DNA from: Adhaeribacter terrigena
Lineage (GTDB): Bacteria; Bacteroidota; Bacteroidia; Cytophagales; Hymenobacteraceae
NCBI RefSeq assembly: GCF_016623615.1
Contig: NZ_JAEHFX010000004.1
Location: forward strand, 1-64,000
Direction: 5' to 3'
Length of the DNA: 64,000 bases
Positions 1-64,000 of the stretch are shown piece by piece. The notes under the pieces were generated by a model. It was not told where the DNA came from. It ran no database searches and saw only the letters and a program-made list of their open reading frames with translations. Each line of letters begins with the position of its first letter. Position 1 is the stretch's first letter. The position numbers and the translations under genes are program-made.

Positions 1-43
1 CAAAGAACGGATCTTCAATTGTGTCGTTTTTAAATAAATTCAT
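1..43 (-). CDS. cassette gene, 5' fragment (runs off window)
   Basis: Reading leftwards from an ATG at 43 the frame stays open to the window edge (MNLFKNDTIEDPFF). It begins about 24 bp inside the core site rc(CTATAAC) at 67-73, the spacing seen for the other cassette genes. An in-frame TTG just upstream would add a few residues. Too little is visible to name a product. Confidence 0.45.
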   Translation of the reverse strand, partial: MNLFKNDTIEDPFF

Positions 44-66
44 CAATTCTTGTTCATTTAAATTCC

Positions 67-120
67 CTATAACGTACTTGGCTATGCGGCGGCGAAGCTG
101 CCGTATAGGTGTGGTTAGGT
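67..120. other. attC site A
   Basis: Imperfect palindrome beginning CTATAAC (67-73) and ending GTTAGGT (114-120). The inner part, from GGCTATGCGGCGG to GTATAGGTGTGGTTAG, is nearly the same as in sites D, G and I. It separates the partial cassette from cassette 1. Confidence 0.85.
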
Positions 121-128
121 AAAGTAAT

Positions 129-1004
129 TTATTCTTTTATTTGTTTATAAAAACGAGAACTAAATATATAGTCCTTATAATCAGCTTCATTAAATTTAAC
201 CAGCAAAGGTGTTGGAACTTCAATAATAACTCTATCTAATTCCACAAAATAAATTGTAAATTTTGTTTTATCGTATCTAATTTTCTTAGAGGAAATATTC
301 TTGAAAGCATTATTAACTATATTAAAAGTATTGCCATTAAATTTTGCCTTTAATAGACTTACTGCTGTTTCAACTAACTCGGCATTTTCGCTAAAGTTCT
401 CTTGAAAAATATGAGGTAATAAAACCTTTAAGGCTGAATCTGGTTGATTTAATCCAATAAAACTTTTTGCTTTCCTATATGCTAAAAAAGGCCTCCGTGT
501 GCTATATGCATTCACACAAAAATGTTGGAAGGAGCTTTTTTCAGCTAATCGGATATAGTCCAACGCAAGTCCATATTCTTTTTTATTTAAGCTTATTTCA
601 TTTAATTGTTCGTAAACAAACCTATAATAATAATTAGGGTCAAGTTCTGAAACAAATTCGTCCTTATACCGGAATTCCTGATATTGCTTCGGAGGTTTTA
701 AGTCAAGAAATAATTTTAAGAGTTTCTCAGCTTTATTAAATTCTTCTTTATCAAAATAGAATTGTGAAGCGTAAAAAACTCCTAATCCAAAATTTGGGTC
801 ATTCTTATTAACGTTTGTTAGGAAATTTTCAAAATAGAATTTGGCTGAATCTGATGCAATAAGGTTATCATTACTAAAACTGTTACTCTTATAATGAAAC
901 AAAATAGCTCTTTTCAAACTTTCAAAAGGTGCTAAGACTTGTCCTTGAGTAAAGGATGAAATAAAGAAGAGACCAAAAAATAGAAAAACTTGTTTCAAAT
1001 TCAT
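129..1004 (-). CDS. cassette 1: secreted protein with TPR-like helical repeats
   Basis: 291 residues. An N-terminal signal peptide (Lys at 4, then a phenylalanine-rich core, likely cleavage after TQG near residue 21) predicts export. Residues about 70-150 contain paired helices with the alternating pattern of tetratricopeptide repeats (YFDKEEFNKAEKLLKLFL, then KKEYGLALDYIRLAEKS), so a protein-interaction role in the periplasm or at the cell surface is plausible. No catalytic motif is visible. The start lies 13 bp inside the cassette core ACCTAAC and the stop is 8 bp from the opposite core, so the gene fills its cassette. I do not recognise a named family. Confidence 0.75.
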   Translation of the reverse strand: MNLKQVFLFFGLFFISSFTQGQVLAPFESLKRAILFHYKSNSFSNDNLIASDSAKFYFENFLTNVNKNDPNFGLGVFYASQFYFDKEEFNKAEKLLKLFLDLKPPKQYQEFRYKDEFVSELDPNYYYRFVYEQLNEISLNKKEYGLALDYIRLAEKSSFQHFCVNAYSTRRPFLAYRKAKSFIGLNQPDSALKVLLPHIFQENFSENAELVETAVSLLKAKFNGNTFNIVNNAFKNISSKKIRYDKTKFTIYFVELDRVIIEVPTPLLVKFNEADYKDYIFSSRFYKQIKE

Positions 1005-1017
1005 TAATTTTTATTGT

Positions 1018-1083
1018 ACCTAACGTTTAGTATAAATGGTGAACGAGGCAAAGCCGAAGTTTAATTTTTATACCTTGTTGTAT
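1018..1083. other. attC site B
   Basis: Begins ACCTAAC (1018-1024), ends GTTGTAT (1077-1083). Arms GTATAAA and TTTATAC flank an inner GGCAAAGCC. It belongs to a second attC subfamily, with E and J, marked by a CTTG-type end rather than GGTGTGG. Confidence 0.82.
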
Positions 1084-1099
1084 GATGCTTTTTTTATTT

Positions 1100-1459
1100 T
1101 TAAATCCTGCTCTTTCCGAAAATCACCTTTATTATCAAGCTGATTAAGTTTAGCAGAGCAATCACTGGTAAATACATAAATAATCCGATTACATTAAATG
1201 TATAGGCCATTCCTACCACATTATATGCAACCATTTCTACATTATTATCTACATAATCTATTTTATCTAATGAAAATGCTGTAAGAAATAATGTTAAACC
1301 TAAAACAAACTGTATGAGCAATGCTTTATTGAAAATTCTTAAAATTTTTTGAAAGGTTAACGGCTTTTGCAAACCTTGATTCTTTGCCACAATCAAAATT
1401 GGGATTAAAAAAAGAAGGATTGTTGATATCGTTACTATTCCAACATCACCAGGAATCAT
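1100..1459 (-). CDS. cassette 2: small integral membrane protein
   Basis: 119 residues with three to four hydrophobic stretches (about 8-24, 46-63, 78-98 and 99-115) separated by short charged loops, so an inner-membrane protein. There is no signal peptide cleavage site and no conserved motif I can name. It is the only cargo protein of the array that is essentially all membrane. The gene starts 31 bp from its core site ATACAAC. Confidence 0.65.
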   Translation of the reverse strand: MIPGDVGIVTISTILLFLIPILIVAKNQGLQKPLTFQKILRIFNKALLIQFVLGLTLFLTAFSLDKIDYVDNNVEMVAYNVVGMAYTFNVIGLFMYLPVIALLNLISLIIKVIFGKSRI

Positions 1460-1489
1460 TTTAAGATTTTTAAATTTAATTTAAGTTAC

Positions 1490-1620
1490 ATACAACGTCT
1501 CTGCTTTGCGGCGGGCGGGAAAATTTCTTGCATAACAGTTCCTGCCGCCCGCAGCTTGCAGAAAGTTAAACAATTTACACCTGGCACCAAAACCCGCCTG
1601 GCGTAAAGCTTTGGTTAGGC
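1490..1620. other. attC site C (oversized, possibly composite)
   Basis: Begins ATACAAC (1490-1496) and ends GTTAGGC (1614-1620), 131 bp, about twice the length of its neighbours. It contains a GC-rich hairpin (GCGGCGGGCGG against CCGCCCGC) that already closes at a second core-like box GTTAAAC (1565-1571). A smaller hairpin (CCAAA...TTTGG) follows up to the last core. It may be two attC sites joined by loss of the cassette between them. Confidence 0.7.
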
Positions 1621-1630
1621 AAAGGCTTTC

Positions 1631-2041
1631 TTATTCTTTTATTTCTACTGGCTTAAAGTTGAATATTTTAAAAATCTGGTCAAGATCCAACTTTGAATTC
1701 TTTGGTAAATTTATTACAGCTACGCTGCCAAATCCAACTTCCCAATGTCCGCCTTGTTTTTCTATTTCATCACCGAGTAACTGGTACTCAGATTCTTTAA
1801 ATTGTGAATTGAGCAGAAATCTTCTTGTCACGAATTTTGACTCTTTTACAATTCTTACAAATTCATTTTTCCCTTCACTATTAATCCTTATTTCAATTTC
1901 TGTTCCTAAATTATAGCGGCTATTGAAAAAGTCATTATCAAGCAACTTGAATTTATTTTCTGAAATTTTTTCTACAAGGAAAGTTGTCGTTGAATTTTCC
2001 TCCTTATCATAGATTTCTATTTCAATTTGCTTTTCCTTCAT
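1631..2041 (-). CDS. cassette 3: small cytosolic protein, DUF4265-like (tentative)
   Basis: 136 residues, acidic and lysine-rich, with no signal peptide or membrane segment. The N-terminal half looks beta-rich (strands such as KQIEIEIYDKE and EIEIRINSEG). The C-terminal part has a Gly/Trp stretch (KQGGHWEVGFGSVAVINLP) followed by a helix. The layout resembles DUF4265-type proteins, but this is a resemblance only. The start is 14 bp from core GCCTAAC and the stop 11 bp from core GTTAGGC. It is one of two clearly cytosolic cargo proteins in the array. Confidence 0.6.
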   Translation of the reverse strand: MKEKQIEIEIYDKEENSTTTFLVEKISENKFKLLDNDFFNSRYNLGTEIEIRINSEGKNEFVRIVKESKFVTRRFLLNSQFKESEYQLLGDEIEKQGGHWEVGFGSVAVINLPKNSKLDLDQIFKIFNFKPVEIKE

Positions 2042-2054
2042 ACTTTTAGGTTAT

Positions 2055-2107
2055 GCCTAACGGCTGGGCTATACGGCGGCGAAGCTGGCGTATAGGTGTG
2101 GTTAGCG
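2055..2107. other. attC site D
   Basis: Begins GCCTAAC (2055-2061), ends GTTAGCG (2101-2107). The centre GGCTATACGGCGG...GTATAGGTGTGGTTAG matches sites A, G and I with a few changes. Confidence 0.85.
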
Positions 2108-2209
2108 ATAGTTATTCTTTTAAATTTATTTACCAAGTTTTTTAGAAGAAAGGTAACTAAAATCCAATTTTAATACCTGTTGATCTCTTGTCAGAATTTC
2201 CGGTTAAAC

Positions 2210-2746
2210 TCAATTAGCATATTTATGGTCAAATCTTCCCTCGGTAATGCGAACAGTATCGCACCCAGGAGTGGAAACAGTAAAGTGGAAACGGCCAGAG
2301 ACAATGTAAGGCGAAATGGAATCGAAGCGCGTGATTTCTAAAATCCCAATGTTAAGAGAATCCGTAATATATTCGCAAGCATCTGAATGACTGTAAAGTG
2401 CATATTGTGTACCGTTAGTGTTAAAATTGGCACTCAATTGATATAAACCAACGCCATGAAAGTGCTTTGAAATATGAATGGCTATACCTTCACTTAATGG
2501 TTCTATTATCTTGTCGGCTGAAATAGAAAATGCCCCTTGATGATATCCTCCTTGCAGATCGCGCGGGCCCCAGACCTCCTCTCCTTGATTTCGCCATACT
2601 TGCCCATTTACCAAACAGCCAAATGTGTCTTTACCTTCCTGAGTTTCTGGCGGTAGTTGCGTCAGATCGTCTTGGGGGGGGACCGGTTTAAACCAGTTAC
2701 AGGAATAAAGAAATAGGGGAAAAACAAATATGAGGTACCTTTTCAT
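2210..2746 (-). CDS. cassette 4: lipoprotein (DUF6252-like, tentative)
   Basis: 178 residues with a type II signal peptide (lipobox LYSC, Cys at 16), so a lipid-anchored envelope protein. After a Pro-rich linker comes GKDTFGCLVNGQVW, typical of Bacteroidota lipoproteins of the DUF6252 type, then a beta-rich domain with two Cys near the C terminus (CEYITD and GCDTVRITEGRFD). Function unknown. The stop is about 100 bp from the core site, leaving the longest non-coding tail in the array. Confidence 0.7.
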   Translation of the reverse strand: MKRYLIFVFPLFLYSCNWFKPVPPQDDLTQLPPETQEGKDTFGCLVNGQVWRNQGEEVWGPRDLQGGYHQGAFSISADKIIEPLSEGIAIHISKHFHGVGLYQLSANFNTNGTQYALYSHSDACEYITDSLNIGILEITRFDSISPYIVSGRFHFTVSTPGCDTVRITEGRFDHKYAN

Positions 2747-2759
2747 TTCTTGTAATTAT

Positions 2760-2823
2760 GGCTAACGTTTAGTATTTGCAAAGCCTGCAGCGTAGCAAAG
2801 GTTTTGTAAATACCTTGTTATGA
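2760..2823. other. attC site E
   Basis: Begins GGCTAAC (2760-2766), ends GTTATGA (2817-2823). Inner arms GTATTTGCAAAGCCTGC and GCAAAGGTTTTGTAAATAC pair imperfectly. The end box GTTATGA departs from the canonical GTTRRRY but is matched exactly by TCATAAC at 3495. Confidence 0.82.
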
Positions 2824-2839
2824 GCGGTTATTTTCGTTT

Positions 2840-3484
2840 TTATATTATTCCCCAGGCTCTTACTATATAAGTTAATGATGCTCCTTTTACAAATTCCCTA
2901 ATATCCACATAAGAATCTACTTTTAGGTTAGTAATTTCAACCAAAACTACATCATAACCATAACCTCCTTCTGTTGTATCAACCCAAAGCTTAAATCTCC
3001 TACGTTGAGGTGAAATTTTTAATTGCTCCGGTTCTTCAATTAATCCTACATTGATATAATTCTTATAAGTTTTTCCCTTATATCGCTTCACGATCTCACC
3101 AGTCTTGGCATCTCTCATTTGCATTGGAGAAGGAGGCCTGCATAAACTATCCAAAGTGCAGTATAAAATTTCACTATTTAAAATTCCACTTGAGAAAATT
3201 TCAATAAATTTTATAGCATTAGGCGCAATTCCAACTCTTACAGTATCAAATTGTACTTCAGGAAAATTATCTTCATTTACTATAATGATCTCACCTGAAT
3301 AACGAGAATATACTTTAGGTTTATATTTCTTTTTGAACACCAACTTTGCAAAGTATGCATCTTTGTCATCATAATCCTTATAATCTCTAATAAGAAATCT
3401 TTTATTACCCTCAGTAATTATAGCCCACTTGTAGCTACAAGAAGTGGAGAGTAATGTAAGGACTATTATTATTAAAAATTTCAT
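2840..3484 (-). CDS. cassette 5: lipoprotein of unknown function
   Basis: 214 residues. Signal peptide with lipobox STSC (Cys at 16) predicts a lipoprotein. The mature part is basic and beta-rich; it contains RPPSPMQMRDAKTGEIVKRY near the middle and a Tyr/Gly-rich segment near the C terminus. No family is recognised. The start codon is only 11 bp from the core site TCATAAC. Confidence 0.68.
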   Translation of the reverse strand: MKFLIIIVLTLLSTSCSYKWAIITEGNKRFLIRDYKDYDDKDAYFAKLVFKKKYKPKVYSRYSGEIIIVNEDNFPEVQFDTVRVGIAPNAIKFIEIFSSGILNSEILYCTLDSLCRPPSPMQMRDAKTGEIVKRYKGKTYKNYINVGLIEEPEQLKISPQRRRFKLWVDTTEGGYGYDVVLVEITNLKVDSYVDIREFVKGASLTYIVRAWGII

Positions 3485-3494
3485 TATTTATTAC

Positions 3495-3563
3495 TCATAA
3501 CGGTTAGGTATAAACAACGTGCTAGGCCGTCGGCCGTAGCATGTTGTTTATACAGTGTTAGCC
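3495..3563. other. attC site F
   Basis: Begins TCATAAC (3495-3501), ends GTTAGCC (3557-3563). The arms GTATAAACAACGTGCTA and TAGCATGTTGTTTATAC form a long near-perfect stem around GGCCGTCGGCC. Confidence 0.85.
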
Positions 3564-3591
3564 ACTGCTCTTATTTCTTTTTATCGCCGTT

Positions 3592-4323
3592 TTAATTTTT
3601 CATGACTTTATCATAGTCGGCAACAGAACCGAAGTATTTAAATCCCTCTAAAGAGTTTATCCTCCATTTGTCGCCTGACTTTACCGCAGTCACTCTAACT
3701 TTATGCTGTTCAGGACTTGGCTCCTTGTCCCAAGTCCAATAAAAACTGGCAGTGGAATTTTTAATATTTAGGCTGTCAATGGTAATTAATTCCCAATAAT
3801 TGTCTGAATTGTCTGGATAGTCTTGGCAGACACACCAATCGTCTGCGCCTGTGTCCCATATAGGTATTCCATCCCGTATATTTCTCCAAGTGATGTCCGA
3901 TTTCCTAATCGAGGAATCAATGGTTATGGCGATGGCTTTGTGATTAAAAAGAAATTTATCCGTAAAAAATCCAGTCTTCCTGAATTCTTCTATATTCTTA
4001 TTGTACTTCTCCCAATCAAGGCCAGTGAAAATACTGTCATTTTGTTTTCTGAATTTATAGGGGAAGTCACCGATGCGTTTAGCCGCGTGCCATTCATACA
4101 CCTCCCTAACCAAAGAAGTAAGTTCCATACTCTCCTTGGTCGTACTGGTAGAAAAAGTCTTCTTTTCAATGGGTTCTAATTTGGATGAGGTGTCTCTAAA
4201 GTTCTCGCTTTCTTTGACAGTAACAACTGCCTCTACGCTGGAATCTAATTTGGTTGATTCGTTGCAGGCTGTAAGAGAAGCCAATGTAGTGAGAAGGATA
4301 GATAAGCGATATTTTAAATTCAT
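3592..4323 (-). CDS. cassette 6: lipoprotein of unknown function
   Basis: 243 residues. Lipobox LTAC with Cys at 20 after a short hydrophobic leader. A Ser/Thr/Glu-rich linker (about 21-65) leads into a mixed alpha/beta domain rich in Trp (YEWHAAKRIGDFPYKF, SFYWTWDKEPSPEQ, DKWRINSLEGFKYFG). The C-terminal half reads like the NTF2-like or DUF3828 type found in many Bacteroidota lipoproteins (helix, then several long strands), but I cannot confirm this. Start 54 bp from core GGCTAAC. Confidence 0.65.
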   Translation of the reverse strand: MNLKYRLSILLTTLASLTACNESTKLDSSVEAVVTVKESENFRDTSSKLEPIEKKTFSTSTTKESMELTSLVREVYEWHAAKRIGDFPYKFRKQNDSIFTGLDWEKYNKNIEEFRKTGFFTDKFLFNHKAIAITIDSSIRKSDITWRNIRDGIPIWDTGADDWCVCQDYPDNSDNYWELITIDSLNIKNSTASFYWTWDKEPSPEQHKVRVTAVKSGDKWRINSLEGFKYFGSVADYDKVMKN

Positions 4324-4377
4324 TTTTTGGTGATTAAATGCAATACTCTATCAATTGCAATTCATGATTTGAGTTGT

Positions 4378-4431
4378 GGCTAACGTGCTAGGCTATGCGG
4401 CGGCGAAGCTGCCGTATAGGTGTGGTTAGCG
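4378..4431. other. attC site G
   Basis: Begins GGCTAAC (4378-4384), ends GTTAGCG (4425-4431). The internal part is essentially the same as in site A. Confidence 0.86.
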
Positions 4432-4456
4432 GCTGACGTTTTATTTAAAAAACTGC

Positions 4457-5017
4457 TTAATTAATTATTTTTCCGCTTTTAAATTCAACTTTTTTTTCAA
4501 ATTCTCCATCGCGTGTGAAGTATTCCCATGTACCATCTTTGATAAATTTCTTATTCTTTGCCAAGATATTCATCCCTTTGCTTTGAAGCTTGTCTGAATA
4601 AAGATGATAAACATTAGTATTGTAGTACAAAAAGTTGTTTTGATTGCTAACTTCCTTTTTTAAAGTTGATTCAACTAAAGGATTTCCATCAGGTCCATAA
4701 ATAATTTCCTTCAAAACAGTTTCGGATTCGTCATAAAACACAATTGTTTGAATACTATTATCTAATCTCTTTATTTCTTTCCATTCTCCAAACTTGATAA
4801 TTTTATAACCATCTTTTGAATTTCTAATTATAAGATTTCCAGTTTGATAGAGTTGCTTTGAATTTGAAGGTCCTTGGAAAGATTTGACTAAGGAATCATT
4901 TTTAGCTAAATAATTTTTTTCTTCAATTGTAATAGATCTTTTAAATGTTCCTTTTTCAGAAATACAACCATAAAGAAGGAATAATAATAACCCGAATAAA
5001 ACTTTATTCATTTTCAT
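4457..5017 (-). CDS. cassette 7: lipoprotein with YwqK/MORN-like repeats
   Basis: 186 residues; lipobox LYGC, Cys at 18. Residues about 60-186 contain strand-turn units of the YwqK/MORN-variant kind (KFGEWKEIKRLDNSIQTIVF, GPDGNPLVEST, and a final KDGTWEYFTRDGEFEKKVEF), like the much longer cassette 9 protein. Such repeats form elongated beta-sheets at the cell surface; the YwqK label comes from Bacillus toxin-immunity loci, but function here is unknown. Start 17 bp from core CGCTAAC. Confidence 0.68.
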   Translation of the reverse strand: MKMNKVLFGLLLFLLYGCISEKGTFKRSITIEEKNYLAKNDSLVKSFQGPSNSKQLYQTGNLIIRNSKDGYKIIKFGEWKEIKRLDNSIQTIVFYDESETVLKEIIYGPDGNPLVESTLKKEVSNQNNFLYYNTNVYHLYSDKLQSKGMNILAKNKKFIKDGTWEYFTRDGEFEKKVEFKSGKIIN

Positions 5018-5033
5018 TTATTTATTCGATTAC

Positions 5034-5086
5034 CGCTAACGTACGTGGCTAAGGCACGTTTTAATGTGCTTTAGGTGTGGTTAAGC
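5034..5086. other. attC site H
   Basis: Begins CGCTAAC (5034-5040), ends GTTAAGC (5080-5086). A divergent, AT-rich centre (GGCTAAGGCACGTTTTAATG) keeps the common GGTGTGGTTA end. Confidence 0.83.
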
Positions 5087-5682
5087 TAAGTTATTCTTCT
5101 TTTTCTGTAATTTATAAATAACAAAAGAGCTAAAATTCCATTTAAAGTTAAACTCCCAATAAAGAGCGGATTATAAGTTCTTGTTGTTTTTTCCTTTACT
5201 TTAAGTTCATTCCTGGGATTAATACCGGTATCGTAATTATAAGCAGGTTTATTAGAAGAAATGGTATCTAAATATGCTAAAAAAGTCTTAGCTTCTGAAA
5301 GTGAAGAAGTTCCCATACACAAATCAGTAGTAATAATATCTGAAGGATTGTCAGGCTTATCAACTACTAAATAAGTCGAATCTAAAGAAAAACCAGGACT
5401 ACAAGTAGTAAAACGATGAACTGAAGTAAGAAGGCTTGCTTTATTTGAATGATCAGTTCTTCTATAACCTTTCCAATACTTCTGAACTTCAAATTCAACA
5501 ATTGCTAATCCACCTTGACCAAACTTATCAATTAGAGTAGAGTCTTCTCTTATTGATATCACCTTTCCTATAAAGATAAATGGTGATTTCTTATAAATTT
5601 CTTGTGGCTTCGGCCAACACCTACATGCAAAACAATTACTTGCCAAAAGAACTATAGCGCAAATAATTGATAATCTCTTCAT
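5086..5682 (-). CDS. cassette 8: TIMP/netrin-like secreted protein with C-terminal membrane anchor
   Basis: 198 residues. A signal peptide ends just before CFACRCWPKPQEIYKKSPFI. The Cys-x-Cys next to the mature N terminus and the following F(I/V)GKV strand are the hallmark of TIMP/NTR-like domains; in animals this Cys-x-Cys chelates the metal of metalloproteases. Two more Cys (CSPGF, DLCMG) fit disulfide partners. Residues about 172-192 form a transmembrane helix followed by KKRRIT-like basic residues (here NYRKRRIT), so the domain is tethered outside the cytoplasm. The stop codon overlaps core GTTAAGC by one base. Protease inhibition is an inference only. Confidence 0.7.
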   Translation of the reverse strand: MKRLSIICAIVLLASNCFACRCWPKPQEIYKKSPFIFIGKVISIREDSTLIDKFGQGGLAIVEFEVQKYWKGYRRTDHSNKASLLTSVHRFTTCSPGFSLDSTYLVVDKPDNPSDIITTDLCMGTSSLSEAKTFLAYLDTISSNKPAYNYDTGINPRNELKVKEKTTRTYNPLFIGSLTLNGILALLLFINYRKRRIT

Positions 5683-5698
5683 TTATAATTTTAATTAA

Positions 5699-5752
5699 GC
5701 TTAACGGATTAGGCTATGCGGCGGCGGAGCTGCCGTATAGGTGTGGTTAGCC
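5699..5752. other. attC site I
   Basis: Begins GCTTAAC (5699-5705), ends GTTAGCC (5746-5752). Centre as in A and G with one A-to-G change (GGCGGAGC). Confidence 0.86.
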
Positions 5753-5764
5753 TAAGTAATTCTT

Positions 5765-6637
5765 TTATTTTCCAGAATTTTCTTTATCGTGATTTATGGT
5801 TTCACGAAGCTTTCCGTTAATGTCGTAATACCTCCAAATGCCTACTTTTTTTCCCATTGAATAATTTCCTTCATATTTTTTTACTCCTGTTTCATAGTAA
5901 GCTTCTCCTTTCCCATTAGTAAGACCGTCTTGATATTCGGTAATTTCCCATAGTTTCCCATTAGGATGCCAAAAAGTAGCTTTCCCTTCTTCCTTGTCAT
6001 TTACAAAACGGCCTTCTGCCTTTTTCTGACCATTTGGGTGCCAATGTTTCCAGATACCTACTCTTTTATCCATTTCATAAGTACCTTCGTGCTTTTTGAC
6101 ACCTGTATCATAGAAAGTTTCGATTTTCCCATTAGCAAGGCCGTTTTTATTTTCAGTTGTCTCCTTAATCTTGCCATTTGGGTACCAAATAATAACCTTT
6201 CCGTCTTGTTCGCCATTCAGAAAATTCCCTTCTGACTTTTTCGGACCTTCAGGATACCATATGGTAGAAGGACCATTTCTTAAACCATTCTTAAATTGAG
6301 AAACCTGCTGTTTGTTTCCATTATCATAATATGCCCAAGTTTCCCCTTCTTGTTTACCATTTATAAAAGTTCCATTACCTGCTAATTTGCCATTTTCATG
6401 ATAAAGTTTAAACTCACCATCTTGTACACCATTTTTGAAATAAGCTTCAGTTTTCTTTTTGCCATTTTTATGAAAGTATGTTACTAATCCTTCAAACTGG
6501 CCATTTATAATTGTTCCTTTTGATTCAATTTCACCTGTATCATAATAGTTAACCACTTCTTGGGAAGATTGAGCTGTACAGCTACCAAAAGAAACAAAGA
6601 AAAAGAAGGGAAGAGTAATTCTTAAAAATTTAAACAT
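5765..6637 (-). CDS. cassette 9: YwqK/MORN-repeat lipoprotein
   Basis: 290 residues from the chosen ATG at 6637; an upstream in-frame ATG at 6715 lies inside the attC site and adds residues that are not signal-like, so it is rejected. Leader MFKFLRITLPFFFF with lipobox FGSC. The mature protein is almost wholly made of about eleven repeats of some 22-24 residues, each G..EG....Y..NGK.K.EG.F.NG, as in the YwqK antitoxin/MORN-variant family. Expected fold is an extended beta-sheet exposed on the envelope. Whether it is an immunity factor for a toxin is unknown; no toxin gene lies beside it. Confidence 0.8.
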   Translation of the reverse strand: MFKFLRITLPFFFFVSFGSCTAQSSQEVVNYYDTGEIESKGTIINGQFEGLVTYFHKNGKKKTEAYFKNGVQDGEFKLYHENGKLAGNGTFINGKQEGETWAYYDNGNKQQVSQFKNGLRNGPSTIWYPEGPKKSEGNFLNGEQDGKVIIWYPNGKIKETTENKNGLANGKIETFYDTGVKKHEGTYEMDKRVGIWKHWHPNGQKKAEGRFVNDKEEGKATFWHPNGKLWEITEYQDGLTNGKGEAYYETGVKKYEGNYSMGKKVGIWRYYDINGKLRETINHDKENSGK

Positions 6638-6658
6638 TGATAAATAGATTTTTATTTG

Positions 6659-6725
6659 GGCTAACGGACTTGTGTATGATGTGAGTGAGGCGGAGCCGAA
6701 ACTTAAATTATACACTTGGTTGGGC
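6659..6725. other. attC site J
   Basis: Begins GGCTAAC (6659-6665), ends GTTGGGC (6719-6725). Arms GTGTATGATGTGAGT and AAATTATACAC surround GGCGGAGCC; same subfamily as B. Confidence 0.84.
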
Positions 6726-6734
6726 TATGGTTTT

Positions 6735-7295
6735 TTACTTTTTATTCTTCACAACCTTAACCTGAAGCCCTTCAGTTGATTGCTTTATATTAAAACGAAT
6801 ATGTTTTATATCCCAAATACTATCATTTGTTTGCCTATAAAATTTTAAACCATATAAAATGCTATCATAGAACTTAAAGTCTTCTAGAGAAAATTTTACA
6901 GGATAATAAAATTGGACAGGTTGATGACTAAGGAATATTGTCTTATACATATCACTATTATAGGTATTCGAATATGAACCCCCAGTGTATTCGCCTTTAT
7001 TAAAAAGCTCAACACCAATATCAATGCAAGAAGAATCTTTGAACGTTCTTAAAGAGTAAGGATTAGGTGAGATTTGAGCTGCCTGAAATTTGATTAAAAA
7101 ATTACTATTTTCATTTGAAGGAGATGTAATTCTTTGGTTTTCAAATTTTTCAATTATTACATCAGTAATTATTATTTCATCAGGATCGATTTTTTTCTCC
7201 TTTTCATTCCCTTCCTTTTCAATAGGCTTGTTACAGCCAAACCAACTTGCTGATAAAAAGTGTATAACCAAGAGAATTCCTAATCTTCTATTCAT
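6735..7295 (-). CDS. cassette 10: lipoprotein of unknown function
   Basis: 186 residues; type II signal peptide with lipobox WFGC (Cys at 21) followed by a Lys/Glu-rich linker. The domain from about residue 40 is beta-rich with many Ser/Tyr/Asn and no Cys, no metal or catalytic signature. Start 51 bp inside core GCCCAAC. No family recognised. Confidence 0.66.
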   Translation of the reverse strand: MNRRLGILLVIHFLSASWFGCNKPIEKEGNEKEKKIDPDEIIITDVIIEKFENQRITSPSNENSNFLIKFQAAQISPNPYSLRTFKDSSCIDIGVELFNKGEYTGGSYSNTYNSDMYKTIFLSHQPVQFYYPVKFSLEDFKFYDSILYGLKFYRQTNDSIWDIKHIRFNIKQSTEGLQVKVVKNKK

Positions 7296-7345
7296 AAGTT
7301 TTCTGACTGAGTTTACACCTGTTCAAATTTATTAATTTAACTATT

Positions 7346-7397
7346 GCCCAACGGTTGGGCTAAAAAACGTTTTAATGATTTTTAGCTTTTGTTGTAG
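7346..7397. other. attC site K
   Basis: Begins GCCCAAC (7346-7352), ends GTTGTAG (7391-7397), inner arms GCTAAAAAACG and CTTTTTAGC (read as GCTAAAAA..TTTTTAGC). It overlaps the last codons and stop of cassette 11. On the minus strand it is very close to the attC at 32240-32291. Confidence 0.85.
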
Positions 7398-7806
7398 TAT
7401 CGTTATTTTTATTCCAGATTTCTTGCATCAAAGGGGTAATTCTAAATCCTTCAGTTGCCGGATCTTCATTTTCCCCACCTTCATATAAACCCCAATAAAA
7501 AATTGTGTATTCGTGAATTTTGAAATCTTTTATTAATAATTCAGATATTTCTTTCCAGTAATATTCAAGTTCACTATTAGTTGTTTCTTCATCTAAGGCA
7601 TATAAAATGCCCTGCATTAAGACAAATTTTTCATCATCGCTTTGTAGGTTTTTATATTCTTGAAGACAATCCTTTATGTTAATTTCTTGGGAAATTTCTA
7701 ATGGCCAATCCTGCATCCATTCTTCATATCTCCAATTTAATTTTGAAATTATTCCATCTGCTGCTTGACGTGTGATGTATCTTGGATTAGGTCCTTTTTT
7801 CTCCAT
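7372..7806 (-). CDS. cassette 11: cytosolic acidic protein of unknown function
   Basis: 144 residues, no signal peptide, helical and acidic with many Trp/Tyr (LNWRYEEWMQDWPLEIS, YWKEISELLIKDFKIHEYT). The core site GTTGTAG (7391) falls inside the coding region, so the last residues (TKAKNH) and the stop are encoded by the attC site itself. This is the first cassette in the direction of transcription, the position nearest to the expected attI. Function not recognised. Confidence 0.68.
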   Translation of the reverse strand: MEKKGPNPRYITRQAADGIISKLNWRYEEWMQDWPLEISQEINIKDCLQEYKNLQSDDEKFVLMQGILYALDEETTNSELEYYWKEISELLIKDFKIHEYTIFYWGLYEGGENEDPATEGFRITPLMQEIWNKNNDTTTKAKNH

Positions 7807-7818
7807 AATTTTAATGCA

Positions 7819-7860
7819 CTACAACTACTGTATATCCGTAGGAACTACGGTTATCCCCGC
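7819..7860 (-). other. attI-like element at the head of the array
   Basis: On the minus strand this reads GCGGGGATAA, a 6-bp stem hairpin CCGTAG-TTC-CTACGG, then ATATACAGTA joined to core GTTGTAG. The same arrangement with another stem sequence precedes the solitary cassette at 31667. A second TATATCTGTAGG at 7861-7872 imitates TATATCCGTAGG at 7830-7841. It occupies the place of attI, or is the remnant attC of a lost cassette. Confidence 0.55.
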
Positions 7861-8273
7861 TATATCTGTAGGTTATTTGACCGGCTTTTTAACCAAAATC
7901 GATGCCTTTGAGGAAATAGCTTTTGTTTCGTTTATAATTCAAGATAATAAATATTCAGAAAACGGCAATTTTTTCCTGTGTTTAAAATTCTGATATCCGT
8001 TGTTTGGTTAAAACTGCTCCTCTAATACGAATAATCGGGTTAGCGGTGCCGCCTTTTGTCAGTAAATGGTAAGTTTGAAAGAAGCCTAAGCGTTCTTCTT
8101 GCCATGCCTTCCTGATTCCAGAGCTGGCCGATTTATAAAACGGTTTCTTTTTACGCTATAAAAACACCATTTCAATTCTGGAACACCACTTTATCCGTGT
8201 TTATATCCGTTTATAAACGGATATAAACACGGATAGACATATCGTAAAACGTTAGTCTTACAACTCCAAAAAC
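7861..8273. other. gene-free spacer with a perfect palindrome
   Basis: About 410 bp with no convincing coding frame on either strand. It lies where an integron integrase would be expected but encodes no recombinase fragment I can see. It holds a core-like GTTAGCG at 8039 without a partner and the 44-bp palindrome at 8192-8235. Confidence 0.6.
8192..8235. repeat. perfect 44-bp palindrome
   Basis: Left arm TATCCGTGTTTATATCCGTT TA is followed directly by its exact reverse complement, centre between 8213 and 8214, with no loop. Such uninterrupted palindromes are rarely stable in bacteria. It lies 38 bp past the stop of the EcsC-family gene and could terminate it. Confidence 0.85.
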
Positions 8274-9032
8274 TCAGCGTTTCGCCAGGCCAGCATTAGC
8301 CGCACGCTCGAACCAGCGCATGCGGTAAGCATTCATAGCGGTAACGCCCAGCTTATTGGTGAGTTTATAATTAGCCACCACGCCCACCGGCGCGCCAATA
8401 ATGGGAATTAGTTGCGCCATTTTAGCCAGGTCTATGTAATCGCGGTATTCCTGCTGAAAGCTCCGCCAGTCGAACTGGTGAATATCGGCGGGCAGGTTGT
8501 GCTTTTGCGTTTCCCAGTTTACCATTTGCAGGTACACTTCGCGGCGTTTTTCGGCACTGCTGAACGCTAACTGAAAAATGTAAAGCAAATAGATGCGTTC
8601 GCGGTAATCGTCGGCCGAATAACCGTATAAAGCCGAGATCTCAAACAGCAGTTTCAGTTTTAAACTCAGGAAGATCGGGAAATCGGCCAGGCCCAGTAAA
8701 ATGCCGCCTGCTCCCGTAATGCCTCCTTCGGCAGCCGCGGCCGTGCGGTAAAAATTTATCCGCTCCAGCACTTTCATTTCCTTTTCCGCCAGCGAAATGC
8801 CCGTAACCGGTTTCCGCGAAACGAATTCTGCGCCGAACAACACGCCCCGGATCATTTGCTTCATGGTAGCCGTAATGGCCCGGTGGATCTTTTCAGGAAT
8901 GAAGCTGTTCATTTTCTGCTGCATTCTGCGCGAAAGCCGGTCGGTAAGCGAAGGCGGGCGCAGCATTTTTTCCTGCCAGGCAGCCAATTCCCGGCGCGCG
9001 TTTTCTTCGGAAGCAGCAAAAAGATCGGTCAT
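8274..9032 (-). CDS. EcsC-family protein
   Basis: 252 residues matching the EcsC protein family (PF12787) over most of its length: an N-terminal amphipathic helix region, then a Gly/Ala-rich hydrophobic stretch (AAAAEGGITGAGGILLGLAD FPIF, residues about 98-122), a conserved YGYS...RIYLLYIF segment, and a C-terminal hydrophobic GAPVGVVANYKLT helix. The family is named after the Bacillus Ecs transporter locus, but the role is unclear; it is often seen next to membrane or stress genes. It is the first ordinary chromosomal gene after the cassette array and has the higher GC content of the rest of the window. Confidence 0.8.
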   Translation of the reverse strand: MTDLFAASEENARRELAAWQEKMLRPPSLTDRLSRRMQQKMNSFIPEKIHRAITATMKQMIRGVLFGAEFVSRKPVTGISLAEKEMKVLERINFYRTAAAAEGGITGAGGILLGLADFPIFLSLKLKLLFEISALYGYSADDYRERIYLLYIFQLAFSSAEKRREVYLQMVNWETQKHNLPADIHQFDWRSFQQEYRDYIDLAKMAQLIPIIGAPVGVVANYKLTNKLGVTAMNAYRMRWFERAANAGLAKR

Positions 9033-9255
9033 GGTTCAGCAATTCAGGAGTACCCCAAAAGATACGCAATTCAGCCGGAAGGTTTGTCACACCTGAAAAA
9101 CGCTATGCTTTTGGCCCGGAAAACTGCCTGACTACTCAATCAGGAACGGCGCAAAACCGGCTGGCTGCTACCAGAAAACCTGGCGCTGCAGCAAACTCAG
9201 GGGAATAAAAATGGTAGGGTTTTAAAGTGAAAAAGTGCCCCCGTAGACTTGCCAC

Positions 9256-9903
9256 TCAATTATAGTAGAGTTTAAACTGGTAAACCACGCTGCCGTGCGA
9301 GGTAGTGGCAATGTAATACGTGGGGGTTTTGTTTACCAGGCGGTATTTATATTGGTCGCCGGGCGCGCTGTTTTGGTTTATGCCGGGGCTGGTGCTGCCC
9401 TGAAAGATGAGCACAAATTCACCGTTGTTTTTCGGTTTAAAAGTGAGCAGGGAAAGGTGTTTCTTTTTTCCTACGGTTTCCTTCCAGGTGCCATTCGCTA
9501 AATTCACCCAGGTTGTATCGCCGTTGTCTTCCAGATAATACAACTTCCGATGGCTGGCCAGTTGCTTACACGCATCTTTGGGCAGACAGGATCTCGGGTT
9601 CATTTTAATGATCTCCCAGTCGCCTCTGGGCGGGTTCCGTTTATCGTGCAGACGCACGTAGGCAGCGCAGGTCTTTTGCAAGTCTGACTCAATGATAGCG
9701 GCCAGTTCCAGCTTTTCATGTTCATTCCTTATTTTTCTGAATTCCGCCGCCAGTATTTTTTCAAAGCAATTATTCAGTTTCGCCGCGTCTGCATTGGCAT
9801 CAGCTTCCAGGCACTGGCAATACTTACTGCTTATCGTTAAGCGTTGCCCCATTACCGGACTAAATAAAAGGCAGCAAGCCGCCAGAAGCAGAATAGGTTT
9901 CAT
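9256..9903 (-). CDS. secreted Cys-containing protein of unknown function
   Basis: 215 residues. The signal peptide (LLLAACCLLFSPVMGQ, cleavage near residue 19) is followed by a helical N-terminal part with five Cys (YCQCLEAD, NNCFEKIL, KTCAAY, RSCLP, DACKQ) and a beta-rich C-terminal part from about residue 100 that contains NGTWKETVGKKKHLSLLTF, as in lipocalin-like or stress-response domains. I do not recognise a named family. A copy of the 30-bp dispersed repeat begins about 18 bp after the stop. Confidence 0.65.
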   Translation of the reverse strand: MKPILLLAACCLLFSPVMGQRLTISSKYCQCLEADANADAAKLNNCFEKILAAEFRKIRNEHEKLELAAIIESDLQKTCAAYVRLHDKRNPPRGDWEIIKMNPRSCLPKDACKQLASHRKLYYLEDNGDTTWVNLANGTWKETVGKKKHLSLLTFKPKNNGEFVLIFQGSTSPGINQNSAPGDQYKYRLVNKTPTYYIATTSHGSVVYQFKLYYN

Positions 9904-10183
9904 AATTCAGGGATATCAAGTTTTTAGTGCAAAAAATTCTTGATATATGAATATAAAACGAGGCTGTTGAAAATTGAGCCTGCCCCCGATGGCTTTTTTA
10001 CGTGAAGGGGGCTTTTATTGGAAGTGTACTACAAGCTGCCAGCAGTTAATGCCTCGCATGTTTAAGCCCAAGGAGTAGCCCGCTTTCAGAACCGAAAAAA
10101 TATTGCCACGGAAAAGGGTATAAAACCGGCGGCCAGTATTCCGGTTTTGCTTAGAATAAGATCGCTGCCGGCGGCCGGTTTTA

Positions 10184-11014
10184 TTAAGTCCGGTCCTCTT
10201 TAATTGCTTTCATATGCGTAGGCTGAAACAAGCGTTCGGCCAGGCAATAACGGTAGCCTTCTACCAGGAAATGCATAGCCAGGTTCTCTACCGCCACCGG
10301 CGCGCCGAATTCCACTTCGTTCAGGTTGGTGGAAATTATTTTGCTGCCGTCTATAATGGTTACCACGCCCACGCCAAACGCTTCTATCTGGTCGCCCTCT
10401 CTGATGATCACGCCCGTGCCTTCGCCTAAACCCACGCCAATGTAATCGGGCCATTTGGCAACCGCCATGGCCAGCCTGCCAAAGCGCCCGCGCTCGGTAA
10501 AATGCGAATCGATGTAAACACCGTGAATAAACGAAAGCGCAGTGCTGGTTTTGGTGCGTCCTTTTTCGAGCGAATAAGAACCGTAACCTTCGTAGATCAT
10601 ACGATCCGATAAGGCTACGGCTCCGGCACTAGTTCCGGCAATCACAATTTCGTCGGTTATATAGCGTTCGCGCATAATCTGCAGCACCTGGGTGCCGCGC
10701 AGGAAATCGGCAATACGCCGCTGGTCGCCGCCGGTAAAAAAGAACACATCGGCCCGGCGGATGCGCTCCAGGTTTTCGGGCGTATCGGCTTCGTTCTCTT
10801 CGTCTATGCGCAGATAATGGGCATTACACAAACCAAGTTCCCGGAAAGCATCTTTGTAAGCCTGCCCCGATTCGTCGGGCTCGGGTGCGGCGGTGGTAAT
10901 TACTTCCACGTAAGAATCGGTGTGGCAATATGAAGAATGAATGAGTTGCAGCAGGGCATCGTCGCCGCCGCCACCAAGCGCAATCAAAGTACCTTTTATT
11001 TTCAGTTGATTCAT
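10184..11014 (-). CDS. cyanophycinase-like peptidase S51
   Basis: 276 residues from the ATG at 11014. The longer frame to 11122 would run through the rlpA terminator and lacks family residues, so the shorter start is preferred. N-terminal LIALGGGGDDALL, FFFTGGDQRR and the nucleophile motif IAGTSAGA (catalytic Ser near residue 135) are those of peptidase family S51 cyanophycinases, which cut cyanophycin into beta-Asp-Arg dipeptides; some members are general beta-aspartyl exopeptidases. No cyanophycin synthetase or isoaspartyl dipeptidase gene is in this window, so substrate is uncertain. Confidence 0.88.
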   Translation of the reverse strand: MNQLKIKGTLIALGGGGDDALLQLIHSSYCHTDSYVEVITTAAPEPDESGQAYKDAFRELGLCNAHYLRIDEENEADTPENLERIRRADVFFFTGGDQRRIADFLRGTQVLQIMRERYITDEIVIAGTSAGAVALSDRMIYEGYGSYSLEKGRTKTSTALSFIHGVYIDSHFTERGRFGRLAMAVAKWPDYIGVGLGEGTGVIIREGDQIEAFGVGVVTIIDGSKIISTNLNEVEFGAPVAVENLAMHFLVEGYRYCLAERLFQPTHMKAIKEDRT

Positions 11015-11122
11015 GTAAGCTGTTTTACTGTTGCATTGCTTCAGCCCGAATACGTAATTATCGTGCTGAAAGTGGTATTCCGGTAAAAATAAGCCTTTTC
11101 GCGCGAATTCGCTCAGAAACAA

Positions 11123-11153
11123 AAAGCCCGCAGACCAATAGTTTGCGGGCTAA
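11123..11153 (-). terminator. rlpA terminator
   Basis: Stem AGCCCGCA (11125-11132) and TGCGGGCT (11144-11151); on the minus strand the stem is followed by TTTTTG. It lies 35 bp after the rlpA stop and before the cyanophycinase start. Confidence 0.75.
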
Positions 11154-11187
11154 TAAGCTTTAAAAAGGGCAATATGAAGCTCGTTGC

Positions 11188-11862
11188 TTAGCCGTTTCCC
11201 TGGCGTACCAGCGTTGGAATACCGGCTTTGGAGAGTTCGTCTTTCACGCGGTCAGCAAGCTGGCGGTCGTTAAAACGGCCGGCTAAAACGCGGTGTACGG
11301 TTTTGCCGTTCACATTTTCCTGCGTAAGCGTAACCTGCATGTCGTTTTGCAGCGCTTTGATTTTTTGCGATTGCAGTTCCGCATTCTTCAGATCGGCGAA
11401 AGAACCGGCCTGGATCACGTAATATACTTCTGCAAGCACTGAATCTGGCAGGGCAGCGGTAGTGGCCACTTCGGAAGCCGGCTGCGAAAGAATCTCCATC
11501 TCTACCTTCGCCGTGCCGCTCCTGATCATGTCGATCTTGCGGGCAGCCGCTTCAGAAAGGTCTATCAGGCGACGGCCTTTGAACGGGCCACGATCTGTAA
11601 TGCGAACAATTACCGATTGGTTGTTAGCCAGGTTCGTAACTTTTACCTGGGTACCAAAAGGCAAAGAAGGATGCGCGGCAGTGAGCTTGTTTTTGTTGTA
11701 AACCTCGCCGTTGCTGCTTTTGCGACCGTGGTATTTGGTGCCGTACCACGAGGCGGTTCCGGTTTGCGTTTTGCCTTTACCGGTAGCAAACGCTGAAATA
11801 TTCAGCGCAAAAAAGATGATAAGAATAAAGCTGAAAACATAATTTAGTCTTCGTAAATCCAT
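11188..11862 (-). CDS. rlpA: RlpA-like septal-ring/lytic transglycosylase with SPOR domain
   Basis: 224 residues. A signal peptide (about 1-27) is followed by the double-psi beta-barrel domain: GTASWYGTKYHGRKSSNGE, LPFGTQVKVTNL and VRITDRGPF, with the Asp of DRGPF as the expected catalytic acid. Residues about 145-222 form a SPOR domain (YYVIQAGSFADLKNAELQSQ, then VLAGRFNDRQLADRV) that binds denuded peptidoglycan at division sites. The combination defines RlpA, which cuts glycan strands during daughter-cell separation. Own terminator downstream. Confidence 0.9.
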   Translation of the reverse strand: MDLRRLNYVFSFILIIFFALNISAFATGKGKTQTGTASWYGTKYHGRKSSNGEVYNKNKLTAAHPSLPFGTQVKVTNLANNQSVIVRITDRGPFKGRRLIDLSEAAARKIDMIRSGTAKVEMEILSQPASEVATTAALPDSVLAEVYYVIQAGSFADLKNAELQSQKIKALQNDMQVTLTQENVNGKTVHRVLAGRFNDRQLADRVKDELSKAGIPTLVRQGNG

Positions 11863-12225
11863 GTGTTCCTTTATTGGTGAACCGCAAATCTACGAACCAT
11901 TTTTTAAAAAACTAATTTTAAAGCCCTACAAGCTCTTGTGCGGGGTAGTTCGGCGGGGGATACGCACTTTGAAAGCCGACGTTTATAAACGTTATAATTC
12001 AAAAAAGATGTTTCCATACGGCGCATGAGCGTACATTTTTCCGGTTGTGGTGCAAAACAAGGCGTGAACTAAAAAAGGGCAAAAAAAACTGGAACTTTTT
12101 TTCAGAATTTTCTGTCGGAAGCCGTTTTTATTAGTTTTTTAGTAAAAAATGATAGCGCTTTTAGCAAAGTTGTAGTTTCCTGTTTTGGCTGAACGACACC
12201 TTCCTTGCCCGGATCAGGATCTTTG

Positions 12226-12289
12226 TCTGAACACGATTTCAGGGATTTATGGGATTGACAGGATTTTTGTCTGAATCAGAATTTTCAGA
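12226..12289. repeat. direct repeat, GAACACGATT/CAGGATT type, copy 1
   Basis: TCTGAACACGATTTCAGGG, then GACAGGATTTTTGTCTGAAT and TTTTCAGAA. It matches 25984-26050 closely and 12398-12450 in part. Confidence 0.75.
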
Positions 12290-12478
12290 AACGATGTTCG
12301 GCGTAGCCAATTAAAGAATTATCAGAATCAACAAATAGAATTTGCTGTAAGGATTTCTTTGTAATAGCACTTCTTGAGGGGGCCCTTTCACATTATTGTT
12401 TGAACACGATTTTCAGGATTGAAGAGATTATAAGGATTAAGAAGGCAGGATTTAATAAACAAGATTTCACACGCCTAT

Positions 12479-12696
12479 CGCCAGCGCAGCGTACCCTGAA
12501 AATTACGTTATCCGGAAAACTAAACTAAAAAGACGCGAGCTACGAAGGGAAGCTGACACTAGTTTCTGTGAGAGCGGCCTCCAAGACTTCCGGTGCCACA
12601 GGCAGCCCGCAAGGGCAGGAAGGGTTGCAGCCGCGAACGCAGAAATCGGAGATTCAGCGTAGCTAAATGAAGCCACCCGGCTGGAGGGAGAAAGCT
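12479..12696. repeat. structured dispersed repeat, copy 1
   Basis: From GCCAGCGCAGCGTA to GAGGGAGAAAGCT. It is alignable end to end with 26301-26496. The conserved blocks are the two ends, the branched fold (12563-12645) and GAAGCCACCCGGC just after it. Confidence 0.8.
12563..12645 (+). ncRNA. candidate structured RNA or hairpin element, copy 1
   Basis: Predicted fold: outer stem TTTCTGTG (12563-12570) with CGCAGAAA (12638-12645); GCGGC (12574-12578) with GCCGC (12630-12634); CTTCC (12587-12591) with GGAAG (12618-12622); then two side hairpins TGCC-ACA-GGCA (12594-12604) and GCCC-GCAA-GGGC (12605-12616). Strand is arbitrary. Copy 2 keeps all pairings with compensatory changes. Expression is not shown. 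Confidence 0.55.
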
Positions 12697-12875
12697 TAAT
12701 TGAAAGCAAAAGGGAATTAGGTAAAAAAGAAGCAAGCTATAAAAACGATATGCTTTCAAGCTCAAAAACTCATTAATAAACTTTCTTATTAACTTAAATA
12801 GATCTCTCCTTTCGTCGAAATGACGATAAAAAAACGGTATCCCTTTGCACTTAAAAACTGCTTTAAAACAACCCA

Positions 12876-14249
12876 TCAATACATTTTCGGCAGCGAGATC
12901 CCTTTAATCTTCCTATACAGCGTAATCGCGGCCTGGTCGGTTAAGCCCGAAATGAAATCGGTAACGTTCAGGATCTTTTCGTAATCGGAAGCACTGATCT
13001 TGCGGTCCGGCCCAACGAACTGATCGGGAATAAGGTCGAGCATTTTCTGGTTGCGGCGCGATTGCGGAAAGAAAACTGCGTGCAGGAAAACGTCGAGCAA
13101 GCCGCCTAAGACTTCAAAACCAGCCGCTTCAATTTCCAGCACCGGCCGGTTCTGATAGATCTTCTGAATGGAAAGTTTCTTGATCTCATCCAGGGCTGGT
13201 TTGCAGCTTAATTCCCCGATCAGGGCTTTGTCGAAATTCCCGGCTAAAATGGCCTTTTCCTCGCGCAAAAAGATCTCCGCCGATTCGGCAATCAATTTTC
13301 CGATGATCCGGGCCCGCAAGAAGCCTATTTCCTCGCGCCAATCCGAAAAATTGATGCGGGAAACTTTGCCTTCCGGTTCTTCCAGCAGGTCTTTTAACAG
13401 TTTTTTGCCTTCCGTAGCCGGAATTAAACCCAGTTTGCAGCCATCTTCAAAGTCTACAATGCGGTAGCAAATATCGTCGGCGGCTTCTACTAAAAATGCC
13501 AGCGGATGGCGGTGAAAGAATACGCCCGATTCGGAGCTTTTCCGGAGCAGACCCAGTTCGGTGGCAATGTGGCTGAAACGCTCTTTCTCTGATTGGAAAA
13601 AACCGTACTTCTTTTCAGAGCAAAACCGCGAACCCGGAAAATGCGGCACGCTTTCTTTCGGGTATTTGGTGAAGGTGGCCAGTGTGGTGTAGGTTAAGCG
13701 CAAACCGCCGGGCGTGTCGCACTGCGCCGGGTAGGTATGCGTCAGGATCCGGAAACCGGCGGCGTTGCCTTCAAAGCGCTGCAGATCGGCTTTTTCAGCT
13801 TCCGATAAATTGCGCAGAAAAGGCGCCGATTCCGAACTCTGGAAATAAGCCGAGATAGCATCTTCGCCGGAATGTCCGAAAGGCGGGTTGCCGATGTCGT
13901 GCGCCAGGCAGGCGGCAGCCACCGCATCGCCGAAATCGTTATCGGAAATGTTTTTCTGCTGCGTAAGTTCCGGGTGGCGTTCTACGATGCTTTTGCCAGC
14001 AATGCGGCCCAGGCTCCGGCCTACGCAGCTGGTTTCTAAACTATGCGTGAGGCGGGTGTGCACAAAATCGCTTTCGGGCAGGGGCATTACCTGGGTTTTG
14101 TTTTGCAGCCGCCGGAACGCCGAAGAAAAAACGATGCGGTCGTAATCGCGCTGAAATTCCCCCCGCACCGATTCGTCGGCTTCGTGGTGTTTGGCTTGGT
14201 CTTCGAAACGTTTTTTTGAAAGCAGTTTTTCCCAGTGCATTGGCTCCAT
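12876..14249 (-). CDS. dgt: deoxyguanosinetriphosphate triphosphohydrolase-like dNTPase
   Basis: 457 residues. HD-superfamily dNTPase: conserved RDYDRIVFSSAFRRLQNKTQ (residues 35-54), metal-binding His in THSLE (His 69) and the HD pair in AHDIGNPPFGHSGE (117-118), as in Dgt/SAMHD1-type enzymes that cut dNTPs to deoxynucleoside and triphosphate and so balance the dNTP pool. Length is near that of the dGTPase type 1 family. ATG codons at residues 1 and 4 are both possible starts. The dispersed 30-bp repeat lies just past the stop. Confidence 0.92.
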   Translation of the reverse strand: MEPMHWEKLLSKKRFEDQAKHHEADESVRGEFQRDYDRIVFSSAFRRLQNKTQVMPLPESDFVHTRLTHSLETSCVGRSLGRIAGKSIVERHPELTQQKNISDNDFGDAVAAACLAHDIGNPPFGHSGEDAISAYFQSSESAPFLRNLSEAEKADLQRFEGNAAGFRILTHTYPAQCDTPGGLRLTYTTLATFTKYPKESVPHFPGSRFCSEKKYGFFQSEKERFSHIATELGLLRKSSESGVFFHRHPLAFLVEAADDICYRIVDFEDGCKLGLIPATEGKKLLKDLLEEPEGKVSRINFSDWREEIGFLRARIIGKLIAESAEIFLREEKAILAGNFDKALIGELSCKPALDEIKKLSIQKIYQNRPVLEIEAAGFEVLGGLLDVFLHAVFFPQSRRNQKMLDLIPDQFVGPDRKISASDYEKILNVTDFISGLTDQAAITLYRKIKGISLPKMY

Positions 14250-14406
14250 ACGCGCAGATTTTCAGAAATATGCTCCGAAGCTACGGCAAGCCACGCAAAG
14301 CTGCAAACCTGCGGCTGTTTTTCCGTAAAAAGGGCAGTAAACTTTCCGGTTTTGGGCTGGTTTACTTTTTGCGCCCCTAACCCTACCGTTTTTAGCCCCG
14401 AATTTT

Positions 14407-15087
14407 ATGCGAAACCGCCTTTTAGTTTTTCTGCCCGTTTTCATAGCGTTTTTAAGTTGCAGCAAGCCCGCCGCCAAAAGCAACGACATGCAACCCGCTT
14501 CCGCCACTGCCGCCGAAGCTGTTTCGCAAACCTGTCCCGAATTCTTCTATTACTACAACCAGGAGAAAATTACCATGCAGGTGAACCCTACCGTTTTACT
14601 GGTAAGTTTTGCCGAAGGACAAACGGCTGAAAACCAGCGGAAAATACTGAGCCGGTTTAAAGAATTTGCGGAACTTGGTTCTGAGCAGCGTTCGGTGGCC
14701 GGCACATTTACCATCGTGAAACTCAAGCCCGCCACTTCCTGTCCGCAGGCCCTGGCCACGGCTAAAAAACTGCAGCAGCTTCCCGAAGTTACTTTTGCCA
14801 ATCCAACTTTTAAATCGCCAGCTACCCTGGGAAATGCTTATGCCTGGGTGGGCATTACGTCGGAATTTATTGTAACCCTGAAACGTGTGGAAGACAAAGC
14901 GATGTTTGAAAAAACACTGGCAGAAACCAAAACCAAAATGCTCGACCCGCTGGGTGAAACCACTTTCCTGGTGCAGGCTACCAAAACCGCCCAGGGCAAT
15001 ACCCTGGAAATGGCTAATTACTTTCACGAGCAGCCTTACGTGCAAAGTTCCGAGCCCGATTTTTACCTGGCAAATCCGCAAAATTAA
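14407..15087 (+). CDS. propeptide-like lipoprotein A
   Basis: 226 residues, lipobox FLSC with Cys at 18. The body has the build of a subtilase propeptide (inhibitor I9/fervidolysin type): LLVSFAEGQTAENQRKILSR, then FTIVKLKPATS, and PEVTFANP, followed by a second similar half ending VQSSEPDFYLANP. There is no protease domain. It is a tandem paralogue of the next gene (shared V.LGNxxxxW/AWIG..., IVKL, ATC and PNF blocks). A free-standing protease inhibitor or chaperone is a reasonable guess but unproven. Confidence 0.7.
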   Translation: MRNRLLVFLPVFIAFLSCSKPAAKSNDMQPASATAAEAVSQTCPEFFYYYNQEKITMQVNPTVLLVSFAEGQTAENQRKILSRFKEFAELGSEQRSVAGTFTIVKLKPATSCPQALATAKKLQQLPEVTFANPTFKSPATLGNAYAWVGITSEFIVTLKRVEDKAMFEKTLAETKTKMLDPLGETTFLVQATKTAQGNTLEMANYFHEQPYVQSSEPDFYLANPQN

Positions 15088-15280
15088 GAACACAACCAGC
15101 TTTTTTTCTTTGTTAAAACGCTATGGTAAAGCATGCTAAAACTGATTGCTTGGCGTATAACTGACTGATAATCTATATATTAAAATTAACATGGAGTAAA
15201 AATAATTCCGAAATTTTCAGCCATTTCGGAGCCGGTCGCCGTAAAATGGGTAGTATCTCACCAGTAACTGCCCTATACCT

Positions 15281-16021
15281 ATGAAACGACTTATCTACTT
15301 AGCCTACCTGGGCCTTTTGGCGCTCATACTTATTTCATGTCAGAAAGAAACCATTGCGCCAGACGGTGCGCTCGCCGCTACCCCGGCTGATGAAGCCCGC
15401 ACCAACGGCTGTGTTTCTCAGTTTTATTTAACCAAAACCGGAATTGTGCAATTAGGCAATGTGCGCACCGATTATGTGCTCATCGGTTTTAATAGTAACG
15501 TAACGCTGGCGCAGCAGCAGGCCATGCTTTCGCAATACAACATTTTCGAGCAGCTGGACGGCGATTTTTTTTCCGATTCCGGGATCATCACCATTGTAAA
15601 GCTCAACAGCACCGCTACCTGCGCTTCGGTATCCAGTATGATCAACAGCCTCGAGAGAAAACGGCAGGTTAATTTTGCCGGCCCGGTTTTCGACGATCCG
15701 AACGGAATTCTGGCCTGGATCGGGCAAACCAATGAGATCATGGTAACCCTCAAAGACGCTTCTTATTATCCGCAATTGCAGCGACTGGCCCGCATGACCC
15801 GCACCACCATTGTTACCAATCTGTGGGATGAAACCTACTTATTAAGCGCCGATAAGCATTCAGCCGGCAACGCGCTGCAAATGACCAGTATATTAAACGT
15901 TTCGCCTTTTATAGCGCTGGCCGAACCGAATTTTCTGGCCCAGTCTCCGGCGCTGAGAACCGGCGACAAACCGGAACGGAAGCTGACCAAAGCATTTTTG
16001 CCTATGCAGGCTGCGCTTTAA
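15281..16021 (+). CDS. propeptide-like lipoprotein B
   Basis: 246 residues, lipobox LISC with Cys at 20. It is a paralogue of the gene 193 bp upstream: LIGFNSNVTLAQQQAMLSQY, IITIVKLNSTATC, a conserved AWIGQTNEIMVTLKD, and the final SPFIALAEPNFLAQ that matches the end of subtilase propeptides (AEPNY). C-terminal tail is basic. The TAA stop overlaps the first base of a 30-bp repeat copy and a hairpin terminator follows at 16103. Confidence 0.7.
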   Translation: MKRLIYLAYLGLLALILISCQKETIAPDGALAATPADEARTNGCVSQFYLTKTGIVQLGNVRTDYVLIGFNSNVTLAQQQAMLSQYNIFEQLDGDFFSDSGIITIVKLNSTATCASVSSMINSLERKRQVNFAGPVFDDPNGILAWIGQTNEIMVTLKDASYYPQLQRLARMTRTTIVTNLWDETYLLSADKHSAGNALQMTSILNVSPFIALAEPNFLAQSPALRTGDKPERKLTKAFLPMQAAL

Positions 16022-16102
16022 AACGCCAGGCTTTCAGGCATAAAAAGTCAGATATGCGTATTATCCGGCTTACAGAATCATAACCTCGGAAGGGTTAATA
16101 AC

Positions 16103-16133
16103 GAAAAGACAGGGTATTTTATCCTGTCTTTTC
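16103..16133 (+). terminator. terminator of lipoprotein B
   Basis: GAAAAGACAGG (16103-16113) pairs with CCTGTCTTTTC (16123-16133); a T-rich tract follows on the + strand. Confidence 0.8.
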
Positions 16134-16340
16134 TTTTGCAGCTACTTTGCCTTCTAATCTAAATCGAACAGGTAACAGGATAACTTTATTTTGAATAATA
16201 AGGCCCTTTTTGTCATTCCGGAAGAAACCTGTGCGTTCAGTGCTAGTAAATCATAAGCTTCTGCGGGAATTATAAGGTTGGCAGTTTAAAACGAATGTGG
16301 TTTTATTCCTTGCCAGCAATAAAACTACAAGCTCAGAAAT

Positions 16341-16376
16341 AAAAAAGGGAAGCACCATTTATGCCTCCCTTTTTAA
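16341..16376 (-). terminator. terminator of the M56 peptidase gene
   Basis: AAAAAGGGAAGC pairs with GCCTCCCTTTTT with one mismatch; it lies 23 bp past the stop. The stretch 16134-16340 shows no gene. Confidence 0.7.
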
Positions 16377-16398
16377 AACACCCAAAACAAACTGAATA

Positions 16399-18768
16399 CT
16401 AATCTTCGCTTATATTATAAACTTCACTGAATTTTCCACTCTTTTCCAGGCCCGGGTGAAACCGCTTTTTATATTTCTCGAACGTAGCTTGCGGTTGCTT
16501 TTTGCCATTAATATAGAGGCCATCGTTGCTGATCCGGTAATTAAACTTCTTGTCTTTTTCTCCTATCAGTTTGTCTTTCCGGAGTTCGGTTTTAATCTGC
16601 TCCAGTTTCTGGCTTCGTTCTTTAGCGGCTTTGGCTCTGGTTTCAGCCGCCTTGGCTCTTGCTTCGGATGCTTTGGCTCTTGCTTCGGCCGCTTTTTCCC
16701 GTTCTTTCGCGCTTCGTTCTAAAGCCCTGCTGCGGTCCCGGGCGGCAATTTCGCGGTCTTTGGCAGCATGGTTTCTGATTTCCACAGTTCTTTCGCGGGC
16801 ATCTCTGCGGAGGTTTTCCAATTCTTCGTTGTCCGGAACTGATACGTAAACCTGCTTGCGGATATTTTTAGCCAGGTCTTTGCCGTAAACCGACATCTCC
16901 CGGCTGAATTTCTCCATTTCCCGGCCGTATTCTTCCATTTCTTTCTCGTATTCCTTCCATTCGTCGCCGCTGTTTTCAGAATACGCTTTCATTTCAACTT
17001 CATATTCCTTTATTTCCTGTTCATACTCCTTCATTTCAGCCTCGTATTCCTTCAGTTCCTGTTCGTATTCCTTTTTATCTTCGGCGGAAGCATTGGGTAA
17101 CGGGGCTACTGGGGCCATAGGTGCCATAGGCGCCAGCGGGGCTAACGGCACGGGAGGAGCAGGCGGTGCAAGCGGGGCGTGCGGAGCAGGCGGCGAAGGT
17201 ACATAATTGCGGTGCCGGGAATTGAACTGCGGCCTGGTATGAATTTCCGGGGTGCCATACACGTAAACGCGGGGCTGCGGGGCAGAATAAACCTGCACGT
17301 CCGGCATATTCTTGAGCGCTTTGCGGGCTTCCTTCACTTCCTCTTTCGAGGCATATTCTTTTTTCTTCCGTTTATCTTTTCCACCCAGCATCTGGCGCTC
17401 ATCAATTATTTTCTGAAACGAGGCCATGTCTTTTTTGCGTACTTTTTTGCCGTTCACGTACAGTTTCGCAATGTTGCCTTTCCGGTCCTTCACAATAATA
17501 ATGTCTTCGCCGTCGCCCTCCGGGGCCACCGAAACCGAAAGACTGTAGCCCTGGGCTTCCAGGTCGCTGGCAAATTCGGGGGCAGTGCGCCTGGCCGGTT
17601 CTGCCGAAACTTCCTGCACACCTTTATTTATAGGAGTGGCTTTTGCTTCCAGGTCTGCGGCTGGTTTTTGCGCCGGAATGCTGCCTACGTAATATGGAAA
17701 CTCTTCGAAGGATGGGTTCAGTTGCGCCATGGCACTTAAGGAAATAGCGCTGATGCTCACCATTAAAATGCAGGCAGCAATAAAGCCTTCGGAAAAACTG
17801 GCACTGCGGCGCGGCTGGTGCAGCAGGCGTTTGATGCGACCGAGCAAGGTGCCGCGCTTGCCGTTAAAAGCCATGGCCATAGCCGGACCGGCGGCAAAAT
17901 TCATTTCTTCCAGTTCGGCCAAAGCCCCCGCAAATGCAATGGAATCGCCGCACAGATTCAGGGCAATATCGTCGCAGCAGTTTTCGCGTTCGGCCCGCAC
18001 GCTGGCACTGATCCACCACATGGCCGGATGATAGAAAAAGATGGTTTCCACTACCGACTGCACCAGGTTGAAAACGTAATCGTGGCGGTAAATATGGGCC
18101 AGTTCGTGCGCTAAAATGGCTTCCACCTGCTTTTCGGTTAACCCGTTTACCGCGCCTATCGGCACCAGAATTACGGGTTTCAGGTAACCAATGGCCACCG
18201 GTACTTTTACCTGCAACGATTCCAGCAAGGCCACCGGTTTGGGGAAGTTGAGTTTTCCCTGCAATTCGCTTAGTTTATTCTGCCAGCGCAAGCCCAGCGG
18301 TTTTGCCTGGTAATGTTTTAAACGCTGCACGTAAGCCAGGCCACCCAGCATTTTCAGCGCCATTATAAGCAAACCCATAAACCAGATGGTAACGATCAGC
18401 GGCAAATGTTTTTCGAAATACGTGGCAAAAAAATCGGCAAACGGCAGGCTTTCGTACCAGGCTTCTGAAGCGATAGCAGCGGTTGAAACGGCAGGGTTTG
18501 GGGATGAAAAAGTGCTTAGCGGGGCGGTTTCGGTAATTTTTACGGGCTCGCGGTAAAGGCTGAAGAACGTAAAAATGGCCAGCGCCAGCGTGGTAAAAAG
18601 CGCCGTAACCGAAATAAAATACCGCACCTGTGCCGAATGCCGGTTCAGGAAAACCAGCACCACCGAAAGCGCCAGCGCTACGAGTGCCCCTTGCCAGAGC
18701 GAATGCAGCAGCGTCCAGCCCAAAGCCTGGGTAAGCTCCTGCGAAAGAAAAGTGTCTGCGTATTTCAT
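16399..18768 (-). CDS. BlaR1-like M56 metallopeptidase with Pro/Ala-rich and charged C-terminal tail
   Basis: 789 residues. N-terminal membrane segments (about 13-40, 49-71, 122-146) carry the M56 peptidase: zinc motif HELAH at 221-225 and the distal Glu in RAERENCCDD (260). Another membrane helix follows at about 327-348. M56 sensors of BlaR1/MecR1 type sense an extracellular signal and cleave the partner repressor BlaI. Here the penicillin-binding sensor domain is absent. Instead there is a Pro/Ala-rich run (about 515-550), a Glu/Tyr heptad region (EYEQELKEYEAEMKEYEQ) and an Arg/Lys/Ala/Glu coiled coil, then a small C-terminal domain. The start overlaps the blaI stop by 4 bp. Confidence 0.85.
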   Translation of the reverse strand: MKYADTFLSQELTQALGWTLLHSLWQGALVALALSVVLVFLNRHSAQVRYFISVTALFTTLALAIFTFFSLYREPVKITETAPLSTFSSPNPAVSTAAIASEAWYESLPFADFFATYFEKHLPLIVTIWFMGLLIMALKMLGGLAYVQRLKHYQAKPLGLRWQNKLSELQGKLNFPKPVALLESLQVKVPVAIGYLKPVILVPIGAVNGLTEKQVEAILAHELAHIYRHDYVFNLVQSVVETIFFYHPAMWWISASVRAERENCCDDIALNLCGDSIAFAGALAELEEMNFAAGPAMAMAFNGKRGTLLGRIKRLLHQPRRSASFSEGFIAACILMVSISAISLSAMAQLNPSFEEFPYYVGSIPAQKPAADLEAKATPINKGVQEVSAEPARRTAPEFASDLEAQGYSLSVSVAPEGDGEDIIIVKDRKGNIAKLYVNGKKVRKKDMASFQKIIDERQMLGGKDKRKKKEYASKEEVKEARKALKNMPDVQVYSAPQPRVYVYGTPEIHTRPQFNSRHRNYVPSPPAPHAPLAPPAPPVPLAPLAPMAPMAPVAPLPNASAEDKKEYEQELKEYEAEMKEYEQEIKEYEVEMKAYSENSGDEWKEYEKEMEEYGREMEKFSREMSVYGKDLAKNIRKQVYVSVPDNEELENLRRDARERTVEIRNHAAKDREIAARDRSRALERSAKEREKAAEARAKASEARAKAAETRAKAAKERSQKLEQIKTELRKDKLIGEKDKKFNYRISNDGLYINGKKQPQATFEKYKKRFHPGLEKSGKFSEVYNISED

Positions 18769-19157
18769 TTTTCTTCTTTTTTAAGGTTATCCAATAAATT
18801 CCGTATTTCATTTAAGTCCTGCTGCGAGGTTTTTTTATTGCCCAGCGCCTGCATTACCAGTTTTAAAGCCGAACCCCGGAAAGCGGTGTCTAAAAACCGG
18901 TCGAGGAGTTGTTTCTGGGTAGCGGTTTCGGTAATGGCGGCGCTGTAAATGTGCGAACGGCCACTTTCATCGCGGTTTACCATACCCTTTTCGTGCATGA
19001 TCTGCATCAGCTTTAAGGTAGTAGTATAACCGGTTTCCTTGCTTTTTGATAGTTCGTCGTTCACGAAACGCACCGTATTGGGCCCGTGTTGCCAGAGTAC
19101 CTGCAAAATTTCGAGCTCCGACTCGGTAGGTTTGATATGGGTTGTTTTCTCAGCCAT
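18765..19157 (-). CDS. BlaI/MecI/CopY-family repressor
   Basis: 130 residues from the ATG at 19157 (MAEKTTHIKPTESELEILQV). A longer frame to 19199 runs through an operator and the promoter and is rejected. Winged-helix DNA-binding domain (PTESELEILQVLWQHGPNTV, TGYTTTLKLMQIMHEKGMV) and C-terminal dimerisation helices match BlaI/MecI. It should repress its own operon with the M56 peptidase and be inactivated by it. The three palindromes upstream are its likely operators. Confidence 0.9.
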   Translation of the reverse strand: MAEKTTHIKPTESELEILQVLWQHGPNTVRFVNDELSKSKETGYTTTLKLMQIMHEKGMVNRDESGRSHIYSAAITETATQKQLLDRFLDTAFRGSALKLVMQALGNKKTSQQDLNEIRNLLDNLKKEEK

Positions 19158-19178
19158 CAGAAAGGTATGTTTAAAGCG

Positions 19179-19250
19179 TACGAATGTTTTCGTATGCAAT
19201 TGTACGAAGCTTTTCGTAAAAGGTCAAATGTTTATACGAAAAATTTCGTA
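19179..19250 (-). promoter_or_regulatory. BlaI-type promoter with three operators
   Basis: Three copies of TACGAAnnnnTTCGTA: 19179-19194, 19203-19218 and 19235-19250. On the minus strand TTG (rc of 19225-19227), 20 bp, then TACAATTG (rc of 19197-19204) fits the Bacteroidota -33/-7 pattern TTG and TAnnTTTG. The middle operator fills the space between the two boxes, so bound repressor would block polymerase. Confidence 0.78.
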
Positions 19251-19344
19251 AATAAAATCCGGGCTGGTTTAGCCGCAACGGTTCGCAAGTAAATTCCGGA
19301 GGGAAGAATCTGAGTAGAAAGGTTGTTTTAGCGCTGCCGAGAAT

Positions 19345-19370
19345 TTTTAAGGGCAAAAGCATAGCGTTTT
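19345..19370 (-). repeat. 30-bp dispersed repeat, minus orientation
   Basis: On the minus strand AAAACGCTATGCTTTTGCCC begins 9 bp after the stop of the glycosyltransferase at 19379. Confidence 0.7.
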
Positions 19371-19378
19371 CGAACGCA

Positions 19379-21187
19379 TTATTTTGCGGGAACGGGGATC
19401 TGCGTTTGCGGTTTCCGGCGGAAATATATTTTCATCCGCGGATCATCATGGAATAGAAAGTAACCGGAAAGACCGAATGGTACCGGAGCAGGATTTTCAG
19501 TTCCTACAATAACCACGTCGTATTGGCGGCCGGGCTTTGGTGTATTTTCATCGAAAACGTAATCGCCTTCCCCGGAGTAAAGGAATTCGTAGATCACGTT
19601 CATGCCATAGGCATTACAATTCGAGAAAACGGTGCGGTAGCCATAGGGATGGATGTTCCGGAGTGCGTTTTCTACTATTTTGCTTTGGGAATGATCCGTA
19701 CCCGCGTCGCGCTGCTGTTTTGCTAGCTGATAGCCTGCAAAGAGCGCCATGAAAGCCACGGTAAATACCGGTGCGGTTTTTTGGTATTTTGCGGAAAGAA
19801 AACTTACAGTTACCTGAAACAATATGCCCAGCATCAGAAAATCAGCAAAAACCAGAAACAACCAGATCCTTTCCGGCGGCATCACGCCATGGAGGACCAG
19901 AAACAGAAATGGCAGCAGCGAACCGCAAACCACCCAGCCGAGAATGACCGGCTCGATTGCCGCCTTCTCATAAACTGCGGTCAGCCGGCGCCGGAAAAGG
20001 AGCAGGAAAAGGAATACACCTATGCCCAAGAGCCAGACATATTTGCCCAGCGTTTCCTGCCCGAGCATGGCGCCGTGCATATAGCTTATGTAAAACGGCA
20101 GTTTCGCAAGAACCGTTTGCCGGTCGCCTGCCTGCACGTAATCGTTGCCGTAAAGCTGGCTGCCGCCACTCACGAGCATGGCTGGCAGGTATAGGAGCGC
20201 GGTAACACTGCCGATAAAAAGGCAGGCAATTATTAAATGCTGAAACCCGCAAAAATTCCTGACGAAAAGAAAATACGTAGCTCCAAAAAGAACCAGCGAC
20301 GCAAACGGATACAGAAAAACCGGAATGGTTAGGAAACCGGCAACGCTGGCCAGCATAAAAATAAACCAGTAAACCGGTGCTCTTTGCTGCACAATTTTGA
20401 GCATAGCCAGCGAAGCGATTGCAGTGCAGAAAAGTAAAAGCGTATACCCGCGGCCATGCACGGCATAATAGAGTGCATAATTGGAAAATGCGCAGCCCAC
20501 TGCCGCAATAAAAGCCACCGGAAATTTAAAAACCGAACGCAGCCCTAAATACACCACCGGAAACAAGGCTAAACTGATCAGCAAAGCGGGCAATTTTAAA
20601 ACCCAATACGCTTTCCCGATAATAAGATCAAAGGGCAGGCATAAAACTGAATACAAAATGTGGTTATTCGGCAGCGGGTAATACGTAAGGCTTCCTTTCA
20701 GGCCTTTGGAAACAAAAAGCAAATACGTAGCGGCTTCGTCGGTAATTACCGGGTGCAGGCGGAGCAGGTAAATTCGGGTTGCTACCAATAAAACGCCAGT
20801 AACCAGCAATACTTTTTTTTCCCAGGTGGGCAGTAAAGTCCATTGCTGCCGGAGTTTTTTAAGCGGAAACCCTAGCGTTTTTAAATGCAGGCCAAAGGCT
20901 TCAGCAAGATTCAGTACGGCCGGCGGCCGGAAAAAGTAAAATAAAAACCAACTGCCCAGCGTGAGAAAGGCCAACGAACTTATAACGATCTGGTAGGTAC
21001 GGAAAGAAAAACCAAATGGGTAAGGGTTGCCGGTAAATCTTATTTCATAGCGGAAGACTTCGAAAAGCTGCTCAAACGTGAGAAATGCATTTGCCGCAAA
21101 GAAAACCAGTAGCAAGCCGGCTACCGCTGATAGTATTCCAAAACCATAACGTAAGAGCTGTCGGTATTCAGGCTGCATGGGTAACAA
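19379..21187 (-). CDS. GT-C/ArnT-like membrane glycosyltransferase, paralogue 1
   Basis: 602 residues with about ten to twelve transmembrane helices. The acidic motif TDEAATYLLF after the first helices, then YYPLPNNHILYSVL and VHGRGYTLLLFC, place it in the GT-C fold (GT39/ArnT-like) that moves a sugar from a polyprenyl phosphate donor to an acceptor on the periplasmic side; the DE pair is the usual catalytic base region. The C-terminal soluble tail is short. It shares motif order and length with the gene at 21319. No glycan-synthesis cluster surrounds it, so acceptor is unknown. Confidence 0.8.
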   Translation of the reverse strand: MLPMQPEYRQLLRYGFGILSAVAGLLLVFFAANAFLTFEQLFEVFRYEIRFTGNPYPFGFSFRTYQIVISSLAFLTLGSWFLFYFFRPPAVLNLAEAFGLHLKTLGFPLKKLRQQWTLLPTWEKKVLLVTGVLLVATRIYLLRLHPVITDEAATYLLFVSKGLKGSLTYYPLPNNHILYSVLCLPFDLIIGKAYWVLKLPALLISLALFPVVYLGLRSVFKFPVAFIAAVGCAFSNYALYYAVHGRGYTLLLFCTAIASLAMLKIVQQRAPVYWFIFMLASVAGFLTIPVFLYPFASLVLFGATYFLFVRNFCGFQHLIIACLFIGSVTALLYLPAMLVSGGSQLYGNDYVQAGDRQTVLAKLPFYISYMHGAMLGQETLGKYVWLLGIGVFLFLLLFRRRLTAVYEKAAIEPVILGWVVCGSLLPFLFLVLHGVMPPERIWLFLVFADFLMLGILFQVTVSFLSAKYQKTAPVFTVAFMALFAGYQLAKQQRDAGTDHSQSKIVENALRNIHPYGYRTVFSNCNAYGMNVIYEFLYSGEGDYVFDENTPKPGRQYDVVIVGTENPAPVPFGLSGYFLFHDDPRMKIYFRRKPQTQIPVPAK

Positions 21188-21230
21188 AACTACAGAAATT
21201 TATGCAGGCGCCGTAATGTAAGAAGCAGTT

Positions 21231-21260
21231 AAAACGCTATGCTTTTTGGTTGAAAAAGTG
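21231..21260 (+). repeat. 30-bp dispersed repeat, reference copy
   Basis: AAAACGCTATGC then TTTTTGGTTGAAAAAGTG. Other copies, + orientation, approximate starts: 9097, 9207, 12738, 12832, 15115, 16020, 23163, 23246, 25817, 26552, 26634, 28979, 37768, 39012, 41811, 44229, 52369, 54875, 58063, 58133, 59992. Minus orientation: 14365, 19345, 26173, 29070, 30602, 31545, 32323, 34903, 35146, 35205, 37969, 41862, 45258, 48855, 52465, 62840. Main variants are ACGCTATGG, ACGGTAGGG, ACGCCAGGC and ACGCTATCC followed by a T-rich block and GAAAAAGT or TAAAAACT. Confidence 0.82.
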
Positions 21261-21318
21261 CCACTCCACATTGCTGTATAATTTCCTGATTTGTTCTGAA
21301 ATTTAGTGCTCAGATAAA

Positions 21319-23115
21319 TTACTTCGGACGTTTCAGAAAATAGACCTGCACAAAATTATCCTCATGGATCAGGCGGAAACGCGCAAGATCCAGGTTCGTT
21401 TTTACCGGATTGGTACGGCTTAAGATCAGCACGTTGTAGTTTTTTCCGGGCTCTGTCTGAAACTCATCCATTACCGGCGGGCGCTTTGCGTGGGCTAAAA
21501 AATCGTAACGGATAAAGAAACTGTAGTAGCCATCGGAAGTGTAAATAACCGGGTCGGGTTGCTGCCGGATAGCCGTAAGAATTTCGTAGAATGGAGCGCT
21601 GCTGGTGTGCGGCACCTGGTGGTTGCGCCAGTGTTTAACGGTTTCGTAGGTTCCGTAAAAGGCCATAAAAAGCACCACCATTACAGCAGTTAGTTTCTTG
21701 CGCTTCCGCAGGGAAAAGTAAAACAGAATTTGCAGCAAAACGGCAACGGCCAGAAAATCGGAGAAGGCTTTGTAGGTCCAGGTGCGTTCCGGCGGTAAAA
21801 CACCCTGCACAAAGATCAGCATCCAGGGTACCAGCGCGCCGCATAAAATCCAAATGAGGTAAACCGGTTGCAGGCCGGTATATTGCCAGAAACCTGTCGC
21901 TTTCCTGCGGAAGATCAATAACAGAAACAGGCTTAAAATCGCCAGCAGCCACAAATACGCGCTCTTGCTTTCCTGCCCCAGAACCGAGCCCTGGGTAAAC
22001 GGAAAGAAAAAGCTGAGTTTGCTGAACATAACCGCGTAGGGTTGCCGCACCACATAAACATTGCTGAACAGCAGTTCCGGGCTGCTTACCAGAATTACCG
22101 GCAGGTAAAGCAAAAGGGTAGTAATTCCGGCAAAAAAAGCAACGATCATGAACTGCCGTAAGGCCCGGTAATTTTTCGAATAAATAAAAGCCAGAAAGGC
22201 GAACACCGAAATGCCGGCAAACGGATACAGGAAAACCGGAACGGTGTAAAAGCCAGTTACGGTGCAAACCAGGAAAGCCAGCCAGTAATCATTTTGCCGG
22301 CCTTCGTATAATTTCAGGATGGCAATAAAAGCAAAAGCGGTACATAAGAGCAGCAGGGAATACCCCCGGCCATGCACGGCATAATACAGCAAGTGGTACG
22401 AAAAACTAAGCCCCGTTACGGCAAAAAAAGTAATGCCGAATTTAAAAACCGACCGCACCGCCAGATACAAAACCGGAAACCCCAGGGTGCTGATAAGGAG
22501 CGTCGGTAATTTATAGGCCCAGTACGGATCCTGAAAAACCGAAAGCAAAGGCAGGCACAGCAGGGAATAAAAAATGTGATTGTTCGGGATGGCATAATAG
22601 GTAATTACGCCGGGCCAGCCGCGGTACAGAAATAAAAAATAAGCCGAAGCTTCGTCTATTTCATATTCGTAGAGGTGAAGCAGGTACAGGCGCACGGCGG
22701 TAAGCGTTAAAATGGTAACGAGCAGCAGCTTTTTTTCAAAAGCGGGTAATTGCTGCCATTGCTTCCGCAGTTTTTGCCCGAAAAAAGCTACCGTTTCTGA
22801 AGGAAGGAAAGCTGAAAAAAAAGAGGCGTGCGAAGTGGATCGTAAGCGGTAAAGCAAAAAAATGCAGCCCGCAAACAAAACTGCCACGCCGGCTTTGGTC
22901 ATGGTATAAACCGTTTCCGAAATTCCGAACGTATGTTTTATTTCTACCAGGCCTTCGGCCAGCCAGGGTTTGTCGGAATTGAAAGCGGCAAAAACCGGCT
23001 GCAGTTCCTGGTAGCTCCAGCTTAAAAAGAATAGCAGCAGAAACCCGGCCGCCACTGCCAGCATTCCCAAACCATAGCGTAAAACCTGTCTGTAATCGTT
23101 CTGCATCAAAAGCAA
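21319..23115 (-). CDS. GT-C/ArnT-like membrane glycosyltransferase, paralogue 2
   Basis: 598 residues, multi-spanning. It repeats the plan of its neighbour: QNDYRQVLRYGLGML at the start, acidic EYEIDEASAYFLFLY, TYYAIPNNHIFYSLLCLP, VHGRGYSLLLLC, GQESKSAYLWLL and GVLPPERTWTYKAFSDF. The two genes, 131 bp apart, are a tandem duplication that has diverged. Likely polyprenyl-phosphate-sugar transferase of the inner membrane with periplasmic active site. Acceptor unknown. Confidence 0.8.
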   Translation of the reverse strand: MLLMQNDYRQVLRYGLGMLAVAAGFLLLFFLSWSYQELQPVFAAFNSDKPWLAEGLVEIKHTFGISETVYTMTKAGVAVLFAGCIFLLYRLRSTSHASFFSAFLPSETVAFFGQKLRKQWQQLPAFEKKLLLVTILTLTAVRLYLLHLYEYEIDEASAYFLFLYRGWPGVITYYAIPNNHIFYSLLCLPLLSVFQDPYWAYKLPTLLISTLGFPVLYLAVRSVFKFGITFFAVTGLSFSYHLLYYAVHGRGYSLLLLCTAFAFIAILKLYEGRQNDYWLAFLVCTVTGFYTVPVFLYPFAGISVFAFLAFIYSKNYRALRQFMIVAFFAGITTLLLYLPVILVSSPELLFSNVYVVRQPYAVMFSKLSFFFPFTQGSVLGQESKSAYLWLLAILSLFLLLIFRRKATGFWQYTGLQPVYLIWILCGALVPWMLIFVQGVLPPERTWTYKAFSDFLAVAVLLQILFYFSLRKRKKLTAVMVVLFMAFYGTYETVKHWRNHQVPHTSSAPFYEILTAIRQQPDPVIYTSDGYYSFFIRYDFLAHAKRPPVMDEFQTEPGKNYNVLILSRTNPVKTNLDLARFRLIHEDNFVQVYFLKRPK

Positions 23116-23192
23116 AACTACTCAAATTCCTTTACCCAAATTGCTTCGGTTCACAGTTTGCCAAAACGCCAGGCTTTCAGGTGGAAAAAGTA

Positions 23193-23223
23193 AAAGCACC
23201 CGGCAAGTAAAGCCAGGTGCTTT
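23193..23223 (-). terminator. terminator of the ABC permease
   Basis: AAAGCACC (23193-23200) pairs with GGTGCTTT (23216-23223); on the minus strand a T-rich stretch follows. Two 30-bp repeat copies flank it at 23163 and 23246. Confidence 0.65.
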
Positions 23224-23309
23224 AAACCAATGCGGCCTTAAATTAAAAACGCTATGGTTTCGGGTGTGAAAAGTGTGAAAGCAAAAATCGTTTATTTCAG
23301 GGCAAAAAT

Positions 23310-25718
23310 TTATTCCCACTTCAGGCTTTTTACCGGGTTGGTATAGGCCGCTTTTATGGCCTGGTAACTTACGGTAAGCACGGCAATGAGCAAACCCAGA
23401 AAACCAGCCAGCACGAAAACCCAGACCGGGATCGGTACGCGGTACGCAAAATTCCGGAGCCAGTGGTGCATGCCAAAATAAGCCACCGGAAAGGCGATTA
23501 AAGCCGCCAGCATCACCAGTTTTACAAAATCTTTGGTAAGCAGGTACACAATGCTCCGCACCGAAGCGCCCATCACTTTTCGGATACCGATCTCTTTGGT
23601 GCGCTGCTGCGCGGTAAAAGAAGCCAGCGCAAACAACCCTAAACACGCGATCATAATAGCCAGAATAGAAAAATAACCCACCAGTTTGCCCAGGTTTTCC
23701 TGCGTCCGATATTGCTGGTTCAGGCGCTGGTCGAGGAAGAAATATTCCAGCGGGAATTGCGGCGAGAATTTGCCCCAAACCTGTTCCACGTGCGCCATGG
23801 TTTGTTCGTGATTTTCCGGGGAAATGCGCAGCGCTAAATACTTTTTCCAGAAGAAAGAATGTCTGCGGTGCGGCAGATCCAGCACGAACGGCCCGATATT
23901 ATTGGCTACCGAAACGAAATTGAAATCCTTTACCACCCCGATCACTTTTTCCGAGCCGCCCGGCGTATCGAAGCGTTTGCCGATTGCGTTTTCCGGCGTG
24001 CCCCAGCCCAGGTGTTTTACCATGGCTTCGTTTATAAGCAAACCTAAAGAGTCGTCGCGCTGGTGGGTTTTGCTGAAATCGCGGCCGGCTACGAGTTGCA
24101 GGCCCAAGGTCTTTACGAAATCTTCGTTAATAATCAGCGCCGGGAAATAGATCCATTTGCCGCGTTCCATGCCTTCGTAATTAAATTCGTGGGTGTTGTG
24201 GTTTTCGCCCAGAATTTCGTTCATGGTGGTTACGCTCGTAATGTTCTTGTTGCGCAGCAGTTCGTCGGTCAGGGCCTGGGTTTTAGGCGCCAGTGGCGGC
24301 CGGAGCGGCAAAATCAATACCTGTTCTTTCTTAAAGCCCAGGTCTACGGAACGCATGTATTGCAGCTGCCGGTTTATTACGAACGTGCCCACGATCAAAC
24401 CAAGCGAAATGGCGAACTGCAAAACTACCAGGCTCTTGCGCAAAACCGCACTTCCCGAACCCGCTTTGGCAGCGCTGCCTTTCAATACTTTTACCGGCTC
24501 AAAGGCCGACAGGAAAAATGCCGGATACAAGCCCGAAACCAAACCCGTAAGCAACCCGATCAGCAATAAGCCAACGAGTAAGGCCGGGTTGGTGAATATA
24601 TTCGCGTCGAGCGCTTTACCCGAAACTTCGCTGAAAACCGGCAACAGAATTTCGACCAAAGCCAGCGCCAGCATTACAGCCAGGAAACTAAGCAAAACCG
24701 CTTCGGCTAAAAACTGCCCGATCAGCTGCGAACGGTACGCGCCGGAAACTTTCCGGATGCCCACTTCTTTGGCCCGGCCGGCGGCGCGCGCGGTAGCCAG
24801 GTTCATAAAATTGATGCAGGCAATAACCAGGATAAAAATACCGATCACCCCGAAAATAAAAATATTGTTGATGTCGCCGTTGGGTTGCATTTCGTAATCC
24901 AGGTCGGAGTGGAGGTGAATGCTTTTGAGCGGCTGCAAATAATGCGTGATCTGCGGCTGCACAAATTCCGGGTAGTATTTTTTAATAAAGTTCGGGAATT
25001 GGGCTTCCAGCTCTTCCGGGCTCACGCCGTCTTTAAGCAAAATATACGTCCAGGCAGGGTTCCAGACCCAGTTCTTATCCAGGTTCGGGCTCATTACATA
25101 CGCGGTCCGGAAAGAAATTAAGCCTTCGAACGGGATATGCGTGGGGTGTTCAATTTCCGCAAGAACGCCGGTTACTTTCAGGTTGAACTGGCCTTCAAAT
25201 TTCAGCACTTTACCCAGCGGGTCTTCGTCGCCGAAATATTTTTCCGCCAGTTTTTGCGTGAGCACAATGCTGTTTGGTTCTGCTAAAGCCTTCTCCGGGT
25301 TTCCCTTTGCCAGCGGAAAATCAAAAACCTTAAAAAGCGTGGAATCGGCAAAGAACAGGTGCTTTTCGTTGATCTTTTTCTCTTCTAATTCTAAGGTTAA
25401 GGTAGGTTGCTGAAAATTAAAAAAGCGGACCGTCTCCTCAATTAAATGCGGGTAATCAGTTTTAAGGGCCTGGGCTACCGGCGGCGGATTGCTGCTCGAT
25501 TCTTCGCCCTGGCCTTCTTCCGAATCGAGTTTGCCCACCATGCGGTAAATGCGGTCGGCTTTGCTATGGAATTTATCGTAGCGCACTTCATCCTGAATGA
25601 ACATGAAAATAAGCAGGAAACACGCAATGCCCGTAGCCAGCCCCAGAATGGTAATGGCCGAATAGAACTTGTGGCGCAGCAGATTGCGGTAAGCAGTCTT
25701 GAAATAATTCTTCAGCAT
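23310..25718 (-). CDS. ABC transporter permease, MacB/FtsX type
   Basis: 802 residues from the ATG at 25718 (MLKNYFKTAYRNLLRHKFYS); the upstream extension lacks family features. Layout: first helix (about 20-42), MacB-like periplasmic core domain, three helices with an FtsX domain (AAGRAKEVGIRKVSGAYRSQ near 330), a second periplasmic domain, and a second FtsX unit (AQQRTKEIGIRKVMGASVRS near 700). This double-FtsX form is common in Bacteroidota and is thought to work in lipoprotein or peptide handling or efflux with a separate ATPase. No ATPase gene is adjacent. Confidence 0.88.
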   Translation of the reverse strand: MLKNYFKTAYRNLLRHKFYSAITILGLATGIACFLLIFMFIQDEVRYDKFHSKADRIYRMVGKLDSEEGQGEESSSNPPPVAQALKTDYPHLIEETVRFFNFQQPTLTLELEEKKINEKHLFFADSTLFKVFDFPLAKGNPEKALAEPNSIVLTQKLAEKYFGDEDPLGKVLKFEGQFNLKVTGVLAEIEHPTHIPFEGLISFRTAYVMSPNLDKNWVWNPAWTYILLKDGVSPEELEAQFPNFIKKYYPEFVQPQITHYLQPLKSIHLHSDLDYEMQPNGDINNIFIFGVIGIFILVIACINFMNLATARAAGRAKEVGIRKVSGAYRSQLIGQFLAEAVLLSFLAVMLALALVEILLPVFSEVSGKALDANIFTNPALLVGLLLIGLLTGLVSGLYPAFFLSAFEPVKVLKGSAAKAGSGSAVLRKSLVVLQFAISLGLIVGTFVINRQLQYMRSVDLGFKKEQVLILPLRPPLAPKTQALTDELLRNKNITSVTTMNEILGENHNTHEFNYEGMERGKWIYFPALIINEDFVKTLGLQLVAGRDFSKTHQRDDSLGLLINEAMVKHLGWGTPENAIGKRFDTPGGSEKVIGVVKDFNFVSVANNIGPFVLDLPHRRHSFFWKKYLALRISPENHEQTMAHVEQVWGKFSPQFPLEYFFLDQRLNQQYRTQENLGKLVGYFSILAIMIACLGLFALASFTAQQRTKEIGIRKVMGASVRSIVYLLTKDFVKLVMLAALIAFPVAYFGMHHWLRNFAYRVPIPVWVFVLAGFLGLLIAVLTVSYQAIKAAYTNPVKSLKWE

Positions 25719-25983
25719 AGCAGCAAAAAACGGTAGGTGAAAAGGGCAAAAAACCGAAGCAGAAAGCAAACGCTTCGCCCGGGTTTTATACTGCTTACAC
25801 GAAATATGCCACGCTGAAAACGCTATGTTTTTGGGCTGAAAAAGTGGTTTCTTGGTTGAATTGGAAGAAGTTAGTGTCCGTTTTCAAACAGTAGTTTATC
25901 CGGTTTTGGACGGTACCCTAGCCCAATTCTCCCCTAAATCAGGATAGGGAGCTAAGCCGTCAGCTAAAGCAGACGGCAATGAA

Positions 25984-26050
25984 GTCTGAACACGATTCTC
26001 AGGATTTTTGGGATGGACAGGATTTTTGTCTGAATTAGGATTTTCAGAAT
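25984..26050. repeat. direct repeat, GAACACGATT/CAGGATT type, copy 3
   Basis: GTCTGAACACGATTCTCAGG, then GGACAGGATTTTTGTCTGAAT; near match of 12226-12289. Confidence 0.75.
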
Positions 26051-26243
26051 TAAAAAATTGGCAGAATTGACCTTGTCTAAATAGCTAAATCAGCTACTTT
26101 TATCAGATAACGTAGTTAACCACCCCCAGCCCCTCCTTGGTAAGGAGGGGAGCTGCTGCACCGCTTCCATTGAGTTTTGGAGCTTAAAAGCATAGCGTTT
26201 CAGGTTCCTTGGTTTGAGGATTAATTTCTGAAATTAAAGTTGG

Positions 26244-26288
26244 CAACCAACAGCTCCCCTCCTTTTCAAGGAAGGGAGCTGTTGGTTG
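26244..26288. repeat. 21-bp-stem hairpin
   Basis: CAACCAACAGCTCCC... (26244-26264) pairs with ...GGGAGCTGTTGGTTG (26268-26288), three-base loop TTC, one mismatch. A shorter relative lies about 115 bp upstream. Confidence 0.85.
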
Positions 26289-26300
26289 TTTCACGCATTC

Positions 26301-26496
26301 CGCCAGCGCAGCGTATCCTGAAGATCAAGGTCTGAAGGAAGCTAGAATAAAAAGAAGCAAGCCACAAAGGAGCATGATACCAGTTTCTGTGAGAGCGGCC
26401 TCCAAGCTTACCGGTGGCTTTAGCCAGCCCGGTAGGGCAGGTAAGGTTGCAGCCGCGAACGCAGAAACGAAGCCACCCGGCTTGAGGGAGAAAGCT
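26301..26496. repeat. structured dispersed repeat, copy 2
   Basis: From GCCAGCGCAGCGTA to GAGGGAGAAAGCT; partner of 12479-12696. Confidence 0.8.
26384..26467 (+). ncRNA. candidate structured RNA or hairpin element, copy 2
   Basis: Same fold as copy 1: TTTCTGTG (26384-26391)/CGCAGAAA (26460-26467); GCGGC (26395-26399)/GCCGC (26452-26456); CTTACC (26407-26412)/GGTAAG (26440-26445), one pair longer than in copy 1; TGGC-TTTA-GCCA (26415-26426), with a C-G to G-C swap; GCCC-GGTA-GGGC (26427-26438). Confidence 0.55.
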
Positions 26497-26660
26497 AACT
26501 ATGAAAGTTGTGAGTTAATAGTTATGAGTTAAAAGTTGAAAGCCCACTATGAAAACGCTATCCTTTCCGGCTTAAAAAGTAAAGATTACTTCCAACCAGA
26601 TGAAATCCCTCCTGTCGTCGGGATGACGGAGGAAAAACGATATCATTTCAGGCTTAAAAA

Positions 26661-28037
26661 CTACAGCAACGTTCCTCTTAAAAAGAAAAACGCGAACGAA
26701 AAATAAATAACCAGACCAGTTACGTCTACCAATGTAGCTACAAATGGCGCGGATGAAGTGGCCGGATCGAGCTTTAATTTTTTAAGCAGGATAGGCAACA
26801 TAGAACCCGCCAGCGAGCCCCATAAAACCACGCCCACCAAAGAAAAACCAACCGTATAAGCAATTCCCAGCCAATGCGGACCGTACGAATCCATAAACTT
26901 CGCCCAGATAAGAATGCGCAGGAAACCGATTACCCCCAGAATGACCCCCAGCATTAAGCCTAAGATCAGTTCACGCCGCATCACCCGCCACCAATCCGAC
27001 AGGTAAACTTCGCCAATGGCCATGGCACGAATAATTAGCGTGGTGGCCTGCGAACCGGTATTGCCGCCACTGGAAATAATTAAGGGGATAAATAAAGTGA
27101 GCACTACGGCTTTGGCAATTTCATCTTCAAAGAAACCCATGGCCGAAGCCGTAAGCATTTCGCCTAAAAGCAGGATCACGAGCCAACCGGCCCGTTTTTT
27201 TACCATTTCTAAAAGCGGAATGGTGAGGTAAGGTTCTTCAAGCGCCTCGGAACCACCCAGTTTCTGAATATCTTCGGTGTCTTCTTCTTCGCGCACCGAC
27301 AGCATATCATCGATGGTTACGATGCCGAAAAGCAAACCTTCTTCGTCTAAAACCGGCAGGGCGTTGCGGTCGTTTTTGCGGAATATTTCCACGGCTTCTT
27401 CCTGGTCCTGCATGGCGTGCAGGGCCACAAATTTATGGTCTATCAGGTCGCGGACCACCGTGCCTTTTGGTGCCAAGATCACTTCGCGCAGCCGGATGTC
27501 GTCGGTTAAAATGCCTTTTTCATCTACCACGTACAGCACCGAAATGGTTTCAGAATCGCGGCCGAATGCGCGGATATGATCGATCACTTCCTCCACCGTC
27601 ATGTCTTCCTTAATGGCCACGTATTCGGGCGTTACCAGGCGGCCCACGCTCGACTCGGGGTAGCCTAAAAGCTCCAGGGTAACTTTGCGCTCGGTTTCCG
27701 AAAGAATGGCGATCAGTTCTTTTACCACGCGGTTAGGCAGGTATTCGAGCAAAGCCGTGCGGTCATCGGGCGACATTTCGTTCAGGATGGCGGCAATTTT
27801 ATCGTTGTTCAGGGTATTGATAAAATATTCCTGGGTTTCGAAATCGAGGTACTCGAAGGTGCGGGCGGCCAGTTTGGTGGGCAGCAGCCGGAAAATAATA
27901 AGTTGTTCTTTTTCTTCCTGTTCCTGAATGATCTCTACCAGTTCGGCTGGTTCCAGTTCTTTCAGCACATCTTTCAGCGTATAGAATTCGCCTTCCTCGA
28001 TCAGGTAATTTATTTCGGCCAGCTTTGCGTGCTCCAT
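26661..28037 (-). CDS. mgtE: magnesium transporter MgtE
   Basis: 458 residues from the ATG at 28037 (MEHAKLAEINYLIEEGEFYT); the upstream extension is dismissed because it runs through a promoter-like box. N domain of helical repeats (about 1-130, with MSPDDRTALLEYLPNRV), two CBS domains (about 131-255) that sense cytosolic Mg, then five membrane helices with the signature SGGNTGSQATTLIIRAMAIG. Homodimeric inner-membrane Mg channel gated by the N and CBS domains. The stop codon touches a 30-bp repeat copy. Confidence 0.94.
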   Translation of the reverse strand: MEHAKLAEINYLIEEGEFYTLKDVLKELEPAELVEIIQEQEEKEQLIIFRLLPTKLAARTFEYLDFETQEYFINTLNNDKIAAILNEMSPDDRTALLEYLPNRVVKELIAILSETERKVTLELLGYPESSVGRLVTPEYVAIKEDMTVEEVIDHIRAFGRDSETISVLYVVDEKGILTDDIRLREVILAPKGTVVRDLIDHKFVALHAMQDQEEAVEIFRKNDRNALPVLDEEGLLFGIVTIDDMLSVREEEDTEDIQKLGGSEALEEPYLTIPLLEMVKKRAGWLVILLLGEMLTASAMGFFEDEIAKAVVLTLFIPLIISSGGNTGSQATTLIIRAMAIGEVYLSDWWRVMRRELILGLMLGVILGVIGFLRILIWAKFMDSYGPHWLGIAYTVGFSLVGVVLWGSLAGSMLPILLKKLKLDPATSSAPFVATLVDVTGLVIYFSFAFFFLRGTLL

Positions 28038-28075
28038 TTTGCGGCTACATCTTCGGGTAAAAAATATTGGTGCCG

Positions 28076-28083
28076 CAAAAGTA
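28076..28083 (-). promoter_or_regulatory. possible mgtE -7 box
   Basis: Minus-strand TACTTTTG matches TAnnTTTG, 38 bp before the ATG. No clear TTG -33 box. Confidence 0.35.
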
Positions 28084-28359
28084 TTAAGTTCTGGGCACTT
28101 CTGGTTACGGGCGCCCAAAATAGTGCAGCCGCCAAGGATTTTTTCTGCCGGAACGGTAGCGTTTGCGCCCGGAAAAGTGCCTTGCCTTAGAAATTACTAA
28201 GATTAGCGGAATATTTATATTTAATGTTGCCTGCAGCCTGCTGCCACGCGTAGTTTATAAAAATGTGACTATGGCATCTATGTTAAGAAAGGGAGAAGGC
28301 TATGCGGATACGGAGACTAACATCGGCTTATTTGATTTTCATTCATAAAGAACAATATT

Positions 28360-28980
28360 ATGCGCTCGGATATTATCGCAGGAAACACTTTTCCGGATTA
28401 CGAACTGCCCGACCACACTGGCGTTAGGCGCAAGCTTTCTTTTCTGCAGGGCCGCGACCCGATGATCATCATGATCGGGAGAGGGGTGTGGTGCCCGAAA
28501 GACCGCATGCAGCTGCTGGACCTGGTGCCTTTTTCGAAACAATGTGCCGTGGGGTTTACGCGCCTGGTAACCATTACCACCGATAATTTAATGCTGAGCA
28601 ACGACCTGCGCCTGGGCGTGGGGGCCGACTGGCCGTTCCTGCACGACGAACGCCGCGTTATCATGAAGGATCTGGAGATCCAGGAATTTACCGACGAATA
28701 TAACAATCCTATGATCCCGCATACGTTCGTGCTGGAGCCCGGCCTTAAAATTTACAAGATCTACAACGGGTATTGGTTCTGGGGGCGTCCGTCTACTGCC
28801 GAGCTGCACCAGGACCTGCGCGCCATTACCCAGAAGATCAGGCCGGATTATAAAATAGACACTGCAGAAATGCGCGCCAAATGGGATGCCAAAGAGCGGT
28901 CTGATTTTTACCCTTACGGCCAGAGCTGGAAACAGGTATTTGCCCGGATGGCCGGCGAAGTAGACCAATTCGATAAGTAA
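28360..28980 (+). CDS. thioredoxin-fold (AhpC/TSA, redoxin-like) protein
   Basis: 206 residues. AGNTFPDYELPDHTGVRRKLSF at the start and IIMIGRGVWCPKD (Cys near residue 46) follow the peroxiredoxin/redoxin pattern of F.L.D..G...L and a Cys at the end of the first beta strand-helix, then SNDLRLGVGADWPFLHDERR like the GV.FP.L.D block. There is no visible resolving Cys in the usual C-terminal position. It may reduce peroxides or act as a thioredoxin-like protein. The 30-bp repeat follows the stop directly. Confidence 0.72.
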   Translation: MRSDIIAGNTFPDYELPDHTGVRRKLSFLQGRDPMIIMIGRGVWCPKDRMQLLDLVPFSKQCAVGFTRLVTITTDNLMLSNDLRLGVGADWPFLHDERRVIMKDLEIQEFTDEYNNPMIPHTFVLEPGLKIYKIYNGYWFWGRPSTAELHQDLRAITQKIRPDYKIDTAEMRAKWDAKERSDFYPYGQSWKQVFARMAGEVDQFDK

Positions 28981-29067
28981 AAACGGTAGGGTTTCGGGCG
29001 GAAAAAGTCTGAAGGGAAATAATATAAAAGAAGCTACAGCTTTGCAGTTTCGGCTTTTGCCTTTCTT

Positions 29068-29766
29068 TTACTTTTGGAGCTTAAAACCCTGGCGTTTTTG
29101 GTGCAGCACTTCGGCCCAGAGCAGGTCTTCGGGCGTGGTAATTTTTATGTTTTCGTAGCTGCCTTCGGTTAAATTAATGTTGATGCCCAGTTTTTCCACC
29201 ACGCTGGCATCGTCGGTAAAGGTGTTTTCTTCGGGCAGTTCGTAGGCTTTTTTAAGCAATGCAAATTCAAAACACTGCGGCGTCTGGATCAGCCGGAAAT
29301 GGCTGCGGTCTACGGCCTGGTTGGTTTCCCCTTGCACTTCCCGGATGGAATCTTTCAGCGCCACGCTTACCACCGCATTACCTTTTTCGCCCGCTACCTG
29401 AAACGCATCGGCAATAATTTTCTCGGAAACGAAGGGACGCACGCCATCATGCACCGCCACCACGCCTGTTTGCAAAACCGCCGCCAACCCATTTTTTACC
29501 GACTGAAAACGAGTATTGCCGCCGGCCACTACCTGGTGTTTTATTTCAAAAGCATGCTGCGCGCAAAGTGCCTCCCAAAGCGCTATCTGATTCTGGGGCA
29601 AAACTATTACCAGTTCTATTTCGGGATTGTAATTATAAAACCGGCGGATGGTGTGCATGAGAATAGGTTGGCCGGTCACGGTTAAAAATTGCTTGGGCAG
29701 GTTACTTTGCATGCGCGAGCCGGAGCCGCCCGCCACAATAATCGCCGATTCGGGGTTTGCAGTCAT
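29068..29766 (-). CDS. ispD: 2-C-methyl-D-erythritol 4-phosphate cytidylyltransferase
   Basis: 232 residues from the ATG at 29766, the usual length; 69 upstream residues of the open frame do not belong to the family. IVAGGSGSRMQSNLPKQFL is the CTP-binding signature, VAVHDGVRPFVS the conserved middle block and TDDASVVEKLG the substrate-binding block. It forms CDP-methylerythritol in the non-mevalonate isoprenoid pathway. The last residues (KRQGFKLQK) and stop are encoded by a copy of the 30-bp repeat (29070-29098). TATCTTTA about 8 bp before the start is a possible -7 box. Confidence 0.93.
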   Translation of the reverse strand: MTANPESAIIVAGGSGSRMQSNLPKQFLTVTGQPILMHTIRRFYNYNPEIELVIVLPQNQIALWEALCAQHAFEIKHQVVAGGNTRFQSVKNGLAAVLQTGVVAVHDGVRPFVSEKIIADAFQVAGEKGNAVVSVALKDSIREVQGETNQAVDRSHFRLIQTPQCFEFALLKKAYELPEENTFTDDASVVEKLGININLTEGSYENIKITTPEDLLWAEVLHQKRQGFKLQK

Positions 29767-29953
29767 GCGCGTAAAGATACGGGAAAATGAAAATGCCGGC
29801 GGCGGGTCAGGTTTTTTTATGCCCGAAAATAGCGGCTTTCTTATTTCGTTTGTTATATTTGAAAAACCGGTAGCGGTTGGGCATTCGTTGGTAAACAGCA
29901 TGCCCAAAATAGCGCCTACCTGGTAAATTATAAACCCTAAATCCGATAATCTT

Positions 29954-30529
29954 ATGAAGCGGTACCTGATCATTTCGTTATTTGCCTTCGCTTTATTTTC
30001 CTGTGAAAAAGAAGAAGAAAAGCCAGTTGAAGAAGAGCCTCCGGTTATAGAGTTAAAATCTTCTATTAACTGCGGCGATTCCTGGTCGGTGGGTTGCCTG
30101 GATGCGAATTGGGACGTTTCAAAGACATCGGCTGCCAGCCTTACGGTTTTGCCAAGTGGCTACAACGGCAAGAATAGCCTGCTTTTGTATAATCCGCACG
30201 ATTCTACTGCCGTAAATCCGCAACCGTTAAGACTCAATACCTATATTAAGAATATTAAAAAAGATACCCCTTATAAGATCAGTTTCTACGCTAAAATAAA
30301 GGGTTATCCGGATATGAAAAGCAATCCTTCGCTGGCGGCCTATGTGTTTTTGAAAGACGATTGGTACAGCGAAATGTATTACGGGAGCAAGGGCGGCAAA
30401 TACTTAGATGAAGACTGGAGTAAACATAGTTTTACCATTATCGGCAAAGAGGCGCCTACCGTAAATTTTGAGCTTTACTCACTTTATGACAGTACCTGGA
30501 TCTCGGATCTGAAAATTGAAGCTATGTAA
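29954..30529 (+). CDS. lipoprotein of unknown function
   Basis: 191 residues; lipobox LFSC (Cys at 17), then a Glu-rich linker and a beta-rich domain (INCGDSWSVGCLDANWDV, PYKISFYAKIKGYPD) that resembles a carbohydrate-binding or jelly-roll domain. No catalytic signature. Followed by a strong hairpin terminator. Its start lies 187 bp from ispD on the other strand, so the two are divergent. Confidence 0.65.
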   Translation: MKRYLIISLFAFALFSCEKEEEKPVEEEPPVIELKSSINCGDSWSVGCLDANWDVSKTSAASLTVLPSGYNGKNSLLLYNPHDSTAVNPQPLRLNTYIKNIKKDTPYKISFYAKIKGYPDMKSNPSLAAYVFLKDDWYSEMYYGSKGGKYLDEDWSKHSFTIIGKEAPTVNFELYSLYDSTWISDLKIEAM

Positions 30530-30565
30530 AAGTTATGTCCAAAACTTGGTACTGAAACACGACCG

Positions 30566-30619
30566 ATGTAAGCTAAAAAAGTCTGCTTCTGAAAAGAAAC
30601 AGACTTTTTTAGCTTACAT
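30566..30619 (+). terminator. 20-bp-stem terminator, fused to a 30-bp repeat copy
   Basis: ATGTAAGCTAAAAAAGTCTG (30566-30585) pairs perfectly with 30600-30619; loop 14 nt. The right arm is also the first half of a minus-orientation 30-bp repeat (ACTTTTTTAGCTTACATGCA). Confidence 0.85.
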
Positions 30620-30783
30620 GCATAGCGTTTTTCGGCTGGGGTTTTAGTTAGATCTTAATAAATTTGGGGAGTTTTCGTTCGGCCGGCCGGGGGGTACGAT
30701 AGATGTTGATCAGGCCTCTGGCGTGGTTGGTCACAACCTGAAAGTAGAAAGAAACAATTTAAAGATTAAGAAGACATTGCACT

Positions 30784-31551
30784 ATGAAAAACCAGAAACT
30801 GCGTCTGGGGCTTAGCTTATTCTTTCTGGGTATGCTGGGGGTATTATCGCTGCTTACCATGGAAGTAACCTATCCGGAAGAAGTGAAAGCGATCCTGGAT
30901 AAACGGTTTTCGCCGGTCCAGCTTAAGTTGCTTACGCTGCTAAACCCGGCCATCTATTTGCTGATAGCGGTAGTGGTGGGGGTAAACCTCCATAAAAAAG
31001 TAGATTTGCAGGTGCCGGTTCTGGAAGGTTTGTTCACCCGCCGGGAAATTAAATCCATAGGCTCCATTCTGCAATATGGCCTGGCGGGAGGGGTTTTGGC
31101 CGGCATCGCCATCACGATCGTCGGGCTGGTTTATGAACCCTGGTTGCCGCGGGAGTTTATAGCGGCCGGAGAAAAAATGGAACCCGGCCTGGCAATGCGG
31201 TTCTTGTACGGCGGCATTACCGAAGAGATCCTGATGCGCTTCGGCCTGATGACCCTAATGGTTTGGCTACTCTGGAAGCTAACTAAAAAACTGACGCCTT
31301 CGGTTTACTGGACCGGCATAACGATAGCGGCGCTGCTTTTTGGCCTGGGCCATTTTCCGGTCGTGTACCAGGTCGTAGCTTCGCCCGATGCTATTTTGTT
31401 GAGCTATATTTTGATAGGGAATACGGCCGGCGGTTTGGTTTTTGGGTGGCTTTACTGGAAGAAAGGCCTGGAAAGCGCCATGGTAGCCCATATCTTTGCA
31501 CACGTGGTTATGGTGCTGGCCGGTTTGCTGGAAAAGCAGTTTTTAAGCTGA
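30784..31551 (+). CDS. CPBP-family intramembrane metalloprotease
   Basis: 255 residues, six to seven membrane helices. The CPBP/CAAX-protease motifs are present: EEILMRFGLMT (EExxxR, near 139-149), GLGHFP (FxxxH type, near 190) and a later HIFAHVV. Members cleave prenylated or bacteriocin-related peptides within the membrane; here the substrate is unknown. The stop codon lies in a minus-oriented 30-bp repeat that encodes the last residues. The integron cassette begins 116 bp downstream. Confidence 0.86.
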   Translation: MKNQKLRLGLSLFFLGMLGVLSLLTMEVTYPEEVKAILDKRFSPVQLKLLTLLNPAIYLLIAVVVGVNLHKKVDLQVPVLEGLFTRREIKSIGSILQYGLAGGVLAGIAITIVGLVYEPWLPREFIAAGEKMEPGLAMRFLYGGITEEILMRFGLMTLMVWLLWKLTKKLTPSVYWTGITIAALLFGLGHFPVVYQVVASPDAILLSYILIGNTAGGLVFGWLYWKKGLESAMVAHIFAHVVMVLAGLLEKQFLS

Positions 31552-31633
31552 AAAGGATAGCGTTTTGCAGCTTTTATTTAAGTTGAATATTGTTACATTT
31601 GGACCGAAACATCCGTTTAGCCGGCTGTTGGTG

Positions 31634-31673
31634 GCGGGATAAGCCGAATATTCGGTATATACAGTAGTTATGC
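31634..31673 (+). other. attI-like element before the solitary cassette
   Basis: GCGGGATAAG, hairpin CCGAAT/ATTCGG without loop, then TATATACAGTA joined to core GTTATGC (31667-31673). It shares ends with the element at 7819-7860 but not the stem bases. Confidence 0.55.
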
Positions 31674-31683
31674 TTAATTGCGA

Positions 31684-31980
31684 ATGATGAAAGAAATTCC
31701 AGAAATAAAATTAGTAACAGTTCCAGAAACCGAAGAAGCAAAAAAAGCTGTAGGATATAAATGGAATGATGAAGCTGGGACACGGCACAAGCTTGGAGGA
31801 ATACCCGATAGATTATGCTTAGAAGAATACCCAAATTGTAAAGATTGTGGTCAAAGAATGACTTTCTATGCCCAAATCGATTCAATTGGTGACGATTATG
31901 ATTTAGCAGATACTTGCGCTATTCATGTTTTCGTTTGTTTTGACTGTTTTACAACAGAAAGTCAATTGAACCAAATCTGA
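31684..31980 (+). CDS. cassette protein with Cys-x2-Cys pair (DUF1963/YwqG-like, tentative)
   Basis: 98 residues (ATG at 31684 or 31687). The middle GTRHKLGGIPDRLCLEEYPNC with CKDCGQRMTFYAQIDSI and HVFVCFDCF forms two CxxC pairs, fitting a zinc ribbon, and the LGG.P...AQID arrangement recalls the DUF1963/YwqG family. Cytosolic, function unknown. Its TGA overlaps the next start (ATGA), so both genes are translated together. Confidence 0.7.
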   Translation: MMKEIPEIKLVTVPETEEAKKAVGYKWNDEAGTRHKLGGIPDRLCLEEYPNCKDCGQRMTFYAQIDSIGDDYDLADTCAIHVFVCFDCFTTESQLNQI

Positions 31981-32255
31981 TGAAAACAATTACTATCAAG
32001 CATGTTCAAATTTTTGAAAAGTATCTTGGAGACGATGATGGGTTTGCCCGTAGCGGAACAGGAAAAGAAAAGGAATATTTTCAAAAAGGAGAATGGGCAT
32101 TAATCGGAAACATCATACAAGATTTAGAGCTGATAGAAAATGGTCTTGCATCTAAAAAATATGAAGAAGAGATAAATAGAAACCTGCAGGAAGAACTTGA
32201 ATCAGATGCTATTGAAGCACTAAAAAGAAAAACAAAAAAGCATAACCAAAGCTAA
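31980..32255 (+). CDS. cassette protein of unknown function
   Basis: 91 residues, charged and helical, no signal peptide. Overlaps the upstream gene by one base. Resembles small partners of two-gene cassettes (toxin-antitoxin pairs are typical), but no named motif. Its stop codon lies inside the attC site, as for cassette 11. Confidence 0.68.
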   Translation: MKTITIKHVQIFEKYLGDDDGFARSGTGKEKEYFQKGEWALIGNIIQDLELIENGLASKKYEEEINRNLQEELESDAIEALKRKTKKHNQS

Positions 32256-32291
32256 AAACCATTAAAACGTTTTTTAGCCCAGCCGTTAAAC
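32240..32291 (+). other. attC of the solitary cassette
   Basis: GCATAAC (32240-32246), arms AGCTAAAAAC and GTTTTTTAGCC, end GTTAAAC (32285-32291). The centre AAAGCTAAAAA.CATTAAAA differs from site K (minus strand) at only a handful of bases. Confidence 0.86.
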
Positions 32292-32296
32292 CCCAT

Positions 32297-32332
32297 AAAA
32301 AAGTCTGCCTCGTTCCCGAAGCAGACTTTTTT
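32297..32332. terminator. bidirectional terminator fused to a 30-bp repeat
   Basis: AAAAAAGTCTGC (32297-32308) pairs with GCAGACTTTTTT (32321-32332); the latter starts a minus-orientation 30-bp repeat up to 32352. Serves queA on the minus strand and could stop reading from the cassette on the plus strand. Confidence 0.8.
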
Positions 32333-32356
32333 AGCTTAAAAGCATAGCGTTTTCCT

Positions 32357-33403
32357 TTACAGAATCAGCATGGTATCGCCGTAGCTGAAGAAGTTGTACT
32401 TTTCTTTAATGGCTTCTTTGTACGCTTTCATTACCAGGTCGTATCCGCCAAAAGCCGCTGTCATCATCAGTAAGGTAGATTCCGGCATATGGAAGTTGGT
32501 AAGCAGGCTGTTGGCAATCTTGAAATCGTAAGGCGGGAAAATGAATTTATCGGTCCAGCCTTCGTTTGGTTTCAAACGGTTGTTAGCCGATACCGACGAT
32601 TCCATGGCGCGCATAGAAGTGGTGCCGATGGCGCAAACGCGTTTCTTATTATCGAGCGCGTTGTTTACCATGTTAGCGGTTTCTTCCTTAATAAAGAACT
32701 GCTCCGAGTCCATTTTGTGCTTGGTCAGGTCTTCTACATCTACCGGGCGGAAAGTACCTAAACCAACGTGCAGGGTAATAGGCGTTACGTCTACCCCTTT
32801 AATTTCAAGGCGTTTCAGTACTTCTTTGGTAAAGTGCAGGCCGGCGGTTGGGGCGGCTACCGCCCCGGTATGCTGGGCATAAACAGTCTGGTAACGTTCT
32901 TTGTCTTCCGGTTCGGCTTCGCGCTTAATGTATTTTGGCAGCGGGGTTTCGCCCAGGTCGTGAATGGTCTTGTAAAACTCCTCGTCGGTGCCATCGAATA
33001 AGAATTTAATGGTACGGCCGCGCGAAGTGGTGTTGTCAATTACTTCGGCTACCAGGTCAGAATCGCCGAAATAAAGTTTGTTGCCTACGCGGATCTTCCG
33101 GGCCGGATCTACCAGCACATCCCACAGGTGAATGTCTTTGTTCAGTTCGCGGAGCAGGAAAACTTCAATTTTAGCGCCGGTCTTTTCTTTGTTGCCGTAC
33201 ATACGGGCCGGAAAAACCTTGGTATCGTTCACCACCATTACGTCGCCATCGTCGAAGTAATTCAGAATGTCGCGGAAGATCTTGTGCTCTATTTCGCCGG
33301 TTGCGCGGTTCAGTACCATCATGCGGGCTTCGTCGCGTTGTTTTGCCGGGTGCGTGGCCATCAGTTCTTCCGGGAGGTCGAATTTAAACTCTGAAAGTTT
33401 CAT
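32357..33403 (-). CDS. queA: S-adenosylmethionine:tRNA ribosyltransferase-isomerase
   Basis: 348 residues. [20 protein letters not shown] and [16 protein letters not shown] are the family's N-terminal blocks; [25 protein letters not shown] and [17 protein letters not shown] the conserved later ones. Transfers and isomerises the ribosyl part of SAM to preQ1 in tRNA, giving epoxyqueuosine. Cytosolic, single-domain length as expected. Divergent from the ABC permease at 33648; a minus TATTTTTG box (rc 33473-33480) may be its promoter. Confidence 0.95.
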
Positions 33404-33647
33404 TTAATATTACGGTATTAAAAGGTTAATTAGAGATTACGAAACAGAAATCAGGAATTTGAAAAAGGCCTGCAAAAATACAGCTTAGAAAATACGCTTA
33501 CTGCCCATATAAAAGACAATAGAGCCGCATTAATTTCTAATTCATATTTTCTAATTTTTATTTTCGCAATCAGCCTGCAAAAGTAAGCATTTTTGCCCGG
33601 ATTATGCTTACTTTTAGGCGATTTAGTTGCAAAGCCTTTTAATACCC

Positions 33648-34892
33648 ATGATCTACCTGCGTTTAGTTCTGGAAAGTTTCCGGTTTGCCGTAGAAGCGCT
33701 GCGCGCGAACGTTTTGCGTACTTTATTGTCTTTGCTGGGTGTTACCATTGGTATCTTTTCCATTATCTCGGTTTTCACCATTGTAGATTCGCTGGAACGC
33801 AACGTGCGCACCAGTATGAGCTTTATTGGCGAAGATGTGATCTACGTAGAAAAATGGCCCTGGATCTTCGAAGGCAATTACCCGTGGTGGCGTTATTTTA
33901 AGCGGCCTGCACCAAATCTGCGTGAATTCCGGGCGCTGGAAAAGCGGCTTACGCACCAGCAGGGCGTGTCTATCTTCTGGAATAAAGGAGGTGCAACCCT
34001 TAAAAACCGGTCTAATAGCATTTCTGATATAAATATACAGGGCGTTTCGTTCGGTTTTAATAAGGTAAGCGATGTGCCGGTAGAAACCGGGCGGTATTTT
34101 ACGCCGCAGGAAATTGAAGGCGGCCGCAACGTAGCTTTAATTGGTGCTGATATAGCCAGTGATCTTTTCCCTGGCCAAAACCCCGTTGGCCGTGATCTGA
34201 AGCTGAAAGGTCTGCGGTTCCGGGTGGTGGGTATTATGGAGCGGCAGGGTGAGAATATGTTCGGGGCCAGCAACGATAAAAATGCCCTGATCCCTTACAC
34301 TGCTTTTATGCGCATCTATCCTGCCGGGCCTAATGGTTTGGAGCCCAGTATTGCAGTAAAAGGACTGGAAACAGATATTGGCCTGCTGGATCTGGAATAC
34401 GAAATACGGGGCGTAATGCGCAGCCTGCGGAGCTTAAAACCCCGCGATGAAGATAATTTTGCTTTGAACCGGCCCGAATTACTGGCTGATATGGTGACCG
34501 GCCTGTTTGATGTGGTTGGGCTTGCGGGTTGGGTGATTGGCGGATTTTCTATTCTGGTAGGGGGCTTTGGCATTGCCAATATCATGTTCGTTTCGGTAAA
34601 AGAACGTACCAATATTATAGGTATTCAAAAATCGCTGGGCGCTAAAAATTTCTTTATCCTTTTTCAGTTTCTCTTCGAAGCCATTTTCTTGAGTCTGATC
34701 GGCGGGGGCGTGGGTATTCTGCTGGTGTTCCTGATCACGCTGGTGCCGCAGGATGCGCTGGAAATTGTGCTCAGCCTGAACAACATTGTGCTGGGTTTAA
34801 GCGTGTCGGTGGTTATTGGTTTGCTTTCGGGTATAATTCCGGCGGTGCTGGCTTCCAACCTTGATCCGGTAATTGCCATTCGTTCCAAATAG
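33648..34892 (+). CDS. ABC transporter permease, MacB/FtsX type
   Basis: 414 residues from the ATG at 33648. First helix ANVLRTLLSLLGVTIGIFSI, a MacB-like periplasmic domain (residues about 45-275, with ISDINIQGVSFGFN and GADIASDLFPGQNPVG), then three helices of a single FtsX domain (VKERTNIIGIQKSLGAKN). It is half the size of the permease at 23310. No ATP-binding partner is adjacent. Likely an inner-membrane part of a lipoprotein or macrolide-type export system. Confidence 0.88.
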   Translation: MIYLRLVLESFRFAVEALRANVLRTLLSLLGVTIGIFSIISVFTIVDSLERNVRTSMSFIGEDVIYVEKWPWIFEGNYPWWRYFKRPAPNLREFRALEKRLTHQQGVSIFWNKGGATLKNRSNSISDINIQGVSFGFNKVSDVPVETGRYFTPQEIEGGRNVALIGADIASDLFPGQNPVGRDLKLKGLRFRVVGIMERQGENMFGASNDKNALIPYTAFMRIYPAGPNGLEPSIAVKGLETDIGLLDLEYEIRGVMRSLRSLKPRDEDNFALNRPELLADMVTGLFDVVGLAGWVIGGFSILVGGFGIANIMFVSVKERTNIIGIQKSLGAKNFFILFQFLFEAIFLSLIGGGVGILLVFLITLVPQDALEIVLSLNNIVLGLSVSVVIGLLSGIIPAVLASNLDPVIAIRSK

Positions 34893-35009
34893 TACTCCCA
34901 TACTTTTTCAGCCCGAAACCATAGCGTTTTTTGCTGTTGAACACCAAATTGATTTCTGAAAGCGCGCAGGCTTTGCGTGTTTATTTCCTTTAGGTTAATT
35001 CCATTTTTT

Positions 35010-35052
35010 ATTCCCCGGTAGTGCAGGTTTAGATGCTGCGCTACCGGGGAAT
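35010..35052. repeat. TAGTGCAGG hairpin family, copy 1
   Basis: ATTCCCCGGTAGTGCAG (35010-35026) pairs with CTGCGCTACCGGGGAAT (35036-35052) with one G-T; related to 49036-49073. Confidence 0.8.
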
Positions 35053-35145
35053 TTTGATCTATGAGGCACCTCTGGTAATTCGTGTTTAAAGGAGTAAGAC
35101 GGTCACGATTCTTGAAGGTTGTAGCCATTACTTTTTAGGATCGTC

Positions 35146-35263
35146 ACTTTTACAGGTTGAAACCATAGCGTCTTCCCTGCCTGCTGTCCTGTTTTCTTTT
35201 ATACACTTTTACAGCCTGAAAGCATACCGTTTTCTTCCTGCCTGCTCTTTCCGGGTTTCCTTT
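35146..35263 (-). repeat. tandem pair of 59-bp units carrying the 30-bp repeat
   Basis: Units begin ACTTTTACAGG (35146) and ACTTTTACAGCC (35205); both continue with CATAGCGT or CATACCGT and CTTCC.TGCCTGCT. Confidence 0.7.
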
Positions 35264-35984
35264 CCTGAACCGTTAGGGTAGCCTGCTGCTTGGCTTTTTC
35301 ATCTTTACCAGGCTTGATTACCGCTAGGTTAATAAATTGTGATTTTAGATGATTGCAGTAGGGCGTAGTTTTACCTATTTCGGGAAGTTTAAATATAGAA
35401 TTTTGTGGATATAGTCTTGACAATATGGTTGATAAGTGCAATTAAACGTGCAAAAGCCGGTTGATTTAAGAATATAACGAAAACCTACATCTTTATGTAA
35501 TGCGCTTTTGTTGCTTTTCACTTTTAAACTGCGGAAATTAGTATCGGATTTAAGGAAAAGGCCCTTTTTAATTCATTCTGCCTCTTAGATCCGGGAAGTT
35601 AAATAGTAGCGAACTTATTACTTAATAAAGTATTTGTGGCTTTAAAAGCGACATGAAAGACTATGCGTCGTGTAAAACAATTACAGTTCAGACGTTTGAT
35701 GTGCTCCACGGTTCCCTGTTTTATAATTGTGATTATTTTAAAGCAGGTGTATGAATGTTAATATGAAAATAACAGGAAATTAACCCAGGTTTAGCAAATC
35801 TTTTTTATTATGCCCGATGAAACGCCTTTAATTACTCATCTGCTTACTGCCAGTAAGCCCACAGTTCTGATTCTTCTGCCGCAGCCCTGTTTTAAAACCT
35901 GCGCACTGTGAAAAAAAAGTAGCATACGCTTAAAAAAAACACCAAATCTATAAATAAAGCATCTTAACCCTTAACCTTAAATAT

Positions 35985-37766
35985 ATGAGAAATTTTATAC
36001 CCAACTTTAGTCAGTTCAGATTGCTGGCTTTGGTAATTAGCTTAATCTGCAGTACCGTGGTTGCTGCCTGGGCCCAAGCTTCTATAAGCGGTTTTTCGCC
36101 TAATAGCGGCCCGGTTGGAACAGTGGTAACGATTAATGGAAGCAACTTTGTAAATGTTACCGCGGTTAGGTTCAACTCTACTCCGGCTACATCTTTTAAC
36201 GTGGTTTCTCCAACGCAAATTACTGCCACTGTAGCAACCGGTACAACCATTGGCAAGATCTTCGTAGTCTCGAATGGCGCAACGGTAAGCAGCACCAGCG
36301 ATTTTACGCCTTATGTAACCTGGACCGGAAGCGTGAGCAGCGATTGGGACAACGGTGGTAACTGGGCCGATGGCGCTACGCCGGGAGCTACTACCAACGT
36401 GGTAATTAACCCAGGAACTCCGCATGCACCTCAAATTAACGATGCGGCCATCTGTAATAACTTAACAGTAAGCACCGGTGCTTCTCTTTCTTTGGTAACT
36501 GGCGCCGACTTTACAGTAAAAGGCGTATTTTCTAACTTAGGTTCTTACAGCCAAAGCGCAGGTAAAATTACCTTTGCTGCCGATGGCGGTACCCAGCAGA
36601 TCCCGGCCCTTACGTATTACGATCTGGCAATCAATGGTTCAGGTCTTAAGCAGATTCAGGGCAACATTACGGTGGCTGGCAATCTGACTTTAGCTGGTAA
36701 TAATAACCTCACAACTGCCCAGCCTTCCAATATCTTAACTTTGAACGGCTCCATTTCAGGCGAGACTGCTACCCGCAACTTTATTGGCAGATTAGAGAAA
36801 ACCCGCCTGGTAGATCAGAATACTTCTTTTGATGTGTTTGGTAATATCGGGGTTCATTTTGATAATGCCGGCAACGGAAACTGGGGCAACGTAGTAGTAA
36901 CCCGCGTTACCGGTGCGGCCATTACCAACCCGAATAACCCTACCTACCACAGCATTAACCGCTACTGGGATATTGTACCGCAAAACCCGAACACCAACAC
37001 CCTTGTTTCGCTTACCTTAACCTGGTTAACATCCGAAAATAACGGCTTGGATTTCGTGAACAACAAGGCGCAGGCCTGGCGCAGCGAAGACAACGGCGGC
37101 TCCTGGACCCCGGTAGATGTTCCGCAGACCATTACTCCTACTACAGGCAACGGCGAACGCTCTATTACAGTAGCTACCAATACCTTCTCTAAATGGGGCG
37201 TTTCCGACCAGAATAATCCGCTGCCGGTAAGCTGGTTGTATGTAAATGCAAAAGCTACTGCCAATGGCAACGTACTTAACTGGGCAACTGCTTCAGAAAA
37301 AAACAGCGATAACTTTGTAGTAGAACGTTCGGTTAATGGTAAAAACTTCGAGGCGATTGGCAGTGTAAAGGCCGCCGGCAACAGCAGCCAGATCCTGACT
37401 TACAGCTTTACCGATGCTACGCCAGCCGCTGAAAGAACCTACTACCGCTTAAAGCAAACCGATGCCGATGGCGCTTTCGCTTATTCTACCATTGTAGTAG
37501 TGGAGCGGTCTGGCAAAGGCCGCACTGTTGAAGCAGCCGTTTATCCGAACCCGTTTGCCGGCAACCTGAACCTAAAATTACAGCCTGCCGATGGCGTAAA
37601 AGAAGTAAAACTGATCTCGCTGGATGGCAAAGAAGTTTACCGCAAAGCAATTGTTGCTGAAACCAATGTAACGCTGAACGATCTGCCAGTGCTGAAACCA
37701 GGCATGTATCTGCTGCAACTGCATGGCGCTAACGGCATTACTACTTTAAAAGTAGCCCGCCAGTAA
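35985..37766 (+). CDS. secreted IPT/TIG-domain protein with type IX sorting domain
   Basis: 593 residues. Signal peptide to about residue 31, IPT/TIG domain (about 34-107: ISGFSPNSGPVGTVVTINGS), a beta-helix-like region starting TWTGSVSSDWDNGGNWADG, then an Fn-like segment (WATASEKNSDNFVVERS) and a C-terminal type IX secretion sorting domain (about 518-593: VYPNPFAGNLNLKL to GMYLLQL). The last is removed during transfer across the outer membrane and the protein is anchored or released. A surface adhesin or matrix protein is likely. Ends in its own terminator. Confidence 0.87.
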   Translation: MRNFIPNFSQFRLLALVISLICSTVVAAWAQASISGFSPNSGPVGTVVTINGSNFVNVTAVRFNSTPATSFNVVSPTQITATVATGTTIGKIFVVSNGATVSSTSDFTPYVTWTGSVSSDWDNGGNWADGATPGATTNVVINPGTPHAPQINDAAICNNLTVSTGASLSLVTGADFTVKGVFSNLGSYSQSAGKITFAADGGTQQIPALTYYDLAINGSGLKQIQGNITVAGNLTLAGNNNLTTAQPSNILTLNGSISGETATRNFIGRLEKTRLVDQNTSFDVFGNIGVHFDNAGNGNWGNVVVTRVTGAAITNPNNPTYHSINRYWDIVPQNPNTNTLVSLTLTWLTSENNGLDFVNNKAQAWRSEDNGGSWTPVDVPQTITPTTGNGERSITVATNTFSKWGVSDQNNPLPVSWLYVNAKATANGNVLNWATASEKNSDNFVVERSVNGKNFEAIGSVKAAGNSSQILTYSFTDATPAAERTYYRLKQTDADGAFAYSTIVVVERSGKGRTVEAAVYPNPFAGNLNLKLQPADGVKEVKLISLDGKEVYRKAIVAETNVTLNDLPVLKPGMYLLQLHGANGITTLKVARQ

Positions 37767-37789
37767 TAAACGCTATGGTTTTTAACCTG

Positions 37790-37822
37790 AAAAGTCCGGG
37801 CCGGTAAGGTCCGGACTTTTTT
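37790..37822 (+). terminator. terminator fused to a 30-bp repeat copy
   Basis: AAAAGTCCGG (37790-37799) pairs with CCGGACTTTT (37811-37820), then TT. Its left arm is the GAAAAGT end of the repeat that starts at 37768 next to the stop. Confidence 0.8.
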
Positions 37823-38047
37823 ACGTTTACTGGGTTTTATTTCAGTTATTTTGTAAGTTGGGTTTCCGGGTGCGGAATTATGTTTGGCGGAATAAAACAA
37901 ACCGTGTATCTTGCAGGGTTTTGTGCTCGCGAAAATATAGTTTCCCGGGTATTTTGTAAACCATTAACTTTTTTGCGCAAAAGGCTACCGTTTCTGCAAC
38001 CCTTACTGCACTTTAGCCGAATAGCGCATTCTGTATCGATTTTTATT

Positions 38048-38899
38048 ATGACTAAACTTAGAAAGACCAGCAAAACCAAGCTGCAGGAAGAAGCTACCAA
38101 CGTAGGCAGCGGCAAAACCATTATTCAACCAAACGTAAACGATAATAAAGCTACTTCTGTAACCGATCTGACCGGCTCAAAGCCAGTTGCCACCGAAGAG
38201 GATATCCGCATCCGGCAGGCATTTGTAGATAAAGACTGGAACGAGATCAAGATCGCCGACTCCTGGCAGATCTTTAAGGTAATGGCCGAGTTTGTAGAAG
38301 GTTTCGAGAAGCTTTCCAAAATCGGTCCCTGCGTTTCTATTTTCGGCTCGGCACGTACCAAAGCCGATAACCCGTATTACCAGATGGCCGAAGAAATTGC
38401 CTCTAAACTGGTGCGCCACGGCTACGGCGTAATTACGGGCGGCGGTCCGGGTATTATGGAAGCCGGTAATAAAGGCGCGCGCGCAGAAGGTGGTAAATCG
38501 GTAGGACTGAACATTGAGTTGCCGTTCGAACAATTCAATAATATCTACATCGATTCTGACAAGCTCATCAATTTCGATTATTTCTTTGTGCGCAAAGTAA
38601 TGTTTGTGAAATACGCGCAGGGTTTTGTGGTAATGCCGGGTGGTTTCGGAACCTTAGATGAATTATTCGAAGCCATTACCCTGATCCAGACCAAGAAGAT
38701 CGGCCGTTTCCCGATCATTTTAGTGGGTCGCCGCTACTGGCAGGGCCTTTTCGACTGGATCCATGATATTATGCTTACCGAAGAAAGCAATATCAGCCCG
38801 GAAGACCTGAACCTGGTAAGCATTGTAGATACGCCAACCGAAGCCGTAAAAGTGATCGACGATTTCTACAGCAAGTACCTGTTGTCGCCAAACTTCTAA
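38048..38899 (+). CDS. LOG-family protein (Rossmann-fold nucleotide hydrolase)
   Basis: 283 residues from the ATG at 38048; the upstream part of the open frame runs through a 30-bp repeat and is dropped. SIFGSARTKADNPYYQMAEE, VITGGGPGIMEAGNKGA and VVMPGGFGTLDELFEAITL carry the PGGxGTxxE signature of LOG/YvdD-type enzymes that split nucleoside 5'-monophosphates such as cytokinin ribotides. The N-terminal 70 residues are a variable extension. The terminator is 48 bp downstream. Confidence 0.88.
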   Translation: MTKLRKTSKTKLQEEATNVGSGKTIIQPNVNDNKATSVTDLTGSKPVATEEDIRIRQAFVDKDWNEIKIADSWQIFKVMAEFVEGFEKLSKIGPCVSIFGSARTKADNPYYQMAEEIASKLVRHGYGVITGGGPGIMEAGNKGARAEGGKSVGLNIELPFEQFNNIYIDSDKLINFDYFFVRKVMFVKYAQGFVVMPGGFGTLDELFEAITLIQTKKIGRFPIILVGRRYWQGLFDWIHDIMLTEESNISPEDLNLVSIVDTPTEAVKVIDDFYSKYLLSPNF

Positions 38900-38947
38900 T
38901 TGAGGTATCTGGTATCAGGTATCAGGATTTCTCCGGAAACGGTATAG

Positions 38948-38980
38948 AAAAAGCCTCCAAAAGTGTTTGGAGGCTTTTTG
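38948..38980 (+). terminator. terminator of the LOG-family gene
   Basis: AAAAAGCCTCCA (38948-38959) pairs with TGGAGGCTTTTT (38968-38979). Confidence 0.85.
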
Positions 38981-39064
38981 TTTTGTGCTGCAAGTTGGAG
39001 TTGCATTGGAAAAACGGTAGGGAAAAGGCCTTTAAAACTCTTGATGCAGCCTGAAAGAAAGAAT

Positions 39065-39490
39065 TTAGCTTTTACCGGCCGGCAAAGCGCCGTTGTTCTG
39101 CAGCGTTTCAAGGATCAGTTCAAAAGCAGTAGGATCTAAAGGTTTGGGAACAAAATTAAGTACCAGCGGATATTGCGAAGAACGCGCAATTTCGCGGCCA
39201 TCTACAGCCGAACTCAGAATTACCACGTGGCATTTGCCTTTCAGGCTTGCTTCGTAGGCCGAAAGCTTGTCTAAAAAATCCCAGCCCGACATAATGGGCA
39301 TGTTCAGATCCAGGAAGATCAGGTAGTGGCCATCGGAGCTTTCCTGTAAGGTTTGCAGGATCTCGGCAAAGGCTTTTATCGGGTCGAGGTAGCTTTTTAC
39401 ACAGTTCAGGTAGCCGTGGCGCTCCAGAATCGATTCGGTCAGAAACACGCTTATCTCATCGTCGTCCACTATAAAAATTCTTTTAAGCAT
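39065..39490 (-). CDS. single-domain response regulator
   Basis: 141 residues, receiver domain only. FIVDDDEISVFL gives the acidic pair, LIFLDLNMPIMSG the phospho-acceptor Asp, VVILSSAVD the Thr/Ser and FVPKPLDP the Lys. No output domain, so it acts by protein interaction. Its ATG is three bases past the stop of the kinase gene, so the two are co-expressed and form a likely pair. Confidence 0.92.
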   Translation of the reverse strand: MLKRIFIVDDDEISVFLTESILERHGYLNCVKSYLDPIKAFAEILQTLQESSDGHYLIFLDLNMPIMSGWDFLDKLSAYEASLKGKCHVVILSSAVDGREIARSSQYPLVLNFVPKPLDPTAFELILETLQNNGALPAGKS

Positions 39491-39493
39491 GCC

Positions 39494-41680
39494 CTATAAA
39501 CTAAAAGTAAGAAAGAATGTAGTGCCTTTGCCAGGCTCGCTTTGTACGGAAATACGGCCTCCCATGGCTTCGGCCTGCGTTTTTACCAGGTATAAGCCAA
39601 TGCCCCGGCCCTCGGTGCCCGGGTGAAAGCGTTTGTAAAGTTGAAAAAGCTGGTTATTTACCTGTTCCAGATCCATACCCATACCATTATCGGTAAACAA
39701 AATAGTTATTTTTTGGGATTCTGTTTGTCCGCTGATCGTTATTTTTAAATCGGTTTCCTGATTACGGTACTTAATGGCGTTGGTTATCAGGTTATTAAAT
39801 ATGCTGTAGAAATAAGCAATGCTGCCGGTTAACGTAAGGTCCGGCGGCAGCTGATTCTCCAGGGTGGCATGCACGGCCTCGAGTTGCTCCTGCAGGCCGG
39901 CGGTTACTGCCTGCACAATGCTGTGAATATTTACTGGTTCCTGCAGGGCATTGGCGGCGTTTTTAAGCGGCGAAAGTATTTTGTTCAGGTCCGAAATAAC
40001 CATATCCAGGTGATTGGCCGCGGCCGCAATTTTGGTTAAAGCCTTTTCGAATTTGTCGGAATCGCGGTTTTTTTCGGAGTTTATCAAGTAGCTAAGGCCC
40101 AGAATATTGGCTACGGGCGCGCGCAGGTTATGCGAAACAATGTAGGTGAACTGCTGCAGATCTTCGTTGCGGCGCAGCAGGTTTTCGGTGAGCTGCAGCA
40201 TCTCGGTTTCTTTCTGTTTCAGTTCGGTAATATCGTTTTCTATGGCCACATATTTTACCAGCTGGCCGGCTTCGTTAAAAACCGGCGTTACGTCTATATG
40301 GAACCAGATTATTTCGCCGTTCTTTTTATAATTCAGCACTTCCTGCGAAAAAGGCTGCTGCGAAGCATATAACTGGTAAATGCGCGCGGATGTTTCGGGG
40401 TTGGTTCCGGGGCCCTGAAGTAGTTTGCTGGGCACCTGGCCAATGGCTTCCTGGCGCGAGTAACCGGTAAGCCGGCTGAAACCATCGTTTACCCATTCCA
40501 CTTTTCCTTCGGCATTCATAATTACTACGCCGTTGGTGGTGCGGCTGGCTACCAGCGAGAGGTCTAATAGTTCCTGCTCTTTCTTTTTCTGCAAGGTTAC
40601 ATCGTCGAAATAAACGGTTAGGCCGCCTGAAAACGGGTATATTGCAAAACGGATATGTTGTTGCCTTTCGGGAAAGTATTCGTTAAAATGGACGGTTTTA
40701 CCGGTTTGGGCCGCTTGTTGGCAGACCTCAAAAAAGGGGCTGTTATGCAGTTCCGGTGCTACCTGCCAGAGTTCCTGCTCTTTAAAAAACTTTATCTGCA
40801 GCCCGAAAAAAAGAATAAAGAACGGGTTGGCGTATTTGATCCGCCATTGCTTATCGATCACAAAAAAACCTTCGGTAATGCTGCTGAACACACTGCTGAG
40901 CAATTCAGCCTGTTCTTTTATGGTTATCTGGGCCTGCATTATTTGGGTAATATCTTTTGCAATGCCGTGTATGCCCGTTACTTTGCCGTTTAAAATTACC
41001 GGTATGGCGGTAATGCTGAGATAAACCGTTCTTCCCTCAAAATTCAGGGCTTCCAGTTCCATGGTGCCGGAGTAGCCGAGTAAGGCTTGGGAAAATAATT
41101 GTTTTGCAGCTTTTATGCTTTGGGACGTTAAAAAATCCGCGTACGGCCGGCCGACCAGTTGCGGAATGGGTAAGCCTAAGACCGGTTCCATGCCCTGATT
41201 TGCCGCTTCAATAATGCCTTCCGGGTTTAAATGAAAAAATGCATCCGGATGGTTAAGGAACAGCGAACTGTAATAAGCTTCCCGCATTTCCAGCTGCTGC
41301 TCGGCTTCTACTTTATCCGTAATATCGCGGGCGTTGCTTACAATGCCTTTCACGTTCGGGTCGGCGGTCATATCTTTAACCACACAATCTACCCAGCGCC
41401 AGCTGCCGTTTTTATGCCGGAACCGGAAAGGCGGAAGATGGATGGTGGGCCGGGATCGTATCTGCTCTATTGCGTTCAGGGCAATTGGCACGTCATCGGG
41501 ATGCATAAAGGAAAGGGTGCTTTTACCAATGAATTCTTCCGGTGTAATGCCCAGAATGGTGGTGGAAGAATTGCTTACATATTTGTAAACACCAGTCGGC
41601 GAAAGAATAGAAATCAGATCGGAACTGTTAAAAACCAGCGAAGCATAAAAGTCGGGATGCGCAATGATCGGGCTGTTCAT
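39494..41680 (-). CDS. multi-PAS sensor histidine kinase
   Basis: 728 residues, no signal peptide or membrane helix. Four PAS/PAC units (about 8-130, 130-255, 255-375 and 375-500, with repeated blocks such as WRWVDCVVKDMTAD and YKKNGEIIWFHIDVTPVF). The H box is FTYIVSHNLRAPVANI (phospho-His near 517), the N box NLITNAIKYRN, G boxes FTDNGMGMD and GRGIGLYLVKTQ. A cytosolic sensor of small molecules, redox or light that passes phosphate to the adjacent receiver. Confidence 0.93.
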   Translation of the reverse strand: MNSPIIAHPDFYASLVFNSSDLISILSPTGVYKYVSNSSTTILGITPEEFIGKSTLSFMHPDDVPIALNAIEQIRSRPTIHLPPFRFRHKNGSWRWVDCVVKDMTADPNVKGIVSNARDITDKVEAEQQLEMREAYYSSLFLNHPDAFFHLNPEGIIEAANQGMEPVLGLPIPQLVGRPYADFLTSQSIKAAKQLFSQALLGYSGTMELEALNFEGRTVYLSITAIPVILNGKVTGIHGIAKDITQIMQAQITIKEQAELLSSVFSSITEGFFVIDKQWRIKYANPFFILFFGLQIKFFKEQELWQVAPELHNSPFFEVCQQAAQTGKTVHFNEYFPERQQHIRFAIYPFSGGLTVYFDDVTLQKKKEQELLDLSLVASRTTNGVVIMNAEGKVEWVNDGFSRLTGYSRQEAIGQVPSKLLQGPGTNPETSARIYQLYASQQPFSQEVLNYKKNGEIIWFHIDVTPVFNEAGQLVKYVAIENDITELKQKETEMLQLTENLLRRNEDLQQFTYIVSHNLRAPVANILGLSYLINSEKNRDSDKFEKALTKIAAAANHLDMVISDLNKILSPLKNAANALQEPVNIHSIVQAVTAGLQEQLEAVHATLENQLPPDLTLTGSIAYFYSIFNNLITNAIKYRNQETDLKITISGQTESQKITILFTDNGMGMDLEQVNNQLFQLYKRFHPGTEGRGIGLYLVKTQAEAMGGRISVQSEPGKGTTFFLTFSL

Positions 41681-41891
41681 AGAAGCTGGCGTTAGGGTTA
41701 TTGGAAAAAAATGGCTGCAGAGTTAAACTGCTTTTGGGGTGCCGGAGTTTTGAACCGGGCGCCGGAAAACCTTAAAAAAATGCTGCCGACTAACCTACTG
41801 GGTTTGGCAAAACGGTAGGGTTTTAAAGTTGAAAAGTAAATCCGAAGAAAAAATCCCTGAGCAGTTTTAGTTTCGGAAACCATACCGTTTT

Positions 41892-42245
41892 TCAGGATGC
41901 CAGCAGCCCCAGTTCCTTTTGCAGTTTTTTGGTGAGCTTGCTTTTAACCAGTTCGTAAGACTGCTCCAAATATTGGGTCCATTCGGTTTCGGAAATCTGG
42001 CTGGCATCTTCTACCAAAACCCAGTGGTTGCGGGCCATATAAGGCGCGGGAACAATGCCGGGCCGGGTACTTAATTCGCCGAACTGCTCGGGCGTAACTT
42101 TAAACGAAACCGTAAATGGCCCTTCAATTCCGGTTACGGCAAACATTTTAGCCCCCACAGAAAAGCAGAGATCATGGCCCCATTTTATATCTTCGGTAAC
42201 GGCGGGCAGGCTTAAACAAAAAGAGCGTAATTTTTCGATATTCAT
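41892..42245 (-). CDS. MmcQ/YjbR-family protein
   Basis: 117 residues matching the MmcQ/YjbR family: MNIEKLRSFCLSLPAVTEDI, KWGHDLCFSVGAKMFAV, FKVTPEQFGELSTRPG and APYMARNHWVLVEDA. These small CyaY-like-fold proteins are thought to bind DNA; no precise role is known. Downstream, a 30-bp repeat begins next to the stop and pairs with a second one in the opposite orientation at 41811. Confidence 0.9.
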   Translation of the reverse strand: MNIEKLRSFCLSLPAVTEDIKWGHDLCFSVGAKMFAVTGIEGPFTVSFKVTPEQFGELSTRPGIVPAPYMARNHWVLVEDASQISETEWTQYLEQSYELVKSKLTKKLQKELGLLAS

Positions 42246-42386
42246 TTTCGGTTGCTTTTACATAAACGGCTTTCAATTTACAGATTTTAAGAACATGATA
42301 TGCTGGTATGCTTGAAAATGCTGCCATTTTTCCCGGAAAAATCCGTACATTCGTTGGTTTATTTTTGCAGTGTGTTGGTTTTATAT

Positions 42387-43001
42387 ATGAAGCGAATTTT
42401 ACTTTTTACCCTGTTTTCCATAGTGTTTTCTTTAGCAGGTTTCGCGCAAACCGCCGAAGAGCTTTTCCGACGCGGCAACCAGAAATTTCAGCAACGCGAT
42501 TTTGCCGGCGCTTTAAAAGACTATACTACCAGCATTTCGCTTAAACCAGACCAGGCGCAAACCTTTTACAACCGCGCCCACGCCCACGAAGGCCTGAAAA
42601 ATTATGCGGCCGCCATGGAAGATTACGGCCAGGCCATTATGCTGAACCCGAAATACGCCGAAGCCTACCTGGAGCGCGGCCTGCTTTATTTCAACCGCCA
42701 GCATTACAAAGCCGCCATTGCGGATTACGAAATTGCCCTTGCCCTGAAACCGAATTACGCTAAGGCGTACAACAACCGCGGCCTGGCCCGGTACCATTTA
42801 AAAGAGTACCGCGCCGCCTTAGCCGATTACAACAAAGCGCTGGAATTGCAACCGAATTTCGCCGATGCTTTGTATAACCGCGGCGCTGCGAAATACAATT
42901 TACAAGACCGCACCGGTGCGTGTACTGACTGGGAAAGTGCCCGGAAACTTGGCAATGCCGAAGCCGGAAAAATGAAGGCGCAATACTGCCGGAAGCAGTA
43001 A
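42387..43001 (+). CDS. secreted TPR protein
   Basis: 204 residues from the ATG at 42387; the longer frame lacks a signal. Signal peptide LLFTLFSIVFSLAGFAQ, then five tetratricopeptide repeats of 34 residues (GNQKFQQRDFAGALKDYTTS and so on, with the repeat consensus YNNRGLARYHLKEYRAALAD) that cover most of the mature protein, and a C-terminal half repeat with DWESARKLGN. Likely periplasmic scaffold. 24 bp before the LprI-like gene, so probably co-transcribed. Confidence 0.88.
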   Translation: MKRILLFTLFSIVFSLAGFAQTAEELFRRGNQKFQQRDFAGALKDYTTSISLKPDQAQTFYNRAHAHEGLKNYAAAMEDYGQAIMLNPKYAEAYLERGLLYFNRQHYKAAIADYEIALALKPNYAKAYNNRGLARYHLKEYRAALADYNKALELQPNFADALYNRGAAKYNLQDRTGACTDWESARKLGNAEAGKMKAQYCRKQ

Positions 43002-43025
43002 TTTTACCTTCAAAGACCTACTTTT

Positions 43026-43403
43026 ATGAGCTATCTTTTCCTGATACTAACGGTCATTTTTTCCATTATTTGTCAGGGGCAAACCCTTAAAGTAGATTGT
43101 GCTAATGCTTCGACACAGGCCGAGATGCATATGTGTGCCGCCAAAGCATTTCAGAAAGCGGATCAGGAATTGAATTTGGTTTATAAAGAAGTAATTTCCC
43201 GCCTGGAAAAGTCTGCTAAAACTTCGTTCGTTACAGCGCAAAAAAGCTGGCTTCTTGTACGCGATAACCATTGCGCAGTTTATGGTCACCTGTATGAGGG
43301 TGGTTCTATGGTGCCCCTGGTAATTAATACATGTAAAACCGAGCTAACCCAAAACCGGGTAAGTGAACTGAAAACGCTTTTACGAACTCTAAAAAGCCAG
43401 TAA
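43026..43403 (+). CDS. LprI-like lysozyme inhibitor (DUF1311)
   Basis: 125 residues. Signal peptide to about residue 19, then the LprI/DUF1311 domain with DCANASTQAEMHMC, ADQELNLVYKEVISRL and AQKSWLLVRDNHC; four Cys (disulfides). Members bind and block lysozyme or act in envelope stress. Ends base-to-base with the DUF1275 gene on the other strand. Confidence 0.87.
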   Translation: MSYLFLILTVIFSIICQGQTLKVDCANASTQAEMHMCAAKAFQKADQELNLVYKEVISRLEKSAKTSFVTAQKSWLLVRDNHCAVYGHLYEGGSMVPLVINTCKTELTQNRVSELKTLLRTLKSQ

Positions 43404-44126
43404 TTAATGCTGCAGTTTCCTTTTCATCATCAATATCTTGAATTTGAGATAGGCATACACCCAGCCAAAAATGAGGATCGCGGCGGCTAAAAGCAAGCTC
43501 AGCATGCCCTGGAAAAAGTAAACCAACCCGCCCACAATACAACCCGAAAAGAAGAACGCAATGATCGTAAGCCGCAGTTTGATGGAAGACGTGAGCGCTT
43601 TTTGCTGTTCGGCGTTGCGGTTAAAAAGCAGCTTCGAAAGTTCTATTCCCAGATCAGTAAACAAACCGGTTAAGTGCGTGGTGCGGACTACCGCATTGCT
43701 TAGACTGGTAACCAGCGCATTCTGCAATCCCATGGCGTAAAGCAAACTGCAGGCAATTAAATGCGCATTTCCCTTCACCGCTTCCGGACCTAAAAACGCT
43801 ATTGAAATCAGGATGAAAACTTCGATGGAAATGGGTAGTGCGGCTCCCAGTTTGAAATCGTGGCGGGAAGTGATTTCGATAAAAAAGTGCGAACTGAAAG
43901 CGCCGGACAAAAACGCTAAGATGTACAATAGAAAAACCGAGGCCTGCGCAAAATGATTTTGCGCCACTTCATCGGCGAAATAAGCGAAGTGGCCGGTAAC
44001 GTTGGTGGTTAAGGTTTGCAGCGCAAAAATGCCCGTTACGTTCACAATGCCCGCCACCAGACTCAGCAGCGAAGCCAGTTGTAAATTGTGCGCCAACGTC
44101 CGTCCTTTTCCTACGTGCCTGAACAT
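43404..44126 (-). CDS. YoaK/DUF1275 membrane protein
   Basis: 240 residues with about six membrane helices. AGIVNVTGIFALQTLTTNVT GHF, then MGLQNALVTSLSNAVVRTTHLTG, are the signature of the YoaK/DUF1275 family of unknown transport function. Its stop immediately abuts the LprI-like stop (43403/43404), leaving no spacer. Confidence 0.87.
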   Translation of the reverse strand: MFRHVGKGRTLAHNLQLASLLSLVAGIVNVTGIFALQTLTTNVTGHFAYFADEVAQNHFAQASVFLLYILAFLSGAFSSHFFIEITSRHDFKLGAALPISIEVFILISIAFLGPEAVKGNAHLIACSLLYAMGLQNALVTSLSNAVVRTTHLTGLFTDLGIELSKLLFNRNAEQQKALTSSIKLRLTIIAFFFSGCIVGGLVYFFQGMLSLLLAAAILIFGWVYAYLKFKILMMKRKLQH

Positions 44127-44277
44127 CTTAATTTCGCTAGTTTTCTGCGCTGTTTCCGGCGGTAAAGTAATGAAACAACTACCGGCAGCGCAAGTTTACC
44201 GGGCAGTTAAAATAAGCGTTCCCAACTTTAAAACGCTATGGAATCTTGTAAAAAAAGTCTGATCCCTGAAGTCTTAT

Positions 44278-45255
44278 TTATGCCTTTTCCGCTTTTGCCA
44301 GAATATGCTTTACAATCTGTTCGGCGTGCACCCGCGAATTTTCGATAAACCAGATATGCGTGTCTAACCCGCCGCAGATTACGCCCGCCAGAAACACGTT
44401 CGGTAAATTCGTTTCCTGCGTTTCTGTATTGTAAACGGGGTGCTTTCGGCCGTCTTCCGAAAGTTGAATGCCGATCTTTTCCAAGAAACTAAAATCGGGC
44501 TGGTAACCGGTCATGGCCATTACGTAGTCGTTCTGGATCGTAACTTTTCCGGCCGGCGTTTGAATATCCACTTCCTTTTCCCGGATCCCGGTAATGTGGC
44601 TGTTGAAATAAGCCCTGATGCAGCCTTCTTTGATGCGGTTTTCGAGGTCGGGTTTGGTCCAGTATTTTATGCGTCCCAGTTCACTTTCACGGATCACCAT
44701 GGTTACTTCCGCGCCTTTCCGCCAGGTTTCCAACGCCACATCCGCCGAAGAATTATTCGCACCCACCACCAGTACTTTTTGCCGGAAATAATAATGCGGA
44801 TCGAAGTAATAATGCCGCACTTTAGGAAGCTCTTCGCCGGGCACGTTCAGCAGATTCGGCACATCGTAAAACCCGATGGCAATAATAACATGTTTCGCGA
44901 AATACGTTGCTTTGCTGGTTTCTACGCGATAGACTTTTTCGGCCGTTTCCCCTACCGTTTTCACTTCCTCGAACAAAGCCAGGTTCAGGTTTTGCGAATC
45001 GGCTACGCGGCGGTAATATTCCAGCGCTTCGGCGCGGCCGGGCTTGGCGGTAATAGACGTAAACGGAATGCCGCCAATTTCCAGCCGGTCGGCGGTTGAG
45101 AAAAAGGTCATGTTCAGCGGGTAGTTGTAAAGCGAATTCACCAGGCAGCCTTTATCTACGATCAGGTAAGATAAGCCCGCTTTTTTCGCTTCCAGCCCGC
45201 AAGCCAAGCCAATCGGCCCGGCCCCGATAATGAGTATGTCGAGAATTTCTTTCAA
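44278..45255 (-). CDS. ypdA: YpdA-type bacillithiol disulfide reductase
   Basis: 325 residues. FAD-binding ILIIGAGPIGLACGLEAKKA (8-27), then NYPLNMTFFSTADRLEIGGI, an NADPH-binding VLVVGANNSSADVALETW (about 165-182) and C-terminal VFLAGVICGGL follow YpdA, the flavin enzyme that reduces oxidised bacillithiol. This implies bacillithiol as the main thiol, as in many Bacteroidota; no bsh genes are in the window. A 30-bp repeat lies at 45258, just before the start. Confidence 0.88.
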   Translation of the reverse strand: MKEILDILIIGAGPIGLACGLEAKKAGLSYLIVDKGCLVNSLYNYPLNMTFFSTADRLEIGGIPFTSITAKPGRAEALEYYRRVADSQNLNLALFEEVKTVGETAEKVYRVETSKATYFAKHVIIAIGFYDVPNLLNVPGEELPKVRHYYFDPHYYFRQKVLVVGANNSSADVALETWRKGAEVTMVIRESELGRIKYWTKPDLENRIKEGCIRAYFNSHITGIREKEVDIQTPAGKVTIQNDYVMAMTGYQPDFSFLEKIGIQLSEDGRKHPVYNTETQETNLPNVFLAGVICGGLDTHIWFIENSRVHAEQIVKHILAKAEKA

Positions 45256-45316
45256 TGCTTTTTAGTTTTTAGCCCGGAAAGGATAGCGTTTTCGGTGCTT
45301 TTATTTAACGGTATAT

Positions 45317-45356
45317 TCTGGCGCAAGTGTTTAGCGTAAGCGTCACTTGCGCCAGA
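45317..45356. repeat. 13-bp inverted repeat hairpin
   Basis: TCTGGCGCAAGTG (45317-45329) pairs exactly with CACTTGCGCCAGA (45344-45356); 14-nt loop. It differs from the BlaI operators and from the other hairpins. Confidence 0.8.
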
Positions 45357-45449
45357 TTCCCAATATCTGCAAAAATTTACGCCGCAATCTTTATCAAATC
45401 CTTATTTTCTTTTCTATCAAAAAAACCTATCCTTATTACCTGAAAAAGT

Positions 45450-45482
45450 AAAAACCTTTGTCTGAAGCAGCCAAAGGTTTTT
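45450..45482 (-). terminator. terminator of the RND pump operon
   Basis: AAAAACCTTTG (45450-45460) pairs with CAAAGGTTTTT (45472-45482); on the minus strand TTTTT follows. Confidence 0.8.
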
Positions 45483-45520
45483 ATGGGTGAGAGCATGTTT
45501 TAGAGCGTGGTTGTTAATTC

Positions 45521-48500
45521 TTAAACTACAAAGCCTTCGCCGTCGTGGTCGTAATCTACTTTCGGGTAAACCTGTTGCAGTTCTTCGAGTTTTTTCTTGC
45601 CGTAAGCAAACCTCGTGATCACGATAAACAATACCGGTACCACAAAAATGGCCAGGAATGTAGCGGCGAGCATTCCGCCCACTACCGTCCAGCCGATGGT
45701 TTGGCGGGCAATAGCGCCGGCGCCACTCGAGAGAGCCAGCGGAAACACGCCCAGAATAAAGGCCAGCGAAGTCATGATGATCGGACGCAGACGAAGTTTT
45801 ACCGCTTCAATGGTCGCCTCGACCAGTTCCATGCCGTGGTCAACACGTTCTTTGGCAAATTCCACGATCAGGATGGCGTTTTTCGCGGCTAAACCGATCA
45901 GCGTAATTAAACCAATTTGCGCGTACACGTTATTCGAAAGTTTTGGCAGGAATGTAAGCGCCAGAATAGCTCCGAAAGCACCCAGCGGCACCGCCAACAA
46001 CACCGAGAACGGCACCGACCAGCTTTCATAAAGCGCGGCCAGCAACAAAAACACCATTAAGATCGACAAAGCGAAGATCACAATAGTTGTGTTGCCGGAG
46101 GAAAGTTCTTCGCGGCTCAGACCGGAGAATTCGTAACCGTAACCAGCCGGCAGGGTGGCGGCAGCTACTTCTTCGAGGGCTGCAATGGCCTGGCCGGAAC
46201 TGTAGCCCGGTGCGGCGTTGCCGTTAATTTCAGTGCTCCGGAATAAGTTGTAATGCGAAATTACCGGCGCGCTTTCAATTACTTTGTGCGTTACCAGCGC
46301 GCTGAGCGGTACTTGTTCGCCTTGGCGGTTATTCACGTAGAATTGCTTCAGGTCCGAAATATCGTTGCGGTACATGGTGTCGGCTTGCGCTACTACCCGG
46401 AAATTCCGGCCGTAAATGGTGAAGTCGTTGATGTACTGCGAGCCCATATAGGCGCTCATGGTAGAGAAAACGTCCGATAGATTCACGCCGAGTTTCTTTA
46501 CTTTTTCGCGGTCTACTTCTACCTGGTAACCCGGCGTACTGGCAGTAAAGAAGCTGAAAGCGCCCGAAATTTCCGGTCGTTTGCGCACTTCGCCCAGGAA
46601 GTTCTGTACCGTGCGTTCGAAGCCTTTAATATCGTCGGTGCTTTCGCGCTGCTGCAGCATGAAACTGAAACCGCCCGTTTGGCCCAGACCCGGAATAGCC
46701 GGCGGCGGCACAATTACCACGTTTGCATCTTTTATGGTAGAGAATTTCTGGCGGAGCGTACCAATTATGGCTTCCAATTGCTGGTCTTTGTCTTTGCGTT
46801 CGCCCCACGGCTTCAGCGAAACGAAGAAGGTACCGCTGTTCGATTTAATGGAGAAGTTGATCACGTTCAGACCCGCAATGGCCGAGTAATTTCCTACGCC
46901 TTTGGTTTCGCTCAGCATGCCCGACATTTCTTCCAGGATCTCGCGGGTACGGCTGCTTGAAGCGGCTTGCGGCAATTCAAAGGAAATAAACAAGCGGCCT
47001 TCGTCTTCCGTTGGGATGAACGCGGTTGGTTTGCTGGCAAATAACCCGAACGTTCCTGCGTAAATACAGGCCAGCAAAATGAGTACCAACGGCGCTTTTT
47101 TAATGCTTTGCCGCACGCCCACCGAATAATTCTGGGTAACGCGCGCAAACCAGCCGTTGAATTTAAAGAACCATTTGTTCAGGCCTTTGGAACTGGCATC
47201 GAGCTTCATGGGCTTGAGCATCAGGGCACAAAGGGCCGGCGTTAAAGTCAAAGCTATAAAAGCCGAAAGCAGTACCGAAATGGCAATGGTAATGGCAAAC
47301 TGCTGGTACAAACGCCCCACAATTCCCGGAATGAAACCTACCGGAATGAACACTGCGGCCAGAATCAGGGCAATGGCAATAACCGGCGCGGTAATGTCTT
47401 TCATGGCTTTGCGCGTAGCTTCTTTGGCCGAAAGCCCTTCGTGGTCGATGTAATGCTGCACGGCTTCCACCACCACGATCGCATCATCCACTACAATACC
47501 AATGGCGAGCACGAAACCAAATAACGTCAGCGTGTTGATGGTGAATTCCAGCGGGATAAAGAAGATGAACGTACCGATAATGGAAACCGGAATGGCCAGA
47601 ATGGGAATAAGGGTGGCGCGCCAGTTCTGCAGGAAAAGGTACACCACAATAATCACCAAAAGCAGTGCTTCCACGAAAGTTTTAATTACTTCCTTAATGG
47701 AAACCTCCACCACCGAAACCGACTCGAAGGAAACCTTGTAATCCATATCGGAAGGGAAGGTTTTCTTGATCTGTTCCAGCGCCGCATAAACGCCTTCAGC
47801 CGTTTCCAAAGCGTTGCTGCCCGGGGCCTGGTAAATGAGCAGGAAAGTAGCCGGTTTACCGTTCACGAACGACTGGCGGGTGTAGCTGAACTTGCCTAAT
47901 TCCAGGCGGGCAATGTCTTTTAAATAAACAATGGAGCCGTCTTCGGGCTGCGTGCGCACAATAATATTTTCAAATTCTTCCTGACTCGTAAGCTTTCCGT
48001 TTACGGTTATCGGGTATTCGAAGGCCTGGGAATTGTACTGCGGCGCGCCGCCCACCGAACCGGCTGCCACCTGCACGTTCTGCTCGCGCAAGGCAACAGA
48101 AACGTCGGCCGGCGTAATGCCCAGCTGCGACATTTTATCCGGTTTCATCCAGATCCGCATACTGAATTCCTCGCCCACGGTATTGATATCACCCACGCCC
48201 GGTACCCTTAATAAAGCGTCGCGGATGTAAATGTTGGTGTAGTTATCCAGGAATTTAATGTCGTGGGTGCCTTCCGGCGAAAAGAACGTTACTACCATCA
48301 TGATCGACGGGTTTCGTTTCCGCACGGTTAAACCCAAACGGCGCACTTCTTCCGGCAATCGTGGTTCGGCAATGCTTACGCGGTTCTGCACGTCTAAAGT
48401 AGCAATGTCGATATCGGTTCCAACTTCAAAGTTCACGTTCATGGACATCTGCCCGGTGCTCGTGGAGTTGGAGGAAAGGTAGGTCATGCCGGGCGTACCG

Positions 48501-48712
48501 TTCACCTGCGTTTCCACGGGCGTAGTTACGGTTTGCTCCACGGTCTGCGCATCGGCACCGGTATAATTCCCGTTGATCGAAACTACCGGCGGCGTAATGT
48601 CGGGGTATTGGCTGACCGGCAAATTCAGGATGGCCAGCACGCCGCAGATCACCAGCACCAGCGAGATTACAATGGAAGTAACCGGCCGTCTTATAAATAC
48701 ATCTGATATCAT
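45521..48712 (-). CDS. RND efflux pump inner-membrane transporter (HAE1 family)
   Basis: 1063 residues, normal length for AcrB/MexB-type pumps. N-terminal FIRRPVTSIVISLVLVICG, repeated large periplasmic loops after TM1 and TM7, and the proton-relay region GFVLAIGIVVDDAIVVVEA with two Asp in TM4. TM10-TM12 carry LITLIGLAAKNAILIVEFA. It exports hydrophobic compounds with the adaptor and TolC-like protein encoded just upstream. The 363-bp gap to the adaptor gene is unusual for an operon and is full of repeats. Confidence 0.95.
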   Translation of the reverse strand: MISDVFIRRPVTSIVISLVLVICGVLAILNLPVSQYPDITPPVVSINGNYTGADAQTVEQTVTTPVETQVNGTPGMTYLSSNSTSTGQMSMNVNFEVGTDIDIATLDVQNRVSIAEPRLPEEVRRLGLTVRKRNPSIMMVVTFFSPEGTHDIKFLDNYTNIYIRDALLRVPGVGDINTVGEEFSMRIWMKPDKMSQLGITPADVSVALREQNVQVAAGSVGGAPQYNSQAFEYPITVNGKLTSQEEFENIIVRTQPEDGSIVYLKDIARLELGKFSYTRQSFVNGKPATFLLIYQAPGSNALETAEGVYAALEQIKKTFPSDMDYKVSFESVSVVEVSIKEVIKTFVEALLLVIIVVYLFLQNWRATLIPILAIPVSIIGTFIFFIPLEFTINTLTLFGFVLAIGIVVDDAIVVVEAVQHYIDHEGLSAKEATRKAMKDITAPVIAIALILAAVFIPVGFIPGIVGRLYQQFAITIAISVLLSAFIALTLTPALCALMLKPMKLDASSKGLNKWFFKFNGWFARVTQNYSVGVRQSIKKAPLVLILLACIYAGTFGLFASKPTAFIPTEDEGRLFISFELPQAASSSRTREILEEMSGMLSETKGVGNYSAIAGLNVINFSIKSNSGTFFVSLKPWGERKDKDQQLEAIIGTLRQKFSTIKDANVVIVPPPAIPGLGQTGGFSFMLQQRESTDDIKGFERTVQNFLGEVRKRPEISGAFSFFTASTPGYQVEVDREKVKKLGVNLSDVFSTMSAYMGSQYINDFTIYGRNFRVVAQADTMYRNDISDLKQFYVNNRQGEQVPLSALVTHKVIESAPVISHYNLFRSTEINGNAAPGYSSGQAIAALEEVAAATLPAGYGYEFSGLSREELSSGNTTIVIFALSILMVFLLLAALYESWSVPFSVLLAVPLGAFGAILALTFLPKLSNNVYAQIGLITLIGLAAKNAILIVEFAKERVDHGMELVEATIEAVKLRLRPIIMTSLAFILGVFPLALSSGAGAIARQTIGWTVVGGMLAATFLAIFVVPVLFIVITRFAYGKKKLEELQQVYPKVDYDHDGEGFVV

Positions 48713-48735
48713 TTGTTTCTTCGCTTCTTAGTGTT

Positions 48736-49012
48736 TGTCATTCCGAACGAAGTTGAGGAATCTTATAAGGCCAATTTCTGATGCTGGCTTGATAAGTTCC
48801 CTCGGCTAGCGCTCGGGATGACGCATTGCTTTATTATTTCATTTATTCAGTTAGGCACTTTTTTGGCCTGAAACCATAGCGTTTTTGTGGTGCCTTTTCA
48901 CTCCATAAGATGTCATTTCGAACGGAGTGAGAAATCTCCTGAGGAAGGTAGATCAGCCAGAATAAAAACTACTACCAACTTGATGAGATCTCTCCTGACG
49001 TCGAGATGACGC
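48736..49012. repeat. pair of MITE-like inverted elements
   Basis: Two elements (48736-48823 and 48911-49012) begin TGTCATTCCGAACG or TGTCATTTCGAACG and end in the inverse GGGATGACG or GAGATGACG. A 30-bp repeat lies between them (48855-48887). Similar ends occur at 12801-12825 and 26600-26630. Confidence 0.65.
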
Positions 49013-49035
49013 GATAATGTGAAATGGAGCGCCTA

Positions 49036-49073
49036 TTTCAGTAGTGCAGGGTTTAAACCCTGCGCTACTGAAA
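49036..49073. repeat. TAGTGCAGG hairpin family, copy 2
   Basis: A 38-bp palindrome TTTCAGTAG...CTACTGAAA around GGGTTTAAACCC with one T-G mismatch; two bases past the adaptor stop, where it can terminate or stabilise the message. Confidence 0.82.
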
Positions 49074-49075
49074 AT

Positions 49076-50215
49076 CTACTTCCCTTGAGGCGGGCCTTGT
49101 GGCTGCGGTTGCTCTAAAGTGATTTTGGAATTCGGCCGAAGTTTCTGCGTGCCTTCCACTACTATTTTATCGCCGGCTTTCAAGCCTTCTCTTACTACAA
49201 TACTACCCTGCAACTTAGAGCCTAAACTGATCTTTTGCTGCAATACCGAATCGCCCTGAATTTTGTAGGCGTAGAATTCGCCCATTTGTTGGGTAACGGC
49301 TTTTTCGGGAATAACCAGTTGCTCGCCAATGTCGGCGTTGCGCACACGTAAAACCACGCTCATGCCGGCAATCAACGCCCTTTCCGGGTTCGGGAAACTT
49401 ACCCGCACAGTAATGGTTCCGGTCTGGCGGTTCACGGCGCGGTCTATGGCCTGAATCTTTCCGGGAAATTTATAAACCGAATTATCGGAGAACTGAATGG
49501 TGAAAGTAGAATCTGTAGCGGCCTGCTGGTTTTGCAAACGGGTAAAGCGCGGAATCTCCTTTTCGTTGATCACAATGTCTACCGAGATCGGGTCTTCGGC
49601 GGAAATGGTGTTCAAAAGCGTAGTTCCCGGCGAAACCTGCGCCCCGACTTTTACCTGCGAAATCCCTATCGTTCCGTTCATAGGTGCGGTAATTAAGGAA
49701 TAACTTAGCTCGTTGGCTGCGCTGGAAACCCCGGCCTGGGCTGAGGCTACCTGCGCTTTTGCGGACTGGAGATCGGCTAACGCATAATCAACCCGTTGCT
49801 TTGCAATAGCGTCTTGTTTGGCCAGGTTTTCGTAGCGTTCCGCATCTTTCCGTATCTTTTCTAAATTCGCCTGGGCGCTTCTTAAACTGGCCTGCGCCTG
49901 GTTGTAATTGGCCTGGTAACGGGTGCGGTCTATTTCGTAAAGCTTCTGGCCTTTGGTTACTTTCTGGCCGTCCTGCACAAATATCTGGGTAATGTAACCG
50001 GAAACCTGCGCGCGCAATTCTACTTCCTGCAGCGGCACCACGGTTCCGGGATAGGTATCGGTGCCGACCACTTTTTCCTGGGTTACGGTGTAGGCGTTTA
50101 CCGGAACGGGCGCATTCATGGGGTTCTGGCCTTGCTGGGCGTCTTTTTTGCCGCAACCGGCCAGCAACGCGGTGGTTAAAATGGCGGCCGCTAAAGCGTT
50201 GTAATTTGTCTTCAT
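49076..50215 (-). CDS. RND periplasmic adaptor (membrane fusion protein)
   Basis: 379 residues. Lipobox LLAGC (Cys at 21), then lipoyl-like VVPLQEVELRAQVSGYITQIFVQDG, a helical hairpin of about residues 90-170 (NQAQASLRSAQANLEKIRKD), a second lipoyl half ELSYSLITAPMNGTIG and beta-barrel and membrane-proximal domains. Joins the pump to the outer-membrane channel. Eight bases separate it from the TolC-like gene upstream. Confidence 0.93.
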   Translation of the reverse strand: MKTNYNALAAAILTTALLAGCGKKDAQQGQNPMNAPVPVNAYTVTQEKVVGTDTYPGTVVPLQEVELRAQVSGYITQIFVQDGQKVTKGQKLYEIDRTRYQANYNQAQASLRSAQANLEKIRKDAERYENLAKQDAIAKQRVDYALADLQSAKAQVASAQAGVSSAANELSYSLITAPMNGTIGISQVKVGAQVSPGTTLLNTISAEDPISVDIVINEKEIPRFTRLQNQQAATDSTFTIQFSDNSVYKFPGKIQAIDRAVNRQTGTITVRVSFPNPERALIAGMSVVLRVRNADIGEQLVIPEKAVTQQMGEFYAYKIQGDSVLQQKISLGSKLQGSIVVREGLKAGDKIVVEGTQKLRPNSKITLEQPQPQGPPQGK

Positions 50216-50223
50216 TTGTCAGG

Positions 50224-51582
50224 TTATTTCTGTTCGTAGGCAGCTACGTTTATGGTTCCGGTAACGCGTTCCACTTCCAGTTTGCTGGTAAGCACCCGGT
50301 ACAGCGCGTTGTAATAATTCAGCTGGGTGGCCCGGATCTCGGCTTCGGCCAGGATCAGGTCGAGGTAAGGTTTTATGCCTTCGTCGTATTGCAGCTTAAT
50401 GATGCGGTACACTTCTTCGGCGGTGGCCACATTGCGTTCCACGGTTTTTAGTTCGTAGAGGTCGCTGCGGTAGGTAGCCATGGCCGCTTCGTATTCGGTG
50501 TTTATCCGGTTTTTAATGTTTACAATGTCCAGGTCGAGGCGTTTGTCTATTAGCCGGGCCCGTTTTAGCTCCTGCAGCCGGCGGGTGCCCGTAAACAGCG
50601 GCACCGACATGCTTAAACCGATGGGTGAATTGGGGTAAGACTGGTTATAAAGCTGCTGAAAATCGTTGTTCTGGTAAACAATATTGTAACTGAAAAACGC
50701 AGAAAAACTCGGCACGAAACTCCATTTATAATAATCTACCGATAACTGCTGGATCTGCTTCTGGGTTTGCAATTGCCTGAACTCGATGCGGTTGTCGTAG
50801 TTTACCGGCTGCAGCGTATCTACCAGCATGTACTGCAATTTTTTGTCCCGATCGAAGGTGAGCTGGAAATCCTTATCTGCGGGGTAACCGATCAGTTCTT
50901 TCAGGAACGTGTATTTCGGTTTTATGGCTTCTAAGGTACGTTTGCGGGTGCTGCGCACATTGGTAAGCGAAATATCGGCGCGCTGGTAATCGGTTTTATC
51001 TACCAGGCCTTGTTCATATTGCGCCCGTGCGTCTTTCAATTGCTTTTCCTGCCGGATAATGTCCTGATCCAGGATTTTTAGCTGTTCTTCCGATAAAAGT
51101 ACGTCGTAATAAGCCCGGCTCACCTCCACAATGGTATTGATCTTCTCGTTGTAAGTATTCTGTTCGCTTTGCCGGCGCAGGTAGCGACTACCGCGGGAAG
51201 CAAAGAAGACATCGTTATTGAAAATTACCTGGTCGACCACCAGCGAAAGGTTGGAACTGTTTACCGTACCGATCTGCCGCGGCACCAGCACGCCGGCTTC
51301 ATTCGGGAAAATGGTAACCGGCATTTTGAGGTAATGTTGCACGTTACCGGCCACGCCCACCTGGGGAAGCCAGGCGGCCAGTTCGGCCTTTATTTCGCGG
51401 TCGGTTATTTGTTCGTCTATGCGCGCCTGTTGCATGACCGGCCGGTTTTGGAGCGCCAGTTCCAGGCATTGTTCCAGGGTAAGCGCGCCGGTTGCCGCCG
51501 GTTGGTTTCCCTGCGCGACCAGTTCCGGCGAGGCAAAAACACCGGAAAGCACCAGGAAAAGCATTCGTTTCAAAAATTTCAT
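50224..51582 (-). CDS. TolC-family outer-membrane channel
   Basis: 452 residues from the ATG at 51582 (MKFLKRMLFLVLSGVF); the longer frame to 51699 lacks a signal. Signal peptide to about residue 23, then two OEP (TolC) repeats of long alpha-helices with LTLEQCLELALQNRPVMQQA and the second half ELKTVERNVATAEEVYRIIKL. It forms the trimeric outer-membrane exit duct. First structural gene of the operon. Confidence 0.92.
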   Translation of the reverse strand: MKFLKRMLFLVLSGVFASPELVAQGNQPAATGALTLEQCLELALQNRPVMQQARIDEQITDREIKAELAAWLPQVGVAGNVQHYLKMPVTIFPNEAGVLVPRQIGTVNSSNLSLVVDQVIFNNDVFFASRGSRYLRRQSEQNTYNEKINTIVEVSRAYYDVLLSEEQLKILDQDIIRQEKQLKDARAQYEQGLVDKTDYQRADISLTNVRSTRKRTLEAIKPKYTFLKELIGYPADKDFQLTFDRDKKLQYMLVDTLQPVNYDNRIEFRQLQTQKQIQQLSVDYYKWSFVPSFSAFFSYNIVYQNNDFQQLYNQSYPNSPIGLSMSVPLFTGTRRLQELKRARLIDKRLDLDIVNIKNRINTEYEAAMATYRSDLYELKTVERNVATAEEVYRIIKLQYDEGIKPYLDLILAEAEIRATQLNYYNALYRVLTSKLEVERVTGTINVAAYEQK

Positions 51583-51661
51583 ATTCAGCAATTCGGTATT
51601 AAAAAAAAGTGAGGGAAAAGGAAGGCCTGAGTTTGCCGGAAAAATGGCTATGGTAATACTC

Positions 51662-52252
51662 TTAAAAACCCTGATTGTTGCGGATGCCGTCCCAGACATA
51701 TTGCGCTACTTGCTGGAGTTCCGTTTCGGTTATTTCCACTTTGCCGGTGAGGTGTATTTTGGCGGAAGTTACCACGCTGCTGTTTACCAGAATGCTCATG
51801 AGTTTGCCGTTCATTTGCTTCAGAAAGCCTTTTTCCATGCCTTCATTCAGAAAAGTGGCTATAATATTCTGGCAGCGGTCATTCCCTTTTTCGGGGCAGC
51901 GTTCGTAGTAAGGCGAATTCACGAACTGCTCGAAGAAATAAAGCACATCGGTGTGGCGCAGGAAATAATGGAAATGTTTTTTCCAGAGGTTGAAAAAGCG
52001 GGTCTGGTAATCCAAAGTCTGGTCGTCGTCGCGGAGCATTTCTTCAGCCATTTTTCCGCGCAGGTAACTGTACAAAGCAATGATGAGGGCATCTTTGCTT
52101 TCGAAATAATGGTAAATGGTGCCCGCCGCCACGCCTGCTTTTTTAGCCACCAGGCTCATGGGCGTGCCGTGGAAACCGTTTTCGCGCACCAGCTCCAGGG
52201 TGCTGGCAAAAATGGCCTTTTTCTTCTCCGCAATAATTTCTTCCTGACTCAT
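51662..52252 (-). CDS. TetR/AcrR-family repressor
   Basis: 196 residues. TetR_N domain (about 8-58): KKKAIFASTLELVRENGFHG, GTIYHYFESKDALI with the recognition helix VAKKAGVAAGTIYHYF. The C-terminal helical ligand domain is family-typical. Lies 79 bp upstream of the TolC gene on the same strand; by family it should repress the efflux genes until a pump substrate binds. Confidence 0.92.
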   Translation of the reverse strand: MSQEEIIAEKKKAIFASTLELVRENGFHGTPMSLVAKKAGVAAGTIYHYFESKDALIIALYSYLRGKMAEEMLRDDDQTLDYQTRFFNLWKKHFHYFLRHTDVLYFFEQFVNSPYYERCPEKGNDRCQNIIATFLNEGMEKGFLKQMNGKLMSILVNSSVVTSAKIHLTGKVEITETELQQVAQYVWDGIRNNQGF

Positions 52253-52523
52253 ATATTCACCAATTGAACGTTCATTCGGTAGGCAAAGGTAAGGGAGTTT
52301 TTGTGAATGTTCTGAATAAGGCTGTTATTTTTAATGAAATTGTTTTTGGTTGCCGGGTAAATGTGCTCGGAAACGGTAGGGTTTTGCGCTGAAAAAGTGC
52401 CCGTCAGCAGCCCGTTAGCTAAAGCAGACGGCAATGAAAATTTGGGTTGTAATTTAAGTCAGGCTGACTTTTATATCGCAAAACCATAGCGTTTCCGGAA
52501 AATTTGTAGCTTCGCTTTCTTTT

Positions 52524-53228
52524 ATGCGTCCCTTAAACAGCTCCGCCAAATATTTCCTGGTTCAGAAATTGCGCCTTTCCAACAAGGAAGCCACCGCCCT
52601 TATTTTAGCCAAACGGTTATTGGTAAATGGCCAGCCCGCGCAACTAAACCAGCCTTTAAACCCGGAAGATGAAGTTACCTTGGACGGCAAAATCTTGAAG
52701 GAAGCGCACCAATTTCATTACCTGGCCTACTACAAACCGCGGGGCATCGAAACCACTCTCAACCCGGAAATCCCCGATAATTTAGCCCAAGCGCTGAATT
52801 TCCCAGAACGCGTCTATCCCATCGGCCGACTTGACAAAGAATCGGAAGGTTTGCTGCTGCTCACCAACGACGGCTCCATTTTCGACAAGATCCTGCACAG
52901 CGAACAAAAACAGGAAAAGGAATATATGGTGCGGGTAGATAAACCGTTGACGGAAGAAGCCATAGAAACGTTGGCTTCCGGCGTGGAAATTATGGGAAAG
53001 AAAACCCGTCCGGCGCAGGTAAAGCAACTCGATGAATTTACATTTAATATTATTCTTACGCAGGGTTTAAACCGGCAGATCAGGCGAATGTGCTATAAGT
53101 TAGGATTTGAGGTTTTGGCGTTGAAGCGGGTGCGGATTGTGAATGTGGAATTGGAAAATTTGCAGATTGGAGAATGGCGGGAGTTGGGAAAGGGAGAAGT
53201 TGAGGAGTTGAAAAAATTGACTACTTAA
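52524..53228 (+). CDS. 23S rRNA pseudouridine synthase, RluF/RluB type
   Basis: 234 residues. S4 RNA-binding domain (about 1-60, with RLSNKEATALILAKRLLVNG) then YYKPRGIETTL and the catalytic block GRLDKESEGLLLLTNDG (nucleophile Asp near 97), and LNRQIRRMCYKLGFEVLALKR. RsuA/RluB/E/F family; best fit RluF, which modifies U2604 region of 23S rRNA. Two 30-bp repeats lie upstream, between it and the efflux operon. Confidence 0.88.
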   Translation: MRPLNSSAKYFLVQKLRLSNKEATALILAKRLLVNGQPAQLNQPLNPEDEVTLDGKILKEAHQFHYLAYYKPRGIETTLNPEIPDNLAQALNFPERVYPIGRLDKESEGLLLLTNDGSIFDKILHSEQKQEKEYMVRVDKPLTEEAIETLASGVEIMGKKTRPAQVKQLDEFTFNIILTQGLNRQIRRMCYKLGFEVLALKRVRIVNVELENLQIGEWRELGKGEVEELKKLTT

Positions 53229-53294
53229 AAACTAGGTTACCGCAACAACTTGGTGATTCATCTGTTTTAACCTTCTAACCCAGAAGCTATAACT

Positions 53295-53558
53295 ATGAAA
53301 AACCTAACTAAAACCGATCAGGATTTTAAAGCCGGAAAAGGCAGCATAAAAGCAATAGCCATCGGTGCATTTTCAGCGGGAGCATTTGCGGCTGGTGCCA
53401 TGGCGGTTGGGGCTTTAGCCGTTGGCGCCTTGGCAATTGGCAGTATGGTTATTGCCCGCATGGGAATTAACCAGGCGCGCATCCAGAAACTGCAAATTGA
53501 TGAATTGACGGTAAAACGGCTGGTGATTGAGGAGGAGTTGGTGAGACCGGAAGCGTAA
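53295..53558 (+). CDS. small Gly/Ala-repeat protein
   Basis: 87 residues. Residues about 20-55 are runs of the type AxGA(F/L/M)A(A/V)GA with period about 5-6; then NQARIQKLQIDELTVKRLVI shows a hydrophobic residue every second or third position, as in beta-helix proteins. No signal peptide. A left-handed beta-helix or membrane-associated filament is possible. Function unknown; 66 bp after the pseudouridine synthase. Confidence 0.6.
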   Translation: MKNLTKTDQDFKAGKGSIKAIAIGAFSAGAFAAGAMAVGALAVGALAIGSMVIARMGINQARIQKLQIDELTVKRLVIEEELVRPEA

Positions 53559-53600
53559 CACTTTTCTCAGATATTGCTATCTTAGAGCTTTGTCTGATTT

Positions 53601-54860
53601 ATGAGCTTCAAATTTCAACTGTTTACTTTAGCCTTCATGCTATTTTGTAGCTTAACGGCTTTAGGTCAAAAACTCAAATTTTCTTATCATTTAAATGATA
53701 AGGGAGAGGCATTAAATATAACTGACTGCCTAAATCAAAAACACTTTTATCCACAGCAGCTCTTTGCACACTTCTCAAATCATGGCAAACCTTTTTTAGA
53801 GCCTCTTAAACTGAACAATGATATTTATGCTCAGAACAATATCCAAAAAGTTATTAAGGAGTTTTCTAATGAAGTTTCAAGAGCGCAAGTTATTACTGAA
53901 GTTTATGGTGTAGATGGATTTATAAGAAAGATTTATATCCAGAACTTATCAGGTGAAGACAAAAGAATAGATTCTGTTTCATTTGTATACACGCAAAATC
54001 ACAGTGTTGTATTAAGAATAGGTACTCGAAAAGAATTTCCTACTTCCAACAAGCTTCCAGATACTATTGCCTATTATTTAAACCCAAAGCACCAAATTAC
54101 TAAAGTAGTTTTTAATCATCCCTGCTATTTATCCTTTTTAACTCAAAAAAAAAATCAACTAAACTTTAATTGTCGCTTTGAGGCGCTGGAATTTAAATTT
54201 GATGACAAGGACAGAATCATAGAATTTGTCAAAAGTTATCCGGATGGTTACTTAGATTCAGGTGGCGGGAAGATGGCAATTAAAATAAACAAGGAACCTA
54301 GAATTCGGTATGAATATATAGACTATCCAAGAAGAACAGAAGTTAACAGTTTTTTTTCTAGCCCGGGAAAAGGGTTTCGGATTGCTGAAATCTTTAAAGA
54401 TGTTTATAACCGACCAGACTCAATCCGCTATTCAAGTCATTACGATAAAAATTATTCATATAAAAACACTGAGAAGATTTTTTATACAGATCAGACCAGT
54501 ATGATTTTAAAACGAAAAATTTCTAATAGCTTCAAAGCTGTTGGTGGTTATGATCAGGACTCTTTACCAACTACCTATTATCCTGAATATTCAGAATTAA
54601 TTTATAACAACAATGGGCTTTTAAGTCACGCTTTTACAGTAAGAGATTACAGAGATCCTTTGGTTTTAAAAGCCGTATTCTATAAAGACTTTGACATGGA
54701 ATTTGCAGGTAAGAATAAAATGAAAGAAGTCAATAAAGCAAGGAAAGCTGTCAAGCAGTTAAAAAAATCATTAGAAATGGCCAAGAAAAATAATGAGCTG
54801 GAGAAATATTATAAACGCTTTCCTGTTTTAACGATCACCTATATTCAAAGGGAAGATTAA
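53601..54860 (+). CDS. secreted AT-rich gene product of unknown function
   Basis: 419 residues. Signal peptide to about residue 23 (ALGQ). The rest is beta-rich with many Tyr/Asn/Lys (RIRYEYIDYPRRTEVNSFF, IFYTDQTSMILKRKISNSF), ending in a Lys/Glu helix (KAVKQLKKSLEMAKKNNELE). Reminiscent of Rhs/YD-type beta units but no clear repeat. Distinctly AT-rich compared with its neighbours, which points to recent acquisition, but no cassette core sites flank it. Confidence 0.7.
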   Translation: MSFKFQLFTLAFMLFCSLTALGQKLKFSYHLNDKGEALNITDCLNQKHFYPQQLFAHFSNHGKPFLEPLKLNNDIYAQNNIQKVIKEFSNEVSRAQVITEVYGVDGFIRKIYIQNLSGEDKRIDSVSFVYTQNHSVVLRIGTRKEFPTSNKLPDTIAYYLNPKHQITKVVFNHPCYLSFLTQKKNQLNFNCRFEALEFKFDDKDRIIEFVKSYPDGYLDSGGGKMAIKINKEPRIRYEYIDYPRRTEVNSFFSSPGKGFRIAEIFKDVYNRPDSIRYSSHYDKNYSYKNTEKIFYTDQTSMILKRKISNSFKAVGGYDQDSLPTTYYPEYSELIYNNNGLLSHAFTVRDYRDPLVLKAVFYKDFDMEFAGKNKMKEVNKARKAVKQLKKSLEMAKKNNELEKYYKRFPVLTITYIQRED

Positions 54861-54982
54861 TTTTTCTTCCAAAAAACGCTACCCTTTCCCCATAAAAAAC
54901 TCCTCCCTCCCCACAACCCAAACCCCGCCAAAACAGTTATCAGAAGTTATGCAAACCACCTGCAAATCTGCGCGTTTATGCG

Positions 54983-54990
54983 TACCTTTG
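54983..54990 (+). promoter_or_regulatory. possible uvrA -7 box
   Basis: TACCTTTG matches TAnnTTTG, 22 bp before the ATG. No good -33 box seen. Confidence 0.45.
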
Positions 54991-55012
54991 CAGATTAATT
55001 CAGACCTGATAA

Positions 55013-57889
55013 ATGGCTACCAAAAAGCTTGATCCGGTTGAAGCTACGGGCTTAGACGTGCCTTTTATTGAAGTCTACGGCGCCCGCGAGCACAACCTTA
55101 AAAATATATCTGTTACCATTCCGCGCAACCAGCTGGTGGTGTTTACGGGCATCAGCGGCAGCGGCAAATCGTCGCTGGCCTTCGATACCATTTACGCCGA
55201 AGGGCAGCGCCGCTATATGGAAACTTTTTCCGCCTATGCCCGCTCCTTTTTGGGCGGTATGGACCGGCCCAACGTCGATAAGATCGAAGGACTGTCGCCG
55301 GTAATTTCCATCGAGCAGAAAACCACGAGCCGCAACCCGCGCTCCACGGTGGGCACCATCACGGAAATTTACGATTTTATGCGCCTGCTTTTTGCGCGTA
55401 CCGGCGAAGCGTTCAGCTACGTTACGGGCAAGCTGATGATCCGGCAGAGCGACGAGCAGATCGTAAACCACATCCTGGAAAACCTTAACGGCAAGAAATT
55501 AATCGTGCTGGCGCCGGTGGTAAAAGGCCGGAAAGGCCACTACCGCGAACTGTTCGAACAGATCCGGAAAATGGGTTTTGTGCGCGTACGCGTAGATGGC
55601 GAACTACTGGAACTGGTGCCCAAAATGCAGCTCGACCGCTACAAAATTCACGACATCGAGATCGTGATCGATAAAATTGTAGTGAACCCGGAAGATCGTT
55701 ACCGCTTGTCCAATTCGGTGCAGAATGCGCTCACGCACGGCAAAGGCACCATCTTAATTCAGAACGCCGAAACGAACGAAACGCAGTTCTTCTCCCGGTT
55801 TTTAATGGACCCGGAAAGCGGCATTGCTTATGATGATCCGGCCCCGAACACCTTTTCCTTCAACTCTCCGTACGGTGCCTGCCCCAACTGCAACGGCCTG
55901 GGCGAAATTCAGGAACTGACCGAAGACGCGATTATTCCGGACAAAAGCAAAACGATCCGGCAGGGCGCCATTGCCCCGCTCGGCGAATACCGCGACCTCT
56001 GGATCTTTCACCAGGTGGAAGCCTTGCTGAAGGAATTCAAAGCCAAACTGACCACACCAATAAAAGACCTGCCGGAAGAAGCTTACAAAATCCTGCTGTA
56101 CGGTCTGGACGAAGAACTGGAAGTTAAAACGAAAAAAGGCACCTACGCGGTAGAGTTCGAGGGCATCGTGAATTTCCTGCGCAAACAAATGGAATCCGAT
56201 TCGGAAAATATCCGCGAATGGATCTCAGAGTATACCCGCAAAGTTACCTGCCCAGAATGCAATGGTTTGCGCCTGAAAAAGGAATCGCTGCACTTTAAAA
56301 TTGACCAGAAAAATATCGGCGAACTTTCCATTATCACCATCGATAAACTGGCCGCCTGGTTCGAAGGGCTGGAAGACCGGATGAATGAACGCCAGAACGT
56401 AATTGCCCGCGAACTTCTGAAAGAGATCCGCAAACGCATCGGTTTCCTGCTCGATGTTGGTTTGGATTACCTGAGTTTGCACCGCTCCGTTCGTACCCTT
56501 TCCGGCGGCGAAAGTCAGCGGATACGGTTGGCTACGCAGATCGGGACGCAGCTGGTGGGAGTACTTTACATTATGGATGAACCAAGTATTGGTTTGCATC
56601 AGCGCGACAACGAAAAACTGATCAAAGCCCTTCAAAACCTCCGCGACTTAGGGAACTCGGTAATTGTGGTAGAGCACGACAAAGATATGATCCTGAATGC
56701 GGATTACGTGCTGGATATTGGTCCGGGCGCGGGTGTACACGGCGGCCAAATTGTAACCGCCGGAACCCCGGAGGAAATGATGAAATCCGGCAGCTTGACC
56801 GCTGATTTTTTAAGCGGCCGGAAAGGCATTGAAGTAGACAAAACCAAACGCGAAGGCACCGGCAAAGAACTGAAACTTTTCGGCGCGACCGGCAATAATT
56901 TGAAGAATGTAACGGTATCGTTTCCACTCGGAAAATTCATTGCGGTAACCGGCGTTTCGGGCAGCGGAAAATCGACTTTAATTCACGATACGCTTTACCC
57001 GATCCTGAACCAGTTCTTCTTCAACGCCAAACGCGATCCGCTGCCTTACAAAAAAATCGAAGGCCTGGAATTCATCGATAAAGTTATTGAAGTAGACCAG
57101 TCGCCAATTGGCCGCACGCCACGTTCCAACCCGGCAACTTATACCGGTATGTTCACCGATATCCGGAACTTGTACGCGCAATTACCGGAATCGAAAATCA
57201 GAGGGTATACCGCCGGAAGATTCTCGTTCAACGTGAAAGGCGGCCGCTGCGAAGTGTGCGAAGGCGCCGGTATGCGCACCATCGAAATGAACTTTATGCC
57301 CGATGTGTACGTGCCTTGCGACGCCTGCAAAGGCAAACGCTACAACCGCGAAACTTTAGAGGTTAGATTCAAAGGCAAATCCATTACCGACGTGCTGGAA
57401 ATGACGGTAGAAAAAGCCGTAGAATTCTTCGAAAATCAGCCGCGGATTCAACGCCGGGTAAAAGTATTAAGTGAAGTTGGTTTGGGTTATATTACGTTGG
57501 GCCAGCAGGCTACTACTTTATCGGGTGGAGAAGCGCAACGGGTAAAACTTTCAACCGAACTCTCAAAGAAAGATACCGGCCGCACCTTCTATATTCTGGA
57601 TGAGCCAACTACCGGTTTACATTTCCAGGATATTCAGCATTTAAGCGAAGTACTGCGCAAACTGGTAGATAAAGGCAATACGGTTCTGATCATTGAGCAC
57701 AACTTAGACTTGATAAAAGTAGCGGATCACATCATCGACATCGGGCCGGAAGGTGGCGATGCGGGTGGAACCGTGGTAGCGCAGGGTACGCCGGAAGAAG
57801 TTGCCAAAGTGAAGAAAGGGCATACGCCGCGGTTCATAAAAGAAGAATTGGCGGGTAGTATTTACCGGGAGAAAGAGGCTGCGAAATAG
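55013..57889 (+). CDS. uvrA: excinuclease ABC subunit A
   Basis: 958 residues, normal length. Two ABC ATPase halves: Walker [15 protein letters not shown] (about 47-60) and [14 protein letters not shown] (about 645-658). Two signature motifs [13 protein letters not shown] and [12 protein letters not shown]. Zinc-binding CPECNG and [14 protein letters not shown] Cys sets. It scans DNA for damage with UvrB in nucleotide excision repair. A single-gene unit; the LexA-type control is not visible here. Confidence 0.97.
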
Positions 57890-58297
57890 CAGATTCGTTT
57901 GCGAAGAAAAGTGCCCTTTGGAAGGGTAGAGGGTGGGTTTTTATATTTTTTGATCCGGGACTTTTGATCAGAAATGCGATGTCCTCCCCCAACCCCCTCC
58001 AAAGGGGGACTTTCGCAATGCTTTATTTTCAGCAATTCAACCATTCAACCATTTAGCAATTCAAAACGCTATCCTTTCAGCCTTAAAAACTCAACAGCCG
58101 TTCCGGAGTAATTCAGAGCGGCTGGTTCGTTTAAAAACGGTAGGGTTTTAGGCTTAAAAAGTCAATTGACCGCGTTAAAAACCTTCCTGAAAATAAGGGT
58201 TAATAAAAGATAAAATGTCTTTTCGGAAAGCAACAAAAAAAGCCTTCAGGTTGTCTGTTAGAAAACTTGTTAATTAAGCCGTATCTTAGAAACACGT
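57890..58297. other. spacer with inverted and dispersed repeats
   Basis: No gene. An imperfect inverted repeat (AGTGCCCTTTGGAAGGG near 57910 against CCCCTCCAAAGGGGGACTT near 58010), a phrase-like run of CAATTCAACCATTCAACC type near 58030, and 30-bp repeats at 58063 and 58133. Confidence 0.65.
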
Positions 58298-59932
58298 ATG
58301 AAAAAAATATTTACCCTCCTGAGTTTATTCATAGCCGGCAATGCGCTGGCACAAAACCAATACCTGGTCACTTTTAAGGATAAAGGTCCGGAAGCGGCTT
58401 ATTTACGGCAGCACCCAGCCCAGATCCTGAGCGAAAAAGCCTTGGCGCGCCGGGCAAAGAGTCAGGTGAAATTAACGGCCGAAGACCTGCCGGTTAGTCA
58501 TCAGTATCTGAGCCAGCTAAAGCAAAACGGTATCAAAATTCAGCAAAAAAGTAAGTGGCTGAATATGGCACTGATCGAAACTGATTGGAGCGAAACGGCT
58601 TTGCAGCGTAAATTTCCGGCTATAAGATCGGTAAAGAAAGTAGCTGCGCCGGTTAAAGGCGAAAAGAATAAATTTCCGGAAGTTAAACCGGCAAACAACC
58701 AGAACAGCCGGTTAAGTTATGGGGCTGCGGCCGACCAGATCGACCAGCTGAACCTGGATTGTCTGCACGATAAAGGCTGCCAGGGAAAAGGCGTGCTGGT
58801 GGCAATTTTCGATTCGGGTTTTCCGGGGGTGAATACGGGCACCGTGTATGACTCTTTGCGCCTGCAGAACCGCATTTTAGCTACCCGCAATTTTGTAAAT
58901 AGAGCCAATACGGTTTATGGCACGCACGATCATGGCACAGCTGTATTCTCGATCATTGCAGCTAACAGCCCCGGCGATTATGTGGGCGGCGCGGCGCAGG
59001 CTACTTTTGCGTTGGCGCTTACCGAAAACACGGCTTCGGAAACGCACCAGGAAGAACTGAACTGGGCGGCCGCCGCCGAATGGGCCGATTCGCTGGGTGT
59101 TGATATTATTCAGACTTCGCTGGGTTACAAGAATTTCGATCCGGGCCAGGGCGATTATACCAATGCGATGATCGACGGTGATACGCCCATTATTACCAAA
59201 GCGGCCGATAAAGCGGCGCAGAAAGGCATGCTGGTAATTATTGCGGCAGGCAACGACGGCAATAATCCGGTAACAGGCACTATCACTTCGCGCGTAAACC
59301 CGCCCTGCGACGGCGATTCGGTACTTTGCGTGGGAAGTGTAACCAACCAGAACCAGTACAGCAGCTTTTCTTCGGTGGGGCCAACGGCCAAAAACCGCAT
59401 CAAGCCCGATGTAGTGGCCCGCGGTAGCGCTACGGCTTTTGTAAATCCGGCCGACATGGTCAGTTATACGAATGGAACTTCGCTGGCTGCGCCTTTAATT
59501 ACGGCTTTGGCGGCCTGTGTAATGCAAGCCAACCCGAACGCGAGCAACATGCAGGTTTACCAGGCCATCATCCAGAGCGCCGACAAATATGTGAACCCAG
59601 ATAATTTTTACGGTTACGGTTTGCCGGATGCCTGCAAAGCCGATTCCCTGCTGCGTACAATTGCCGGTTTTTCTGAAAATGTTGCTCGGACGCCTTTTAA
59701 AGTGTACCCAACCGTTTTTCAGGATCAGATCACGATCGAGGCGCCGGTGACAATGGAAGTTTTAGAAATTTCGCTTTATTCGGTAACGGGGCAAAAAGTA
59801 CAAATCAGGCAAACGCAGCACGCCGGAAAGCAGGTTTTGCGCGTTGAAAGCAGTTTGCCTGCAGGTTTGTATTTGTTGCAGCTAAACCAGAAGAACAGCC
59901 ACCGGTTTCAGTATAAAGTTGTGAAACAGTAA
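58298..59932 (+). CDS. secreted subtilisin-like protease with type IX sorting domain
   Basis: 544 residues. Signal peptide to about 18, propeptide (about 20-110), S8 catalytic domain with Asp in VAIFDSGFPG, His in GTHDHGTAV, oxyanion IIAAGNDGN and Ser in YTNGTSLAAPL, then a type IX sorting domain (about 470-544: VYPTVFQDQITIEAP to AGLYLLQLN). Exported by the type IX system. A terminator follows 19 bp after the stop. Confidence 0.93.
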   Translation: MKKIFTLLSLFIAGNALAQNQYLVTFKDKGPEAAYLRQHPAQILSEKALARRAKSQVKLTAEDLPVSHQYLSQLKQNGIKIQQKSKWLNMALIETDWSETALQRKFPAIRSVKKVAAPVKGEKNKFPEVKPANNQNSRLSYGAAADQIDQLNLDCLHDKGCQGKGVLVAIFDSGFPGVNTGTVYDSLRLQNRILATRNFVNRANTVYGTHDHGTAVFSIIAANSPGDYVGGAAQATFALALTENTASETHQEELNWAAAAEWADSLGVDIIQTSLGYKNFDPGQGDYTNAMIDGDTPIITKAADKAAQKGMLVIIAAGNDGNNPVTGTITSRVNPPCDGDSVLCVGSVTNQNQYSSFSSVGPTAKNRIKPDVVARGSATAFVNPADMVSYTNGTSLAAPLITALAACVMQANPNASNMQVYQAIIQSADKYVNPDNFYGYGLPDACKADSLLRTIAGFSENVARTPFKVYPTVFQDQITIEAPVTMEVLEISLYSVTGQKVQIRQTQHAGKQVLRVESSLPAGLYLLQLNQKNSHRFQYKVVKQ

Positions 59933-59951
59933 ATAGGCTAAACAAAAAGTA

Positions 59952-59986
59952 AAAAAGCCGTTCCGGGATTTCCGGAGCGGCTTTTT
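59952..59986 (+). terminator. terminator of the subtilisin gene
   Basis: AAAAAGCCG(TT)CCGG pairs with CCGG(AG)CGGCTTTTT; 4-nt loop, T tract. Confidence 0.82.
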
Positions 59987-60034
59987 GTATTACAAACGGT
60001 ATGGTTTTAAGCTGAAAAACTACATTGTGAACAA

Positions 60035-60679
60035 CTACATTCTGCTTACGCTGGAATTGATGGTCCGGGCTCTGTCGAGATGCGCGCGCAGGGTAGGTAG
60101 GGTTTTGCTGGTCCAGGCTTTCAGGTCGGGGTCGGTGGCTTTTTGGGTGGCCTGTTCAAACATGGCTACGTCGGTTTCGTGGTCCAGCACCATTTCTGCC
60201 ATATAATCGCGGTCGAAATCTTTGCCGCTCAGTTTGGAAAGGCGGTCGTAGGTTTTCTGGTGATCCGGTAACATGCTGGCCGGCCTTACCCAGCCTTTTT
60301 TAGAAGCCAGGGTTTTCAGTTCGTCGTTGGCTTTGCTATGGTCGGAAGACATCATCTGGCCGAATTTTTTCACTTCGGCATTGGTGGCTTTCTGCGCGGC
60401 TATTTTTCCCAATTCTACTTCCAGCATGCCACCACTGGCGGCCATGGCTACAAATTCAGCATCAGAATTGTAAAGCGGAACGCCGGGTTTGCCGGTTACA
60501 ATACTGGTGGTGTCCTGCGGCATCTCCATACCCACGTTTTCGTCGGCCATTCCGTCGTTCATTTCATTGTCGGTAGTTGTGGTGGTGGTAGTTTCTTCGG
60601 TGGTTTCGCGTTTGCTTTCGCAAGCCGAAAGCAGGCAAACAAAGAGGGCCAATACTACATTCAGGGTAATTTTTCTCAT
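60035..60679 (-). CDS. DUF4142 lipoprotein
   Basis: 214 residues; lipobox LSAC (Cys at 19), a Glu/Thr linker, then a four-helix DUF4142 domain (ferritin-like fold; AEFVAMAASGGMLEVELGKI, ASKKGWVRPASMLPDHQKTY, FDRDYMAEMVLDHETDVAMF). Function unknown; several members are linked to stress and lie in the periplasm. Divergent from the gene at 60901. Confidence 0.88.
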   Translation of the reverse strand: MRKITLNVVLALFVCLLSACESKRETTEETTTTTTTDNEMNDGMADENVGMEMPQDTTSIVTGKPGVPLYNSDAEFVAMAASGGMLEVELGKIAAQKATNAEVKKFGQMMSSDHSKANDELKTLASKKGWVRPASMLPDHQKTYDRLSKLSGKDFDRDYMAEMVLDHETDVAMFEQATQKATDPDLKAWTSKTLPTLRAHLDRARTINSSVSRM

Positions 60680-60900
60680 AGTGAATAAGGGTTAAAATGG
60701 CTAATAAATAAAAGAAACAGAGCTGTTTATACGGCGGGTTTGGGTTGAAGTTGAACCGGGGAGGATCTGCACGTGGCAGCTTTAAAAATAAAAGCTTCGC
60801 CAACCGGAAAAATATAATTATTTTGCTTAAACTTTTACGAGCCGGCAGCATCAAAGCACAAAATTCTTTTCTCCACCCGCATCTTAACCTTAACCAAATC

Positions 60901-61749
60901 ATGAAAAATCTGCGCGTACCTAAATTGAGTTTACTGGCGCTGGCCGGTTTGCTGGCGTTTGCTTCCTGCAAAAAAGACGACGATATGAAACCGGAAGAAG
61001 CCATGGTTTCGGCGGAAGATCATGCGCGCCTGGAAACGGAAATGGAATCTGTGCAGGATTTTGTGGATGCCGAAGCGGCCGACCCGGATCTGAGAACAGG
61101 CAACCCGAGCAAAAGCGGCAATTTAGCCAACTGTGCTACCCGCACCTGGAATGCGGCTACCAATACGCTTACCATCGATTTTGGCTCAACCAACTGCCTG
61201 TGTAAAGATGGCAAATACCGTCGCGGACAAATTGTTGCGGTGTTTAGCGGTACCTGGCGCAAGGCGGGTTCTACGGTGGTGATCAGCCTGAACAACTATT
61301 TTGTGAACGATAACCAGCACCTGGGCACCAAAGTTATTACGAGTCTGGGCAACGAAGATGGTACGGTTAACTATAAATATACGGTGCACGTGCAGAACGC
61401 CAGCATTGTGTTTACTGATGGCACCACCCGTAACTGGAATGCACACCGTCAGTTAGAACGCATTGCCGGCCAGGGCACTTTAACGCTTCAGGACGATGAA
61501 TACCTGGTAACCGGAACCTCTTCGGGCACAAACCGGCGGGGCAAAAATTACTCCAGCACCATTGGAACGCCGCTTAAAAAAGTATTCCGGCTGGGGTGCG
61601 CCCGTACGTTTATTGCCGGCACGGTAACCATTACCAACAGCCGCAAAAACAGCCTGGAACTCAACTACGACCCCACCGGCACCGAAGCCTGCGATAAAAC
61701 GGCATCGGTAACCTACAACGGCAAAACCCGCCTGATCACGTTGCGCTAA
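60901..61749 (+). CDS. lipoprotein of unknown function
   Basis: 282 residues from the ATG at 60901; the longer frame lacks a signal. Lipobox LAFASC (Cys at 22) then KKDDDMKPEE. The mature part is a beta-sandwich-like domain (NCATRTWNAATNTLTIDFGS, VVISLNNYFVNDNQHLGTK) with three to four Cys. Typical of the Bacteroidota surface or periplasmic lipoproteins with no known activity. Confidence 0.72.
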   Translation: MKNLRVPKLSLLALAGLLAFASCKKDDDMKPEEAMVSAEDHARLETEMESVQDFVDAEAADPDLRTGNPSKSGNLANCATRTWNAATNTLTIDFGSTNCLCKDGKYRRGQIVAVFSGTWRKAGSTVVISLNNYFVNDNQHLGTKVITSLGNEDGTVNYKYTVHVQNASIVFTDGTTRNWNAHRQLERIAGQGTLTLQDDEYLVTGTSSGTNRRGKNYSSTIGTPLKKVFRLGCARTFIAGTVTITNSRKNSLELNYDPTGTEACDKTASVTYNGKTRLITLR

Positions 61750-61776
61750 GCTTTTCAGGCGTTACCGAAATCATAA

Positions 61777-61813
61777 AAAAAATCCGCTGTCGGTTTACGG
61801 CAGCGGATTTTTT
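61777..61813 (+). terminator. terminator of the lipoprotein gene
   Basis: AAAAAATCCGCTG (61777-61789) pairs with CAGCGGATTTTTT (61801-61813). Confidence 0.85.
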
Positions 61814-61850
61814 TATGAATGATAGAATGATTGATTTAGTGAATGAGAGA

Positions 61851-61876
61851 ATTAGTGCATTAGTGCATTAGTGCAT
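61851..61876. repeat. three 8-bp tandem units
   Basis: ATTAGTGC repeated three times (61851-61874), then AT. Neighbouring text GATTTAGTGAATGAG is of the same kind and is inversely matched by CACTAATTCATTC near 61958. Confidence 0.75.
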
Positions 61877-61999
61877 GAAAAGATAAAAACAGTATAAAAG
61901 CGCGCGGTAAAATTTCATGATTAATTAAATATTGATCCTACAACCACATTCAATCGTTCACTAATTCATTCAATCAACAATCAGCAATCAGCAATTCAA

Positions 62000-62779
62000 T
62001 TACTCGCCGGTAAAAGCGGGTTTGCGTTTTTCGTTGAAAGCAGTTACGCCTTCTTTATAATCTTTGGAGTTGCCGGCAATCTTCTGGCAGTGCGCTTCGT
62101 AATCGAGCATTTCGTCTAAAGAAGAATTAAAGCTTTTGTTCAGCATTTTCTTCATTAAACCAATGGCTTTGGTTGGCGCCACAGCGTAGCGCTGGGCCAG
62201 TTCGTTTACAGCAGCATCTAATTCTTCCGGGGCAACAACTTTGTTAACCATGCCTAAAGCAAGTGCTTCTTCGGCTTTTACTTTGCTGCCCAGCGTGCTC
62301 AGTTCAAAGGCTTTCATGGAACCTACAATGCGCGGCAAAAAGTAAGACGAACCGGAATCGAGCACCAGTCCTACGTTCACAAAAACTTCAATTAAACTGG
62401 CTTCGGTAGAGGCTACAATAAGATCAGATGCTAAAGCCAGAGAGCAGCCAGCGCCGGCGGCAACCCCGTTCAGTTTGCAGATAATAGGCTTTGGTAAATT
62501 GCGCATGGCCCGGATGATCGGATTGTAGCGTTTTTCCAGGCTTTCGGAAAGGTCACGTTTGTCAGCACTGGCAATGGCTTTCAGATCCTGACCGGAGCAG
62601 AAGGCTTTGCCGGCGCCGGTTAAAATTACCACGCGCACATTGGCATCGCGGGTTACCTGCTTTAAAGCATCCTGCAGCTCGTAGCTTTGCTTGTCGTTAA
62701 AGGCGTTGAATACATCAGGGCGGTTCAGCGTGATGGTGGCAATTCCGTTTTCGACGGTATATAAGAGGCATTCGTACAT
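62000..62779 (-). CDS. enoyl-CoA hydratase/isomerase family protein (PaaG-like)
   Basis: 259 residues. Crotonase fold with LNRPDVFNAFNDKQSYELQD, VILTGAGKAFCSGQDL (oxyanion-hole block) and GVAAGAGCSLALASDLIVAS. The nearest match is the PaaG group that isomerises 2-(1,2-epoxy-dihydrophenyl)acetyl-CoA in phenylacetate breakdown, but no other paa genes are present, so fatty-acid type activity is also possible. Stands alone between spacers. Confidence 0.85.
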   Translation of the reverse strand: MYECLLYTVENGIATITLNRPDVFNAFNDKQSYELQDALKQVTRDANVRVVILTGAGKAFCSGQDLKAIASADKRDLSESLEKRYNPIIRAMRNLPKPIICKLNGVAAGAGCSLALASDLIVASTEASLIEVFVNVGLVLDSGSSYFLPRIVGSMKAFELSTLGSKVKAEEALALGMVNKVVAPEELDAAVNELAQRYAVAPTKAIGLMKKMLNKSFNSSLDEMLDYEAHCQKIAGNSKDYKEGVTAFNEKRKPAFTGE

Positions 62780-62881
62780 GGTTTCAGATTTAAGAGTTCA
62801 GCTTCAAAAATAGAAGTTTAAGCCCGGTTGCACAAATCGACTTTTGCGGGCCTAAACCATAGCGTTTTGCCGTAAAAAAAT

Positions 62882-62911
62882 AACCCGGCCAGGAAAGCTC
62901 CGGGCCGGGTT
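62882..62911 (-). terminator. terminator of the lipoprotein gene at 62937
   Basis: AACCCGGCC (62882-62890) pairs with GGCCGGGTT (62903-62911); minus-strand ATTTTTTT follows. Confidence 0.82.
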
Positions 62912-62936
62912 AAGAGAAAAAGATGAATGTTTAAGC

Positions 62937-63767
62937 TTAGTTGCAGTTGTATGATATAGTAGTGATATCCGGAGAAGAACCGGTATAGTTCACTGTAATT
63001 TTGGTTGGAAAACCTTCGGCATTGTATTCATAAGAATAGGTATAGATGCTTGGGGTACCTGTGCCGCTTGGATCTGTATAAACTTCTCTGGTTACATTAT
63101 GCTCCGAAATAAATTCATCGTCGAAAGCTACGCCCAGTAAAAGTTGTGGACTCTTTTTGTCGTCGAAGGTGTAATCAGCGGTGGATGCATGCTCTACTGT
63201 GCCGTCTCCGTCCCTGTCGTAATAAGACATTTCGCGGGCAGTGTTAGCAGAAGGGTAAGAGTAAGTGGAATATTCCTCAATCACTGAAAGAGAAGCGTCT
63301 CCGTAATAATTTTTTTTGATCAAGCGCTTATTGGAATCGTATTCATAAGTAATAATATCATCCAGCACTACACTTGTGCCATTATTGTAAAAACTTTCAC
63401 GTTTGGTCAGGCGGCCATCATTGTTATAGGTGTAAAGGCTATACTCTTCCATCTTGGTGCCTTCCCACTCTATGCTTTTAGAAATGTAACCGGCCGCATT
63501 GTATTCATAAGTGTCGTAATAAGTATCGAGCACGCCATTATCTTTGTAAGATTGTTTAATAAGCCGGCGCTGGCTGTCGTATTCGAAAATAGTTTCATCT
63601 CCGTCGTCTTCCATTGCATTGGTAATGCGGCACTTCTGATTAGAAGGGTTTCCCGGATTGTTTGGGTTGTTCGGGGTGGCCGTTTTGTCGTCGTCTTTGC
63701 CGCAGGAGAAAAGCACGAGGGCGCTAAGGGCAAGCGCAAGGAAGTTTTTAGTAGTAAATCTGGTCAT
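62937..63767 (-). CDS. lipoprotein with YD/Rhs-like repeats
   Basis: 276 residues; lipobox LFSC (Cys at 22), then GKDDDKTATPNNPNNPGNP linker. The rest is made of YD-type repeats (EYDSQRRLIKQSYKDNG, EYNAAGYISKSIEWEG, YTYNNDGRLTKRESFYNNG, EYDSNKRLIKKNYYG), the beta-strand/turn unit also found in Rhs and teneurin proteins, here without a toxin tip. Cell-surface or periplasmic. No partner gene is adjacent. Confidence 0.8.
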   Translation of the reverse strand: MTRFTTKNFLALALSALVLFSCGKDDDKTATPNNPNNPGNPSNQKCRITNAMEDDGDETIFEYDSQRRLIKQSYKDNGVLDTYYDTYEYNAAGYISKSIEWEGTKMEEYSLYTYNNDGRLTKRESFYNNGTSVVLDDIITYEYDSNKRLIKKNYYGDASLSVIEEYSTYSYPSANTAREMSYYDRDGDGTVEHASTADYTFDDKKSPQLLLGVAFDDEFISEHNVTREVYTDPSGTGTPSIYTYSYEYNAEGFPTKITVNYTGSSPDITTISYNCN

Positions 63768-63938
63768 TTGGCGTAGTTAAAATTATATCCGGTGGCAAAA
63801 CTACCATTCCGTAACAACTTTGCCAATACCCAGAAACCGGTATTTGGCGAACGCCGGAAAATCTAAGGTAAAAGATTAACAAGGGGTTTGGGTTCGGGTT
63901 ATATGTCCGGAAGCCTGGCATTTTTTTGGGAAGATTTC

Positions 63939-64000
63939 CTAAAACTGATAACCGGCCGAGACCTGGATATTGCGGTTCCGTAAAACGGCAGCGCTGTTTT
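63939..64000 (-). CDS. C-terminal end of a likely outer-membrane protein (partial)
   Basis: Reading leftwards from the window edge, the frame gives NSAAVLRNRNIQVSAGYQF and a stop at 63939. Ending in an aromatic Phe after an alternating beta-strand is the usual C terminus of an outer-membrane beta-barrel. Most of the gene is beyond the window. Confidence 0.5.
   Translation of the reverse strand, partial: NSAAVLRNRNIQVSAGYQF

Follow-up and report, generated by a model that had tools for sequence, protein, structure and literature searches.

Dispersed attI-like elements at the head of gene cassettes in Adhaeribacter and related Hymenobacteraceae

Integrons are defined by the integrase IntI and have a single attI in cis beside the integrase gene. 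One attI per integron was also described in a study of Treponema integrons (PMC3607928). In IntegronFinder 2.0 the search for attI1 is no longer done by default and attI sites outside class 1 are undetected (PMC9024848), so attI of this kind at the head of an array would be missed. The only complete integron that a 2022 survey named from Bacteroidetes proper was that of Salinibacter ruber (PMC9024848). In the open-access literature we found no paper that pairs 'integron' with 'Rufibacter', and from titles and abstracts none of the 'Pontibacter' literature appears to concern a system of the kind described here.

We analysed an element that is very probably a docking site (attI) for mobile gene cassettes. 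It lies in a stretch of 64,000 nucleotides, the window (G000:C19:1-64000), of a genome of 4.43 Mb in 24 contigs from a species related to Adhaeribacter soli.

The element and its two loci in the window

The first-pass annotation placed the same attI-like element before both cassette loci of the window, and our searches confirmed it at 31636-31669 (+), where it precedes a lone cassette, and at 7857-7823 (-), where it precedes an array. The first cassette directly adjoins each of the two attI, and neither copy has an integrase nearby. The attI copies were searched with R1, a sequence-only profile built from 8 copies in the genome, and with a wider profile, R3. The attC sites were searched with R2, a covariance model from a hand-picked attC set; a plain R''/R' regular expression had found few of them. 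The features of the two loci are the following.

31594..31601, +, candidate -7 box of a predicted Bacteroidota-type cassette promoter (Pc), TACATTTG
31613..31624, +, type-2 upstream inverted box, CCGTTTAGCCGG, which repeats the core box GGATAA imperfectly and in inverted orientation
31636..31669, +, attI core of the lone-cassette locus, GGGATAAGCCGAATATTCGGTATATACAGTAGTT, class A stem (R1 E=1.5e-15, R3 E=2.0e-7)
31639..31647, +, left arm of the 9-bp dyad, ATAAGCCGA, from the attI alignment
31652..31660, +, right arm of the 9-bp dyad, TCGGTATAT, from the attI alignment
31678..32255, +, lone (first and only) cassette; its two small ORFs (100 and 91 aa) match nothing in Pfam or NCBIfam
32240..32291, +, attC of the lone cassette (covariance model E=1.6e-10)
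7858..7888, -, type-1 upstream part of attI, common to the integrase leader
7823..7857 (read 7857-7823), -, attI core heading the array, GGGATAACCGTAGTTCCTACGGATATACAGTAGTT, class B stem
7372..7806, -, gene of the first array cassette (144 aa), without a match in Pfam
7346..7397, -, attC 1 of the array (attC covariance model)
6659..6725, -, attC 2 (attC covariance model)
5699..5752, -, attC 3 (attC covariance model)
5034..5086, -, attC 4 (attC covariance model)
4378..4431, -, attC 5 (attC covariance model)
3495..3563, -, attC 6 (attC covariance model)
2750..2830, -, attC-like site that separates two cassette genes, by eye; the model did not reach it
2055..2107, -, attC 8 (attC covariance model)
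1490..1620, -, long attC-like site, weak (E=0.35)
1018..1083, -, attC-like site, weak (E=0.084)
67..120, -, last attC visible (attC covariance model); the array runs past the contig start

In the lone-cassette attI the crossover is expected between G31667 and T31668. The upstream inverted box of this copy matches at 8/12 positions, and that of 11 sister copies at 9-12/12 (perfect or near-perfect). The core at the head of the array (7823..7857, -) is identical to an integrase-linked attI at C21:1044-1091, and core and upstream part together (from 7888 on) give 66 bp that are 92% identical to the C21 locus.

Some further observations were made in the window. The cassette gene at 5765-6715 (-) encodes a MORN-repeat protein (PF07661), the sole cassette protein tested with a Pfam match. 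The sequence ATAGCGTTTT occurs at 18 places (e.g. 30622, 31557 and 32344) as compared to 0.35 expected, often near gene ends and in some cases within inverted repeats. A repeat of ~0.2 kb is found at 26130-26496, where it adjoins strong inverted repeats, and at 12470-12700; further copies, with 75-81% similarity, are present in A. soli (L069) and at ~141 kb of the same contig (L058).

The arms of the core form a dyad of nine pairs (ATAANCGTA/TACGNATAT). Over 70 attI sites these positions pair in 79.8% of cells as compared to 74.6% in shuffles (reached in 0/500), the covariation score is 0.164 against 0.085 in shuffles and at most 0.077 in slid controls, and after removal of duplicate arm combinations the pairing is still above 2000/2000 shuffles, all of these being statistics that ignore relatedness among the sites. 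Between the syntenic loci C19:120184 and C10:430603 of A. soli, the outer inverted repeat differs in both of its arms. All five inner pairs are formed at only 17/70 sites, and the single-strand folds are weak, one class C copy (-0.4 kcal/mol) being essentially unfolded; a stable single-strand hairpin was rejected on these energies. The proposal that the pairing is kept rather than the sequence thus holds for a dyad with covarying arms and fails for a stable hairpin. We read the dyad as a likely binding site for the recombinase, in which the arms may change in concert or the whole core may be replaced. Sequence-specific recognition of double-stranded attI alone does not predict covariation of the arms, and a folded attI is a possibility.

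Copies, cassettes and recombinase in the genome and its relatives

The motif TATACAGTAGTT occurs 8 times in the source genome, as compared to 0 for the reversed control pattern, and all 8 copies read GATAA-stem-TATACAGTAGTT with three classes of stem (CCGAAT/ATTCGG, CCGTAG/CTACGG and ACGGAGTTATTACGG). Profile R1 found 13 attI copies and R3 one more, the 14th, at C17:37718. A degenerate 15th copy, recognised by eye, heads cassettes at C19:138.5-139.2 kb. With R2, 47 attC were detected at E<=0.01; their stem has compensatory changes in 5/7 predicted pairs (RNAalifold), and the sites show the R''/R' and L''/L' pairing with AAC...GTT that is expected of an integron. Every one of the 13 R1 copies has an attC downstream on the same strand within ~1.5 kb (usually 0.4-1.5 kb), for which the chance is ~0.3% per random oriented position. 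The attC downstream of the 14th copy is weak (E=0.5; 0.044 in another search). Clusters of attC with no visible head were found at contig ends of C2, C9 and C20, where the head would fall outside the contig. C19 and C21 likewise end within arrays. A genome-wide search, proposed to see whether each copy heads a cassette, revealed no source-genome copy away from cassettes.

An integrase is absent near 12/13 R1 copies. The source genome has 14 attI copies for one integrase, which departs from the one attI in cis of an integron. Arrays with at least two attC and no integrase nearby, which defines a CALIN, are present (e.g. C19:113677-115058 and C2:123802-124839), and loci with one attC, as at the lone cassette, lie below the default CALIN threshold.

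The integrase-linked attI (C21:1044-1112, class B) lies ~120 bp after the stop of a gene for a 487-aa tyrosine recombinase that is transcribed toward the attI. Its crossover is placed at G^TT, with the junction taken from the point where the cassette sequences diverge. The protein matches PF00589 (E=2.8e-42), and the catalytic domain is intact with its motifs conserved in alignments. It falls below the cut-off for integron integrases (TIGR02249, 204 bits vs 265, with the match split) and slightly under that for archaeal-type XerA (NF040815, 215.5 vs 220). In alignment with VchIntIA (2a3v) the match is interrupted between chain residues 208 and 249, where ~40 IntI residues have no counterpart in the query, and the IntI-specific additional domain near patch III is absent. 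Because this insertion is absent the system is not an integron in the strict sense, although its anatomy is that of an integron. The recombinase has an N-terminal extension of ~200 aa, which in the A. soli relative was modelled as two tandem beta-beta-alpha-beta-beta-alpha repeats (mean pLDDT 82.5), and its fold is nearest to XerA, VchIntIA and XerH. A small gene of 125 aa with paired cysteines is divergent from the integrase (L005 2733-3110, C21). It was found upstream in 61/78 integrase loci, always on the opposite strand and at a median distance of 132 bp, and its product is possibly a partner or regulator of the integrase.

A relative of the recombinase was detected at E<=1e-60 in 70/200 genomes of the family (Hymenobacteraceae), with named members in Pontibacter, Rufibacter, Adhaeribacter, Sabulibacter and Botryobacter, and more distant relatives occur in Bacteroidales MAGs. 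At 78 named loci all of the 102 attC matches lie downstream of the integrase on the same strand, with none upstream or opposite. An attC is present at 39/51 integrase loci with at least 1 kb of downstream sequence, and in nearly all of the 31 loci read the attI core is found ~120-150 bp after the integrase stop. At a contig end less than 1 kb is left downstream of the integrase in 27/78 loci (e.g. L083, L085 and L110); contigs that end soon after the integrase would be expected if repeated attC break assemblies. Full-length integrase relatives were seen on plasmids only in Rufibacter tibetensis and Pontibacter kalidii (NZ_CP012644 and NZ_CP111080), and these plasmids are a possible vehicle between strains.

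Among genomes picked for few contigs, and not at random, 16 integrase-bearing ones have 2-19 attI each, whereas 10/12 integrase-free ones have zero, the exceptions being G008 and G028; the attC counts run parallel. One genome, G050, has two weak attI matches against 52 attC, mostly in large arrays, so dispersal is not universal. Many attC of G050 lie within ~20 kb beside the integrase. In six related genomes 36/41 attI have a same-strand attC downstream (median 523 bp) and 5/41 have none detectable. This tally took attC with E up to 1 and counted one palindrome, matched on both strands, a single time; each of the 73 attC kept has an attI upstream of it on its own strand. No integrase is present at 37/41 of these attI; it adjoins three, and a fragment is found at a fourth. 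Together with the counts in the source genome, this supports the first-pass suggestion of a primary attachment site that is not tied to an integrase gene.

Reading of the dispersed sites and alternatives to it

The element is probably the attI of an integron-like system of Bacteroidota, where one integrase (rarely more) would serve many attI sites over the genome. With less assurance we favour the broader reading as a genome-distributed integron, where a non-IntI recombinase in Bacteroidota would act in trans on at least a dozen promoter-linked attI modules (~50-100 bp) that are mobile or exchangeable, and many first cassettes would be expressed at once. The 487-aa XerA/IntI-like recombinase would recombine the attC of a cassette circle with the G^TT ending TATACAGTAG^TT, and each attI would gather its own short array. 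This supposes that the integrase catalyses the reactions in trans at dispersed attI, that the promoter-like boxes work at attI copies and that dispersed attI take up cassettes at present. The evidence from which we argue is that of sequence comparison, namely the anatomy of the sites, the linkage of attI, attC and integrase, the dispersal away from integrases, the cassette differences at syntenic attI and the similar cassettes at linked and unlinked attI.

Upstream stretches of ~40 to 165 bp are common to unrelated loci. The type 1 upstream part (CGTACATAGTG...) is found beside integrases and at some dispersed attI. The type 2 part has an inverted copy of the core box (CGTTTATCC...GGATAAACG, matching at 8-12/12 positions); it occurs only at dispersed sites in this genus (Adhaeribacter), often with a TGTTAYATTTG box at ~-75. 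The motif TA[AT]ATT[TCA]G was found in 20/66 upstream stretches as compared to 2.3 expected (mononucleotide shuffles, maximum 7), and TTG-N19-TAnATTTG in C21, C2:7587 and C2:125423. With such a promoter-like box ~60-140 bp upstream of some attI, the first cassette may be expressed there.

The dispersed attI could also be relics only, that is remains of integrons that lost the integrase, with frozen arrays (CALINs retaining attI). Loss of this kind is suggested at C2:7587, where the last integrase codons (SQLDTL*), a promoter-like box and the leader are retained over 165 bp alignable to the C21 locus; this points to an integrase lost there. C2:125423 has the same flanks as A. soli C8:526225, with attI and cassettes in the source genome and integrase, attI and array in A. 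soli, and the integrase gene was apparently lost or gained at this locus, which would be one route to an attI without integrase. Integrase fragments are kept at G1C10:211788 and L209. Two genomes of genus g3, G008 and G028, have 19 attI each and 31 and 16 attC with no integrase of the family, their recombinase relatives being of XerC/D size only; some of these attI may be relics, or may be used by a recombinase encoded elsewhere. However, for most dispersed copies the shared stretch is just 40-100 bp, and no trace of an integrase was seen up to 3 kb away. A tblastn search of the 3 kb upstream of dispersed attI found only two intact integrase genes and one pseudogene, the six codons at C2:7587 having been seen by eye beyond this result. 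None of the 31 loci read had the type 2 upstream part next to an integrase. In addition, the lack of attI in most integrase-free genomes fits a shared function better than slow decay.

The comparison with A. soli also goes against frozen arrays, and it gives the strongest sign of activity at attI without integrase. The two consecutive attI at C19:115504/120184 have the same neighbouring DNA on either side in both species (75-88% identical), and the two genomes share no cassette DNA there. At C3:15564 and A. soli C15:94860 a flank of 4.3 kb is shared up to 73-89 bp before the attI, and both the cassettes and the attI class differ between the species. The element had been called portable, and this is supported as a pattern by the syntenic loci with different attI classes and by the upstream stretches shared among unrelated loci. 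Cassettes are also common to linked and dispersed sites. The first cassettes of the integrase array (C21) and of the dispersed attI at C22:21508 are 89% identical over 388 of 396 bp, and a third copy (91%) is found at a dispersed A. soli attI. As shared cassettes are 86-91% identical and not identical, the movement was not necessarily recent. An empty site for the lone cassette was sought in A. soli via queA, but the upstream neighbour differs and no empty site could be read. Overall, we consider it unlikely that the dispersed attI are relics only.

The core has what we take to be a dif-like layout, with a left arm ending GATAA, a short spacer and an inverted right arm. This would suit the use of the attI and attC sites by host XerC/XerD and not by the 487-aa integrase, as would the attI arrays of G008 and G028, where only relatives of XerC/D size are present. 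Yet attI and attC are both absent from 10/12 relatives without the 487-aa integrase, while the fold is near-universal (14/14 control genomes), and attC arrays lie directly downstream of the 487-aa gene. We regard use by XerC/XerD as very improbable.

Cassette integration outside attI, at attG sites, has been reported (Loot et al. 2024, as relayed in PMC11023631 and PMC12444791), and the sequence common to our sites could accordingly be a loose integrase target at random secondary landing sites. The sites that we found have in common a specific ~48-bp element and 41-100 bp upstream of it, as beside the integrase, and not a short loose consensus; the attG-like reading was rejected as hardly credible. 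A short inverted repeat in many copies might also suggest a transposon end, a terminator or a regulatory repeat that has no relation to cassettes; this was rejected with near certainty, as all source-genome copies head cassettes and in relatives every tallied attC lies downstream of an attI.

Comparison with known systems

If the integron-like reading with dispersed attI is true, cassette capture has evolved or survived with a recombinase that is missed by IntI-based finders, and the platform is distributed around the genome, with cassettes entering, and first positions being expressed, at many places. Two questions would become testable, namely whether the IntI insertion is needed for recombination of folded attC, and whether attI can be free in trans from the integrase gene.

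The Salinibacter ruber integron (PMC9024848) belongs to the same broad phylum, but was found through IntI. Treponema-type integrons (PMC3607928) are alike in their unusual layout, with the integrase pointing toward attI; they differ from the present system in its non-IntI recombinase with a long N-terminal extension, its dispersed attI and the other phylum. The attG secondary sites (Loot et al. 2024, as described in PMC11023631 and PMC12444791) are similar in that cassettes are inserted away from the platform, whereas the target here is a conserved attI of ~48 bp and not a loose consensus. CALINs, the attC clusters without integrase of IntegronFinder (PMC9024848), likewise are arrays away from an integrase in the same genome, but each array here starts with an attI; possibly some CALINs had an attI of their own. 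With sedentary chromosomal integrons, such as Vibrio cholerae IntIA/attIA, the system has in common the R''/R' and L''/L' boxes of attC, the GTT crossover motif, one-directional arrays, an attI next to a tyrosine recombinase and a promoter-like box before the first cassette. It differs from them in a recombinase without the IntI-specific insertion and in up to 19 dispersed attI per genome.
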